IMG/VR virus record: IMGVR_UViG_3300044994_000060
Span: 1-33,252 of that record
From: a virus
Reading direction: 5' to 3' (one strand)
Length of the DNA: 33,252 nt
The notes beneath the pieces were generated by a model. That model was not told the DNA's origin. It was given only the letters and a program-made list of their open reading frames with translations, and did no database searches. Position 1 is the first letter of the stretch, and every line of letters begins with the position of its first letter. Shown one piece after another: positions 1 through 33,252 of this stretch. A program made the translations under genes and the position numbers.

Positions 1-51
1 TTCTTGAAGTGCGCCAAGGCGTGCCCGAAACCCATCAAGGAGAAGAAATGA
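1..51 (+). CDS. C-terminal end of an upstream gene (partial)
   Basis: Reading from base 1 in frame 1 gives sixteen codons, rich in Lys and Cys (FLKCAKACPKPIKEKK), closed by TGA at 49-51. That stop overlaps the ATG of the next gene as ATGA, the same coupling seen at most junctions in this genome, which is the main reason to believe it. The other two frames either stop at once or continue into the next gene. The gene lies mostly outside the window. By T7/phiKMV gene order it could be a terminase or late gene, but nothing visible identifies it. Confidence 0.5.
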   Translation, partial: FLKCAKACPKPIKEKK

Positions 52-236
52 GCACTCCCGACGCCCTGCCTGCCGTTGCGGGCCTCGCGCTGAGCAACCA
101 GCTGCGCAAGATCGTGGCCCTCGCCATTGCCGAAGCGCAACTGGAAAAGGACGTGTCCGGTACGCACACGAAGGCTACCAGCCTGGCTGCGTTCCTGACT
201 GCCGCGTCCACGGCCGTGAACGACATCATCCCGTGA
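48..236 (+). CDS. Small unknown protein before the endolysin
   Basis: A 62-residue protein starting at ATG 48, chosen over the in-frame GTG at 9 because an AAGGAG-type ribosome site lies just upstream at 38-43. It is Ala- and Leu-rich with two weakly hydrophobic helical stretches (about residues 6-20 and 42-60) separated by a charged linker. It has no clear membrane span, cysteine or known motif. The stop overlaps the endolysin ATG by one base (TGATG), so the two are probably co-translated. The position just before a SAR endolysin is where phiKMV has a pinholin, but the segments look too polar for that. Function not recognised. Confidence 0.6.
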   Translation: MSTPDALPAVAGLALSNQLRKIVALAIAEAQLEKDVSGTHTKATSLAAFLTAASTAVNDIIP

Positions 237-694
237 TGAAAGCCCGCATCGCCGTCGCAGCGCTCGCCGTGAGCGCCGGCGGTGTCGGCCTGATCGCTAC
301 CCACGAGGGCAACGTCCTTCGTGGGTACCTCGATCCCGTGGGCATCGTGACAGCCTGCCGCGGCCACACCGCCAGTGCCCAGCTTGGGCGCATCTACACC
401 GAGAAAGAATGCGACGCCCTGTTCCGGGCGGACATCATCGTGGCAGAGCGCGCCGTCAAGCGGGCTGTCACGATTCCCTTGGCTCAGCCCACCTACGACG
501 CCATCGTGAGCTTCACGTTCAACGTCGGGGAGGGTAACCTCCGTCGCAGCACGCTGCTGCGGAAGCTGAACGCCGGCGACATCGTCGGCGCCTGCAACGA
601 ACTGCCGCGCTGGAACAAGGCCGGCGGGCGCGTCCTGCCAGGCCTGGTCAAGCGCCGGGCAGAAGAACGCGCGCTTTGCCTGGAGGGCGCATGA
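236..694 (+). CDS. SAR endolysin (T4-type lysozyme, GH24)
   Basis: A 152-residue muramidase that cuts peptidoglycan in the periplasm. The catalytic triad spacing of the phage lysozyme family is visible: Glu24, eight residues, Asp33, five residues, Thr39 (HEG...LDPVGIVT). Residues 3-22 form a weakly hydrophobic Ala/Gly/Val segment with no signal cleavage site, typical of a signal-anchor-release domain as in P21 and P1 endolysins. Cys41, just after the active site, could take part in the disulfide switch of such enzymes. ATG 236 is preferred to GTG 233 because it overlaps the previous stop as TGATG. There is no separate ribosome site, which suggests translational coupling. The next gene's ATG at 691 overlaps this stop. 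Confidence 0.93.
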   Translation: MKARIAVAALAVSAGGVGLIATHEGNVLRGYLDPVGIVTACRGHTASAQLGRIYTEKECDALFRADIIVAERAVKRAVTIPLAQPTYDAIVSFTFNVGEGNLRRSTLLRKLNAGDIVGACNELPRWNKAGGRVLPGLVKRRAEERALCLEGA

Positions 695-2931
695 GGAAAT
701 ACATCATCGACCCTGCGCTCCCCGCGCCGGGAGACGTCAAGCCACTGCAGCCGGCGGCCGGCATCAGCACGACCGTGCAGGCCCCGCCCGCCCAGCTGTC
801 GGGGCAGGAGATATCCAACAGCGTCGGAAGTGTGCTCGACGGTACGCACGATGGAGTGTCCACGGCCTACGACCCGAACGCCCGCAAGGTAAACATCACC
901 AACACGGACAAGGGTTCCGTGGCCGTGGCGAGCCACGAGGCCGCCTCCGATCCTCATCCGCAGTACGAAACGGCAGCCGAGGTCAACTCGAAGATCGCTG
1001 CGCACAGCGCGGCTACTGATCCCCACGGTGACAGGGCCTACGCAGATAGCCAGGATGCCGCCCACGTAGCCGCTGCGGACCCGCACCCACAGTACGAGAC
1101 AGCGGCTGAAGTTGCGGCGCAGATCGCCACTCACGCTGCTGCCACCGACCCTCACGGGGATCGCGCGTACACGGACAGCCAGCTTTCCGCACACGCTTCG
1201 GCTAACGACCCGCACACAAACCTGAACGCCTCAAATCTGACGTCCGGCACTGTACCGGCTGCACGTCTGTCCGGGTCGTACAACATCGACATCACCGGGT
1301 CCGCCCCGTGGGGAGGTATCACCGGAAAGCCGACGACCTTATCCGGGTACGGCATCACTGACGCACAACCGCTCGCCAGCAACCTCACTGCGGTCGCAGA
1401 CCTCGCGTCCAACGGCCTGATTGCCAGAACTGGCAGTGGCGCTGTTGCGGCGCGGTCCATAGCCGTGTCAGGAACTGGTCTTTCGGTGTCGAACGCTGAC
1501 GGTGTGTCTGGCAACCCAACCGTCACGTCAAACGCGACGAGCGCAAACACCGCTTCCACTATCGTTGCCCGTGACGCATCTGGTAACTTCTCAGCCGGAA
1601 CGATTACTGCATCTCTAACTGGCGCCGCGTCGCTCAACGTGCTGAAGGCCGGTGATACGATGACTGGTAGTCTGACTATCAATGAGGCCGCCCAACAACT
1701 CGTGGTAAAGCGTACCGATAGTCAATATCTGGTCATTGAAAACAACCACACTACTACCGCTCCGCAAGTCACATCCTATTCTGCACCAGGTAATGCCAAG
1801 AGGATATTATTTCGGGCAACCACCGACGATGCGAATACTACTCTAACCGGTGGTTCTCTTGGGTTTGACTTTGACACATACAACAACACGATCTTTCAGA
1901 TCAATACAAGCGGAATCAACTGGAATGGTTCGGCGGCGGGCAACGGCTCAGGTATCACTAACCTGAACGCCTCCAACCTAGCGTCTGGTACCGTACCCGC
2001 TGCCCGTCTTGGTTCAGGATCACCTTCTAGTGCTAGGTTTCTGCGGGGTGACGGGGCTTGGTCAAATCAGATTGTTGGCGATTACATTTCAGTAAACAGA
2101 GACAATAATAGCGGTTTTGAAATCCGAACTGGTAATCAAGCCACTGATGAGAAGTCTTGGTTTTGGATAAGCAGTGGAAGTCAGATTTCGCTCAGGGCCT
2201 ACAATGATACAGGTAATGCTGAGCAGCCCGCCATGCGGTTTACCCGTTCTGGCTATACCGTAACCGGCTGGGATTTCTACGTCAACAACAACTCTGTCAT
2301 CAGCGCCAACAGCGACCGGAGAGTGACAATCGGTGCGCCTGCATCCGGATCACATACCATTGGTGGAGATGTGGCGTTTCTGGGGATTATTGGCCTCAAG
2401 CCCGCTGGTGTTGGGGGCTGCTCTTTGGTGTATGGCGCGTCGAACCGCTCGGGGTACATATCGTTTTTATCTTCGAGCAACGTCAGGCAAGGATACATTG
2501 GGTACTCGGACACGAACAACGCATCCGACACAGGGGACATTCCTTACTTCGCCGGCTCTCACACGTTCACTGGGCAGATAAGGGTCGCGTCCGGGTCCGT
2601 TTCGGCCCCTGGCCTGTCGTTTTCGGGAGACACGGACACCGGCCTGTTCCGGCCCGCGGCGGACATCGTCGCGCTTGCCACGAACGGCGTGGAAAGGTTC
2701 CGCATCCGGGCGAACGGGACTGCGACCTTTGAGCAAAACCTCGGCCTGAATACCTCCTCTCCCACGAAGGCCCTGGACATCAACTCCGACAGCTTCCGTC
2801 TTCGCACCGCCAAGACCCCGGCCAGCGCTACTGCCGCCGGCGAAACTGGCGAAATTTGCTGGGACGCAAATTACCTCTACATCTGCATCGCAACGAACAC
2901 CTGGAGGCGCATCGCTCATGCAACCTGGTAA
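691..2931 (+). CDS. Tail fiber protein with phage-tail repeats
   Basis: A 746-residue fiber, starting at ATG 691 (ATGA overlap with the endolysin stop). Residues about 70-175 hold tandem phage-tail-like repeats: two DPHPQYETAAEV units, two DPHGDRAY units and four AH(x)nDPH turns. Next come LNASNLxSGTVPAARL motifs (twice) and a GITGKPTTLSGYGITDAQP motif common in fiber shafts. The C-terminus has a GLSFSGDTDTGLFRPAADIV block and ends with GEICWDANYLYIC...TW, a common tail-fiber ending. No T7 gp17-type N-terminal anchor and no S74 chaperone domain are seen, so attachment may differ from T7. The middle (about 1680-2300) is clearly less GC-rich than its flanks, suggesting exchange of the receptor-binding part. 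It sits between endolysin and spanins. Confidence 0.9.
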   Translation: MRKYIIDPALPAPGDVKPLQPAAGISTTVQAPPAQLSGQEISNSVGSVLDGTHDGVSTAYDPNARKVNITNTDKGSVAVASHEAASDPHPQYETAAEVNSKIAAHSAATDPHGDRAYADSQDAAHVAAADPHPQYETAAEVAAQIATHAAATDPHGDRAYTDSQLSAHASANDPHTNLNASNLTSGTVPAARLSGSYNIDITGSAPWGGITGKPTTLSGYGITDAQPLASNLTAVADLASNGLIARTGSGAVAARSIAVSGTGLSVSNADGVSGNPTVTSNATSANTASTIVARDASGNFSAGTITASLTGAASLNVLKAGDTMTGSLTINEAAQQLVVKRTDSQYLVIENNHTTTAPQVTSYSAPGNAKRILFRATTDDANTTLTGGSLGFDFDTYNNTIFQINTSGINWNGSAAGNGSGITNLNASNLASGTVPAARLGSGSPSSARFLRGDGAWSNQIVGDYISVNRDNNSGFEIRTGNQATDEKSWFWISSGSQISLRAYNDTGNAEQPAMRFTRSGYTVTGWDFYVNNNSVISANSDRRVTIGAPASGSHTIGGDVAFLGIIGLKPAGVGGCSLVYGASNRSGYISFLSSSNVRQGYIGYSDTNNASDTGDIPYFAGSHTFTGQIRVASGSVSAPGLSFSGDTDTGLFRPAADIVALATNGVERFRIRANGTATFEQNLGLNTSSPTKALDINSDSFRLRTAKTPASATAAGETGEICWDANYLYICIATNTWRRIAHATW

Positions 2932-3265
2932 CATCAACCACCACTTCGGCGCTGGAGTGTACGTCAAGGAGATGCACGTCGCCGCCGGCGAGCAGATCAT
3001 CAAGCACGCGCACACCTACGACCACCTGTCGTTCCTGGTGTCCGGCTCCGTGACCCTGTTCCGCGAAGGCTACAAGCCTCAGGAGCTGACCGGCCCCTGC
3101 AGCATCACCACCCCGGCCGGCGTGCACCACGGCGTGCGCGCCCTGACGGACGCCGTGTGGCTGTGCATCCACCCCGTCAACGAGCAGAACGTGCCCGTAA
3201 TCGAGCCCGACGAGCCTCAGATCGACGGCCTGATCGAGGCGATGTCCGAGGAGGCGCCGGAATGA
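2918..3265 (+). CDS. Cupin-fold protein
   Basis: A 115-residue single-domain cupin. Motif 1 is recognisable around residues 24-43 (GEQIIKHAHTYDHLSFLVSG) with His30 and His32. The usual Glu of this motif is replaced, with Asp35/His36 nearby. Motif 2 is GPCSITTPAGVHHGV (59-73) with Pro66, Gly68 and His70/His71. These would form a metal-binding beta barrel. ATG 2918 lies inside the end of the fiber gene (14-base overlap) with GGAGG at 2903-2907. The stop overlaps the Rz start as ATGA. Small cupins next to fiber genes are seen in other phages, and a virion or sugar-related role is possible. No substrate can be read from the sequence. Confidence 0.8.
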   Translation: MQPGNINHHFGAGVYVKEMHVAAGEQIIKHAHTYDHLSFLVSGSVTLFREGYKPQELTGPCSITTPAGVHHGVRALTDAVWLCIHPVNEQNVPVIEPDEPQIDGLIEAMSEEAPE

Positions 3266-3570
3266 GGCCCCTGATCATCCTCGCCGTGCTCCTGGCGGCC
3301 TCCGTCCTGGTGGCCGGGGAGCTGGGCCGCCGGCTGTTCAAGCAGCAGGCCGAGCACCGGGTCCAGATCGCCGCCCTGGAGGAAGCCCTGGAAGCCTCTT
3401 CCAAAGCGCGCAAGCGGGCGGAGGCTGCTCTGGTACTGGCGGCCCGGAAAAACGCCGCCACGGCCCGGGAAAGGGCCTCTACGGGGGCCTCCCTGGCGGC
3501 CGCCGCCGCTTCCGCCCCGGACTGGGCTGACCAGCCGGTCCCCGAGGAGGTCCGCCGTGCCATCGAGTAA
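3262..3570 (+). CDS. Rz: i-spanin, Rz-like inner-membrane lysis protein
   Basis: A 102-residue protein with one N-terminal membrane span (residues 4-19), then a charged, Ala/Glu/Lys/Arg-rich coiled-coil periplasmic helix (about 25-75). It ends with APDWADQPVPEEVRRAIE, the C-terminal pattern typical of Rz proteins (WA..PVP..VRRA). It would bridge to the lipoprotein Rz1 and fuse the two membranes in the last step of lysis. The start is ATG 3262, overlapping the cupin stop as ATGA. The longer open frame beginning at 3157 lies inside the cupin gene. The Rz1 gene begins inside its 3' end in another frame, the classical overlapped spanin arrangement. Confidence 0.9.
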   Translation: MRPLIILAVLLAASVLVAGELGRRLFKQQAEHRVQIAALEEALEASSKARKRAEAALVLAARKNAATARERASTGASLAAAAASAPDWADQPVPEEVRRAIE

Positions 3571-3796
3571 GCTCCTGGTGGCCCTCCTGGCCGGCCTCCT
3601 GGCCGGCTGCCAGGTCACCGTACCCAAGGCCATGCCCCGTGAGCTGCCTCCGGAGGCCCTGTTGGCCCCCTGCCCGGACCCGAAACGCGAGCTGCGGACG
3701 AACCGGGACCTCGCCGAGTACATCCTGGACCTGCGCCAGGCCCTCGCCAACTGTGACAACGACAAGACTGCCCTCCGTGAGTGGGCCAAGGAGTAA
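3557..3796 (+). CDS. Rz1: o-spanin, Rz1-like outer-membrane lipoprotein
   Basis: A 79-residue lipoprotein starting at GTG 3557 with a strong GAGGAGG site at 3544-3550. Residues 5-18 form a short hydrophobic signal ending in the lipobox LLAG-Cys18, so the mature protein would be lipidated and sorted to the outer membrane. After the lipobox come Pro-rich residues (VPKAMPRELPPEALLAPCPDP) and then a helical tail. This Pro-rich part is typical of Rz1 and would contact Rz. The gene overlaps Rz by 14 bases out of frame. At 61 mature residues it is within the usual range. Confidence 0.9.
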   Translation: MPSSKLLVALLAGLLAGCQVTVPKAMPRELPPEALLAPCPDPKRELRTNRDLAEYILDLRQALANCDNDKTALREWAKE

Positions 3797-3799
3797 CCC

Positions 3800-4174
3800 A
3801 TGTCTCAATCCTTCGGAGCACGCTCCGGAATCATCGAGTCCGAACTGATCGACGGCGTCAACGACGCGGTCGTCGTGGAGCTGAAGGGCGCCGATGGCGC
3901 CGCGTTCTGGCTGTCGGACGCCGTGTCCCTGGCCGGCCTGACCCTCGTACCCGAACTGCGGTACGGGAACATCTGGAAAGCCGGCGTGATGTTCACGTCC
4001 AACCAGACCTCCAACACCCCCATCACCGTCAGCGCGACGCTGACCTCCGCACCGAACTACGCTTTCGTCGTCCCATCCCAGGGCGCGGACGCAATTCGCC
4101 TGCGGGCCAGCGCCATCACTGGCGGCTCGGTTACCCTGCGCGGCCGGGCTTGCGACATCTACTCGATCCGCTGA
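3800..4174 (+). CDS. Unknown protein, possible beta-rich virion component
   Basis: A 124-residue protein, start ATG 3800 with AAGGAG at 3788-3793. It is rich in alternating polar and hydrophobic stretches with many Ser, Thr, Gly and Val residues (for example residues 60-110), suggesting a beta fold. It has no signal, membrane span or known catalytic motif. The composition resembles small decoration or fiber-associated proteins, but this is only an impression. It sits between Rz1 and a small membrane protein at the right end of the late block and is probably co-expressed with lysis and tail genes. Confidence 0.7.
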   Translation: MSQSFGARSGIIESELIDGVNDAVVVELKGADGAAFWLSDAVSLAGLTLVPELRYGNIWKAGVMFTSNQTSNTPITVSATLTSAPNYAFVVPSQGADAIRLRASAITGGSVTLRGRACDIYSIR

Positions 4175-4186
4175 TAGGAGCTGGTC

Positions 4187-4471
4187 ATGTTCATCATCCC
4201 GCATGACAAGGCCCTGCACTTCGTGTACGGCACCGTTGTCTTCACGGCGGCGTTCATCGCTGCAGTGGCAGCGGGGCTCTCAGGTCCCTTGATCGCCTCC
4301 GCCGCCGTTGCCCTCGTGGCCCTCGGCAAGGAGATCAAGGACCGCCTGGAGAACCGCGCTGCAGCAAAGGCCGGTCTCCCGCCTCCGCACAGTGTCGAGT
4401 TTCTTGACATCCTGTGGACGGTTGCCCCGGCAGTCCTGTTCAGCGCCTGCCTGGCCGCCCAGCAGTACTGA
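4187..4471 (+). CDS. Small membrane protein, holin candidate
   Basis: A 94-residue protein with AGGAG at 4176-4180 before ATG 4187. Three hydrophobic segments are visible: about 12-30, 32-48 and 74-91. A charged helix (GKEIKDRLENR, 48-57) separates the second and third. The pattern HDKALHFVYG...GKEIKDRLE...FLDILWT resembles small phage and bacterial membrane proteins of the YfiM/DUF2279 type. Its place at the end of the lysis genes and the lack of another obvious holin make it the best holin candidate here, but this is inference from topology and position. Confidence 0.7.
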   Translation: MFIIPHDKALHFVYGTVVFTAAFIAAVAAGLSGPLIASAAVALVALGKEIKDRLENRAAAKAGLPPPHSVEFLDILWTVAPAVLFSACLAAQQY

Positions 4472-4496
4472 AAATCGGGCCGTAGAGGCGCCGAAA

Positions 4497-4526
4497 GGGG
4501 CTGGTGGCTACTAGGGTAGCGGCCCC
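4497..4526 (+). terminator. Hairpin after the last late gene
   Basis: An inner stem GCTAC/GTAGC with a TAGG loop is enclosed by GGGGC (4497-4501) and GCCCC (4522-4526), with unequal internal loops. It lies 25 bases after the last late stop codon. No T-run follows, so it may be an RNA-end stabiliser rather than an intrinsic terminator. Confidence 0.4.
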
Positions 4527-4557
4527 CTCCAGAAAACGGCTCCACGGGCCGGAAAAG

Positions 4558-4593
4558 GGCCTTCCTGGGCATTCTGTGCCGCCCGGGAAGGCC
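4558..4593 (+). terminator. Strong 13-bp inverted repeat downstream of the late genes
   Basis: Arms 4558-4570 and 4581-4593 (GGCCTTCCTGGGC and GCCCGGGAAGGCC) pair at all 13 positions in RNA with one G-U pair, around a 10-base loop. No T-run follows. It may slow or stop the phage polymerase, or protect the 3' end of late mRNA. A terminator role is inferred from strength and position only. Confidence 0.45.
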
Positions 4594-4690
4594 GGTCTGG
4601 AGGCCAGGAGGCAATTTGGGGTTGCGCTGGTGAGGGGGCACCTCCCACTTCAAACCCGCGCGCGACCCCCCGTGCCCCCGGGCCGCCGCC

Positions 4691-4720
4691 CACGCGCGCA
4701 CACGCGCACACGCGCGCATA
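4691..4720. other. 30-bp perfect pyrimidine-purine alternation (Z-DNA-prone)
   Basis: Every step from 4691 to 4720 alternates C or T with A or G, mostly CG and CA dinucleotides. The surrounding bases (about 4655-4785) are also packed with CGCG and GCGC. Such tracts can form left-handed DNA under negative supercoiling. No gene is visible here. Confidence 0.6.
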
Positions 4721-4802
4721 ATGCGCGGGCGCGATCCGCGCGCGTCAACGCGCGACTAGAGAATCGCGCGACGCGCCCGCCCGCACCCGGGCTCGAGCCC
4801 CG

Positions 4803-4816
4803 GTCCCTATACTGGC
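4803..4816 (+). promoter_or_regulatory. Candidate phage RNA polymerase promoter near the genome end
   Basis: CCTATACTGGC at 4806-4816 is identical to the strings at 21881 and 25662, which lie directly before late genes. Bases before it are GGTC. No coding gene follows for 900 bases, so it may act like T7 phiOR, the promoter near the right end used for replication or packaging. Assigning it to the phage polymerase is inference. Confidence 0.6.
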
Positions 4817-4817
4817 A

Positions 4818-4845
4818 GGGGGGGGGGAGTAGGGGGATAGGGATA
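4818..4845 (+). other. G10 run and possible G-quadruplex
   Basis: A run of ten G at 4818-4827 is followed by GGGGG (4832-4836) and GGG (4840-4842), with short A/T-containing gaps, so four G-tracts are available on this strand. It begins one base after the end of the candidate promoter core. Confidence 0.5.
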
Positions 4846-4957
4846 GGTTACTAGGATAGGTTACTAGATAGGCTATAGAGATAGGCTTCTAGGATAGGCT
4901 ATAGAGATAGGTTACTAGATAGGCTTCTAGGATAGGCTTCTAGGATAGGCTATAGGG
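4841..4957. repeat. Nine tandem 12-14-bp GATAGG units
   Basis: Units start at 4841, 4854, 4867, 4880, 4893, 4906, 4918, 4931 and 4944. Each contains GATAGG followed by one of three endings: TTACTA, CTATAG(A) or CTTCTAG. I counted 22 G+C in the 60 bases 4861-4920, far below the coding DNA. It resembles in position the short repeats inside T7 ends (SRL/SRR), although the unit sequence differs. No convincing gene overlaps it. Confidence 0.85.
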
Positions 4958-4963
4958 AAGGGG

Positions 4964-5027
4964 CTATCTGTATGCTCTACCCTACCCTGTCCTACCTATC
5001 TGTATGCTCTACCCGTATGCTCTACCC
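4964..5027. repeat. Direct repeat of 19 bp plus a partial third copy
   Basis: CTATCTGTATGCTCTACCC occurs exactly at 4964-4982 and 4996-5014. A third partial copy lacking the first six bases starts at 5015. It directly follows the GATAGG array and precedes the CCTACAGG array. Confidence 0.8.
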
Positions 5028-5075
5028 TACAGGACCCCTACAGGGAACCTACAGGTCCCTGCAGGACCCTACAGG
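5026..5075. repeat. Five CCTRCAGG octamers at 10-11-bp spacing
   Basis: CCTACAGG starts at 5026, 5037, 5048 and 5068, and CCTGCAGG starts at 5058. Steps are 11, 11, 10 and 10 bases, close to one helical turn, so all copies face the same side of the DNA. This fits a protein-binding array near the genome end, comparable in place to the CCTAAAG repeats of T7. Confidence 0.75.
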
Positions 5076-5159
5076 GACCTATCCGGTAAGGTTAGGGTTT
5101 CCCAGTTCACAAGGTTCTAGGATGCCGCTACATTACGCCCATCGCAACAACTGGAGACT

Positions 5160-5176
5160 GACAGACAGACAGACAG
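5160..5176. repeat. Tetranucleotide (ACAG)4 microrepeat
   Basis: About four copies of ACAG/GACA run without interruption. Such tracts may vary in length by slippage. Nothing coding lies here. Confidence 0.6.
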
Positions 5177-5195
5177 TAGCCGGCGGTCAAGGTAG

Positions 5196-5213
5196 ATTAG
5201 GGTTTTCCCTAAT
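5196..5213. repeat. Perfect 7-bp inverted repeat
   Basis: ATTAGGG (5196-5202) and CCCTAAT (5207-5213) flank TTTT. A related GGTTAGGGTTTCCC string lies about 100 bases upstream. It is 59 bases before the host promoter and could be a terminator or binding site. No role is clear. Confidence 0.45.
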
Positions 5214-5271
5214 AGACAACCTAGGGCGCATCGGCTACAGTACAGATCATCGGATGACACCTAAACAGGGG

Positions 5272-5300
5272 TTGACAAAGCTCCCGGTTTGTGGTATAGT
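5272..5300 (+). promoter_or_regulatory. Near-consensus host sigma70 early promoter
   Basis: TTGACA at 5272-5277 matches the -35 consensus fully. A 17-base spacer follows, then TATAGT at 5295-5300 (5 of 6 -10 positions). Transcription would start near 5306-5308. It lies just after the repeat-rich end region and before the first early gene, where T7 carries A1-A3. It is the only strong host promoter I see and probably drives the whole early and middle block through the phage RNA polymerase. Confidence 0.9.
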
Positions 5301-5739
5301 CCGGATACAGTGCCGCCATGGTACCGCAGCCCACCGTAGGGTGACGTGCTGCTACCCGGCTAGCACTGCGTGGTGAAAATGCGATGACGGGCCACAATGC
5401 CCTAGCAGAGTACCGGCCACGATAAACATGCGGCAAACCTATGCCACCTCGGGGAAAATGGTGCAGTGTAGTGCTGCATAGTGGAACCCGGGGAAGAGCA
5501 TAGCGGCAGGGTAAAGACCCTGAAGTCGGCGCCTACAGCGTACCGGCGGATCTACCCGGCAGCCCCATATTCGGTTCCGCGTCAAATACGATGCGGAAGC
5601 GAGATAACTGCTACGGCGATTGTGGCGATGATAACGTAGGGCAAAGTCCACGCCCGCCCCATAGTGACAGTGTGGGGGATAGCGTCTACCGGATGCTATC
5701 CCCTGCACTGTCGCAGGACAACCTATCGGAGAATCCCGA
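5301..5739 (+). other. Long non-coding early leader
   Basis: About 430 bases between the host promoter and the first early gene with no credible open frame. Visible structure includes TTCCGC (5575-5580) pairing with GCGGAA (5593-5598) and the 18-bp hairpin listed separately. The remaining sequence shows no tRNA or known riboswitch that I can recognise. Confidence 0.5.
5666..5712 (+). promoter_or_regulatory. 18-bp leader hairpin just before the first early gene
   Basis: Arms 5666-5683 and 5695-5712 pair at all 18 positions in the + strand RNA (two adjacent G-U pairs) around an 11-base loop. The minus-strand transcript would have two mismatches instead, so RNA on this strand seems to be what is selected. 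It ends 16 bases before the ribosome site of the first early gene. It could be an RNase III site as in T7 early mRNA, or a translation control. Confidence 0.6.
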
Positions 5740-6201
5740 ATGACCGAAAACCAAGTCACCGTGCTGGAGCAAACCTTCGCGCTGAAGGTGGGCAAGAACA
5801 CGAGGTCTATCAGCGTGGCCGCTGGCCTGGCTCTGGGCCTGAAGCAAGCCGCGGAACTCATGCGCGAACTGGGGTTCCAGCGTGCGGTGCACCAGTACCG
5901 CTGCGGGAACTTCAAGCCGGCGCTCGATCTGCTGCAGTTCGCGGCTGCCCCGGCGCAGTTCAAGGCGGCCACGCCGGCTAGTGGCAAATGGACCCGTTCC
6001 CGGGTTCTCATGCTGGTGGAAATGATTCTCGACCGCAAGGCCCCGGAGAAGGGCTGGAGCAAGCGCGCCCAGGTCGGCCGCGCCCTGGCCACCCTGATTC
6101 AGGCGGAAGCTGACACTGGCGCGAAGGTGGAAACCCCGCCGGCCGTTGACGCTACCGTGGTGGCGCAGCCGGCCGCCGAACCGCTCGACGCGCTGATCTG
6201 A
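5740..6201 (+). CDS. First early protein, unknown
   Basis: A 153-residue soluble protein, ATG 5740 with GGAG at 5728-5731. The N-terminal half (KNTRSISVAAGLALGLKQAAELMRELGFQRAVHQYRC) is helical and basic. The middle holds KWTRSRVLMLVEMILDRKAPEKGWSKRAQVGRALATLIQ, also helical and strongly positive. The last 30 residues are Ala/Pro-rich and probably disordered. No enzyme motif is visible. As the first product of the early promoter it is a good candidate for host takeover or anti-defence work, as T7 0.3 is, but only its position supports that. Confidence 0.8.
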   Translation: MTENQVTVLEQTFALKVGKNTRSISVAAGLALGLKQAAELMRELGFQRAVHQYRCGNFKPALDLLQFAAAPAQFKAATPASGKWTRSRVLMLVEMILDRKAPEKGWSKRAQVGRALATLIQAEADTGAKVETPPAVDATVVAQPAAEPLDALI

Positions 6202-6216
6202 TCGGCTAGAGTGTAG

Positions 6217-6261
6217 CCCCTTGCCGGCCCGAAGGCCGGCTCGGGGGTGCGCTTTTGCACC
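6217..6261 (+). promoter_or_regulatory. Two-hairpin leader element A
   Basis: Hairpin 1: GCCGGCC (6223-6229), CGAA loop, GGCCGGC (6234-6240), extended by CCCC (6217-6220) with GGGG (6243-6246). Hairpin 2: GGTGC (6246-6250), GCTTTT loop, GCACC (6257-6261). It follows the stop of one gene and precedes the GGAGGG site of the next. It shares the AGCCCC start and two-stem plan with elements B, C and E. Confidence 0.65.
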
Positions 6262-6278
6262 GCAACTGGAGGGTAGCT

Positions 6279-6605
6279 ATGCAACCCGCAAGCATTCCGC
6301 GCCGGCAGGTCGGCGTGGCGCCGCGGTTTACCGTGGTATTTGAGGAATCCTGCGCCCGCGTGGTCCGGATGGCGGACTGGATGACCGTGGAAGTTGTTCC
6401 CGTCACCGGACACTCGACCCGTAGGGCCGCCTACAGGGCGGCTTCCGATATCGCGGAAGCGCTGAACGGCGCCGATCCCGATCCCGTGCTGCCCTTGTCG
6501 GCCGCGCCGCGGGCGTTCACCTCGTTCCTCGGCGCGCACAACTACGCGGCCCGTGCTGGTGGAACCGTCCGCCGCACGGGTTACTGGACGTGGGCGGTAG
6601 AGTGA
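6279..6605 (+). CDS. Unknown early protein
   Basis: A 108-residue protein, ATG 6279 with GGAGGG at 6268-6273. It has a short beta-like N-terminal part (APRFTVVFEESCARVVRMADWMTVEVVPV) and a helix with RAAYRAASDIAEALNGAD, whose AA..IA..LN.G pattern recurs in the protein at 9263. No known domain. The stop TGA overlaps a GTG start of a zinc-knuckle frame (GTGA at 6602-6605). Confidence 0.7.
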   Translation: MQPASIPRRQVGVAPRFTVVFEESCARVVRMADWMTVEVVPVTGHSTRRAAYRAASDIAEALNGADPDPVLPLSAAPRAFTSFLGAHNYAARAGGTVRRTGYWTWAVE

Positions 6606-6802
6606 AAGTGTGTCCGCTGTGCGGCGGCGGGCACAACCTAAGCAAGTGCCCTCGGTGGATTCCGCCGCGGGGCAGTGGCGGGTGCAATCCCGCCGTGAAC
6701 ATGGAGCATCGCCATGATGGCATACCTTCTCGCGTTTCTGATCGGCGGCAGTATCGACGTGCAGCCGCCGCGCATCCTGGCGCCGTTCGCAACGGAAGCT
6801 GA
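6602..6802 (+). CDS. Possible small zinc-knuckle protein, overlapping the next gene
   Basis: A 66-residue frame from GTG 6602, overlapping the previous stop as GTGA. It begins MKVCPLCGGGHNLSKCPRW, a Cys-x2-Cys-x3-His-x4-Cys knuckle like short zinc fingers seen in other phage small proteins. The last 30 codons run out of frame through the start of the next gene (6714-6902) and are Arg/Ala-rich, which could be a shadow. The knuckle lies before that overlap and is not explained by another gene. There is no independent ribosome site, so expression would depend on coupling. Confidence 0.5.
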   Translation: MKVCPLCGGGHNLSKCPRWIPPRGSGGCNPAVNMEHRHDGIPSRVSDRRQYRRAAAAHPGAVRNGS

Positions 6803-6902
6803 ATGCTTCCGGGCAGCCAAGGAACTGGCGGAACAGCACCCTGAAGTCAAGGCGATCGGCAAGTTCGCTTGCCTTCGAGTGCTGCCTGACCGGGAATCCT
6901 GA
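6714..6902 (+). CDS. Small early protein with hydrophobic N-terminus
   Basis: A 62-residue protein, ATG 6714 (an ATG also at 6717) with GGAG at 6703-6706. Residues 2-13 (MAYLLAFLIGGS) are hydrophobic, so it may be membrane-associated or exported. The rest (TEAECFRAAKELAEQHPEVKAIGKFACLRV) looks like a compact helix-strand unit with two cysteines. Function not recognised. It is followed directly by leader element B. Confidence 0.6.
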   Translation: MMAYLLAFLIGGSIDVQPPRILAPFATEAECFRAAKELAEQHPEVKAIGKFACLRVLPDRES

Positions 6903-6921
6903 ACCCTACTGGCATCGTAGC

Positions 6922-6964
6922 CCCTAGCCCGTCACGTGGCGGGCCTGGGAGTGCGATGGCGCTC
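6922..6964 (+). promoter_or_regulatory. Two-hairpin leader element B
   Basis: Hairpin 1: CCC-TA-GCCCG (6922-6931) with CGGGC-CT-GGG (6940-6949). Hairpin 2: GAGTGC (6949-6954), GATG loop, GCGCTC (6959-6964). The string AGCCCCTAGCCC and the CTGGGAGTGC joint are shared with element C. No gene of normal size follows. Only a 5-codon frame (ATG 6956 to TAA 6971-6973) is present. Confidence 0.65.
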
Positions 6965-6973
6965 GTCGGCTAA

Positions 6974-7036
6974 GTCTTGCCCCGCGGTCGCTGCGCCCGC
7001 GGGGCGTCTTCGGTAAGACGCTAAACGGTGGAAGAC
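6974..7036 (+). ncRNA. Structured RNA segment between elements B and C
   Basis: A perfect 9-bp stem GCCCCGCGG/CCGCGGGGC (6979-6987 with 6997-7005) is followed by GTCTT-CGGT-AAGAC (7006-7019). GTCTT also occurs at 6974 and AAGAC at 7032, so the stems can form in alternative ways. There is no gene in the 232-base gap 6903-7134. A stable phage RNA or switch is possible, but no known family is recognised. Confidence 0.35.
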
Positions 7037-7073
7037 GGGCGGCAGCCCAATAGCAGCGCGCTGATAGTTCAGC

Positions 7074-7115
7074 CCCTAGCCCACTGCGGTGGGCCTGGGA
7101 GTGCACTGTCGCACT
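7074..7115 (+). promoter_or_regulatory. Two-hairpin leader element C
   Basis: Hairpin 1: CCC-TA-GCCCAC (7074-7084), TGCG loop, GTGGGC-CT-GGG (7089-7099). Hairpin 2: AGTGC (7100-7104), ACTGTC loop, GCACT (7111-7115). Compared with B, the arm bases change on both sides (GCCCG/CGGGC against GCCCAC/GTGGGC) so that pairing is kept. It precedes the kinase-fold gene. Confidence 0.7.
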
Positions 7116-7134
7116 GCATCATGGAACGTGTACC

Positions 7135-7800
7135 ATGAACAATGTCTCGTTGCGGGTCCTGCTCGCGGCCGAACGCCTTCTGCAGATGGCCCGTGAAGGT
7201 GTCATCGTTGGTGTCGAGGACGGCTACGCTAGTGACGCGGTGGCCGTGCACCGCACTGGTAGGGCACTCCAAGACGCTGGGGTGAGCTGCAAGATTCTCG
7301 GCCACGGAGCGTACAGCGCGGTGCTGGACGTGGACCCTGATGGGCCCTGGGTTCTGAAGGTGAGCCTGTCCGACGTTGACGGGTACCATGAGTTCGTGGA
7401 GCATCTTCCCAGCCTGCGGGAGGACTTTCAATGGGCGGCCGAGCATCTTCCGCACGTCATCAAGCTGGGCCGTGAGAAGCACGTTCACGTGTACGCCGTG
7501 GAGCGCTTGGTGAACCCAAACACCGACGAGTTTGAGCTTCTTCGGTCCCACGGGGATTCGCTCGCTACGAACTCTTACCTTACGATCAGCGACGAACTGA
7601 AACGAATCGCGAGGCGGATCGGGCTCACCAGCGACTTCAGTACCAGTTGGGATTGGCACAATGTGATGCTGCGCATCTGCCCCCTAACCGGAGAGCCCAC
7701 CCCGGTCATCACTGACCCCTGGTCGCACCAGGAAGAAGACTGCGATTGGTGCGAAGAGCCGGAAGAGGAAGAGGAAGAGGAAGAGGACTGCGACGAGTAG
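7135..7800 (+). CDS. Kinase-fold early protein with acidic tail
   Basis: A 221-residue protein, ATG 7135. A protein-kinase-like fold is suggested by a Gly-rich loop LGHGAYSAVL (55-64), then VLKV with Lys75 in the ATP-lysine position. Next comes SWDWHNVMLR (171-180) as a shortened catalytic loop (Asp173, His175, Asn176), and VITDP with Asp194 in place of DFG. The order and spacing match small atypical kinases in other podophages, but the Asp-to-Asn distance is shorter than usual, so activity is uncertain. The last 25 residues are mostly Glu/Asp with two Cys. T7 also has an early kinase (gp0.7), though a different protein. Element C lies directly upstream, and a 6-codon frame (7121-7138) overlaps the start as ATGA. 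Confidence 0.75.
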   Translation: MNNVSLRVLLAAERLLQMAREGVIVGVEDGYASDAVAVHRTGRALQDAGVSCKILGHGAYSAVLDVDPDGPWVLKVSLSDVDGYHEFVEHLPSLREDFQWAAEHLPHVIKLGREKHVHVYAVERLVNPNTDEFELLRSHGDSLATNSYLTISDELKRIARRIGLTSDFSTSWDWHNVMLRICPLTGEPTPVITDPWSHQEEDCDWCEEPEEEEEEEEDCDE

Positions 7801-7805
7801 TCCAC

Positions 7806-7858
7806 GGGCCCCTACGGTGGGGCCCTTCCACAGCACCACACGTGGTGTTGCGGAAGGG
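7806..7858 (+). promoter_or_regulatory. Leader element D with competing hairpins
   Basis: GGGCCCC (7806-7812) can pair with GGGGCCC (7819-7825). CCCTTCC (7823-7829) can pair with GGAAGGG (7852-7858), enclosing CACCA/TGGTG (7834-7838 with 7843-7847). The two outer stems share bases 7823-7825, so they partly exclude each other. It sits between the kinase-fold gene and the next start and is the most divergent member of the leader family. Confidence 0.55.
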
Positions 7859-7887
7859 CTCACTTCTGAGCCTGATCGGAGGACCAC

Positions 7888-8109
7888 ATGGTCTATGACA
7901 GAACCGCGGCCATCATCGCCGCCCGCCATGCGCTCGCGGAACTGGAGCGCGATCCGAGCACGCCGCCGGGCGTTATCTCCTGCGCGAAGCTGGCGATCCA
8001 CTGTGTCGAGGAAGAACGTCCTATCCCGCGATGGGTCCAGGACACGCTGCACTTGCACGCGGCTTTCCGCCAGGGGCAGGACCGTTACGGGAAGGGGCTG
8101 GAGCGATGA
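7888..8109 (+). CDS. Unknown small early protein
   Basis: A 73-residue, mostly helical protein, ATG 7888 with GGAGG at 7878-7882. The sequence AAIIAARHALAELERDPSTPPGVISCAKLAIHCVEEE suggests two helices around a Pro turn, with two cysteines in the second. It overlaps the next start as ATGA. No known family recognised. Confidence 0.7.
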   Translation: MVYDRTAAIIAARHALAELERDPSTPPGVISCAKLAIHCVEEERPIPRWVQDTLHLHAAFRQGQDRYGKGLER

Positions 8110-8468
8110 ACGGCGAGATCGAAACCGCGCTGCGGAACATCTACTGCGCGCTGCTCAGCGGGAACGGGCAGCACAACAACTTCGTTCTGGAGGTTCGTTG
8201 CGGTATCTGCTTCAACGTGGGCGTTCAGATGGAGACCCTGATGGACAAGCGACTGGCGGTGGACTGGCTGCGCCGGGCGTTCTCTCGCTTGGGGCTTGAC
8301 CAGGAGTACCCCGTGAAGCATCCGCGTATGCTGGCCGGGCAGGCCTACTCCCTGGTCGGCATCATGTGGCCGCACCCGGAGTTGAAGCCCGAGCACCGTG
8401 AATACGCGGAGAACCGCGTCGCGCTGCTGCGCCAGTTGATTGACCTCGCTACAACAGACGGAGTCTGA
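8106..8468 (+). CDS. GIC/YPV-domain early protein (paralog 1)
   Basis: A 120-residue protein, ATG 8106, overlapping the previous stop by 4 bases with GGAG at 8100-8103. It carries CGICFN (32-37), then LRRAFSRLGLDQEYPVKHPRM (55-75), AYSLVGIMW and an EYAENRVALLRQLI helix. The same motifs in the same order fill the C-terminal 100 residues of the next protein, so the two are related by duplication. Short proteins with GIC-N and YPV motifs occur in many phages without a known role. I know of no tested function. Confidence 0.75.
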   Translation: MNGEIETALRNIYCALLSGNGQHNNFVLEVRCGICFNVGVQMETLMDKRLAVDWLRRAFSRLGLDQEYPVKHPRMLAGQAYSLVGIMWPHPELKPEHREYAENRVALLRQLIDLATTDGV

Positions 8469-8469
8469 C

Positions 8470-9192
8470 ATGGAATTGGTCCTGAACATCGACGTTGGAA
8501 CGAAAGGCGCCCCTTTCACCGCGGTTGTCGAATTACTGATGCGCGGCACGAGGCTGCGCGACTTCTCCGTGCTGGAGAAGCACGGCGACACGGCTGTCGT
8601 TGGATACGAAAAGCTGCCATGCGCCGCATGGCGCCGGAGGGTCTATGAACTCTCCGACGATCTCGGGGAAGACTGCATCGCAGCGCTCGCCACTCGTGGA
8701 CCGGGCGCTGGCCGCGGCCTACTGATCGGCCCAGACTCGGCGGACTGGGAACCGTTCCGCATGGAACTGTTCTCGCTGCCGAAAGGCTCCCCGCCAGTTT
8801 TCGACGACTGGCGGCACGCAGACGATCTCGTCATGCAGCACCTGCTTCTGGACGTGTACCGGGCCGCTGTCGAAGGCGGATCGGGTGTTCCTGGCTGGGT
8901 GTTCCAGCGTAATGCTGGGATTTGCCACAACACCAAGGAACTGGCCTTCCGTAGGCGTGTGTGGGGGGACGGCGTCAGCGCGCGGCTGAAACACGCCTTC
9001 GAGGAGATGGGTCTCGACCCGAATTACCCGGTCGCGCACCCCACGATGAGCAACCAGGCCGCGTATGACAGCATACACGACGTCTGGAGGACGGAGCCCG
9101 ACGACTATACGCCCACGGAAGACGTGCTCTACGCCATCGCGAGGTTCGACCTCCTGGGAGAGCTGATCGAGCGGTTCACTCCTCGCTTCTGA
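8470..9192 (+). CDS. Early protein with C-terminal GIC/YPV domain (paralog 2)
   Basis: A 240-residue protein, ATG 8470 with CGGAG at 8459-8463. Residues 1-110 are a mixed alpha/beta region of unknown kind. Residues about 141-236 are a second copy of the domain in the preceding gene: AGICHN (149-154), LKHAFEEMGLDPNYPVAHPTM (173-193), AAYDSIHDVW and a closing ARFDLLGELIERF helix. The extra N-terminal domain suggests duplication followed by fusion, or loss in the shorter copy. It is followed by leader element E. Confidence 0.75.
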   Translation: MELVLNIDVGTKGAPFTAVVELLMRGTRLRDFSVLEKHGDTAVVGYEKLPCAAWRRRVYELSDDLGEDCIAALATRGPGAGRGLLIGPDSADWEPFRMELFSLPKGSPPVFDDWRHADDLVMQHLLLDVYRAAVEGGSGVPGWVFQRNAGICHNTKELAFRRRVWGDGVSARLKHAFEEMGLDPNYPVAHPTMSNQAAYDSIHDVWRTEPDDYTPTEDVLYAIARFDLLGELIERFTPRF

Positions 9193-9204
9193 CGGCAGGC
9201 AGAC

Positions 9205-9248
9205 TAAGCCCCTACCCGCAAGGTGGGGGCTTACTCGGCATGTGCCGA
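9205..9248 (+). promoter_or_regulatory. Two-hairpin leader element E
   Basis: Hairpin 1: 9205-9216 pairs with 9222-9233 over 12 positions (one G-U), loop CGCAA. The 5' arm contains AAGCCCCTACC. Hairpin 2: TCGGCA (9235-9240) with TGCCGA (9243-9248). A CGGAG site and ATG follow at once. The layout is the same as elements A-C. Confidence 0.7.
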
Positions 9249-9262
9249 CAACGGAGATGATT

Positions 9263-9526
9263 ATGCAAATCGAACAAGCCTTTGCCAAGCTCGCCCTGAC
9301 GGACAACAAGGTGCTGGGCATGATCCTGGCAAAATGGGACCGTGAGTCCGTTGCTGCCATGCGGGGCATCAAGGTGCGCCAGGCGTTCCGCCCCGCGTTC
9401 ATCAACGGGGTGCACACGGTGCAGAACCTGCGCCTGATGACGCATGGCCCCGCCGTCCGTACCGCGAAGCAGGCGGCCCGTATCGCGGACGACCTGAACG
9501 CCGGCCGCATCACTTGGGAGAACTGA
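9263..9526 (+). CDS. Unknown small early protein
   Basis: An 87-residue basic helical protein. ATG 9263 is chosen because CGGAG (9252-9256) is at the right distance; an earlier GTG lies inside hairpin 2 of element E. The part RTAKQAARIADDLNAGRITWEN shares the AA..IA..LN.G pattern with the protein at 6279. No enzyme motif visible. Confidence 0.7.
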   Translation: MQIEQAFAKLALTDNKVLGMILAKWDRESVAAMRGIKVRQAFRPAFINGVHTVQNLRLMTHGPAVRTAKQAARIADDLNAGRITWEN

Positions 9527-9527
9527 C

Positions 9528-9812
9528 ATGGGGTACCGCACCGTTCACTATGCGACCGTCTTGCCCGGCAAGAAGCTGGGGTCCTGGGTCCCTGACATGG
9601 ACAGATTCATCAAGGACGGGGATGTTCTCCCCCTCGATGAGGGCAGCCCCGACGACGAGCACAAGTCCGTTCTCTTGAGGACCCATCAAGGTTGCTTGTT
9701 CTACGTGGACAAGCGGAACCTGAGATTCCACAGCGCTGTGGAGTTCGACTACAAGGGCGACTACGTCGAGCTGGGCTACGCCTTCGAGCAGGCCCTGCCC
9801 GACGAGAGCTGA
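9528..9812 (+). CDS. Unknown small early protein before primase
   Basis: A 94-residue protein, ATG 9528, GGGAG at 9516-9520. Sequence is acidic and probably beta-rich (HYATVLPGKKLGSWVPDMD, then a C-terminal helix). No motif recognised. The stop TGA is followed immediately by the GTG start of primase, so it may be co-translated with it. Confidence 0.65.
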   Translation: MGYRTVHYATVLPGKKLGSWVPDMDRFIKDGDVLPLDEGSPDDEHKSVLLRTHQGCLFYVDKRNLRFHSAVEFDYKGDYVELGYAFEQALPDES

Positions 9813-10628
9813 GTGCTCGCCCGTGAGTCTTGGGCGCATCTTGCTGACGCTGTCGGCCTTGGAGAACGCAAGGACTTCCCGCACGACTGCGGGCCCGGGG
9901 AAAAGCTCAGGATCAGCCGAGACCATCGTGGCTGGTCCGCCTGGTGCTTCCGGTGCTCGGACGGAGGGTTCATCCCGGCCGCACCTCCTTCCCTGGCGGA
10001 GCGGCTGGCGGCCGAGGATCGCGCCCGTGCTGCTGGCCTTGAGGCTTCTGGCCGGGCAGCCGACGCCCCGCCTGAGCCCGCCGTCCGAGATGTTGGAGAG
10101 TGGCCGGCCGGGGCGGCGGTGTGGCTGTACCGTGCGGGCCTCAGCAGGGCCGACATAGGCCGCCTGGGGGTGTACTACCACCCGGGCACTGATCGCGTCG
10201 TGGTGCCCGTTCTAGGGCCTTCTGGACCCATCTTCTGGCAGGCCCGGGCTCTGCGCCCGTGGCAGAAGCCGAAGTACCTGGGCCCGAAGAACCGGCCCCG
10301 GGACTTGATCGCTACCTGGGGGACGCACCCGGACGTGACGCTGACCGAGGACATGCTGAGCGCGATCAAGATCGGCATGGCCGGGGGCACCGGGCTCTGC
10401 CTGTTCGGCACGCACCTGCAGGACCACGTGCTGGCGCACCTGATCCGCAAGGGGTGCCGTGTGAACGTCTGGATGGACCCGGACACCGCCGGCCGCAGTG
10501 CCGCGGCCAAGATCGCCCGCCGGCTGGAGTCGGTCGGCGTGCAGCGGAGGGTAGTACACAGCGAGCACGACCCGAAGCTGCATACGGTTCGAGAGATCAA
10601 CGCCCTGTTGGGCAAGGAGTGGACATGA
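9813..10628 (+). CDS. DNA primase (TOPRIM)
   Basis: A 271-residue primase that makes RNA primers for the lagging strand. An N-terminal zinc site is suggested by His24, Cys26, Cys45 and Cys48 (HDC ... WCFRC). The TOPRIM core shows Glu179 (LTEDMLSA) and the Asp222-x-Asp224 pair (WMDPDTAGRSAA). The C-terminal half ends without helicase motifs. The helicase is the next gene, the split arrangement of phiKMV-like phages, unlike fused T7 gp4. The start is GTG 9813, directly after the previous stop; no better in-frame start is upstream. The stop overlaps a 9-codon frame as ATGA. Confidence 0.9.
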   Translation: MLARESWAHLADAVGLGERKDFPHDCGPGEKLRISRDHRGWSAWCFRCSDGGFIPAAPPSLAERLAAEDRARAAGLEASGRAADAPPEPAVRDVGEWPAGAAVWLYRAGLSRADIGRLGVYYHPGTDRVVVPVLGPSGPIFWQARALRPWQKPKYLGPKNRPRDLIATWGTHPDVTLTEDMLSAIKIGMAGGTGLCLFGTHLQDHVLAHLIRKGCRVNVWMDPDTAGRSAAAKIARRLESVGVQRRVVHSEHDPKLHTVREINALLGKEWT

Positions 10629-10654
10629 GCATCTTCATGGAAGCCAGCCGATGA
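10625..10654 (+). CDS. 9-codon bridging micro-ORF (MSIFMEASR)
   Basis: ATG 10625 overlaps the primase stop as ATGA, and its own TGA at 10652-10654 overlaps the helicase ATG (10651) as ATGA. It lacks a stable domain at nine residues. A role as a translational relay between primase and helicase is inferred from the two exact overlaps. Confidence 0.4.
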   Translation: MSIFMEASR

Positions 10655-11955
10655 GCCTGGACATCACCACGCTGAGGCTGCTGCGGACGCGGGAGCGGTA
10701 CGAGCAGTTCGCCTCGGCTATCCCTGACCGCGCCGTCTCGGCGCACACGAAGGCGCTGATCAAGGACTTCGGCAGGATGTTCGCCGAAAGCCCTGAGCTG
10801 CAGCGCATCGAGCCCGAGCCCTTCATGCTGTGGCTGAAGATCGCCAGGCCGAAGCTCAGCGAAGACGCGCTCGCCATCATCGCCGGCGTCATGCGGCAGG
10901 TGGACTCCGACCCGGAGCCCGGCGTGGAGAGCGCCATCATGGGGCGCCTGTACGAGGCCGAGAGCGCGGCACGCATCGCGGACATCCTGGCCGCGTGGAA
11001 CGACGGCGGCGAGGTCAACCTGCAGTACATGGTGCAGCGAGAGGCGGAGCAGCTGGCCCTGCGCCAGAACCGCGTGGTCGTGAACCCGCAGGTGCTGACG
11101 CCAATCGAGGAACTGCTCGACGAAGACGCGAACGACACCGGGCTGCGGTTCAGGCTCAAGTGCCTGGACGCGCACATCAAGCCCCTGGTGCCTGGGGACT
11201 TCGTGGTCCTGGCGGCCCGCCCCGACAAGGGCAAGACCAGCCTGTGCGCTGACATCCTGACGCACATGGCCGCCCAGGTGGACACACTGTACCCCGGAGA
11301 GAACCGCAGCATCCTGTGGTTCAACAACGAGGGGCCTGGCCGGCGCATCGTGAAGCGCGCCTTCCAGGCCGCCCTGGGGGCCACCGTCGAGGAGATGGTG
11401 GCGATGCGTGCGCTGCCGCCGAAGGACCCGAAGTACGGGCACCGGCTGCGCGAGGCCTACGCCGAGGCGCTGGGCGGCCGACCGGGTGTGCTGCGCGTCA
11501 TGGACATCCACGACATGTGGAACCACGAGGTCGAGGCGCTGATCCAGCGCTACCGGCCGGCGCTGGTGCTGTTCGACATGATCGACAACATCAAGTTCGG
11601 AGGCTCCACCCTCAACGGCGGCGAGCGCACGGACCAGCTGCTGGAGAGCATGTACCAGTGGGCCCGCATGATGGGCGTGAAGCACAACACGGCCGTCATG
11701 GCGACCAGCCAAGTCAGCGCCGAGGGCGACGGGATGCAGTACCCGACGCTGCCGATGCTGAAGGACAGCCGCACTGGCAAGCAGGGCGCCGCCGACGTGA
11801 TCATCACGATGGGCGCCGTCAACGACCCGACGCTGGCGAACAGCCGGTACCTGGGGACCACGAAGAACAAGAAGGCGCGCACCGGCGTGCCGGCCAGCCC
11901 GCGTGCTGAGGTCTACTTCGACGCTGACCGATGCCGTTTCAAGGAGTTCGGATGA
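10651..11955 (+). CDS. Replicative DNA helicase (DnaB/T7 gp4-type)
   Basis: A 434-residue helicase that unwinds DNA 5' to 3' at the fork as a ring. An N-terminal helical region (1-150) is followed by the RecA-like core. Walker A is ARPDKGKTS (189-197, Lys195), with Ala where many have Gly. Walker B is ALVLFDMIDN with Asp309. A sensor-like ATSQVSAEG segment and a C-terminal Arg/Lys-rich loop (LGTTKNKKARTG) follow. The start at ATG 10651 overlaps the micro-ORF before it. The end carries an AAGGAG site (11941-11946) for the next gene, whose ATG overlaps the stop. Confidence 0.92.
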   Translation: MSLDITTLRLLRTRERYEQFASAIPDRAVSAHTKALIKDFGRMFAESPELQRIEPEPFMLWLKIARPKLSEDALAIIAGVMRQVDSDPEPGVESAIMGRLYEAESAARIADILAAWNDGGEVNLQYMVQREAEQLALRQNRVVVNPQVLTPIEELLDEDANDTGLRFRLKCLDAHIKPLVPGDFVVLAARPDKGKTSLCADILTHMAAQVDTLYPGENRSILWFNNEGPGRRIVKRAFQAALGATVEEMVAMRALPPKDPKYGHRLREAYAEALGGRPGVLRVMDIHDMWNHEVEALIQRYRPALVLFDMIDNIKFGGSTLNGGERTDQLLESMYQWARMMGVKHNTAVMATSQVSAEGDGMQYPTLPMLKDSRTGKQGAADVIITMGAVNDPTLANSRYLGTTKNKKARTGVPASPRAEVYFDADRCRFKEFG

Positions 11956-12506
11956 AGAAGGTGTACGTGATCGGTTCCCTCAGGAACCCCGACGTGCCAT
12001 TCGTGGCCGCGCAGCTGCGTGAAGCAGGCTTCGACGTGTTCGACGACTGGTACGCTGCGGGCCCGGAGGCGGACGACCATTGGAAGAAGTACGAGGAGAG
12101 CCGCGGCCACACCTACGAGAAAGCGCTCGATGGGTTTGCCGCGGACCACGTCTTCAGCTACGACAAGTTCCACCTGGACTCGGCTGACGCCGCAGTCCTG
12201 GTCCTGCCGGCCGGGCGCTCGGCGCACCTGGAGGCTGGGTACATGATCGGCAAGGGCCGGCCCGTGTTCATCCTGCTGGACGAAGTCTCCGGGAACCTCC
12301 GTTGGGACGTGATGTACAAGTTCGCCGCCGGCGTGACGCGCGACATCTCCGTCATCGCGGAGGGCTTGAAGCGCGCCCTTGCGCCCGAGAACGATACGGC
12401 CCTGGGCCCACTCGCCACCCTGCTCAGCGAGCCCTTCCAGGCGCAGGGCCCAGCCCTCGGGGCCGCTGGCAACTGGCGTGACATCGCGCAGAAGGAGATT
12501 GAGTGA
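11952..12506 (+). CDS. Nucleoside 2-deoxyribosyltransferase-like protein
   Basis: A 184-residue protein, ATG 11952, with a Rossmann-like start VYVIGSLRN (4-12) and DVFDDWY (28-34). A C-terminal signature SADAAVLVLPAGRSAHLEAGYMIG places Glu94 where the nucleophile of deoxyribosyltransferases lies. The family exchanges bases between deoxynucleosides or cuts N-glycosidic bonds. In a phage it could recycle host nucleosides, make a modified base or act against nucleotide-signal defences. It is translationally coupled to helicase (upstream) and DNA polymerase (GTGA overlap downstream), so a replication-linked nucleotide role is likely. Substrate unknown. Confidence 0.75.
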   Translation: MKKVYVIGSLRNPDVPFVAAQLREAGFDVFDDWYAAGPEADDHWKKYEESRGHTYEKALDGFAADHVFSYDKFHLDSADAAVLVLPAGRSAHLEAGYMIGKGRPVFILLDEVSGNLRWDVMYKFAAGVTRDISVIAEGLKRALAPENDTALGPLATLLSEPFQAQGPALGAAGNWRDIAQKEIE

Positions 12507-14944
12507 GGTCCTGGGACATCGAGACTGGCACCCGCGCGAAGCTGAAGCGCAAGGCCAGCCCGTTCAACGCAGGCAACCACGTCGTGGTGCACGCATGGAA
12601 GGACCTGGCGCAGCCCAAGGTCCATGTGCGGTACTTCGGCAGGACGCCTCCGAAGCCGGGCTGGCTGGGCGAGGTCCTGGAGGGCACCAAGCTGCTCGCC
12701 GGGTTCAACATCAAGTTCGACCTGCTACACGCCCTGCAGTGCCCGGTGAACCTGGGGCTGTGGATGGAGTGGGTCGCCAACGGCGGCCAGGTGTGGGACT
12801 GCCAGCTGGCCGAGTACCTGCTCAACGGCATGGGCCGCGCAGACCACATGCTGTCGATGGACGAGGTCGCTCCGCGCTACGGTGGCAGCCTCAAGGTGGA
12901 CGAGGTCAAGGCCCTGTGGGCGGCCGGAGTCCAGACCGAGGACATCGACCCGGGCCTGCTGGAGCGCTACCTGGCCGGCGGCCCCGACGAGGACGGGGTC
13001 GAGCAGCCCGGCGACATCGGCAACACCGAGGCCATCGCACTGGCGCAGATCAGGCGGGCCCGCGAAGCCGGGCAGCTCAAGAGCATCATGCTCAACATGG
13101 GCGCGCTCCTGTTCAGCGTCGAGGCCGAGCGCAACGGCATGTACGTGGACATGGAGCTGGGCCTCAAGCTGGCCGAGGAGCTGCAGGCCAAGGTCCAGGA
13201 GCTGAGCGCGAAGCTCAACAGCTTCCTGCCCGCGCTGCCTGAAGGCTTCGAGTTCAAGTGGTCCAGCCGGCACCACAAGTCGGCGCTGATCTTCGGCGGC
13301 ACGATCCACTACCCGCGCCGGGAATGGCAACTGGCGGACGGTTCGTGGACGTTCGAGGCCCCTCCGCCGGCCGACATGGTCGGCTCCAGCCTGTACCCAG
13401 AGTTCGCCTACGCCCAGAAGGACGAGACGCACTACGTCCTGGAGGACGGCACCACGGCCGAGTGCTCGTGGTGGGAGCGCTGCCGGGACACGGAGTGGCA
13501 GGGCAGCCCGCCGCCCGGCAAAGACCGGGCCGTGTTCAAGGGCGGGAAGAACGCCGGCGAGCCGAAGACGAAGAAGGTCAAGGCCCCGGACTACTCCAAG
13601 CCCAAGAGCCGCATGGGCACCGGGAAGTTCACGTTCCCGGGCTTCACACGTCCGAAGCCTGAGTGGGAAACGTCTGAGCCTGGCGTGTACTCCGTGAACG
13701 ACGAGATCATCGAGGAGCTGGGCTCACGCAACATCCCGTTCCTCAACGCCCTGGCTGAACTGCAGGCGGCGGCCAAGGACCTCGGCACGTACTTCATCGT
13801 GCGCGACGAATCCGGCGGCGCCAAGGGGATGCTGTCCCTGGTGGACACCGACGGTGTCGTGCACCACAAGATCAACCACAACAGCACGGTCACCGGCCGC
13901 CTGAGCAGCAGCGACCCGAACCTGCAGAACCTGCCGAAGGGCAGCAAGTCCGACGTCAAGCGCGTCTTCGTGTCCCGCTTCGGGCCCGATGGCAAGATCG
14001 TCCAGTCGGACTACAAGTCCCTGGAGGTCTACGTCCAGGCGATCCTGACGGAGTGCGCGCAGCTGGTCGCCGACTTGAAGGCCGGCCTGGACATGCACGT
14101 CAAGCGCCTGGCCCTGAAGGAGGGGATGCCGTACGACGAGGTCCTGAAGCTCTGCAAGGGGGACGGGGACACGCCTCCGGACCCCGAGTGGGACAAGAAG
14201 CGGACGGCAGCGAAGGTCATCTCGTTCCAGCGGGCCTATGGCGCCGGCGCTCCCAAGATCGCGGCCAGCACTGGCCTGCCGGTCGAGGACATCGCCGCCA
14301 TGATCCTCGCGGAAGACGAGGAGTACCCGGAGATCGAGGAGTACTACCGGGCCCTGACCCGCACCCTGGAGGAGAACCGCAGGCCGACCGGCCGCGCGAT
14401 ACCGCACCCGGAGGCCAAGGGGGTCATGTGCCACCTGGGCGAATCCACCTTCCGCACGCCGGACGGCAAGCTCTACAAGTACCAGGAGCAGCCGGTTCCC
14501 GAGTTCGCGCTGAAGCGCGGCAAGACGAGCGGGTTCTCCCCGACCGAGATCAAGAACTACGTCGTGCAGGGCACGGGCGGCGAGTGGATGAAGGCGGCCA
14601 TGTGGCTGCTGGTCCGGGCCTTCTACGCCCGCAAGAACTTCGACGGCAAGGCCTTGCTGGTCAACACCGTGCACGATTCCGCGATGGCCGACGTGCACCC
14701 GGACGTGGCCTTCGAGGCAGCTGCCCTGATCCATGCTTGCATGGAGGCCGCTTCCGACCTGATGGCCTGGCACTTCAGCTGGGACATCGCCCTCCCTGTG
14801 CCCTCGGACACGACCTGGGGGCAGTCCATGATCGAAGAACTCCCAATCCCCGGCATCAACTCCCGGGCCGCTGAGCTGCGCGCGGAACTGCGCGCCACGT
14901 ACATGAAGGGCTTCGTGCCCAACTACCTGAAGGGAATCCAATGA
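12503..14944 (+). CDS. Family A DNA polymerase with 3'-5' exonuclease
   Basis: An 813-residue replicative polymerase, longer than T7 gp5 (704). The N-terminal proofreading domain shows WDIETG (Asp5, Glu7), NIKFD (Asp73) and VWD (Asp99). The polymerase domain shows NHNSTVTGRLSSSDPNLQNLP, motif A IVQSDYKSLE with Asp503, motif B KVISFQRAYGAG and motif C VHDS with Asp725. A Lys/Pro-rich stretch near residues 350-390 may be an insertion compared with T7. The start is GTG 12503 (GTGA overlap) with AAGGAG at 12492-12497. Whether it uses host thioredoxin like T7 cannot be told. Confidence 0.95.
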   Translation: MRSWDIETGTRAKLKRKASPFNAGNHVVVHAWKDLAQPKVHVRYFGRTPPKPGWLGEVLEGTKLLAGFNIKFDLLHALQCPVNLGLWMEWVANGGQVWDCQLAEYLLNGMGRADHMLSMDEVAPRYGGSLKVDEVKALWAAGVQTEDIDPGLLERYLAGGPDEDGVEQPGDIGNTEAIALAQIRRAREAGQLKSIMLNMGALLFSVEAERNGMYVDMELGLKLAEELQAKVQELSAKLNSFLPALPEGFEFKWSSRHHKSALIFGGTIHYPRREWQLADGSWTFEAPPPADMVGSSLYPEFAYAQKDETHYVLEDGTTAECSWWERCRDTEWQGSPPPGKDRAVFKGGKNAGEPKTKKVKAPDYSKPKSRMGTGKFTFPGFTRPKPEWETSEPGVYSVNDEIIEELGSRNIPFLNALAELQAAAKDLGTYFIVRDESGGAKGMLSLVDTDGVVHHKINHNSTVTGRLSSSDPNLQNLPKGSKSDVKRVFVSRFGPDGKIVQSDYKSLEVYVQAILTECAQLVADLKAGLDMHVKRLALKEGMPYDEVLKLCKGDGDTPPDPEWDKKRTAAKVISFQRAYGAGAPKIAASTGLPVEDIAAMILAEDEEYPEIEEYYRALTRTLEENRRPTGRAIPHPEAKGVMCHLGESTFRTPDGKLYKYQEQPVPEFALKRGKTSGFSPTEIKNYVVQGTGGEWMKAAMWLLVRAFYARKNFDGKALLVNTVHDSAMADVHPDVAFEAAALIHACMEAASDLMAWHFSWDIALPVPSDTTWGQSMIEELPIPGINSRAAELRAELRATYMKGFVPNYLKGIQ

Positions 14945-15774
14945 GCATCGACTACACCAAGCTGGGCGCCGCCGTCGCCGCCGAGAACAACATCGACATG
15001 ACCAAGCCCCAACGCGGGGGCAGCGGCGACTACGTCCCGCCGGCGGCCGGCCGTTGCCGGCTCCGCTTCGTCGGCTACGTCGAGCTTGGCCGCCACGAGG
15101 AGAAGTACATGGGCCAGCCGAAGGTCGCGGACAAGGTCCGGCTGTTCTTCGAGCTGAGCGGCAAGAACCACCAGCCCCGCGAGTTCGAGGGCAAGAAGGT
15201 GCCGCACGTTATCAGCTTCGAGATGACGTACTCCCTCAACGAGAAGTCCAACTTCTTCAAGCTGTTCCAGCGCATGAACTACGCCGGCGACGCGGTGCAC
15301 ATGGTGCAGCTGCTGGGCCGCGCCTACCTGGGCGAGGTCGTGCACCGGAAGTACAAGCGAGCGGACGGCAGCGAGGGCGTGGCGGCCGAGCTGCAAGACA
15401 AGGCTCGCGGCTTCCTGATCGAGCCGCCGCGCGTCCTGGACTCCGAGACCGACACGCTCGTCGAGGTCAAGGTGGCCGAGCCGCTGAGCCCGATCAAGGT
15501 GTTCGTGTGGGCCAAGCCCGACAAGCTGCAGTGGGACTCGATCTTCGTGGACGGCGAGTGGGAGGCCGTGACCGACGACAGCGGCAAGGTCATCAAGCCG
15601 GCCAAGTCCAAGAACGTGTACCAGGAGAAGATTCGCGCCGCCCTGAACTTCAAGGGCAGCCCGATCCACGCCCTGCTCAGCGGCGCCGGCGACGACGACC
15701 TGGACATCCCCGAGGCGCAGGACGGCGCTGACGCCCTGAACGGCCTGGCCGACGAAGACGGCATCCCGTACTGA
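14941..15774 (+). CDS. Putative single-stranded DNA-binding protein
   Basis: A 277-residue protein starting ATG 14941 (ATGA overlap with polymerase). The body is basic and aromatic-rich with beta-like strands (RCRLRFVGYVELG, KVRLFFELSG, HVISFEMTYSL), compatible with an OB-fold. The last 30 residues are strongly acidic (DDDLDIPEAQDG...ADEDGIPY) and end in an aromatic residue, the tail style of T7 gp2.5 and bacterial SSB. Proteins at this place, between polymerase and exonuclease, are standard in phiKMV relatives. The SSB call rests on tail and position, not on a clear motif. Confidence 0.6.
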   Translation: MSIDYTKLGAAVAAENNIDMTKPQRGGSGDYVPPAAGRCRLRFVGYVELGRHEEKYMGQPKVADKVRLFFELSGKNHQPREFEGKKVPHVISFEMTYSLNEKSNFFKLFQRMNYAGDAVHMVQLLGRAYLGEVVHRKYKRADGSEGVAAELQDKARGFLIEPPRVLDSETDTLVEVKVAEPLSPIKVFVWAKPDKLQWDSIFVDGEWEAVTDDSGKVIKPAKSKNVYQEKIRAALNFKGSPIHALLSGAGDDDLDIPEAQDGADALNGLADEDGIPY

Positions 15775-16706
15775 TGGACAAGGCCCTGCTCGACAGCATC
15801 GAAGCAGCGGCAGCGGCGGCACCGATGGTCCGAGCGGCCTCGGTGCCCGGCCGCGTGCTGTTCGCTGACGGCGACGGGCTGGCGTACTCGTGCGCCGGCT
15901 CGGACGCCACCGACCCCGGTGAGGCCCGGGACCGCCTGTTGCTCCGCCTTGACGAGGCCCGCCGGGCCAGCGGCGCCAGCGACGTGGTAGTCCTACTCAC
16001 CGGCCAATCCTCGCACAAGGGCTTCCGGTACGCCGTGGCCGCCCGCGCGCCGTACCAAGGCAAACGCGCCAGTTCCCGCCGGCCGCGGAACTGGGAGTAC
16101 CTGCGGCGCCTCATGGAGGACGGGGACATCCCGTTCCCGGTGGACATCACGTTCACGTCCGAGGCAGACGACCTGTTCGCCAAGCACTCCAGGGCGCACG
16201 GCTGGGACAAGACGGTCATCTACACCGAAGACAAGGACATGCGCATGGTGCCAGGCCTGCACCTGGACTGGAAGGACTACGTCATGCACCCGCTGCCCGA
16301 GGGGACGTTCGAGTCCGAGTTCAACGGCAAGGTGTACGGCGAGAAATGGTTCTGGCTGCAGTGTCTGCAGGGTGACCCGACCGACAACATCCCTGGCCTG
16401 CCCTTCTTCCGGGCGCACGAAGGCGCCAAGCTGGCGCGTGTGGGCCCGGTGACAGCGGCCCAGGCGCTGGCGCCGGCGACCTGCCGGGGCGAAGCGCTGG
16501 AGATCGTCCTGGGCATGTACGATTCCTTCTACGACAACGGCCGGGCTGAGGTCGAGCTGCTGGAGCAGGGCATCCTGCTGTGGATGCGGAACGACCAGCA
16601 GTCCTGGTTCCTCAACGTGTGCCAGGACGGCAACCCGATGGAGGCCCTGCGAGTGTCGTCCTTCGAGATCGTGGAGCGAGTTCACAGGAGCGTGGGATGT
16701 CACTGA
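15774..16706 (+). CDS. 5'-3' exonuclease (flap/FEN family)
   Basis: A 310-residue nuclease, ATG 15774 overlapping the previous stop by one base. Metal-binding acidic residues of the FEN/PIN fold are visible: Asp32 and Asp34 (LFADGDGLAY), Asp153 and Asp155 (YTEDKDMRM), Asp201 and Asp204 (GDPTDNIPGL). The last motif begins the helix-turn-helix typical of T7 gp6. It would remove RNA primers, break down host DNA and aid recombination. Its 3' end overlaps the endonuclease VII start by 10 bases. Confidence 0.9.
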   Translation: MDKALLDSIEAAAAAAPMVRAASVPGRVLFADGDGLAYSCAGSDATDPGEARDRLLLRLDEARRASGASDVVVLLTGQSSHKGFRYAVAARAPYQGKRASSRRPRNWEYLRRLMEDGDIPFPVDITFTSEADDLFAKHSRAHGWDKTVIYTEDKDMRMVPGLHLDWKDYVMHPLPEGTFESEFNGKVYGEKWFWLQCLQGDPTDNIPGLPFFRAHEGAKLARVGPVTAAQALAPATCRGEALEIVLGMYDSFYDNGRAEVELLEQGILLWMRNDQQSWFLNVCQDGNPMEALRVSSFEIVERVHRSVGCH

Positions 16707-17080
16707 GGAAGCTGAAGTACTCGGAGGTCGCCGCCGTGCGCCAGGAGCTGCTGCTCAAGCAGAAGCGGGTGTGCGGGGTGTGCCGGGGCCTGATCGCCGA
16801 CGAGGACGCCGTGCTGGACCACGACCACGATACCGGCGCGATTCGTGGGGTACTGCACAGATCGTGCAACGCCCTGCTGGGCAAGATCGAGAACAACTAC
16901 CGGAGGTACGGGGTCAAGAACCTGGCCGCCTTCCTACAGGGCGCGCCCAGCTACCTGCAGAAGCACCAGACCAACCGTACCGGGCTGCTGCATCCGACGC
17001 ACAAGACGCCTGAGGAGAAGCGCCTCGCCCGTAACGAGAAGGCCCGCAAGGCACGGGCCGCACGCAAAGGAACGAAGTGA
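16697..17080 (+). CDS. Recombination endonuclease VII (HNH/His-Me)
   Basis: A 127-residue Holliday-junction or branch-cutting nuclease, ATG 16697. Zinc ligands CGVC (26-29) pair with a later Cys57 region. The core DHDHDTGAIRGVLHRSCNALLG (41-62) contains the His-Asp-His and Asn58 active site of T4 endonuclease VII-type enzymes. The C-terminus is very Lys/Arg-rich. It would trim branched concatemers before packaging. In T7 the same role is filled by the unrelated gp3. The longer frame upstream overlaps the exonuclease, so ATG 16697 is chosen. Confidence 0.92.
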   Translation: MSLRKLKYSEVAAVRQELLLKQKRVCGVCRGLIADEDAVLDHDHDTGAIRGVLHRSCNALLGKIENNYRRYGVKNLAAFLQGAPSYLQKHQTNRTGLLHPTHKTPEEKRLARNEKARKARAARKGTK

Positions 17081-17865
17081 GCGAACCCAAGATCGGACTG
17101 ATCGACATCGAGACCGCGCCCATCGGGGCCAGCGTGTGGGGCCTGTTCGACCAGAACGTCGGCCTGAACCAAATTCACCAGGAGTGGAGCATCCTTAGCT
17201 TCTGCTACAAGCGGCTCGGCGCCCCGCGCAAGGAGCTGATCTACCTGGACACCAGCAAGGAGAAGGACGTCCGGAACGACTCCGCCATCGTCGCCAAGCT
17301 GTGGGAGATCATGGACGCCGACGACTTCCTGATCGCGCAGAACGGGAAGCGATTCGACCTCCGCAAGATCAGGGCCCGGATGCTGATGCACGGGATGCCG
17401 CCGCCGGCGCCGGTGAAGGTCATCGACACCATGCTCATGGCGAGGGAAGTCGCCGCGTTCACCAGCAACAAGCTGGAGTGGCTGAGCACGTACCTGAGCC
17501 GTGTGAAGAAGTCCTCGCACCGCCAGTTCCCCGGCTTCGAGCTGTGGTCCGAGTGTCTGGCGGGGAACCAGAAGGCGTGGGATGCCATGCGCCGGTACAA
17601 CATCCCGGACGTGCTGGCGATGGAGGAAGTGTACCTGCGGCTGCGGCCGTGGGTGGCTAACCACCCGAACGTCGCTGCGCATGTGGACGACGAAGAACCC
17701 AGGTGCCCGCGCTGCGGCAGCACCGAGGTTACCAGGCGCGGCTACGCCTACACCAACGTGGGCAAGTACCCCCGGTACCACTGCAACTCCTGCCTCGGCT
17801 GGTCACGCGGCAGGTACTCCGAGGCGTCCCTGGGCAAGCGCAAGGCCACCCTGGCCTCCATCTGA
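17077..17865 (+). CDS. RNase H-fold exonuclease with zinc ribbon
   Basis: A 262-residue protein starting at GTG 17077 (GTGA overlap). DEDD-type exonuclease motifs: IDIETAP (Asp10, Glu12), AQNGKRFD (Asp94), VIDTM (Asp117) and YNIPDVLAME (Asp178). Residues 210-239 form a Cys4 zinc ribbon (CPRC ... CNSC), an added nucleic-acid-binding module. Since the polymerase has its own proofreading domain, this is a second 3'-5' nuclease, perhaps for repair or host DNA breakdown. Similar proteins are annotated in other T7-like phages. Confidence 0.8.
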   Translation: MSEPKIGLIDIETAPIGASVWGLFDQNVGLNQIHQEWSILSFCYKRLGAPRKELIYLDTSKEKDVRNDSAIVAKLWEIMDADDFLIAQNGKRFDLRKIRARMLMHGMPPPAPVKVIDTMLMAREVAAFTSNKLEWLSTYLSRVKKSSHRQFPGFELWSECLAGNQKAWDAMRRYNIPDVLAMEEVYLRLRPWVANHPNVAAHVDDEEPRCPRCGSTEVTRRGYAYTNVGKYPRYHCNSCLGWSRGRYSEASLGKRKATLASI

Positions 17866-17875
17866 GGAGAACGGT

Positions 17876-18307
17876 ATGGACTACACCGACACCCTGTACC
17901 CGAACGTCGGCCGCGGGCCGGGGCCGGACGAGCTGCCCGCCCTCCAGACGGAGGTGCCCGGCCGCAAGGACGACAACGGCAAGCTGGACATCACCCTGCT
18001 GTTCGACGACCTGCCACACGCCCTGGAGGCGGTGACCGAGGTCCTGCAGTGGGCCGTCACGAAGAAGCAGCCCGTGCCCTACGAGCGCGGGTCCTGGCAG
18101 GGCGTCGAGCCGTTCCAGCTGAGGTACCGGGCGGCCCAGCTCCGGCACATGCTGGACGCGGCCAAAGAAGCGAAGATGACAGGGGTGCCCGCGCACCTGA
18201 CCCGGGACAAGGAGACCGGCCTGCTTCAACTGGCGCACGTCGCAACCGGCGCCATGTTCCAGCTGGAGATGGCGATCAGGGAGCTGCAGTCATGCAAGAC
18301 CACCTGA
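17876..18307 (+). CDS. Putative dATP/dGTP diphosphohydrolase-like protein (DUF5664 type)
   Basis: A 143-residue protein, ATG 17876, GAGGAGA at 17865-17871. The pattern GRKDDNGKLDITLLFDDLPHALEAVTEVLQWA (29-60), then GSWQGVEPF, YRAAQLRHM and DKETGLLQLAHVATGAMFQLE, resembles the family formerly DUF5664. That family is now listed as an N-terminal dATP/dGTP diphosphohydrolase domain and is related to MazG-like helical enzymes. It would act on the dNTP pool. No PurZ or special Z-type polymerase is present here, so a 2-aminoadenine genome is not implied. The assignment is from memory of the family pattern. Confidence 0.6.
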   Translation: MDYTDTLYPNVGRGPGPDELPALQTEVPGRKDDNGKLDITLLFDDLPHALEAVTEVLQWAVTKKQPVPYERGSWQGVEPFQLRYRAAQLRHMLDAAKEAKMTGVPAHLTRDKETGLLQLAHVATGAMFQLEMAIRELQSCKTT

Positions 18308-18558
18308 CCGACCACCCGCTGGCGCTGACCCTGGCCGTGGTCATCGACGCCTACACGTTTGACGTTCCGGAGGAAGCCCTGGAGCGGCACATCTACCTGG
18401 CCTTGGACGATTTCTTGCCCAACTGGCCGGACGAGCGGCTGGCTGACCTGTACTCCAGGCTGGTCGAGTCCGTGGAGTTCCGAGACACCTTTTCGGAACT
18501 CTACCGAAAGGTCAACGACGCCCTGAACCGTAGCGACGAGGAGTACTTCCGTGAGTGA
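18292..18558 (+). CDS. Unknown small acidic protein
   Basis: An 88-residue acidic helical protein, ATG 18292, overlapping the previous gene by 16 bases and the ligase start by 8. A run of helices with many Asp and Glu (FDVPEEALERHIYLALDDFLPNWPDERLADLYSRL) is seen. No motif. Tight overlap on both sides makes it a genuine member of the replication operon. Confidence 0.7.
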   Translation: MQDHLTDHPLALTLAVVIDAYTFDVPEEALERHIYLALDDFLPNWPDERLADLYSRLVESVEFRDTFSELYRKVNDALNRSDEEYFRE

Positions 18559-19435
18559 ATACCGCATCCTGAAGGCTGTGGAGTACGACAAGCTGTCCGC
18601 CAGTACCCGCAAGGAGTACCCGTCCCTGAAGTCCATGGTGGCGGCCGGCTGGGACTGCCAGCCGAAGTACGACGGCGTGTTCGGCATGGTCCGAGTCCCG
18701 GAGGACGGGGAGGAGTGGCGCATCGAGACCCGGACGGGGCAACCGATCCTGTCTTGCCAGCACATCCTGGAGGGGATCAAGGGCCTGGGCCTGGCGCCAG
18801 GCACCCTGCTGCTCGGCGAGCTGTGGGTACCCAACACGCCTCAGGCGAAGATCAGCGGGATGGTCCGCAGCTACGATCTGCAGACGGACCTGGACTTCGT
18901 GCTGTTCGACATGGTTCGGGACCCGGCTGATCCGTACTGGTTCCGCTACTCCCAGCTCCAGTCCCTGTGCCCGCAGTTGGGCCTCGGTGGGCCCGGCGAC
19001 TCCCTGTTCTACACACTCAGCTTCTGGTCGGAGCACATGGACCCGGAGGAGGAATCGAGGTACTGGGCCGAGGAAATTGGGTATGACGGGATCATTCTCC
19101 GAGACCCCGAGGCCCCGTACACCACCGGCCTTGCCAAGGCGGGGCAGATCGTGAAGGTCAAGCCTACCCTCACAATCGACCTCGCCGTTGTAGGGGTGGA
19201 GGAGGGCAAAGGGAAGCACGCCTGCAAGATGGGCGCCCTGCTGCTGAAGCTCGGGGACAAGGTGCAGCGCGTGGGCACCGGCTTCTCCGACGCCGAGCGT
19301 GACTACTGGTTCAACGCCCCGCTGGACCCGGCACCTATCGTCGAGATCGAGTACATGGGGATGACCGAGGCCGGCCTGCTCCGGGAGCCCAGGTTCAAGG
19401 GGCAGCGGTTCGACAAGGAGCGGCCCGACGCATGA
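18551..19435 (+). CDS. ATP-dependent DNA ligase
   Basis: A 294-residue ligase starting at GTG 18551, with GAGGAG at 18538-18543. The adenylated lysine motif is KYDG (Lys39-Gly42). Motif III is LLGELWV (Glu90), IIIa is FVLFDMV, IV is EEIGYDGIILRD and V is QIVKVKP. This is near the size of compact phage ligases (T7 gp1.3 is 359 residues), with an OB domain in the last 90 residues. It seals nicks in replication. The stop overlaps the RNA polymerase start by 4 bases. Confidence 0.92.
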   Translation: MSEYRILKAVEYDKLSASTRKEYPSLKSMVAAGWDCQPKYDGVFGMVRVPEDGEEWRIETRTGQPILSCQHILEGIKGLGLAPGTLLLGELWVPNTPQAKISGMVRSYDLQTDLDFVLFDMVRDPADPYWFRYSQLQSLCPQLGLGGPGDSLFYTLSFWSEHMDPEEESRYWAEEIGYDGIILRDPEAPYTTGLAKAGQIVKVKPTLTIDLAVVGVEEGKGKHACKMGALLLKLGDKVQRVGTGFSDAERDYWFNAPLDPAPIVEIEYMGMTEAGLLREPRFKGQRFDKERPDA

Positions 19436-21867
19436 TGACCCAGGTCGAAGTCGAGGAGAAGATGTACCTTGACGGCCGGTCCCGGATGCTCGCCAAGCTG
19501 GATGAAACCGAGGTCAAGGGGCGGGCGGGGGACGCCCCCTACGCCGGCCACGTGTATCGGGCCTTCGTCCAGCCGCTGGCGGAGATCATCCGGAAGGCTG
19601 TCGTCAGCCCGGAGCCCGGGCAGGGCATGGCGCACGTCGCCCTTCTGAAGCCTCTCGACCCGGACGCCGTTGCCTACCTGGCCGTGAGGCACGCCCTGGC
19701 GGCGCTACTGACCGGCGAGGAGCAGCATCACCGCGGCCTGGGATACGCTCTCGGCCGAACCGTGCACCGGGAGCTGGTCCTGGAGCGCTTCGAGGACCTG
19801 GCGCCGGACCTGTACCACACGCTCGCCAAGGACTTCGCCAGGCGCATGAGCAAGAGCGAGCGGCACCGCATGGCCGTGTACGCCATGCAAGCGAAGAAGG
19901 CCGGCCTGGACCTGAACGCCTGGGGCATCGGCGCCCGGGACCAGGTGGGCCTGTGGCTGCTCGGGCGGCTGGAGGGCCTGGGAATGGTCATCATCGGCCC
20001 GAGCCTGCAGCGCGTGAACTACAAGAGGGAGTACCGTGTCGTGACCCTGGCGCCGGAAGTCCGGCAGACCCTGGTCAAGATCAAGGACTACCTGGCCGAG
20101 ACCAGCCCGACGCTGGGCCCGTGCGTCGAGCGCCCGCTGCCGTGGAACGGCAACACCGGGGGCGGCTGGCACACCCCGCGGATGCGGAAGGCGCACCGCT
20201 ACCTGGTCAAGGCGCACGCCAGCGCCCGCCCGGCCGTGGCCGCGGCTGACCTGAGCATCCCGTGCGCCGCCGTCAACGCGCTCCAGAACACCGCCTGGCG
20301 GGTCAACAAGCGGGTCCTGGAGGTCGTCCTGGCGGTCGCCAAGACCCGACACAGCCTCGGCGAGATCGAGACCCAGGTGGAGCCTCCGAAGCCCGAACGG
20401 ATGCCCTGGATGGACGCCGAGCTGCCGAACGGCATGACGCCGGAGCAGGAGGCCCAGCTGCGGGCCTGGAAGCGGGCGATGGTCAGCTGGTACGAGGAGG
20501 TCAAGCTGCGCGGGACCAAGTTCGGCCGGTTCTACACGGCCACCCGGCAGGCCCTGATGTTCAAGGACTACCCGGAGCTGTTCTTCGTGTACTTCCTGGA
20601 CAGCCGCGGCCGGGCGTACCCGCAGACCTACGGCCTCAACCCGCAGGGCAGCGACCTGCAGAAGGCGCTGCTGGAGTTCGCGGAGGGGAAGCCGCTGCGC
20701 ACGGACTCCGCGGTGCGCTGGTTCCTCGTGCACGGCGCGAACAGCTGGGGCTTCGACTCCGCCCCGCTGCCGGAGCGTGAGCAGTGGGTCCGGTCGAATC
20801 GGGACCTGATCCTCCGGGTCGCCGCTGACCCGGAGAACAACCTGGAGTGGGCCGACGCCGACAACCCACTGCAGTTCCTGGCTTGGTGCCTGGAGTTCGA
20901 GCAGTGGATGCGCGACCCCCACGGGTTCGAGTCCCGCATCCCGGTGGCCCTGGACGGGTCCTGCAACGGGCTGCAGCACTTCTCCGCCATGCTGCGCGAC
21001 GAGATCGGCGGGGAAGCAACGAACCTCACGCCGTCCGACACCAAGAGCGACGTGTACGCGAGGGTCGCCGAGGCCGCGCAGGCGGACCTGGAGGCCGACC
21101 CCGAGCGCTCGGAGCTGGGGGACCGCTGGCTGGCCCACAAGATCAACCGGAGCGTGACGAAACGCCCGGTCATGACCACACCCTACGGGATCAAGCCCAG
21201 GAGCGCCCGCGAGTACGTAGTCGAGGACTACCTCAAGCCCGGTAAGGCGCCCGAGTTCGAGCCGCATGAGTACTGGGCCGCTGCTGGCGAGGCCATGAAG
21301 TACATTCACCCCGCCATCGGCAAGGTCGTCGTAAAGTCCAGGGAAGCCATGAACTGGCTGTCCGCTGCCGGCAAGCTGGTCTCCGACCGGCTAGCCCAGG
21401 TCGCCGACGATCCGGTCCTGACGTGGGTCACGCCTAGCGGCTTCGTCGCATCCCAGGCGTACTTCGACGTGCAGGTGCACCGCATCCGCACGCACCTGAA
21501 CGGCACAGTCCGCATCCGTGTGCTGAGTGAGAACGACAGCCCGGACTGCAGGCAGCACGCCCAGGGCATGGCGCCGAACTTCGTGCACAGCATGGACGCA
21601 GCGCACATGCACCTGACGACAGCCAGGCTGGCTGCCGAAGGTGTGCGCAGCCTGGCGATGGTGCACGACTCGTTTGCCACGCACGCCGCCGACACTGACC
21701 GCATGGCGCGCGTCCTGCGCGAAGAGTTCGTCGCCATGTACCGGAACCACAACCCGCTGGAGGACTTCCGAGCCAGGTTTCTGGAACTCGGTGATCTTCC
21801 TCCGGTTCCTGCTATGGGTACGTTGAACCTGGAGGGAGTGCTCGACAGTGAGTTCTTCTTCAGCTGA
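19432..21867 (+). CDS. Single-subunit phage RNA polymerase (T7 type)
   Basis: An 811-residue polymerase, against 883 in T7. It starts at ATG 19432 (another ATG at 19435) overlapping the ligase stop. Motif A is VALDGSCNGLQHFSAM with Asp508, motif B is RSVTKRPVMTTPYG with Lys577 and Tyr585, and motif C is MVHDSFATH with Asp746. The region SRGRAYPQTYGLNPQGSDLQ is also conserved. The protein ends FFFS, comparable to the T7 FAFA foot. The segment 660-690 matches the place of the promoter-specificity loop. It is the last gene of the host-transcribed block, and a candidate promoter for it lies 14 bases after its stop. Confidence 0.97.
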   Translation: MMTQVEVEEKMYLDGRSRMLAKLDETEVKGRAGDAPYAGHVYRAFVQPLAEIIRKAVVSPEPGQGMAHVALLKPLDPDAVAYLAVRHALAALLTGEEQHHRGLGYALGRTVHRELVLERFEDLAPDLYHTLAKDFARRMSKSERHRMAVYAMQAKKAGLDLNAWGIGARDQVGLWLLGRLEGLGMVIIGPSLQRVNYKREYRVVTLAPEVRQTLVKIKDYLAETSPTLGPCVERPLPWNGNTGGGWHTPRMRKAHRYLVKAHASARPAVAAADLSIPCAAVNALQNTAWRVNKRVLEVVLAVAKTRHSLGEIETQVEPPKPERMPWMDAELPNGMTPEQEAQLRAWKRAMVSWYEEVKLRGTKFGRFYTATRQALMFKDYPELFFVYFLDSRGRAYPQTYGLNPQGSDLQKALLEFAEGKPLRTDSAVRWFLVHGANSWGFDSAPLPEREQWVRSNRDLILRVAADPENNLEWADADNPLQFLAWCLEFEQWMRDPHGFESRIPVALDGSCNGLQHFSAMLRDEIGGEATNLTPSDTKSDVYARVAEAAQADLEADPERSELGDRWLAHKINRSVTKRPVMTTPYGIKPRSAREYVVEDYLKPGKAPEFEPHEYWAAAGEAMKYIHPAIGKVVVKSREAMNWLSAAGKLVSDRLAQVADDPVLTWVTPSGFVASQAYFDVQVHRIRTHLNGTVRIRVLSENDSPDCRQHAQGMAPNFVHSMDAAHMHLTTARLAAEGVRSLAMVHDSFATHAADTDRMARVLREEFVAMYRNHNPLEDFRARFLELGDLPPVPAMGTLNLEGVLDSEFFFS

Positions 21868-21877
21868 AATAGAAACG

Positions 21878-21891
21878 GTACCTATACTGGC
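21878..21891 (+). promoter_or_regulatory. Candidate phage promoter after the polymerase gene
   Basis: CCTATACTGGC (21881-21891), preceded by GTA, lies in the 40-base gap between the RNA polymerase stop and the next ATG. The same 11-mer occurs at 25662 and 4806. TATACT resembles a sigma70 -10, but no fitting -35 is visible and the match extends on both sides, which favours the phage enzyme. Confidence 0.7.
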
Positions 21892-21907
21892 CTACTAGGA
21901 GATCGCT

Positions 21908-22096
21908 ATGGAAGATTCCAAGAACCCTACTAAGGTACGGGAAGTAGTACGTCTCACCAAAGAGATGTACGAACACCTGGAGAAGACGCTCCCTCCCCCG
22001 ATTCTGACTGACAAGACTACCGACCTGTCAGCCGGCTACATCTTGGGGGTTCAAGCAACCCTCAAGAGACTTCGGGAAGGATTCGTAGTAGGATGA
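21908..22096 (+). CDS. Small conserved protein after RNA polymerase
   Basis: A 62-residue protein, ATG 21908 with AGGAG at 21897-21901. The end DLSAGYILGVQATLKRLREGFVVG has the AGY.LGVQ..L..LREGFV pattern that I recall from small proteins next to the polymerase gene in phiKMV-like phages. Role unknown. It is the first gene behind the 21881 promoter, and its stop overlaps the next start as ATGA. Confidence 0.75.
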   Translation: MEDSKNPTKVREVVRLTKEMYEHLEKTLPPPILTDKTTDLSAGYILGVQATLKRLREGFVVG

Positions 22097-23010
22097 CTAC
22101 TCTCACTCTGAACGGTGTGGCGTTCGCCCGTCCAAGCGCCCCAGGGTACAAGCCTGGGCAGCGCATCATCGTGGACGCCACCCTCACCCTCAGCCAGGCG
22201 TTCAAGGACGCCGTTGACGCCCAGGGCGGCGGGTCCTACAGCGCCAGCGTCGCGCTGACCTCCGTGACCTACAAGCGAGACACCGGCGAGGTCCTGCAGA
22301 CCATCAACTCCGGTCTCGGATCAGTGACCGTGACCGCCGGGCAGCTGCAGCGCGGGATCGCCGGCGGCGAGCGCCTTGTGTCCGCCCTGATCGAAGACTT
22401 CAGCGTCGGGGACACCTGGTACACCGGCACGTCGTACTGCACGGCGTGGGCCCAGGTCGGGACGCTGATCCTGGCGGAGGACGTGGAAGCGAACCCGCCC
22501 ACGTTTACGCCCGGCGGCTTGCTCGTTCGGTACTACAACAACCTGGACCGCGTCGGGCAGCCTTCCTACGAGGGCATCGACATCCCGAACTACGATTGGG
22601 GCGGCGGGCCTCCGCAGCCCGGTGTGACACAGGACTTCTCGTCCAGGTGGACTGGCAGTATCAAGATTCCGGAGACCGGGCAGTACCAGTTCAACCTGGG
22701 GCATGACGATGGTGCGCAGCTCTACATCAACGGGCGAATCGCCATCGACAACATGAACAACGGGTCCACAGACGACTACACCGGAATCTTCAACTTCGTG
22801 CAGGATCAGTTCGTACCGGTGTGGATCGAGCATTACGACAACAGGCACCGGGCTGCTCTGTTCTTCCGCTGGCGAACCCCAAGCAACCCGGGCTTCGTGA
22901 TCGTGCCAGGCAGCGTTCTCTACCCGACCAACGGGGCGGAAGCTCAACCCACCGAGATTCGCCCTGGCATCCAGGGCCGCTTCTCGGCGGCTACCGTCAA
23001 CCGTTACTGA
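22093..23010 (+). CDS. PA14-domain structural or adhesion protein
   Basis: A 305-residue protein. Residues 1-130 are a beta-rich N-terminal domain of unknown type (RIIVDATLTLSQAFKDAV, SYSASVALTSVTY). Residues about 142-275 form a PA14 domain: GGLLVRYYNN, FSSRWTGSIKIPETGQYQFNLGHDDGAQLYINGRIAID, then a closing VPVWIEHYDN...AALFFRW. His204-Asp205-Asp206 lie where some PA14 lectins bind calcium and sugar. It lies in the structural block just before the portal gene, so a virion part that touches host glycans is plausible. ATG 22093 overlaps the previous stop. PA14 is not part of the standard T7 gene set. Confidence 0.85.
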   Translation: MTTLTLNGVAFARPSAPGYKPGQRIIVDATLTLSQAFKDAVDAQGGGSYSASVALTSVTYKRDTGEVLQTINSGLGSVTVTAGQLQRGIAGGERLVSALIEDFSVGDTWYTGTSYCTAWAQVGTLILAEDVEANPPTFTPGGLLVRYYNNLDRVGQPSYEGIDIPNYDWGGGPPQPGVTQDFSSRWTGSIKIPETGQYQFNLGHDDGAQLYINGRIAIDNMNNGSTDDYTGIFNFVQDQFVPVWIEHYDNRHRAALFFRWRTPSNPGFVIVPGSVLYPTNGAEAQPTEIRPGIQGRFSAATVNRY

Positions 23011-23021
23011 AGGAGGACACT

Positions 23022-23363
23022 ATGCCTGTGATTCTCGGAGGACTGGCTGTCGCCGGCCTTGCGGCGGGCGCCGCGTCCAACCGCAGCGCGAAGAAGCGCG
23101 CCGCCAAGCAAGCGTTCCTTGCGGAGCGCCAGTTAGCGCAAGAGGCCGCCTCGGCGGAGCGCGAGCTGTTCGCCCAGGCCGAAGCTGCGAACACGCAGCG
23201 GAAGTTCATCCAGGACAACCTGCTGCTGGAGGCCAAGGCCAAGGAAGAAGCCGAACGCCAAGCCCGGGCCGGCACGGCCGAGATCACCCTCGGCGACACG
23301 GCCGAGGAGCGTGAGGCCGCCCGTCGCCGGCGGAGGGAGTCGTTCGCGGAGGTCCCGCGATGA
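23022..23363 (+). CDS. Small structural-type protein before the portal
   Basis: A 113-residue protein, ATG 23022 with AAGGAGG at 23010-23016. A Gly/Ala hydrophobic N-terminus (residues 2-18) is followed by a long, highly charged helix rich in Ala, Glu, Lys and Arg, likely coiled coil. phiKMV relatives have a small gene at this place. A virion or portal-associated role is inferred from position. The stop overlaps the portal ATG by 4 bases. Confidence 0.7.
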   Translation: MPVILGGLAVAGLAAGAASNRSAKKRAAKQAFLAERQLAQEAASAERELFAQAEAANTQRKFIQDNLLLEAKAKEEAERQARAGTAEITLGDTAEEREAARRRRRESFAEVPR

Positions 23364-24910
23364 GCCAAGAGAACGCCCTCCAGCTGTGGACTCGGCTGGA
23401 CGCAGAGCGCGCGACGCTGATGCACCGCATCGAGCGCTTCGCGTCCCTGACCGACCAGACCCTGCTCACCCCGGAAGGTGGGGACCCTGACCGCGACGGG
23501 ACTGCCAACGACTGGCAGAGCCTCGGCGCGATGGTCCTCAACCATCTGACCACGAAGATGATCCTGGCGCTGTTCGCGCCGAGCCGGCCGTTCCTGCGGC
23601 TGGACCCCGGGCCGGCGCTGCTGGCCGCCGCGGAGGCGGAGGGGATGTCCATCACCGACCTGGAGGCGTCCCTGGCGGCGGCCGAGCGCCGGGCCGTGAA
23701 GCGGATGGACCAGCTCAGCATCCGCCCCAAGCTGTTCGAGGCCATGAGCCACATCCTGGCCCTCGGCAACGTCCTGGTCATCCTCGGCCAGGATGACAAG
23801 GACCCGCCCATCCGGGTCCTGAACCTGAAGCGCTACGTCGTGAAGCGCGACATCGCCGGCCGCCTGCACACCCTGGTCATCCGGGAGCGAGTGCAGTTCG
23901 ACGAGCTGTCGATGGAAGCCCAGGAGGCGTGCCCTCCGCACATCCAAGCCCGCTACCGTAACCACGTCGGCCCGGCCGGCATGGTGGACTTCCTGATCCT
24001 CGTGCGTCGAGGCCCGGACGGCAAGATGGTCGAGACCCAGTGGGTCGATGACTTCGAGCTTCCCGGCTTCGGGGCCACGTACTCGAAGGACCAGGACATG
24101 CCGTACTTGGTCCTGACCTGGCGCCTGGCCGACGAGGCGAACTACGGCAGCGGCCTGGTGCAGACCTGCGAAGGCGACCTGGAGGCGCTGAGCACCCTCA
24201 GCCGCGCTGTCATCGAGGGCGCTATCCTGGCCTCCGAGTACAGGTGGCTGCTGTCACCAGCCGCCGCGTACACCCCGGAGGACTTCAAGGAGTCGCAGAA
24301 CGGCGAGGTCCTGCGCGGGCAAGAGGGCGACCTGTCGCTGGTGAACAGTGCCGGCCAGGTCGGCGCTGCCATGCAGGTGCAGATGGCCGCAGCGAAGGAG
24401 TACATCCAGCGCATCGGCCGCGTGTTCCTGCTGTCGTCCGCGATGACCCGGGACGCTGAGCGCGTCACCGCCGAGGAAATCCGGATGATCGCCACGGAGC
24501 TGGAGACCGGCCTCGGCGGCGGCTACAGCCGGCTGGCGGTGGACATGCAGCTGCCGCTGGGCCTGTGGCTGCTGCGCAAGGAGAAGATCACCTTTACCAA
24601 GGACGAGATCGAACCGACTGTGGTGACGGGGCTGGACGCCCTCTCCCGCAACGGGGACTTCGAGAACTTGGCAAGGTTTCTCGACAAGGCCGTGAACGTG
24701 GGCAACCTCCCACCCCACGTCTCGAAGTGGCTGAAGCTGGACAACCTGTTCACAGACTTCGCCACCATGTGCGGAGTGGACGCGAAGCGCTACGTGTACT
24801 CCGCCCAGGAAGTTGAACAAGCCGACGCCGCGCAGCGCGAAGCTGAAGTGCAGGCGGAAACCGCCAAGGCCGCGGGGCAAGCCGCGGCGCAAGGAGCAGT
24901 GCAAGAATGA
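23360..24910 (+). CDS. Head-tail connector (portal) protein
   Basis: A 516-residue portal, close to T7 gp8 (536). The start MSQENALQLWTRLDAERATLMHRIERFASLTDQTLLTP and NDWQSLGAMVLNHLTTKMILALFAPSRPFLRLD match the family. The later RVFLLSSAMTRDAERVTAEEIRMIATELETGLGG is a portal stem-crown pattern. It forms the ring through which DNA enters the head. The C-terminus is Ala/Gln/Glu-rich. It overlaps the previous and next genes by 4 bases each. Confidence 0.95.
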   Translation: MSQENALQLWTRLDAERATLMHRIERFASLTDQTLLTPEGGDPDRDGTANDWQSLGAMVLNHLTTKMILALFAPSRPFLRLDPGPALLAAAEAEGMSITDLEASLAAAERRAVKRMDQLSIRPKLFEAMSHILALGNVLVILGQDDKDPPIRVLNLKRYVVKRDIAGRLHTLVIRERVQFDELSMEAQEACPPHIQARYRNHVGPAGMVDFLILVRRGPDGKMVETQWVDDFELPGFGATYSKDQDMPYLVLTWRLADEANYGSGLVQTCEGDLEALSTLSRAVIEGAILASEYRWLLSPAAAYTPEDFKESQNGEVLRGQEGDLSLVNSAGQVGAAMQVQMAAAKEYIQRIGRVFLLSSAMTRDAERVTAEEIRMIATELETGLGGGYSRLAVDMQLPLGLWLLRKEKITFTKDEIEPTVVTGLDALSRNGDFENLARFLDKAVNVGNLPPHVSKWLKLDNLFTDFATMCGVDAKRYVYSAQEVEQADAAQREAEVQAETAKAAGQAAAQGAVQE

Positions 24911-25659
24911 GTGACCAGAACGATCTGAACAAGACCGAAGGCACCAACGAGACCGTCCCCGGGGCGCCCGTCGAGACCAGCACCCAGGGTCAGCCCGAGG
25001 GGAAGCCCGCGGGCAGCCCTCCCATCGACCTGAACAAGCAGGAGCCGGCCGAGGAGATCAAGACCGGCGCCGCCGCGCTGGACGTGAGCCTGAAGTTCCT
25101 GGCCCAGGCAGGCCTGAAGCCTTCGGACCCGCTGGTCAAGGGCGCCCTGGAGTCCGGTGACTTCGGCCCCGTCAAGGCGTGGCTGACCGCGAAGGACGTG
25201 AAGGGGTTCGAGCCGTTCCTGGCCCTGGCCGAGGAGCACGTCGAGGCCAAGGCCGCCGCGGAGAAGGCGGCCCGTGAGGCTACCGCCAAGATGGTGTACG
25301 AGGTCGCCGGCGGCGAAGAGCAGTGGGGCAAGGTGCGCGCCTGGGCGGCCGACAAGGCCGACGAGTCCGAACGCGACGCCATCAACGCCATGATGAAGGC
25401 CGGCGGCCTGCAGGCGAAGATCGCGGCGAAGTACCTGGTGTCCGCCTACGAGGCGGCGCACGGCAAGGCGCCCGAAGCCAAGCCCGCTGCCCTACCGGCC
25501 ACCGCTGCCCGCGGACAGGCGGCTCCGACTGCCGCCCTCGACCCGGCCAGCTTCCGAGCCGAGCTGGCCTCGCTGACCGCCCGCATCGGCACCAACGCCC
25601 TGGCCCGCAGCCCGGAGTACAAGGCGCTTCTGCAACGCCGCGCCGCGTACCGCGGTTGA
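24907..25659 (+). CDS. Capsid assembly scaffolding protein
   Basis: A 250-residue acidic, Ala/Lys/Glu-rich helical protein, as expected for T7 gp9-type scaffolds. The first 55 residues are disordered (Thr, Pro, Glu, Gly). Helices follow, with a C-terminal helix-loop (PASFRAELASLTARIGTNALARSPEYKALLQRRAAYRG) that probably binds the coat protein. It lies between portal and coat, the standard place. The capsid promoter follows 3 bases after the stop. Confidence 0.93.
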   Translation: MSDQNDLNKTEGTNETVPGAPVETSTQGQPEGKPAGSPPIDLNKQEPAEEIKTGAAALDVSLKFLAQAGLKPSDPLVKGALESGDFGPVKAWLTAKDVKGFEPFLALAEEHVEAKAAAEKAAREATAKMVYEVAGGEEQWGKVRAWAADKADESERDAINAMMKAGGLQAKIAAKYLVSAYEAAHGKAPEAKPAALPATAARGQAAPTAALDPASFRAELASLTARIGTNALARSPEYKALLQRRAAYRG

Positions 25660-25672
25660 TCCCTATACTGGC
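25659..25672 (+). promoter_or_regulatory. Candidate phage promoter before the capsid gene
   Basis: CCTATACTGGC at 25662-25672, preceded by ATC, starts just after the scaffold stop codon and 33 bases before the capsid ATG. Its place matches T7 phi10, the strong capsid promoter. Confidence 0.7.
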
Positions 25673-25688
25673 ACAGTCACTGACTTCC

Positions 25689-25703
25689 TGAAAGGACCTT
25701 TCA
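25689..25703 (+). promoter_or_regulatory. Palindrome holding the capsid ribosome site
   Basis: TGAAAGG-A-CCTTTCA is a perfect 15-base palindrome ending one base before the capsid ATG (25705). As RNA it gives a 5-bp stem TGAAA/TTTCA with GGACC in the loop, so the AAGGA site is partly exposed. It may tune capsid translation or stabilise the mRNA 5' part. Confidence 0.45.
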
Positions 25704-25704
25704 A

Positions 25705-26709
25705 ATGCCTTTGGACGACATCTTCAATGTCACCCGTCCGAATGCTGCCAACGGCGGCACGGACCCCCTCGAACTCGTCATCGAGCGCTTCACCGGCATG
25801 GTGGAGGGTACGCTCCTCCGTCGCTCCGCCCTGCAGGGCTGGGTTCCCATCCAGACCGTTCGCGGCACCGCCACGATCCGCGACGACGCGGTCGGCCAGT
25901 CCACGATCCAGGTCCTGGACCCCGCTGGCGCTTCGCCGGACGGCACCAAGAACGACTTCGCCAAGAACACGCTGACCATCGACACCGTGGTCCTGGCGCG
26001 CGCCGTCTTCCCGCTGCTGGAGGTCTTCCAGACCAACTTCGACAAGCAGCGTGAGGTCGCCAACGAGCACGGCAAGGCCCTCGCCAAGCTGTGGGACCAG
26101 GCCATGTTCATTCAGGGCATCAAGGCGTCCCTGCTGACCGAGTCCGCCTTCAGCATGGGCAACGCCGGCAAGCCCGCCGGTCACTCTGGCGGCAGCATCG
26201 AGACCCTGGCGAACGCCGGCGACGCTGCTGACCCGGCCAAGCTGGTCGCTGCGCTGGCCCGCCTGATGGTCAAGATGGAGCTGAAGGACGTCGATCCGCA
26301 GAACGACGACGTCATCGCCGCCTGCCGCCCGGACGTGTTCTACACGCTCCTGCAGGCCGAGCAGCTGATCAACCAGGACTACATCACCGCTGACGGCAAC
26401 AAGATCAGCGGCATGGTCCTGAAGGCGTATGGTGTTCCCGTCCGCCGGTCGAACAACTACCCGGCTGGTCAGAACATCACGGCCCACCCGCTGAGCACGC
26501 CGAACAACAACAACGCCTACAACGGCAACTTCACGAAGGCCGTGCTGACGCTGATGGCGCCGCGCGCCCTGCTGGCTGGCGAGACGATCCCGCTGACCAC
26601 GGACGTCTTCTACGACCGCACGCAGAAGAAGCACTTCGTGGACGCGCACATGAGCTACGGTGCGACCGTCCGCCGCGCCGAGTTCGCGGGCTCGATCTAC
26701 AAGCCCTGA
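25705..26709 (+). CDS. Major capsid protein
   Basis: A 334-residue coat protein (T7 gp10A is 345), HK97 fold expected. It starts MPLDDIFNVTRPNAANGGTDPLELVIERFTG, with a long N-arm, and has the FDKQREVANEHGKALAKLWDQAMFIQGIKAS spine-helix region. The end HFVDAHMSYGATVRRAEFAGSIYKP is typical of T7-like coats. It has its own promoter, ribosome site in a palindrome and a strong terminator just after the stop, which together give high separate expression. No frameshift product is evident. Confidence 0.97.
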   Translation: MPLDDIFNVTRPNAANGGTDPLELVIERFTGMVEGTLLRRSALQGWVPIQTVRGTATIRDDAVGQSTIQVLDPAGASPDGTKNDFAKNTLTIDTVVLARAVFPLLEVFQTNFDKQREVANEHGKALAKLWDQAMFIQGIKASLLTESAFSMGNAGKPAGHSGGSIETLANAGDAADPAKLVAALARLMVKMELKDVDPQNDDVIAACRPDVFYTLLQAEQLINQDYITADGNKISGMVLKAYGVPVRRSNNYPAGQNITAHPLSTPNNNNAYNGNFTKAVLTLMAPRALLAGETIPLTTDVFYDRTQKKHFVDAHMSYGATVRRAEFAGSIYKP

Positions 26710-26715
26710 TCGGCC

Positions 26716-26757
26716 AAGAGCCCCGTTCATCCCCCAAGGATGGCGGGGCTTTTTTTT
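26716..26757 (+). terminator. Rho-independent terminator after capsid
   Basis: AGCCCCG (26719-26725) pairs with CGGGGCT (26744-26750), with an inner CATCC/GGATG stem (26728-26732 with 26738-26742), followed by nine T (26749-26757 counting the stem end). It begins 10 bases after the capsid stop, the place of T7 T-phi, and probably gives partial termination. Confidence 0.92.
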
Positions 26758-26783
26758 CGCTTTTTGCATTAGGAGGTTGCCCA

Positions 26784-27368
26784 ATGCTCACTGAACTCGA
26801 CATCGTGAACGCCTGCCTGGCGAGCATCGGGCAGGCCCCTCGCACCAGCCTGGCGCGGCCCGACAGGTACACGTCAGCCATCGTGGCCTTGATCAAGAAG
26901 ACCCTGAAGGACCTGCAGGAGACCCCTTGGTGGTTCAACACCCGGCTCGTGGATGTCGTTCCAGACGAAGACAACGACTGGCGGGTCGATGACCAGATTC
27001 CATGCAACGTGCTGGACGTCATCTCCGCTGACGGCGAGCCCCTGGCCTACCAGTTCCCTGGCATCCTGGTCTCGATCCCCGGAGGGGAGACGATCAAGAC
27101 GAAGCGCACGATCAAGTGCGTGTTCGAGCTGGTCTTCCAAGACCTGCCGCACGCGGCCCAGGCGGCCGTGCACGACGCCGTCGTCCTGAAGTTCCACGAG
27201 GCCTACGGTAGCGGGGACCGCCAACACCTGGTGCGTGATGCGGCTAGCTCGGCGCTGCGCCTCCGGATCGCCCAGGACCGTCACTACCGTACCAACCTGC
27301 TGCACCGCCCGCTGACGGCCTACAACGTCCTCCGCGCCCGCGGCAGCCGTCCGTACATCCGCTACTGA
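26784..27368 (+). CDS. Tail tubular protein A (gp11-like)
   Basis: A 194-residue gatekeeper protein that forms the ring under the portal, near T7 gp11 size (196). The start MLTELDIVNACLASIGQAPRTSL and TLKDLQETPWWFNTR are family hallmarks, as is the ending LTAYNVLRARGSRPYIRY. ATG 26784 has AGGAGG at 26771-26776. It sits between the capsid terminator and tail tubular B. Confidence 0.95.
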   Translation: MLTELDIVNACLASIGQAPRTSLARPDRYTSAIVALIKKTLKDLQETPWWFNTRLVDVVPDEDNDWRVDDQIPCNVLDVISADGEPLAYQFPGILVSIPGGETIKTKRTIKCVFELVFQDLPHAAQAAVHDAVVLKFHEAYGSGDRQHLVRDAASSALRLRIAQDRHYRTNLLHRPLTAYNVLRARGSRPYIRY

Positions 27369-27378
27369 GGAGACCTTC

Positions 27379-30300
27379 ATGCTGAACTTCAGTTTGCCCA
27401 CCGTGCTCGGGGGAGTTAGCCAGAAGCCCCCGTACCTTCGGCGCCCGGGGCAGCACGCGGACCAGATCAACATGTTCTGCGACCCGGTGCGCGGGCTCGG
27501 CCGCAGGCACGGCTCCAAAGTCCTGGACTTCAAGCAGGGCATGCTCGGCGGGATTGTATCCGAGGCGGAAGCCGCCTCGTTCCGGGACTACCCGCTCAGC
27601 GTCGGCGCCAGCGACTACGTGGTGGTCACCAGGTACCGGGCCAAGGTTCCGCTCTCCGCCGTCCCTCCGTTCATCGTGGCGAACCGCGAGACCGGGGAGC
27701 TGTTGAACGTGAATAAGCCGCCCTCGGACTCCGTGCTGACCGCCATCGAGAACAACGGCGTGGCCGCGGCCACCGCTGTCGGCCGCTTCATCGTCATGGC
27801 CCCGAAGGGCCTGGCGCCGACCTACACCCGAACGGCAACGTGGGCAGTCGAGGCCAACCAACGGCACCACGCCGTGTGGGTCAGGGGCGGCGCGTACAGC
27901 CGGCCGTTCAGCATCACGCTGATCAGGGGCAACCAGAAGTTCACGGTCACGTATACGACCAGGCAGGCCAGCTACCCCGGAGTGCTGGACACGTCTGACC
28001 TGTTGCCCAGCGACCCGGAGTACACGAAGAAGGTCAACGACCGCACCAACCAGTTCAACAGCTGGGCCACCCGGTGGGCTGGCGAGGCGCTTGCGGACGC
28101 GACTCCCGAGAACATTGCCCAGCGACTGCGGGATATGCTCGTCACCAGCGGCTTCCTGTCGCCGGGCAGCACGGTTACCGTGCGGGATTCGACCATCGTG
28201 ATCGACGACCCGAGCGTCGAGGAGATCGAAGTCTCTGACGGCGGGGACAACAGCCTCATCCGCGGCACCGGGAACACCGTCAGCTCCCCCGAGGCGCTGA
28301 CCACGGTCGCCCTTCCTGGCAAGGTCGTGAAGGTGCGCCCGACGAACGACGCCGGCGGAGTCACCTTCTACGTGAAGGCAATCGCGAAGGACAAGTCTAC
28401 AGGTGCTCCGGCTCAAGTGACTTGGGAGGAGACCGCAGGCTCCCGCATCGACATCAACCGGCTGTTTGCGGTCGGCACGGTGCACAACGGCCAGTTCTAC
28501 ATCAGCTCCGACCTGGGCTGGCTGAAGAACGCAACCGGGCTCTCCATCCCAAACTACGTTCCCAGCGACTGCGGCGACGAGGATTCGGTGCCCACTCCGG
28601 CGTTCCTTGACGCGGGCGTCACCGGCCTTGGGGTGTTCCAAGACCGCCTCATCATCGGCACTAGCGGCGGTACGCTGGCGACCTCCCGCACCGGGGACTA
28701 CTTCAACCTGTTCCCGGGCAGCGTGGTGACGTCGGTCGCGTCCGACCCGGTCGGGTTCCAGATTCTCGGCGGCGAGGACGACGCGCTCCGCAGCATGGCG
28801 GTATACGACCGCAGCCTGATGATCAACGGGGACAAGCGGCAGTACGTCATCCCCGGGCGCCAAGCCCTCACTCCGGCCACGGCCTCGGCGTCCGTGCTCG
28901 CAAGCATCTCCGGCGCCGGCGGCGTCCCGGCGGTCGTGTCCGGGAACTTCATGTTCCTGCTGAAGGACAGCGCCGGAAGCGCCGCGCTGTACCAGGTGCG
29001 CCCCGGCCTCGTCGAGAACAGCCCGTTCCTGCTGGAGCTGTCGTCCGAGCTGGACAGCTACCTCAAGGGCAAGGCTGTGTCTCTCGCCGTTGGTGACACC
29101 CCGGACGTGGTCGTGATCCGGACGGACGGCTCTCAGGACCTGTTCCTCTACCAGTTCATGGACCGCGACGGAGACCGCGGGCCCCAACGGGTCATGGAGG
29201 CGTGGCACAGGTGGAACATCGCCGGGTTCCCCATTACCCAAATCCTGTCCGCCTCAATCCGGGACGGCAAGCTGCTTTTGGTCGCGGTTGTGTTTGCGGG
29301 CGGGGAGAAGAACCTTGTGTGCACCCTGTCGATTCCGCTGACGGCGGACGTGAGTGACCTCCCGTACCTGGACTTCCTGCACCAATCCACGACGTTCGTG
29401 TCGGCGCCCGGGGAGGGCGCCGGCGACAAGCGGATGCAGGCCCGCGCAGCCGGCCGCGCGGCCGGCTACAAAGGCGTGACCCGCCTGGCCGACCTGGAAA
29501 CCCCCGGCCGAGTGCCGGAAGCGACTTGGCACGGGTTCATCTACACGTCTGAAGTCGCCCTTACGTCGCCGCAGGTTCCCGCAGACGGGCCGTCTCAGCT
29601 GGCGACCGAGACCGTCGTCAGCACGGCGACGGTGCAGCTTGCCTCCGCCGGCGGGGTAGCCTACGACCTGGTTTCCAACAACGGGGAGTCGTTCTTCCGC
29701 ACCTTCCGTGGAAGTAAGGTCCAGCCGCTGCTCGACCCGACTGGCGTAAAGTGCGAGACCTACGCGAACATTGGCTTTATGGGTGGCGGCGGGACCCCTG
29801 GGAACCCTGGTCGTGGCGTCGCTTTCCTGATTCTTCTCGGTACGGACCTGTCGTTGCCATTCAGGAGTATGTGGATGGGAGTGGGTGCCCCCTATGGCTT
29901 GATCCCGCCCTCGCCGGTGTCTGGAACCAACGTCGTAACCAGAACGCTATCTGGTGACGAGCCAATTCCGAAAGTGTTGGCCCTTAGTCAGCTTGTAGAC
30001 GCCACCGCGGCACGCCCTGAAACGAGGTTGACGCACAACGCACACTCTTGGGATTATCAGCTCAACCCAAATGACATTCGGGTCGCGGAATGGGGAGACA
30101 TGCGTGGAACCGCCTTTACTGTTGTTGGCGGGACTAAGATGGGCTGGTTTGATTTTCGAACGCTCGCGGCGGAAGGCCCCGGGGCTTACAGAGCGATGAC
30201 GTTGGCCGCAGAACCGGACACTCCCAACGGCGTTATTCGCGCAGCGATGATCGGGCTCGGGGTAACTGGGCTACCGGTGGGAATTTGGGGAATTACCGGT

Positions 30301-30546
30301 CCAAGCCCCGATTTCATGCCCAATGACGGGACAGCATTGGCTGGATTTACGGAAATGATCAACACTTTCGGCGGGACCGGGTACAATTGGGTATCCTCCA
30401 CAGTGAAAATCCGCGGTCCTGAGGGTCCCGGTGGCGTGGTAAACGACGAAGAAGTAGACGTGCTGTTTATCCACCGGCAGTCTTCCCCGCCAATGCTGTT
30501 TGTAATGATCGGGACGCTGGACTACATAAGCAACACCGAAAGCTAA
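27379..30546 (+). CDS. Tail tubular protein B (gp12-like) with extra C-terminal domain
   Basis: A 1055-residue nozzle protein, about 260 longer than T7 gp12 (794). The start MLNFSLPTVLGGVSQKPPYLRRPGQHADQINMFCDPVRGLGRRHGS and the middle (FQDRLIIGTSGGTLATSRTGDYFNLFPGS, VMEAWHRWNIAGFPITQIL) are clear family matches up to roughly residue 730. After about residue 780 (from nt 29740) the family pattern is lost. A Gly-rich beta-like domain follows, with lower G+C (I counted 30 of 60 in 30481-30540). This looks like an added or swapped domain at the tail tip. ATG 27379 has GAGGAGA upstream. Confidence 0.93.
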   Translation: MLNFSLPTVLGGVSQKPPYLRRPGQHADQINMFCDPVRGLGRRHGSKVLDFKQGMLGGIVSEAEAASFRDYPLSVGASDYVVVTRYRAKVPLSAVPPFIVANRETGELLNVNKPPSDSVLTAIENNGVAAATAVGRFIVMAPKGLAPTYTRTATWAVEANQRHHAVWVRGGAYSRPFSITLIRGNQKFTVTYTTRQASYPGVLDTSDLLPSDPEYTKKVNDRTNQFNSWATRWAGEALADATPENIAQRLRDMLVTSGFLSPGSTVTVRDSTIVIDDPSVEEIEVSDGGDNSLIRGTGNTVSSPEALTTVALPGKVVKVRPTNDAGGVTFYVKAIAKDKSTGAPAQVTWEETAGSRIDINRLFAVGTVHNGQFYISSDLGWLKNATGLSIPNYVPSDCGDEDSVPTPAFLDAGVTGLGVFQDRLIIGTSGGTLATSRTGDYFNLFPGSVVTSVASDPVGFQILGGEDDALRSMAVYDRSLMINGDKRQYVIPGRQALTPATASASVLASISGAGGVPAVVSGNFMFLLKDSAGSAALYQVRPGLVENSPFLLELSSELDSYLKGKAVSLAVGDTPDVVVIRTDGSQDLFLYQFMDRDGDRGPQRVMEAWHRWNIAGFPITQILSASIRDGKLLLVAVVFAGGEKNLVCTLSIPLTADVSDLPYLDFLHQSTTFVSAPGEGAGDKRMQARAAGRAAGYKGVTRLADLETPGRVPEATWHGFIYTSEVALTSPQVPADGPSQLATETVVSTATVQLASAGGVAYDLVSNNGESFFRTFRGSKVQPLLDPTGVKCETYANIGFMGGGGTPGNPGRGVAFLILLGTDLSLPFRSMWMGVGAPYGLIPPSPVSGTNVVTRTLSGDEPIPKVLALSQLVDATAARPETRLTHNAHSWDYQLNPNDIRVAEWGDMRGTAFTVVGGTKMGWFDFRTLAAEGPGAYRAMTLAAEPDTPNGVIRAAMIGLGVTGLPVGIWGITGPSPDFMPNDGTALAGFTEMINTFGGTGYNWVSSTVKIRGPEGPGGVVNDEEVDVLFIHRQSSPPMLFVMIGTLDYISNTES

Positions 30547-30603
30547 CCAGCCCCTCAGGAAACCCGAGTTCTGGTACAACTTCAGAAACAGGAGTACTCT
30601 CTA

Positions 30604-30951
30604 ATGGGCATCCGACTGACTGACGATTGCTGGCCGCCTGGATCGACGTGGCCGCGGCAACTGCCCCCGGCGATCCCGTCGCCTGACACCAGCGGCCCGC
30701 CCGTTCCTGGGGAGGGCGGGGACCGCATGGACCCGGCCTACACCGGGGACGTGCTCCAGCTTCTGGAGGCCGACCCCGAAACGGACGCCATTGAGGAGCT
30801 GGGCCCGCTGGAGCACGCCACCCTAACCGTCCCGGTCTTGGCCGCGCCAACCGACTACAACCTGCGCGTGCAAGCATCCCTGTGGGCCCCGATGACCATT
30901 GTCGGCGTGGACTACACCATGAACCTCAAGCAACGCGCAAGGAGACTCTGA
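30604..30951 (+). CDS. Unknown late protein
   Basis: A 115-residue protein, ATG 30604 with AGGAG at 30591-30595. The N-terminal 45 residues are Pro-rich and probably flexible. The rest is acidic and beta-like (HATLTVPVLAAPTDYNLRVQASLWAPMTIVGVDYTMNL). It lies between tail tubular B and the internal virion protein, where phiKMV relatives also have a small gene. Its stop overlaps the next start by one base. Confidence 0.7.
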   Translation: MGIRLTDDCWPPGSTWPRQLPPAIPSPDTSGPPVPGEGGDRMDPAYTGDVLQLLEADPETDAIEELGPLEHATLTVPVLAAPTDYNLRVQASLWAPMTIVGVDYTMNLKQRARRL

Positions 30952-31685
30952 TGGCCGACACCAAGACTTCGGCCCCCAAGCAGGGGAACAACCTGGCGGT
31001 AGCCTTCGCCGGGATGCAGCTGGCCGGCGCGTTGCTGGACGCCAAGCACTCCCGGGACATCGCCAGCATCAACCAGAACGTGTTCAACGCCGAGGCCGCG
31101 GCGAAGAACAAGGTGCGCACGGCGAGCACTTTCGCCAGCGCCGCCACGACCGGCCTCGCTAGGTTCGTTCAGGACGTGAACAACCGCCGGCGGGTGGACC
31201 AAGGTGCCGAGCGCCGCGACGCTTTGATAGGGGCTATGTTTCTCGCCAAGGAAACGGTGGCAGCTAACAAAGCCGACCGGCGCATCCGAGCCCAGGAGGC
31301 CCTTGGGGCCCAGGCTGCCGCCTCGGCGTTCGCTGGCACCGTGTCCACAGCGAACCCGCTGGACACGGCCATCGCCCTGCAGACCGCGCGGGCGGAGCAG
31401 CGGGAGTTCGCGGCGGCCGAGCGCCGCAGCATCTTCCTCGGCCGGGACGCCGGAGACGCCCTCGGCGGCGCCTACGTCGGCCAGGACCTGAGCACCAAAC
31501 TGCCGACCGTTCAGGACCCGAACATCGCGCCGCGACAGGCGGAGCCCGGGATGTCCAACCTGGAAGCCCTGATGAACGCCGGGCTGAACATGCGGGACAT
31601 CATGCTCAGCGCCGGCGATATGTCGAAGTTCCTGAAGCAGAAGTGGCAGGAATGGCGCAACCCACAACCCCCGCAAGGAGGATGA
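30951..31685 (+). CDS. Internal virion protein (gp14-like)
   Basis: A 244-residue, Ala-rich helical protein, ATG 30951 with AAGGAGA at 30939-30945. A hydrophobic helix near 17-30 (LAVAFAGMQLAGALL) is followed by long amphipathic helices. Size and order fit T7 gp14 (196 residues), which is ejected first and forms the outer-membrane pore. Direct motif evidence is limited, so the call relies on composition and place. Confidence 0.75.
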   Translation: MADTKTSAPKQGNNLAVAFAGMQLAGALLDAKHSRDIASINQNVFNAEAAAKNKVRTASTFASAATTGLARFVQDVNNRRRVDQGAERRDALIGAMFLAKETVAANKADRRIRAQEALGAQAAASAFAGTVSTANPLDTAIALQTARAEQREFAAAERRSIFLGRDAGDALGGAYVGQDLSTKLPTVQDPNIAPRQAEPGMSNLEALMNAGLNMRDIMLSAGDMSKFLKQKWQEWRNPQPPQGG

Positions 31686-31688
31686 CCC

Positions 31689-33252
31689 ATGAACAGCTTC
31701 GCCCCTGAACCGGGTCAAGCACCCGACATCTTCCTGCCCAAAGGCAGGCCCGAGGTCTCCACCGGCGTCCAACACCAGGTTGCCAACCCCGACCTGGGCG
31801 TGAACTTCCGACCGACCAAGGCGAGCCCCTTGATCGGGAAGCTGATGTCTTTCGCCGCCCCGTTGGTCGCCAAGAAGGTGGCCGAGCAGGAGCAAACCAA
31901 GTTCATCGAGGGGATGCTTCAGGTCGCCAGCGGGATGACCGCCAAGGAGATCGCTGAACAGCACCCTGGCTGGGCCTCCGTCTTCGGCGAAGGCGCCGGA
32001 GTCCAGGGCGCCCGCGTGTATGAGGGCCTGCAGGACGCGGCTGCTCTGGAGCAGAAGTTCCAAGAAGCGCTGCCGGAGCTGCGAACGTTGAGCCCGCACG
32101 AGCACGCGAAGTACCTGTCCCGCATCTTGGCGGGAAGCATGACCGACGACCCGCTGCGGAACACGGCCATGCAGACCGCTTTCCTCAAGGCTGCCCCGCA
32201 GTGGCTGAAGATCAGCACGGCCGAGCACGTCAAGTTCAACCAGGAGCAAGCCGTCCTGGCAAAGCACAAGTTCATCAGGACCGCCGTCCAGAACTTCGAG
32301 AAGTGGGACCAAGAGGCCCGGTCGCCCGGGACCACTCAGACCGCCGAGGACCTGGAGCGTCACACCGGCCTCCTGATCTCGCAGATCACCCCGCAGGCCG
32401 GGGACGACTTCGAGAACCACGGTCGCCTGCTGACCCAGGTCCTGGAGGAGTCCATGCGGGCAGGGAACTTCGGCGCGGTCGGCGCCCTCCGCCGCAACGG
32501 GCTGTTCGCCGCCCTGCCCCCGGCCGACCGTGACCGCCTGGAGCACATGTACCGGATCGAGGGCCAGCGAGTCCAGTCCGAGCTTCTGCACAAGGCCATC
32601 GTCAAGAACCCGGCCGCCGGCTCGATTGTCACGGCCGCCGCCGCGCTGCGGGTCGAGCCTCCCGTGAACCCGAAGGAGCTTGCCGACGCCGTGGCGAAGA
32701 TCAACAAGGCCGCCCGGGATGTCACCGGCGTGGACGTGGACTACATCCCGCCTAGCGAGCTGGACAACCTGCTGGCCCGCGGGCTCAACGCGGAGCAGCA
32801 GAAGGCCGCAGCAGCGGCCCGGGAAGCCGCAGGCAGGCGCGACGCGGTGGCCGCCGCCCAAGCCGAGATGGCAAAGGTCTCGCGGATGGACGCCTTCCTG
32901 TTCCAGCCGGGCTTCGCTGACGGAAGCGCCTCCACGGAGGCCTCCCTGGACGAGGGCGGGGTGCGCCTCATGCAGAGCCGCGCTGCCGCCCTGTGGACCC
33001 GGCTGCCGCCGGAGGGCCAGGCGCTGATGCTGCGCCGGGCCCAGGATCACAGGCTGCTCGTGCCCGCCCAGCAGATCACCAACACGCTGGCCTCGAAGAC
33101 CTGGAACCCGAACATCGACAGGATCGCGCAGGTCCTGGAGGCTGCCGGGCCCGCGAAGGCGCACTACATCAACCGCGAGCAGGAGGTCCTGCTGGAGGAC
33201 TACAGGAACTTCCGAGCCGGGAACCTGGCGCCGGACGCCGCCTGGGAACGGG
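31689..33252 (+). CDS. Internal virion protein (gp15-like), partial at the window end
   Basis: At least 521 codons from ATG 31689 (AAGGAGG at 31676-31682) with no stop before the window ends. The product is helical and rich in Ala, Gln, Glu and Leu, typical of T7 gp15-type proteins that form the periplasmic tube during DNA ejection. Examples are KKVAEQEQTKFIEGMLQVAS and AEHVKFNQEQAVLAKHKFIRT. No transglycosylase motif is seen in this part. That activity in T7 is on gp16, which would be the next gene. Confidence 0.85.
   Translation, partial: MNSFAPEPGQAPDIFLPKGRPEVSTGVQHQVANPDLGVNFRPTKASPLIGKLMSFAAPLVAKKVAEQEQTKFIEGMLQVASGMTAKEIAEQHPGWASVFGEGAGVQGARVYEGLQDAAALEQKFQEALPELRTLSPHEHAKYLSRILAGSMTDDPLRNTAMQTAFLKAAPQWLKISTAEHVKFNQEQAVLAKHKFIRTAVQNFEKWDQEARSPGTTQTAEDLERHTGLLISQITPQAGDDFENHGRLLTQVLEESMRAGNFGAVGALRRNGLFAALPPADRDRLEHMYRIEGQRVQSELLHKAIVKNPAAGSIVTAAAALRVEPPVNPKELADAVAKINKAARDVTGVDVDYIPPSELDNLLARGLNAEQQKAAAAAREAAGRRDAVAAAQAEMAKVSRMDAFLFQPGFADGSASTEASLDEGGVRLMQSRAAALWTRLPPEGQALMLRRAQDHRLLVPAQQITNTLASKTWNPNIDRIAQVLEAAGPAKAHYINREQEVLLEDYRNFRAGNLAPDAAWER

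Follow-up and report, generated by a model that had tools for sequence, protein, structure and literature searches.

What are the structured sequences that recur between the early genes of this phage, and what would they do there? The DNA, referred to below as the window, is the whole 33-kb (33,252-nucleotide) virus record that was analysed, and the phage is a phiKMV-like Autographivirus. The initial annotation of the window had proposed a family of five leader elements of an unfamiliar kind, each made of two hairpins following a stop codon and preceding a start codon, with a covariation signal inside the one genome. The landmarks of the window needed here are the following, and adaptor and tail genes are also present.

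5272-5300, + strand: probable host sigma-70 early promoter, TTGACA-N17-TATAGT (11/12 consensus positions, extended -10)
10651-11955: gene for a DnaB-like helicase
12503-14944: gene for DNA polymerase
19432-21867: gene for single-subunit RNA polymerase (phrog_414)

Downstream of the promoter there is a non-coding leader and then the early genes, including the operon that bears the elements, which lie about 14 kb ahead of the phage's own RNA polymerase gene. As a strong sigma-70 promoter is found 5' of the early genes, the elements are in a region expected to be read by the host RNA polymerase. At most of the other early junctions of the window the genes overlap or nearly abut.

Elements of the window

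Three of the five proposed elements, A, B and C, are, judged by their sequences and predicted folds, members of one RNA family. Their parts in the window are:

6208-6212, + strand: 5' pseudoknot strand of element A, AGAGU, followed by the 2-nt linker GU (6213-6214) and pairing with the hairpin-2 loop GCUUU(U) at 6251-6256, with two G-U pairs
6215-6261, + strand: AG and nucleotide 3, hairpin 1 and hairpin 2 (6246-6261) of element A; 51.8 bits, E=2e-10 in the window, a training sequence of covariance model R1
6913-6916, + strand: 5' pseudoknot strand of element B, CAUC, followed by the linker GU (6917-6918); loop GAUG, four Watson-Crick pairs
6919-6963, + strand: hairpin 1 and hairpin 2 of element B; 37.3 bits, E=4.4e-7 in the window, outside the R1 training set
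7063-7068, + strand: 5' pseudoknot strand of element C, GAUAGU, followed by the linker UC (7069-7070); loop ACUGUC, six pairs
7071-7115, + strand: hairpin 1 and hairpin 2 of element C; 57.3 bits, E=1e-11

The three share the pattern AG[C]-CCC-U[AU]-hairpin-[UC][UC]-GGG-hairpin 2. Folding and comparison give hairpin 1 three outer pairs, a 2x2 internal loop (UU/UC or UA/CU) and an inner stem of 6-7 bp (in element A an outer helix of 3 bp, a UU/UC loop and a 7-bp inner stem), and hairpin 2 abuts hairpin 1 without a spacer. R1 was built from nine sequences (A, C and relatives) with B left out, so that B was recovered as an untrained member. A strict descriptor combining structure and pseudoknot matched exactly A, B and C on the plus strand of the window, and gave no match on the minus strand, in 60 shuffles of the window or in 16 relatives free of the element. 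A near-identical copy of element C is found at L016:666-709, ahead of a protein-kinase-like gene (phrog_15752).

The other two proposed members did not belong to the family. The hairpins of D, at a cistron junction (7806-7866, + strand), gave no model match even with filters off and fold as unrelated stems. The two hairpins of E, also at a cistron junction (9205-9245, + strand), scored at the noise level (6.6 bits, E=5.9), and their stem CCCCUACC/GGUGGGG is fully paired, without the 2x2 internal loop. Junctions D and E hold plain, unrelated hairpins in places equivalent to those of the family elements.

Occurrence in other phages

A structural descriptor run over 80 relatives, selected by helicase, revealed this architecture again, built from other stem sequences, and a DNA pattern made from the B/C version matched with perfect stems in one relative and several unrelated phages. 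Searches with R1 and then with R2 (44 sequences) gave about 65 distinct copies at 31 loci, all in gene orientation and up to five per genome; copies in L102, L099 and L003 are weak and not counted as secure, and those at L089:1159 and L034:6542 fit the pseudoknot poorly. The copies of related phages are restricted to the early region, 1.7-6.9 kb upstream of the helicase start, and scans of the whole records of these phages added no late-gene copies. Phages with helicases closest to that of the window mostly carry the element, and many more distant ones are without it. Among isolates, Curvibacter phage P26059B has four copies and Aquamicrobium phage P14 two. A covariance-model search of relatives had been named in advance as the check on the family; the family was found there, and its pairs covary. 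The copies have in common covarying hairpins 1 and 2, a pseudoknot joined by a 2-nt linker and the orientation of the genes, as expected from a single family.

Some matches were set aside. The descriptor match L032:18276 is not in the early region and looks fortuitous. A scan with an A-type variant pattern hit 14 contigs, none of which was confirmed by the model, and serves as a negative control, while a scan of a genome collection gave a single archaeal match of 17.3 bits that is chance-like. Nucleotide similarity in named phages gave nothing useful.

Outside the clade, two records of 57-60 kb (L005 and L007) share one element in identical form, situated between non-homologous genes. L005 also encodes a phrog_62 helicase, a terminase and a phrog_332 adaptor. 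The phrog_414 polymerase was not found in either record, an absence that is only suggestive because the control of this search was silent in cellular genomes. One more element, with a different pseudoknot sequence, lies at a stop codon in L109, a 36-kb record in which none of the ORFs tested had a PHROG match.

Rfam 15 gave no match in the window at the gathering threshold and none at the elements of L026 and L012 up to E=5, and no description of the family was found in the open-access literature. The RNA family is apparently undescribed and is rated as new, in agreement with the initial annotation, which had called it an unknown family of structured, covarying leaders; its role may prove to be of a known kind.

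Covariation, pseudoknot and base triple

From the 5' end, the fold consists of a strand of 4-6 nt (P1a), a linker N-Y, the bases A-G-M (M being C or A), hairpin 1 and hairpin 2 (P4). Hairpin 1 has a 3-bp outer helix, a 2x2 U-rich internal loop and an inner helix of variable length, and the conserved parts of the whole are UGC/GCA in P4, the AG and the 2x2 loop. The covariation first noticed within the window proved far stronger between phages: compensatory changes on both sides were found in 13/14 modelled pairs, and the covariation score was 0.679, compared with 0.149 in shuffles and at most 0.188 in slid registers. Pairing was seen in 99% of cells, a percentage inflated by fitting the alignment to the structure, although the pseudoknot was not part of that fit. 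As the covariation passes through G-U intermediates, selection acts on the RNA and not on the DNA.

The strand P1a, just 5' of the element, pairs with the hairpin-2 loop in a single precise register and with a fixed 2-nt linker. Pairing in this register covers 248/277 positions (89.5%) versus 32-53% in other registers, and permuting the loops among elements gave a mean of 65.8% (sd 1.8, maximum 72.6). Separate scoring of the pseudoknot gave z=6.6 (0/20000 permutations). The bases upstream of the element are absent from the model. Compensatory versions of P1a and loop include ACAGC/GCUGU (L016:1373), UCAGC/GCUGA (L026:7662), AAAUU/AAUUU (L047), GAUAGU/ACUAUC (L069:2215), GAAC/GUUU (L018) and GGCU/AGCC (L109).

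The linker follows rules of its own. Its base at -1 is a pyrimidine in 55/56 cases, and the nucleotide preceding hairpin 1 varies with the pair that opens hairpin 2: an A-U or G-C pair goes with C, a C-G or U-A pair with A. The latter rule is obeyed in 42/43 cases, with a shuffled mean of 29 (0/20000), and C-type and A-type elements are both found within single genomes. It is on this covariation between the nucleotide before hairpin 1 and the first pair of P4 that a base triple is proposed: it suggests that the linker N-Y-A-G-M runs along P4 and that its last nucleotide forms a triple with the first P4 pair. It is close to certain that each element folds as one RNA pseudoknot of about 55 nt, and the predicted topology is that of an H-type pseudoknot whose first loop accommodates hairpin 1. 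Both of the annotated hairpins are present in A, B and C, as parts of one pseudoknot, which the initial annotation had not noticed, and not as two independent hairpins.

Position at cistron junctions

The median distance from the end of the upstream stop codon to the element is 5 nt. In 27/54 cases the gap is 3-6 nt, which places the stop inside the pseudoknot strand P1a. The next start codon follows hairpin 2 at a median of 18 nt, mostly 14-24 nt; in a minority the distance is 34-48 nt, often with one more small hairpin in between. The original placement of the elements after a stop and before a start holds for the family but not for every copy of the window. Element A lies 13 nt after the upstream stop, and the start codon of the next ORF, at 6279, is 17 nt downstream. 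Element B begins 16 nt past the stop of ORF 6714-6902 and has no good start directly behind it, as element C comes next. Element C is followed after 19 nt by the start of ORF 7135-7800, and on its upstream side no ORF reaches 40 aa.

The downstream proteins fall in about 38 unrelated groups (the largest with n=11). The element is facultative, as homologous genes occur with and without it, and homologues of the largest downstream group have ordinary leaders elsewhere. This diversity of downstream groups, together with the ordinary leaders of the homologues, indicates a general module of the junctions and not a gene-specific switch.

Discussion

Several known systems resemble the family in part. 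The early mRNA of T7 is cut by RNase III at five intercistronic sites (PMC4858673), and the likeness lies in having several structured sites between the early genes, in mRNA made by the host RNA polymerase of a T7-like phage (PMC4858673). The T7 sites, however, are irregular hairpins, whereas the family has a two-hairpin pseudoknot with a conserved linker, a probable triple and short, variable stems. The put sequences of phage HK022 (putL and putR) are phage RNAs of about 70 nt with two stem-loops that act in cis in early transcripts (PMC9378689), and they share with the family a 5' strand paired into a hairpin, two stems and a place in early transcripts (PMC9378689). There is one put copy per early operon and its pseudoknotted stem comes first, while the family has several copies at junctions and the pseudoknotted hairpin second; put further has an A9-G35 bridge and a triplex strand 21-25. 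A search of HK022 positions 20000-40751 with R2, filters off, gave at best a partial match of 12.9 bits (E=0.16) in a record where the put positions are not annotated. The nearest positional analogues are the SAS/ESAS elements of cluster K mycobacteriophages, inverted repeats found just upstream of many start codons in one genome (PMC3203893). ESAS consist of a 17-bp imperfect inverted repeat in the DNA, conserved in sequence and linked to a start-associated sequence (PMC3203893), in contrast to the family, which varies in primary sequence, keeps RNA pairing and the pseudoknot, and begins at the upstream stop codon. Membership in SAS/ESAS was rejected, as the arms vary freely and compensate and the element is tied to both the upstream stop and the downstream start. 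In the leaders of repZ (repBA) of IncI/IncB plasmids, a pseudoknot is placed just upstream of the Shine-Dalgarno sequence and its folding depends on a ribosome terminating nearby. These leaders have a different topology from that of the family, and they belong to one plasmid locus under antisense control, whereas the family is repeated from junction to junction. A riboswitch that sequesters the Shine-Dalgarno sequence was also rejected, since in the listed copies this sequence is located 3' of hairpin 2 and the many downstream groups point to no single pathway.

The reading we prefer, with a probability of roughly 40%, is that the elements are cis-acting modules of the cistron junctions in early mRNAs made by the host polymerase, serving insulation or end protection. 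Where the upstream stop codon overlaps P1a, as it often does, the terminating ribosome would cover P1a and the linker. Folding would then have to wait, and the knot would form only after the ribosome of the upstream gene has left. The folded knot could then separate the two cistrons by barring the sliding or coupling of terminated ribosomes, leave the next Shine-Dalgarno sequence free and unpaired directly 3' of a rigid knot, and protect the ends of the neighbouring messages. The placement between stop and start, the restriction to the early region, the facultative use, the presence also in phages where no phage RNA polymerase was detected and the same form between non-homologous genes all favour such a module. 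However, the closeness of stop and start may merely reflect compaction of the genome around a sequence that must stay untranslated, and in the window the stops before A and B are too far upstream to lie in P1a, with B also lacking an adjacent start. In addition, the strongly conserved UGC/GCA, AG and 2x2 loop suggest a specific partner, be it a protein, the ribosome or the polymerase, and an insulator acting passively would have no use for one.

As the analogous junctions of T7 are RNase III sites, the main rival is that the elements are processing sites, at which host RNase III (or RNase E) divides the transcript into short messages with structured ends. The setting is indeed the same, several intercistronic sites in the polycistronic, host-transcribed early mRNA of a T7-like phage, and in two element-bearing phages a phrog_15752 gene, resembling that for T7's kinase, a stimulator of RNase III, lies right behind an element; yet kinase homologues turn up equally often in phages that lack the element (9/31 against 5/27). 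Compared with a T7-type stem of about 20 bp or more, hairpin 1 has a longest continuous stem of about 10-14 bp including the 2x2 loop, although coaxial stacking on hairpin 2 could lengthen it. The stem length also varies between the copies of one genome, leaving no constant cleavage register, and a conserved pseudoknot, a 2-nt linker and a triple would be superfluous for RNase III; we therefore consider processing unlikely. Somewhat less probable again is a binding site for a regulator acting in trans (an early phage protein, a host protein or a small ligand) that switches the translation of the early genes together. The multiple copies of a genome keep their shape while their sequences change, and the fixed unpaired AG, the 2x2 U-rich loop, the pyrimidine at -1 and the UGC/GCA of P4 would suit such a site. 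The co-occurrence search, however, found no early protein or gene family specific to element-bearing phages, which makes the early-protein site suggested by the initial annotation less likely, and with unrelated genes downstream and the Shine-Dalgarno sequence outside the fold, simple occlusion is not built in.

Antitermination of the put kind, by which the nascent RNA would bind the host polymerase and make it resist pausing and termination until it reaches the distant phage polymerase gene, seems to us a poor prospect. In put this effect comes from contact with the beta' zinc-binding domain. Its appeal is that put acts without protein, as a two-stem RNA with a 5' strand paired to a hairpin region (PMC9378689), and that the elements occur only where the host polymerase is expected to read, also in phages with no detected polymerase of their own. 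Against it, the model found no match in the searched HK022 segment, and no plus-strand terminator stood above chance in the early region of the window. The first copies also follow the first early gene or genes in the window, P26059B and P14, not forming a promoter-proximal leader, and the elements are repeated, whereas put works from one copy over 10 kb; repetition, placement and the lack of standout early terminators together make this role less likely. A feature of the DNA itself, with the inverted repeats acting as recombination joints between cassettes, or GC-rich hairpins arising by chance, has very little probability. The same element between non-homologous genes in L005 and L007 could be read as a joint, but the strict orientation with transcription and the 0 matches in 60 shuffled windows speak against it, and a DNA inverted repeat is all but ruled out by the G-U pairs and by the pseudoknot, which would be senseless in a DNA cruciform.

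Returning to the junction module, it is possible, and proposed here tentatively, that the family represents a new class of phage RNA: a triplex-stabilised pseudoknot repeated at cistron junctions, often with the stop codon inside, in which ribosome termination would gate folding, each copy would set the translation and/or the fate of the neighbouring messages, and which has spread across phage groups. The family is a concrete, repeated and strongly covarying RNA that can be tested in the isolates P26059B and P14. If its folding is gated by the ribosome, it would provide a compact natural insulator of cistrons with a simple rule of construction: 5 nt at the stop codon pair with a loop of equal length. 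The finding also bears on the separation of early cistrons in T7-like phages for which no RNase III sites are known.

In four phages, a non-coding RNA that is conserved and roughly 200 nt long comes after the first early copy of the pseudoknot element:

L002, 5305-5500
L037, 5258-5452
L023, 5672-5868
L028, 4338-4540

The core of this RNA is GGCATAATGA, and both-sided changes were found in 11 of its 26 consensus pairs, in an alignment of only four sequences. Judged from these sequences, it is probably a second new structured RNA besides the pseudoknot family.

The window has the following feature in its early region:

Window 5272-5739, probable sigma-70 promoter (strong, with an extended -10) and non-coding early leader

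The leader, 3' of the promoter, is about 430 nt long, and its sole match among the relatives is 29 nt in one phage (L012). Tandem-like repeats around CCTACAGG/TACCC were observed just 5' of the promoter (window 5000-5110). In L012, a sub-threshold group I intron match (12612-13272; 24.6 bits vs a gathering threshold of 50) was detected downstream of the helicase gene.

Copies of the pseudoknot element precede protein-kinase-like genes in three phages:

Window 7135-7800, behind element C
L016, 725-1366
L107 (Aquamicrobium phage P14), 3559-4107

The L016 and P14 proteins match phrog_15752 (T7 gp0.7-like); for the window protein only a weak pairwise match was obtained (E=0.002).

A GC-rich hairpin with a weak T tail, GCCCCGCGG...CCGCGGGGC, lies between elements B and C (window 6978-7010), and is possibly a terminator or a further junction hairpin. 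Elements D and E are strong hairpins unrelated to the pseudoknot family:

Window 7806-7866, element D
Window 9205-9245, element E

Both are located at junctions that separate blocks of genes which overlap or abut one another, as though the same junction role could be filled by different hairpins.
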